Below are positions 1 to 8,091 of a stretch of DNA of 8,091 bases, one piece after another. Each line of letters starts with the position of its first letter. Positions within the stretch are counted from its first letter, which is position 1. Position numbers and translations under genes: made by a program. Under the pieces are notes generated by a model. That model was not told the DNA's origin and searched no databases. It saw only the letters and a program-made list of their open reading frames with translations. This DNA is from Candidatus Auribacterota bacterium (GTDB taxonomy: Bacteria; Auribacterota; JAFGBW01): NCBI GenBank assembly GCA_016932965.1, contig JAFGBW010000225.1:1-8091 (forward strand), written 5' to 3'.

Positions 1-345
1 CTGGTACGCCGTATCTGTCAAAACTGCAAGGCCGCTTATCCTGCTTCCGAATATGAAATGAAGCTGCTCAACTTAAAATCCGGAGAACACATGATCGCAA
101 AAGGTCAGGGATGTCCCAGCTGCAACCACACCGGCTACAAGGGGCGGTTTGGCATATTTGAACTGATGCTCATGGGACCTGACATTCAGGATCTGGTCTA
201 TGCCAGAAAAACGGCTTCAGATATCCGGATGACCGCCATCAAACTCGGCATGAGGACATTGCGTGAAGATGCCATCATTAAAGTCTTGAACGGATCCACC
301 AGTATTGATGAATTATTGAGAGTGACCAAAATAGGAGAAACATAA
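1..345 (+). CDS. PilB/GspE-type secretion/pilus extension ATPase, 3' end only
   Basis: This is the last 114 codons of a hexameric AAA-like ATPase of the PilB/GspE family; the reading frame is open from base 1 and the start lies outside the window. The visible part is the zinc-binding C-terminal region: C6 and C9, then C38 and C41 (numbered from base 1), followed by [11 protein letters not shown], the family's hallmark after the second Cys pair, and a helical tail. The Walker motifs are off-window. It aligns by eye end to end with the C-terminus of the ATPase at 1667-3352, so the two are paralogues. The stop is 2 bp from the pilT start, indicating one transcript. The cytoplasmic role would be driving pilin assembly at the inner membrane. 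Adjacency to pilT favours a PilB role over a type II secretion GspE role, but the fragment alone cannot decide this. Confidence 0.92.
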
Positions 346-347
346 AC

Positions 348-1427
348 ATGAGTCTTGAAATGAGTTCTTTATTGCAAATCGTTGTAGACGAAAACGCTTC
401 CGACCTCCATATCAACGTGGGAAAACCCCCCGTATTGCGCGTTGACGGAAGGCTGGAATCCTTGGATGTGGATATCTTAGAACCCGAGGACACGGAAAAT
501 TATGTCAAATCCATTACTTCCGAAGAAAATCTTCAGCGCATCCAGGAAGTGGGATCCACGGATTTTGGATTCGCTTTTGGCGACATTGCCCGTTTCCGCG
601 TGGCAGCCTTCAAACAAAAAGGGCATTACAGCATGGTGCTGCGCCTTATTCCCAACCGGCTGCTTACCCTGGAAGAAATCGGTTTGCCCGTATCGGTGAA
701 AGATCTTCTATTCCGTCCGCGCGGATTGATTTTAGTCACCGGTCCAACCGGAAGCGGAAAAACCACAACCCTGGCCAGCATGATCAATATCATCAATATA
801 GAACGTGAATCCCATATCGTCACGGTTGAAGATCCCATTGAATATTACCACACGCATAAAAAAGGACTGGTGACCCAGCGTGAAATCGGGGTTGATGTTC
901 CCTCATTTTCAGAAGCCATCAAAAGGGGGCTCCGGCAGGACCCGGATGTGATACTGGTTGGAGAAATGCGCGACCTTGAAACCATTGAAGCCGCCATCAC
1001 GGCAGCGGAGACCGGCCATCTCGTTTTTGGCACGCTTCATACGACCGGGGCCGCCAAAACCGTGGACAGAATCATCGACGCCTTCCCCCCTTCCCAGCAG
1101 GAACAGATCCGGGCACAGCTTTCCACCTCCATCTTGGCAGTGATCTCTCAGCTTCTCTTACCCAAATACAATCAGAAAGGCCGTATTGCGGTTTTTGAAA
1201 TCATGATCTCAACTCCCGCTATCCAGAATTTAATACGTGAAAATAAAACCTTCCGCCTCACTTCTGAAATCCAAACAGGGGCCAAATTCGGAATGAAAAT
1301 GCTGGACGCACATCTTTACGAACTTTATTCCCAGGGAATGATTTCCTATGCTGATCTGATCACCAAGGCCCAGGATCCGGAATCCATGGGATTAAAGCTG
1401 GCAACAGACATCAAAAAGAAAAAATAG
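348..1427 (+). CDS. pilT: Type IV pilus retraction ATPase PilT
   Basis: A 359-aa cytoplasmic ATPase that powers pilus depolymerisation and twitching-type retraction. An N-terminal PAS-like domain (about 1-110, including ASDLHI) precedes a RecA-like core. The core holds Walker A GPTGSGKT (132-139), the Asp box TVEDPIEY (159-166), Walker [10 protein letters not shown] (201-209) with its Glu, and the His box ending GTLHT (to 232). The PilT signature usually written AIRNLIRE reads AIQNLIRE (291-298), an Arg-to-Gln change. Length fits the family (roughly 345-370 aa), and the CxxC pairs of PilB are absent, as expected for PilT. AGGAG (333-337), inside the end of the upstream gene, is a plausible ribosome site, and the 2-bp gap suggests translational coupling. 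The C-terminus is lysine-rich. PilT identity is near certain; PilU is a less likely alternative. Confidence 0.97.
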
Positions 1428-1453
1428 GTTTGATCAACTATGGACGGAACCGT

Positions 1454-1480
1454 TTGTGATTGTTTTTTATTTTTTATAAC
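1454..1480 (+). promoter_or_regulatory. Weak candidate promoter upstream of the second pilB
   Basis: TTGTGA (1454-1459) and TATAAC (1475-1480) resemble sigma70 -35 and -10 boxes. The spacer is only 15 bp, shorter than the usual 16-18, and the surrounding T-runs make chance matches likely. The 239-bp gap after pilT is long for this cluster, so an internal promoter somewhere here is reasonable, but this particular site is tentative. Confidence 0.2.
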
Positions 1481-1529
1481 CTTTATATTGCCATTCATTG
1501 AAGAATTGAGAATTCAGTAGAAAGGAAAA

Positions 1530-1670
1530 ATGAATCAAAAACTTACCAATACAAGGAGAAATTCTTTTATTCCTTATTTTTTCTCGATTCAAATGTATGT
1601 AATGACAGTCAACCATACCCAAACCTCAACTGATTATTCAGGTGTTTCTTTTAAGGAACTATCATCATGA
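1530..1670 (+). CDS. Possible 46-aa small ORF coupled to downstream pilB
   Basis: The gap between pilT and the second ATPase holds an open frame of 46 codons. It starts at ATG 1530 and ends at TGA 1668-1670, which overlaps the downstream start as ATGA (1667-1670). AAAGGA (1521-1526) precedes the start, although the 3-nt spacing is shorter than usual. The product would have a basic N-terminal stretch (K4, R9, R10), a hydrophobic/aromatic segment (about 11-27) and a polar, Ser/Thr-rich tail. It could be a small membrane peptide, a leader peptide tuning translation of the ATPase, or a chance ORF in A+T-rich DNA. I recognise no family. The stop/start overlap is the main argument for it. Confidence 0.3.
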   Translation: MNQKLTNTRRNSFIPYFFSIQMYVMTVNHTQTSTDYSGVSFKELSS

Positions 1671-3352
1671 GCGAAGCAAGCGAACTTCTTATGGTGGATT
1701 TGTTGATCAAGAACAAATTGTTCACCCAGGAACAATTTGATGAGGTCATGCAATCCAGGCTTTCCCATGAAATTTCCATCCGCCGTTTGATCGTTGACCG
1801 GAAGCTCACAACAGAACGGGACATCCTTCAGGTCCTTCACAAAGAACAAGGATACCCATTAGCCAGCCTTTCCCATGTGAAAATTGACGAGTCTTTGCTC
1901 AAAAAAGTGACTTCCATTCAAGCCAATTCCTATTCGATTTTTCCCTTAAGGGAGGAAAAGGGGGAAATCGTCTTGGGAATGGTAGAGGTTCTGGACAATA
2001 ATCTTTTTGATGATCTGCGTTTTTCGCTGCCCTTTTCCTTTAAAGTGGAACTTTTGTCCATGGACGATCTCAAATCCCTTATTTCCCAATATTACAGTGA
2101 GACCTCCATCGAGGATATCTCCAGCATCATCAGTTCATCTATTGAGGAAGAAATCAAAGAAGTCGATGAACTGGACCCCAGAGTCAATGACGCCCCGGTT
2201 GTTAAAATGCTCAATTCCATCCTCGTGCAGGCCATCAATGATCATGCTTCCGATATCCATTTTGAACCGTTTGAAGAAGAATTCAAAATCCGCTACCGGA
2301 TTGACGGCACACTTTATGAAATGATCCCTCCGCCCAGACAACTGGCGGAATCTGTTTTATCTCGAATCAAAGTCATGGCCCGAATGAATATAGCTGAAAG
2401 AAGAGTTCCCCAGGACGGCCGTATTTCCCTGAATATGAAAAACCGGACTGTGGATCTCCGTGTTTCCACTCTTCCCACAGCCTTTGGAGAAAGCGCAGTC
2501 CTTCGCATCCTGGACCGATCTTATATCTCTTTAGATATCGAAAAACTGGGGTTTACCCGGCAAATGCTGAATAACATCAAGGAAATCATCCAGAAACCAA
2601 ACGGAATTTTCATCACCACGGGACCTACAGGAGCCGGAAAAACCACGACCTTGTATTCGTGTCTGAGGGAAATCAACAAGCTTGATACAAAAATCATCAC
2701 CACAGAGGACCCGGTTGAATATGACATCGAAGGCTTGATACAGGTTCCCATCAATGAGGCAATCGGATTGACTTTTGCTTCATGCCTTCGCGCCATGTTA
2801 CGTCAGGATCCCAATAAAATCATGGTGGGAGAAATTCGTGATCTCGAAACCATGAACATTGCCATTCAGGCTTCCCTGACCGGACATTTGGTTCTCTCCA
2901 CTCTGCACACCAATGATTCTTCCTCGGCCATCACCCGTCTGATAGACATGGGAGTCGAGCCTTTTCTTCTCTGTTCTTCGCTGGAAGCGGTTCTGGCTCA
3001 GAGGCTGGTCAGGAAACTATGCCCTGGTTGCAAAACTCCGTTCACGCCTACCGAAGCCATGTTGAAGCTCATCTCGCTGACGCCCAAGGACATCGGCAAT
3101 AAACCGTTTTACATCGGCAAGGGGTGTGATGAATGCGGCGGTATCGGATACAAGGGTCGTATTGGCATTTATGAACTCCTGATTATTGATAATGAAATTC
3201 GAAACTTGATCATGGAAAAGGCAACTGCTAAGATGATCAAAGATATTGCCAAAAAGAAGGGATTATTAACTCTTCTGGAAGACGGCATCCAAAAAGTAGA
3301 GTCTGGCATCACCACGGTTGAAGAAGTGGGTGCCTGTGCTATGGAAGGATAA
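1667..3352 (+). CDS. pilB: PilB/GspE-family pilus extension ATPase (second copy, complete)
   Basis: A 561-aa cytoplasmic hexameric ATPase expected to drive pilin polymerisation through PilC. The N-terminal helical part (about 5-140) looks like a T2SSE_N/MshEN-type domain, followed by an acidic linker (about 146-170) and the PAS-like N2 domain with DHASDIHFEP (192-201). The motor core carries Walker A GPTGAGKT (319-326), Asp box TEDPVEY (346-352), Walker B KIMVGEIRD (384-392) and His box GHLVLSTLHT (406-415). Zinc-site cysteines are C452/C455 and C487/C490, then GYKGRIGIYEL. Length is typical of PilB/GspE. The start is well placed: AAGGA (1653-1657) lies 9 nt upstream, and an in-frame stop at 1652 allows no longer version. 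It sits 3 bp before pilC, so it probably forms the motor/platform pair with it. A type II secretion GspE role is possible, but pilT nearby favours T4P. Confidence 0.93.
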   Translation: MSEASELLMVDLLIKNKLFTQEQFDEVMQSRLSHEISIRRLIVDRKLTTERDILQVLHKEQGYPLASLSHVKIDESLLKKVTSIQANSYSIFPLREEKGEIVLGMVEVLDNNLFDDLRFSLPFSFKVELLSMDDLKSLISQYYSETSIEDISSIISSSIEEEIKEVDELDPRVNDAPVVKMLNSILVQAINDHASDIHFEPFEEEFKIRYRIDGTLYEMIPPPRQLAESVLSRIKVMARMNIAERRVPQDGRISLNMKNRTVDLRVSTLPTAFGESAVLRILDRSYISLDIEKLGFTRQMLNNIKEIIQKPNGIFITTGPTGAGKTTTLYSCLREINKLDTKIITTEDPVEYDIEGLIQVPINEAIGLTFASCLRAMLRQDPNKIMVGEIRDLETMNIAIQASLTGHLVLSTLHTNDSSSAITRLIDMGVEPFLLCSSLEAVLAQRLVRKLCPGCKTPFTPTEAMLKLISLTPKDIGNKPFYIGKGCDECGGIGYKGRIGIYELLIIDNEIRNLIMEKATAKMIKDIAKKKGLLTLLEDGIQKVESGITTVEEVGACAMEG

Positions 3353-3355
3353 AAA

Positions 3356-4597
3356 ATGGAATACCTGTATGAAGGAATAGACAATAAAGGCAAGGAAATC
3401 TCGGGCAGCATTATCGCTGAATCCAAAGTCAGCGCTATCAACAAAATCCGTGAGATGGGGTATTTTCCGACTTCCGTAACCGAAAAAAAAGAACAGGACA
3501 AAAGTTCTTCTCAAAAAGGGATTAAAAGTTTTTCTCTTAAGGATTTTTTAACCAAGAAAAGCGTTAAGGAAAAAGAACTGGTGACCTTCATGAGGCAGTT
3601 TGCGACCTTGGTTGATGCAGGTCTTCCGATTTTACGAGGAATCCGGGTACTTGAAAAACAAAATCAGGGCAAGGGACTGCAAAGTGTCCTGAAGGATGTG
3701 GGAGATTCTGTTGAAAGCGGTAATTCCCTTTCCGCTTCGCTGATGACTTTTCAGAATATCTTTTCCCCTTTATTTGTGAATATGGTGCATGCAGGTGAAG
3801 TCGGCGGAGTTCTGGACAAGGTGTTGCTTCAAATGGCAGATTATTTCGAAAAAACCGCCAAATTGAAAAAGAAAATCAAAGCCGCTATGGTTTATCCCGT
3901 TACGGTCCTGGTCATTGCTATGACCGTAGTTTACGGCCTGGTGAGTTTCATCATTCCTAAATTTGCAAAAATGTTTCAGGAAATGGAATTGCAGCTTCCG
4001 GCTATGACTAAAATGCTGATTGAAACAAGCCGTATCTGCAAGGAACAATGGTATATACCAATTATCCTGTTAATTTTTATTGTGATAGGTTTCAGAATCA
4101 TCCTGTCCAACCGTAAAGGGCGGCATGTGATTCATCAAATTTTATTCCGGATGCCGTTATTGGGTGTGCTGATTCAAAAAGTGGCGATTGCCCGTTACGC
4201 CAGGACATTTGGAACACTCATCAACAGCGGCGTTCAAATTTTGGAATCGTTGATGATAACAAAAAATACCATCGGCAATTCGGTGGTTGAATCAGCCATT
4301 GATCTGGTGCATGATAATTTGAAAGAAGGGGAGTCCATGGTTCAGCCGCTCGTTCAAGCCGGGATTTTTCCTCCCATGGTGGTAAGCATGGTCAGCGTGG
4401 GAGAAGAAACCGGAAGAATGTCTGAAATGCTGCTGAAAATTGCCGAAAGTTATGAAGATGACGTGGATGCGGCTGTCGCCGGCCTCACCTCTTTGATCGA
4501 ACCCCTGCTGATCATTGGCCTTGCCATGATCGTGGCTTTCATCGTGATCGCCATGTTCCTGCCGCTCATCTCGCTGATTTCCTCCATGACGCAATAG
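3356..4597 (+). CDS. pilC: Type IV pilus inner-membrane platform protein PilC (GspF family)
   Basis: A 413-aa polytopic inner-membrane protein onto which PilB and PilT dock to insert or remove pilin subunits. The N-terminus (about 1-45, starting MEYLYEGID and including KIREMGYFPTSV) is the typical GspF/PilC cytoplasmic opening. Two T2SSF repeats follow: the first around 77-200 with FMRQFATLVDAGLPI, the second around 280-402 with ARTFGTLINSGVQI. Each contains a GEVGG or GEETG turn (147-151, 349-353). Hydrophobic segments at about 177-200, 232-250 and 381-408 give the usual three-helix topology. Length is normal for the family. GGAAGG, overlapping the end of the upstream ATPase gene, serves as ribosome site; the genes are 3 bp apart and surely co-transcribed. 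PilC and GspF are not separable by sequence alone, but the gene neighbours indicate PilC. Confidence 0.95.
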   Translation: MEYLYEGIDNKGKEISGSIIAESKVSAINKIREMGYFPTSVTEKKEQDKSSSQKGIKSFSLKDFLTKKSVKEKELVTFMRQFATLVDAGLPILRGIRVLEKQNQGKGLQSVLKDVGDSVESGNSLSASLMTFQNIFSPLFVNMVHAGEVGGVLDKVLLQMADYFEKTAKLKKKIKAAMVYPVTVLVIAMTVVYGLVSFIIPKFAKMFQEMELQLPAMTKMLIETSRICKEQWYIPIILLIFIVIGFRIILSNRKGRHVIHQILFRMPLLGVLIQKVAIARYARTFGTLINSGVQILESLMITKNTIGNSVVESAIDLVHDNLKEGESMVQPLVQAGIFPPMVVSMVSVGEETGRMSEMLLKIAESYEDDVDAAVAGLTSLIEPLLIIGLAMIVAFIVIAMFLPLISLISSMTQ

Positions 4598-4654
4598 TAA
4601 ACAGCCGGCTCAGCTGATCAAACATCTTATGATCCAATCAAAGAAAGGAATAAC

Positions 4655-5248
4655 ATGGCTTCCAAATACAACTGCATATTATTGTTTGGCGCTCCAGGTT
4701 CTGGAAAAGGACTGCAGGGCAAAATATTGAATTCCATTCCTGGACTTTTTCATTGCTCCATGGGGGACGTCTTCAGGAGCCTGGATAAAAATTCGGAATT
4801 GGGAAAAGCTTTTGTTCAGTATTCCTCAGTTGGAAAACTGGTTCCGGATGAGCTGACCCTGAAAATCTGGGCCGATTTCATGGAAAAACAGGTCAACGCA
4901 GGACGTTTTAACCCTGCTGAAGACATGGTCGTGTTTGACGGCTTCCCCAGAACTGTGGATCAGGCTGTAACAATGCAAGAACAAGTACGGATTTTAAAAA
5001 TCCTTCATTTGAACTGTGCTGACCAAAACATATTAATCAAACGGATTCAGGGACGCGCTCTCATTGAAAAACGGACTGATGATGCCAAAACCGACGTGAT
5101 CCGGAACAGGATGGAGGTATATGAAAGGGAAACTTCCCCTGTCTTGAAGCAATTCCTCTCAAACCAAGTGGTGACTATCGACGCTTCTTTGACTCCGATG
5201 GAAGTCTTGAGCTGCATCCTTCAGGTTCTGGTTTCTTTAAAAAAATAA
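4655..5248 (+). CDS. Short-form (LID-less) adenylate kinase family protein, divergent
   Basis: A 197-aa cytoplasmic P-loop nucleoside monophosphate kinase of the adenylate kinase / UMP-CMP kinase group (ATP + NMP = ADP + NDP). P-loop GAPGSGKG spans 12-19, the NMP-binding region is SMGDVFR (35-41), GKLVPDEL (60-67) is conserved, and FDGFPRT (94-100) is followed by the usual Gln (Q103). The core arginines are present: R99, R134, R140 before TDD (141-143), R150 and R152. The segment between R134 and R140 is very short, so the LID insertion of long adenylate kinases is absent. Two positions are unusual: the family GKGT is GKGL (L20), and STGD is SMGD (M36), both near substrate phosphates or base. 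AAAGGA (4644-4649) gives a good ribosome site. It lies 57 bp after pilC, so it is probably in the operon, which is unusual for a housekeeping adk. It may be a specialised paralogue. Confidence 0.85.
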   Translation: MASKYNCILLFGAPGSGKGLQGKILNSIPGLFHCSMGDVFRSLDKNSELGKAFVQYSSVGKLVPDELTLKIWADFMEKQVNAGRFNPAEDMVVFDGFPRTVDQAVTMQEQVRILKILHLNCADQNILIKRIQGRALIEKRTDDAKTDVIRNRMEVYERETSPVLKQFLSNQVVTIDASLTPMEVLSCILQVLVSLKK

Positions 5249-5323
5249 AATGCCACGTAAAATAGCAAATGAAACAAGAAATAAATATTAAAACCAGACA
5301 GTTATAGTCATTCTACAATTTAC

Positions 5324-5352
5324 TTGCTTATAAGATAGTAACAAGCTAGAAT
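5324..5352 (+). promoter_or_regulatory. Sigma70-type promoter for the PilZ-REC gene; predicts leaderless mRNA
   Basis: TTGCTT (5324-5329, 4 of 6 matches to TTGACA) and TAGAAT (5347-5352, 5 of 6 to TATAAT) are separated by the optimal 17 bp, downstream of A+T-rich DNA that could act as an UP-like element. Initiation 6-8 bp past the -10 falls at 5358-5360, and the ATG begins at 5360. No Shine-Dalgarno-like purine run exists between the -10 box and the ATG. The gene therefore seems to have its own promoter, independent of the pilus genes. Confidence 0.55.
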
Positions 5353-5359
5353 TATTTTC

Positions 5360-6118
5360 ATGAATAATAGCGAAGGCCTTGAAAAAAGAGAATACATCCG
5401 TTTTCCCTTCAATTATCCCATTCAATTCCGCCTGAAAAACACAGAGGAATGGTTCTATTCCAGTACAGACAACATCTCTCTCACCGGAATCATGTTCGCT
5501 TCTGATGTCAATTATCAAAAAAACGATGATCTGGAGCTGGAGCTGAGCCATCCCTCAATCGAATCCCCTCCTTCACCGCTTATCGCCTCGGTTTCCTGGT
5601 GTGTAACCGAAGTCCCCTATATCTCTAAAATTTATGTGGTGGGCTGCACATTTAAATCCCTTGAAGAAAATCAAAAGGAATACATCAAGAACATCATTCA
5701 TCAATGTGTTTTAATGAAACAGCACAGAACCTATAAAATTCTGTTCATCGATGATAATAAAAGCCTGACCAAGCTTTTTAAATGCCTTGGTGAAGAATAC
5801 CGTTTCGAAGCCTATACGGCTGATAATATCACCGAAGGAAAAGCAGCAGCCGTGAAAATCGCCCCGGATGTCATCATCACAGATATTCACCTGCCAGACG
5901 GCGACGGCTTTAAACTGGCAGCCGTATTGAAAACCCATGAAAGGACTAGAAATATCCCCATCATCGCCGCCAGCGTGACATACACAGATATAGGGGAAAG
6001 ATTTTTCCTTTTCGGGGGAAGTAAATTCATCAACGATAAACCCACCACCATTGAAAAATTAAACCGGATCCTGGAAGGCGTTCTGCCTAAATTGTCCCCA
6101 TCTCCAGAAAAAAATTAG
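5360..6118 (+). CDS. PilZ domain - receiver (REC) domain fusion protein
   Basis: A 252-aa soluble signalling protein. The N-terminal PilZ domain (about 8-115) keeps both c-di-GMP motifs: RxxxR as R10-x3-R14 and the D/NxSxxG motif as NISLTG (38-43). The C-terminal receiver domain (about 125-245) keeps the acidic pair D131/D132, phospho-acceptor D175 in ITDIHLPDGDG, the switch Ser/Thr S205 and the K227-P228 pair, so it looks phosphorylatable. There is no DNA-binding or enzymatic output domain. Start: no other usual start codon lies upstream before an in-frame TAA at 5339, and the next Met (M45) would remove both PilZ motifs, so 5360 is firm despite lacking a ribosome site. It likely senses c-di-GMP and a histidine-kinase signal; control of the adjacent pilus motor is an inference from position. 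The 3' end overlaps the convergent gene by 4 bp. Confidence 0.9.
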   Translation: MNNSEGLEKREYIRFPFNYPIQFRLKNTEEWFYSSTDNISLTGIMFASDVNYQKNDDLELELSHPSIESPPSPLIASVSWCVTEVPYISKIYVVGCTFKSLEENQKEYIKNIIHQCVLMKQHRTYKILFIDDNKSLTKLFKCLGEEYRFEAYTADNITEGKAAAVKIAPDVIITDIHLPDGDGFKLAAVLKTHERTRNIPIIAASVTYTDIGERFFLFGGSKFINDKPTTIEKLNRILEGVLPKLSPSPEKN

Positions 6119-7992
6119 TCTGGCTCCATTTTGAACTCATCCGTCCCGTTTTGTTCCTGCTGTTTTATCCTGTCAATGATTTCCCAGACTCTAGGATTAG
6201 ACGGCTCGTGTTTTAATATCTCTTCCAATATGTTCAGACAGCCGGACAAATCATTTTCTTCCAGCAGCAAACGAATCTGAAAAAACTTGGTTTCCTTGAA
6301 AAAAGAAAATAGGGAAAAATCATCCATCAGCATCCTGGGCCTGGCCCACTGACTGAACCCGTATCTCTTTTTATCCTGACATTCCCGGCATATTTCCATG
6401 CTTCCGGCTTTCCCAGCTGCTTCCCTCCAATCTTCTTTAGAAACCAAAATACCTTCATTTATTCTGGAACAAAGAGAGAATTTTCCGTCGGGGAACATGA
6501 CCATTTCAAAGGGGACCTTGGTGCACTCTGAATCAAATTTTTTAGAATGGAAAGAGGTCCCCGCGGCATCATCTCCGGTGACCACAATGCCATCCACGCG
6601 GTACTGCCATTTTTGCAGCAGTTGGGGGATAAAATCAATCTCACGGGAAAAATTATTCTGGATCTTCAGCATAAAAAAACGGTCAGGGAAACGATCCCTT
6701 ACGGTCAAAAAGGAAGCGATCCTGTCATCTAAATGTTCAGTCATATTTTTTAAAGAAGAATCCAAACAAAACTCATTCAGGCAATAAACCCAAATATCTG
6801 TTCCGGCGGCATAATATTCTTCCAGTTTTTGCGGTGTCAAATCCAGTGAGGGGGATTCCACATAAATTCGTCCTGAAGAAGATTGCCGTATGATTTTTAG
6901 AAGGTTCTCTAGAGTTTTCCCTTGGAATCCGTCCTTTTCTCCGGAAAGAACCCAAAAAGATGTTTCATTCCACATGCTAACGGCCGACTTAAATGTTTGG
7001 TTATTGAATGCCTTTTCTTTTTCATTCAATTTCACCCGGATGATCCGCGGCTTTTCAAAAATTTCAGAATGAACTGCCTGTTTAAACCCTTCAAAATGAT
7101 GATGAGAAACCGAAAAGGAAGATACATTGATGACGGATTGGACAGACCGGTTCCGCAATGATAAGGGGATGACTTCTTCCTGAATCTGAAATGAAATTTT
7201 TTCCAGTTGAGAACAAAAGGAACCGGAAGGAGAAATCAGATTGAGCGTCCGGTTAGCTTCATTTTCCATCATGGAATCCAGCCGGATATTCCGCTCGTCA
7301 CTGATGAATTTTGAAGCATCAAAAGCCGAGCTTCGTCTTGTCCAGAATTGATAATTTTCTTTCATACGAAGGTATTTTCTTTTGACAGCATTTCTAAGAC
7401 GGCTCATTTGCAGCCGGCTTCGATCATAATTCATTCCTAAAAGCAGGTCCTCAGAATTTTCCCCTCTAAAAATAAAATCAAAACCGGAGACGGCCTGAAG
7501 GAGGGTATGATAATGCTCTTTATTCAAATACCAGAAGGATTCCATGTTTTGAATCAGCATCCTTTTGGCATTCGTCTTTTCAGAAAACTCCTCCCAGCCT
7601 TGCACTGACCACAAACCAAACAAATCCTGTGTCTCCATAAAAAGGGGGTGGAATACCGAATGAGATGACACCAGAGAATAAGGAAGCGAGTCCGGGATGC
7701 CTTCTATCCTGACGGGATTCATTTTTTTCTTTTCCTGACCTGAAAATTTCGAATAAAAATCTTGTAACCGGTCATGAAAAAAAGACGATTCGTTTTCCGG
7801 AACAATGAGCACAATGAGATCAAAACCTTGTGCATAAACATAGGAAAACAGGGCCTGTTCAAAAAAGGAATGTTCACCGTATTTTTGGAATAAGTCCCCG
7901 TCCTTTCTCGGCCGCCCTAAACCTCGCGTGGCTGCATGACTGAATAACACATTCATGTTCAATGATGATCCATTCATTTTTTCAATCTTCAT
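6115..7992 (-). CDS. SPASM-domain protein with degenerate radical-SAM fold (spiro-SPASM-like)
   Basis: A 625-aa soluble protein. Residues about 13-170 open with a beta strand and a Gly/Arg/Lys-rich loop (GLGRPRK, 24-30) that faintly recalls nucleotidyltransferases; this is not secure. Residues about 315-480 read like a radical-SAM barrel: SGEKDGF (350-356) sits where GGEP is expected, followed by an ESPSLDLTP stretch (379-387) and AAGTDIWVYCL (395-405). The CxxxCxxC triad that binds the catalytic cluster is absent. SPASM-like cysteines follow: C490-x12-G-x4-C508, then C535-x2-C538, with the remaining SPASM cysteines missing. A TPR-like helical pair (about 570-612) ends the protein. From memory it matches the spirochaete 'spiro-SPASM' family, whose function I do not know. 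The start is uncertain: M1, M6 (7975-7977) or M13 (7954-7956), none with a clear ribosome site. Confidence 0.75.
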   Translation of the reverse strand: MKIEKMNGSSLNMNVLFSHAATRGLGRPRKDGDLFQKYGEHSFFEQALFSYVYAQGFDLIVLIVPENESSFFHDRLQDFYSKFSGQEKKKMNPVRIEGIPDSLPYSLVSSHSVFHPLFMETQDLFGLWSVQGWEEFSEKTNAKRMLIQNMESFWYLNKEHYHTLLQAVSGFDFIFRGENSEDLLLGMNYDRSRLQMSRLRNAVKRKYLRMKENYQFWTRRSSAFDASKFISDERNIRLDSMMENEANRTLNLISPSGSFCSQLEKISFQIQEEVIPLSLRNRSVQSVINVSSFSVSHHHFEGFKQAVHSEIFEKPRIIRVKLNEKEKAFNNQTFKSAVSMWNETSFWVLSGEKDGFQGKTLENLLKIIRQSSSGRIYVESPSLDLTPQKLEEYYAAGTDIWVYCLNEFCLDSSLKNMTEHLDDRIASFLTVRDRFPDRFFMLKIQNNFSREIDFIPQLLQKWQYRVDGIVVTGDDAAGTSFHSKKFDSECTKVPFEMVMFPDGKFSLCSRINEGILVSKEDWREAAGKAGSMEICRECQDKKRYGFSQWARPRMLMDDFSLFSFFKETKFFQIRLLLEENDLSGCLNILEEILKHEPSNPRVWEIIDRIKQQEQNGTDEFKMEPD

Positions 7993-8007
7993 CGACGATA
8001 TTAGCGA

Positions 8008-8036
8008 TTCTCAATTCTAGCCTGTTCATTTATAAT
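8008..8036 (+). promoter_or_regulatory. Candidate rightward promoter leaving the window
   Basis: TTCTCA (8008-8013, 4 of 6 matches to TTGACA) and a consensus TATAAT (8031-8036) are spaced by 17 bp on the plus strand. A start near 8043 would read out of the right edge; an ATG at 8079 (ATG ACT TTT TAC) could begin a divergent gene, though it has no visible ribosome site and only four codons are seen. The region is A+T-rich, so chance is possible. Confidence 0.3.
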
Positions 8037-8049
8037 AAACGATTATAAA
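8029..8049. repeat. Perfect 8-5-8 inverted repeat upstream of the SPASM gene
   Basis: TTTATAAT (8029-8036) and ATTATAAA (8042-8049) are exact reverse complements separated by AAACG. The repeat lies 37 bp upstream of the annotated ATG of the minus-strand gene. It contains a TATAAT on each strand, so it may be an operator overlapping promoter -10 boxes, or simply A+T-rich symmetry. It is not followed by a G+C-rich stem and does not look like a terminator. Confidence 0.5.
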
Positions 8050-8070
8050 AATATCATTTAAACAGATAAA
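8042..8070 (-). promoter_or_regulatory. Candidate promoter for the SPASM-domain gene
   Basis: On the minus strand a consensus TATAAT lies at 8047-8042, with a poor -35 (TTTATC, 8070-8065, 3 of 6) at 17 bp. Transcription would begin near 8035, giving a leader of about 43 nt before ATG 7992. The -10 sits within the right arm of the 8-5-8 inverted repeat. A second -10-like TAGAAT lies closer to the gene (8019-8014) but lacks a -35. Confidence 0.3.
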
Positions 8071-8091
8071 TTTCCACCATGACTTTTTACA

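Follow-up and report, generated by a model that had tools for sequence, protein, structure and literature searches.

The open reading frame P0001 raises a simple question: is a protein that keeps the order of radical-SAM motifs and has no CxxxCxxC a decayed enzyme, or has it been maintained for something other than radical chemistry? The window analysed here, 8,091 nucleotides, is the entire contig C8 of a 3.1-Mb Candidatus Auribacterota assembly (G000) that is 92.6% complete. The reading frame proposed for P0001 in the initial annotation was confirmed: it runs for 625 amino acids without interruption (Table 1). It has the top codon score among the six frames, which supports coding, although its codon signal (0.093) is weaker than that of the neighbouring genes (about 0.2). 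In a simulation of neutral decay, 1 of 200 copies kept an intact frame at 5% substitution; the 625 codons of P0001 are intact. An assembly or frameshift artefact was ruled out as the cause of the missing triad, since the frame is unbroken, the deletion at the triad site is in frame, and the pattern recurs in other genomes, several of which have megabase contigs. P0001 gave zero matches to NCBIfam up to an E-value of 10, and its Pfam matches to a DnaG helicase-binding domain and a C2H2 zinc finger, all below threshold, were regarded as chance.

Table 1. Coordinates of P0001, its parts and neighbours in the window, and of the second family member of the genome
Feature	Position	Strand	Residues and basis
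Type IV pilus genes	1-4597	one direction	end of PilB-type ATPase, PilT, second PilB-type ATPase, GspF/PilC
Adenylate kinase-like protein	4655-5248		PF00406; downstream of pilus genes
PilZ domain fused to response-regulator receiver domain	5360-6118	opposite to P0001	end overlaps P0001 end by 4 bases
P0001 open reading frame	6115-7992	(-)	625 aa, triad-less radical-SAM-like/twitch protein, no internal stops
C-terminal helical TPR-like tail	6148-6321	(-)	~558-615; TPR_14 E 0.074 (under cut-off); relatives TPR_11 7.7e-7
Twitch domain	6379-6525	(-)	C490-x12-G503-x4-C508, W522, C535-x2-C538; predicted to hold one auxiliary Fe-S cluster
Radical-SAM-like partial (beta/alpha)6 barrel	6574-7056	(-)	~313-473; predicted secondary structure, Foldseek matches
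SGEKDG	6928-6945	(-)	350-355; position of SGYGEP in relatives
Deleted triad site	7015-7038	(-)	~319-326, RVKLNEKE; ~16 residues with the relatives' CxxxCxxC gone in frame (alignments)
N-terminal cytidylyltransferase-like domain	7417-7953	(-)	~14-192; TarI match, alignment to relatives
Second triad-less member, same genome	L092: 7505-9430	(+)	between flavin reductase and dxr gene

A contig scan with P0001 alone as query found no relative; across 59 genomes a single relative came up, of the same order (E 3e-8). This protein of 634 residues has CDLACRSC, SGFGEP, ETNG and LNLD. Four further relatives (632-634 residues) are found in Candidatus Auribacterota, together with a sixth (G015) whose C-terminal region is longer; all six (L062-L066 and G015) carry the CxxxCxxC triad. 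In the G015 member (L098, 493-3687, minus strand) an extension of ~300 residues, which by eye looks repetitive and beta-propeller-like, takes the place of the TPR-like tail. Identity between P0001 and its relatives is 15%. A profile alignment (hhalign) of P0001 to the five shorter relatives extends over 562 columns (E 2.9e-9), and an HMM of the six Auribacterota members alone finds P0001 at 5.2e-13 on a 5000-sequence scale (best of 300 shuffles, 2.4). The relationship is thus real and spans the whole of P0001, including its N-domain. Judged by these alignments, P0001 is a far-diverged member of an Auribacterota family that combines a cytidylyltransferase-like N-domain, a radical-SAM barrel, a twitch domain and a TPR-like tail.

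This corrects the earlier description of the N-terminal domain as unrelated, given that alignment, profile and structure comparisons all place a cytidylyltransferase-like domain common to the relatives there. Matched alone, the N-domain of P0001 is weak (domain E 0.056); the TarI cytidylyltransferase aligns to residues 13-192 at Z 10.7, on a mid-confidence model. The tail shares E590, L593 and P597 with the relatives. In the AlphaFold2 model of P0001 (pLDDT 52), strands and helices alternate over residues 317-473, the barrel; the model was built with triad-bearing relatives in the alignment and leans on them, and therefore counts as supporting evidence only. Foldseek matched its barrel to HydE, HemN, ThiH and LIAS and its N-domain to cytidylyltransferases, and a second structure aligner matched the barrel to viperin at Z 12.4; radical-SAM structures come first among the matches, with unrelated TIM barrels nearly tying (up to Z 11) at this pLDDT. 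The model of a triad-bearing relative (pLDDT 71) matches the Leptospira cytidylyltransferase 6oew at 2.7e-7 and also DesII, BlsE, MoaA, BtrN and SpeY.

The order of radical-SAM motifs without CxxxCxxC, the central claim of the initial annotation, is borne out by alignment to the triad-bearing relatives and by a motif scan of the whole protein, which found no CxxxCxxC anywhere. SGEKDG, ESPS (379-382) and AGTDIWVYCLN align to the places of the relatives' GYGEP, ETNG and LDILILNLD, and the gap at the triad falls between RVKLNE and KEKAF. Compared with the relatives, GYGEP has been replaced by GEKDG and ETNG by ESPS, with the GEP and NG motifs lost. In the HMM search proposed as a check, P0001 has no match to PF04055 up to an E-value of 1 (Pfam search) or to TIGR04321 up to 10, whereas the triad-bearing relatives match both, PF04055 at 49-59 bits. 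By its sequence, P0001 cannot perform radical-SAM chemistry, and to this extent its initial reading as a non-catalytic relative of these enzymes is supported.

The auxiliary site has fared differently. The five relatives of ~630 residues share exactly seven invariant cysteines, three in the triad and four in the twitch domain; both copies in G000 (P0001 and a second one on contig C82) have lost the three and retained the four, which are kept in all eight Auribacterota family members. The SPASM motif starts CX9-15GX4C-gap-CX2C, its first four cysteines being the twitch set (PMC6231123), and a twitch domain accommodates a single auxiliary cluster (PMC6231123; PMC9012708). C490, C508, C535 and C538 of P0001 follow this spacing. 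The C-x12-G-x4-C and C-x2-C noticed at the outset are indeed present and align to invariant cysteines of the relatives, but to call them part of a SPASM domain was mistaken: the four make up a complete twitch set, and P0001 has these first four alone in place of the seven-cysteine, two-cluster SPASM motif, as do the triad-bearing relatives. Shuffling the protein 20,000 times gave such a cysteine pattern twice. P0001 retains 28 of the 98 columns that do not vary among the five relatives (8 of 17 within the twitch region), and with this overall retention the chance of all four twitch cysteines surviving is 0.006. As for the suggestion that the protein carries a cluster, the ligands of the auxiliary site are in place, and the cluster itself is predicted from them.

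The four cysteines might instead bind zinc or serve the fold structurally, with no Fe-S cluster once the SAM cluster is gone. CX2C pairs occur in zinc sites too, and no residue of P0001 tells zinc from Fe-S. However, twitch/SPASM auxiliary sites have this very spacing (PMC6231123), and triad-bearing members have the identical site; we consider a zinc or purely structural site unlikely.

Loss of the triad is not peculiar to P0001. In the C82 copy, of 641 residues, the three triad cysteines have all been substituted, not deleted, and the four twitch cysteines are there as in P0001. Its N-domain has changed less than that of P0001 and still has the family's AD..PL motif (WADMIPLM), which P0001 has lost (NMESFWYL). 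The eight-row family tree has no supported branch, and the P0001 and C82 copies are both long, so that it singles out neither as the true orthologue.

Beyond this phylum, TIGR04321 (spiroSPASM) is the named family that best fits the triad-bearing Auribacterota relative tested, at 88 bits and under the 250-bit cut-off; matches of the triad-bearing Auribacterota members to it range from 1e-24 to 1e-32. P0001 reaches only 1.8 bits against a spirochaete-only HMM, and is thus linked to TIGR04321 through the Auribacterota members. The cut-off is exceeded in 201 of 247 spirochaete genomes, nearly always by a single copy; the term "spiro-SPASM" does not occur in the literature searched. Since one Treponema member is triad-less despite scoring 494 bits against TIGR04321, we sampled the family. 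The 70 members taken comprise this Treponema protein, the 30 loci with the highest scores and 39 hand-picked along the match list, so that the proportion of triad-less members is indicative only. Read from the alignment columns, the triad is CCC in 25 of the 70 and not in the other 45, among which there are 28 different letter combinations, whereas all four auxiliary cysteines are present in 69. Apart from the three triad cysteines and one histidine, no column is conserved in at least 85% of triad-bearing and at most 60% of triad-less members; E357, P358, E382, T383 and Q441 are conserved in both alike. Across the family, then, little besides the cluster ligands was lost.

To count the losses, the triad state was mapped onto a tree from which the triad region had been left out. 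Parsimony yields 12 changes of triad state, 8 of them forced by well-supported branches; over both phyla, with the two G000 copies counted, there are 15 losses if the triad was never regained and 13 with weak forks collapsed. In triad-less spirochaete groups dN/dS is 0.05-0.25 (30 pairs, five groups), indicating purifying selection and thus that these proteins are maintained. In five spirochaete members (L127, L128, L129, L131 and L132) the triad columns read YSK and dN/dS is about 0.1, which makes them a suitable set for work on a maintained triad-less protein.

Triad-less members could in principle still hold a SAM cluster through shifted cysteines: 7 of 47 have three cysteines in the 90 residues around the site, and the E and P of GEP are mostly kept in spirochaetes. 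A compact C-x2-4-C-x1-3-C, however, occurs in that stretch in 0 of the 47, and 40 have fewer than three cysteines there; P0001 has lost the loop itself. We regard this arrangement as exceedingly improbable.

Homologues that carry the triad were, in the initial annotation, the finding that would reduce P0001 to a merely decayed enzyme. Six such relatives exist in Auribacterota, but the conclusion does not follow from them: loss of the triad with the auxiliary site kept recurs in the C82 copy and in 45 of 70 spirochaete members, under purifying selection in the triad-less groups, which argues against simple decay. For P0001 in particular, the most diverged member and one with further motifs lost, decay keeps a small probability. 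A copy heading to pseudogene, in which the four cysteines survive by chance, would fit its very long branch (at 3.19 changes per column, longer than any other in the tree), its low identity to the relatives, the loss of both catalytic sites and its weaker codon signal. It fits poorly with an intact frame, with the low chance of keeping all four cysteines, and with the repetition of the pattern in the C82 copy and in triad-less relatives under selection, and we consider it improbable. That P0001 is instead non-radical and maintained, with its auxiliary site kept, seems to us very likely.

Another reading makes P0001 a pseudo-subunit, which would partner and regulate an active radical-SAM enzyme encoded at another locus and use its auxiliary cluster for electron transfer or partner contact. 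The G000 genome has 52 radical-SAM matches, and in a radical-SAM/SPASM enzyme an auxiliary cluster has been observed accepting an electron (PMC9012708). However, the G000 assembly, 92.6% complete, yielded no full-length member of the family with the triad. Moreover, nearly every spirochaete genome has a single member, with or without the triad, which leaves no partner within the family, and none of the conserved neighbours is a radical-SAM enzyme. Such a pairing is in our judgement rather unlikely.

The conserved neighbours point to a different context for the family. A cytidylyltransferase/methyltransferase gene lies at most four genes away in 17 of 20 spirochaete loci (6/6 triad-bearing, 11/14 triad-less), where a ~320-residue protein without Pfam match and an ATP-grasp protein are often added, and the triad-bearing Auribacterota members adjoin gmd (GDP-mannose dehydratase), glycosyltransferases or a DegT aminotransferase. 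These glycan-type neighbours in both phyla suggest that the pathway is probably surface-glycan or nucleotide-sugar synthesis. At L195-L213 there is a conserved spirochaete operon of spiroSPASM, a ~320-residue protein without Pfam match, a CTP_transf_3 cytidylyltransferase (either split from or fused to the methyltransferase), an ATP-grasp protein and an N-acetylmuramoyl-alanine amidase. A tie between the spirochaete operon and the flagellin glycan of T. denticola is a guess. The neighbours of P0001 itself are type IV pilus genes, not glycan genes, and no real synteny of its gene with the relatives was found. A pilus neighbourhood common with G001 and G002 was ruled out as evidence of orthology, as their pilB genes match contig C239 best and not the window.

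Taken as a whole, the explanation we favour, with moderate confidence, is that P0001 is a functional non-radical descendant in which the cluster of the auxiliary site is an essential part, with a role in a surface-glycan pathway. It comes from a cytidylyltransferase-like/radical-SAM/twitch family and has lost the SAM-cluster loop by in-frame deletion, as well as the GEP and NG motifs. The four twitch cysteines were kept and would hold an auxiliary Fe-S cluster or another metal; this site, with the surrounding barrel and twitch, would be the essential part, and radical-SAM chemistry an optional extra that many lineages abandoned. The essential part would most plausibly bind a nucleotide-sugar or glycan intermediate or hold the multi-domain scaffold together, although as the molecular role of P0001 in a surface-glycan pathway this is tentative. 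Since the triad was lost about a dozen times with the four cysteines kept, it seems to be the auxiliary site that counts, rather than radical chemistry. Whether the auxiliary Fe-S cluster is the essential centre of the whole family in place of the SAM cluster, with radical-SAM chemistry dropped about a dozen times while the operon place and the other conserved residues were kept, we judge to be evenly balanced.

Direct evidence for a catalytic function of auxiliary clusters in radical-SAM enzymes was long elusive (PMC9012708), and their role is still being worked out. A family with repeated loss of the SAM cluster and a near-invariant auxiliary site is a natural experiment: the auxiliary site could be studied alone, and triad-bearing and triad-less proteins from the same operon position are matched pairs. 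If our reading is right, the family is a natural collection of non-radical proteins on the radical-SAM/twitch fold. It also calls for caution, in that annotation as "radical SAM/SPASM" from fold or family makes radical enzymes look more numerous than they are.

Pseudo-radical-SAM proteins are an already named kind. TIGR04150 (pseudo_rSAM_GG) and TIGR04347 (pseudo-SAM/SPASM, pseudo_SAM_Halo) in NCBIfam are likewise radical-SAM-like proteins called "pseudo"; P0001 matches neither, and the names of both imply no cytidylyltransferase-like domain. The sugar and aminocyclitol radical-SAM enzymes BtrN, SpeY, DesII and BlsE are among the closest solved structures to the barrel or twitch of the triad-bearing relative; all four are catalytic with the triad and, unlike the P0001 family, have no cytidylyltransferase-like domain. 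The six Auribacterota relatives have the domain order and the four twitch cysteines of P0001 (the five shorter ones also its length), but differ in having CxxxCxxC, the GEP motif, ETNG and, mostly, the AD motif of the N-domain. P0001 differs from TIGR04321 in its lack of a match to the model, its C-terminal TPR-like tail, the deletion of the loop instead of substitutions, and the loss of GEP. The two nevertheless share an N-terminal nucleotidyltransferase-like region, a radical-SAM-like barrel and the four auxiliary cysteines, and in TIGR04321, too, most sampled members have lost the triad.
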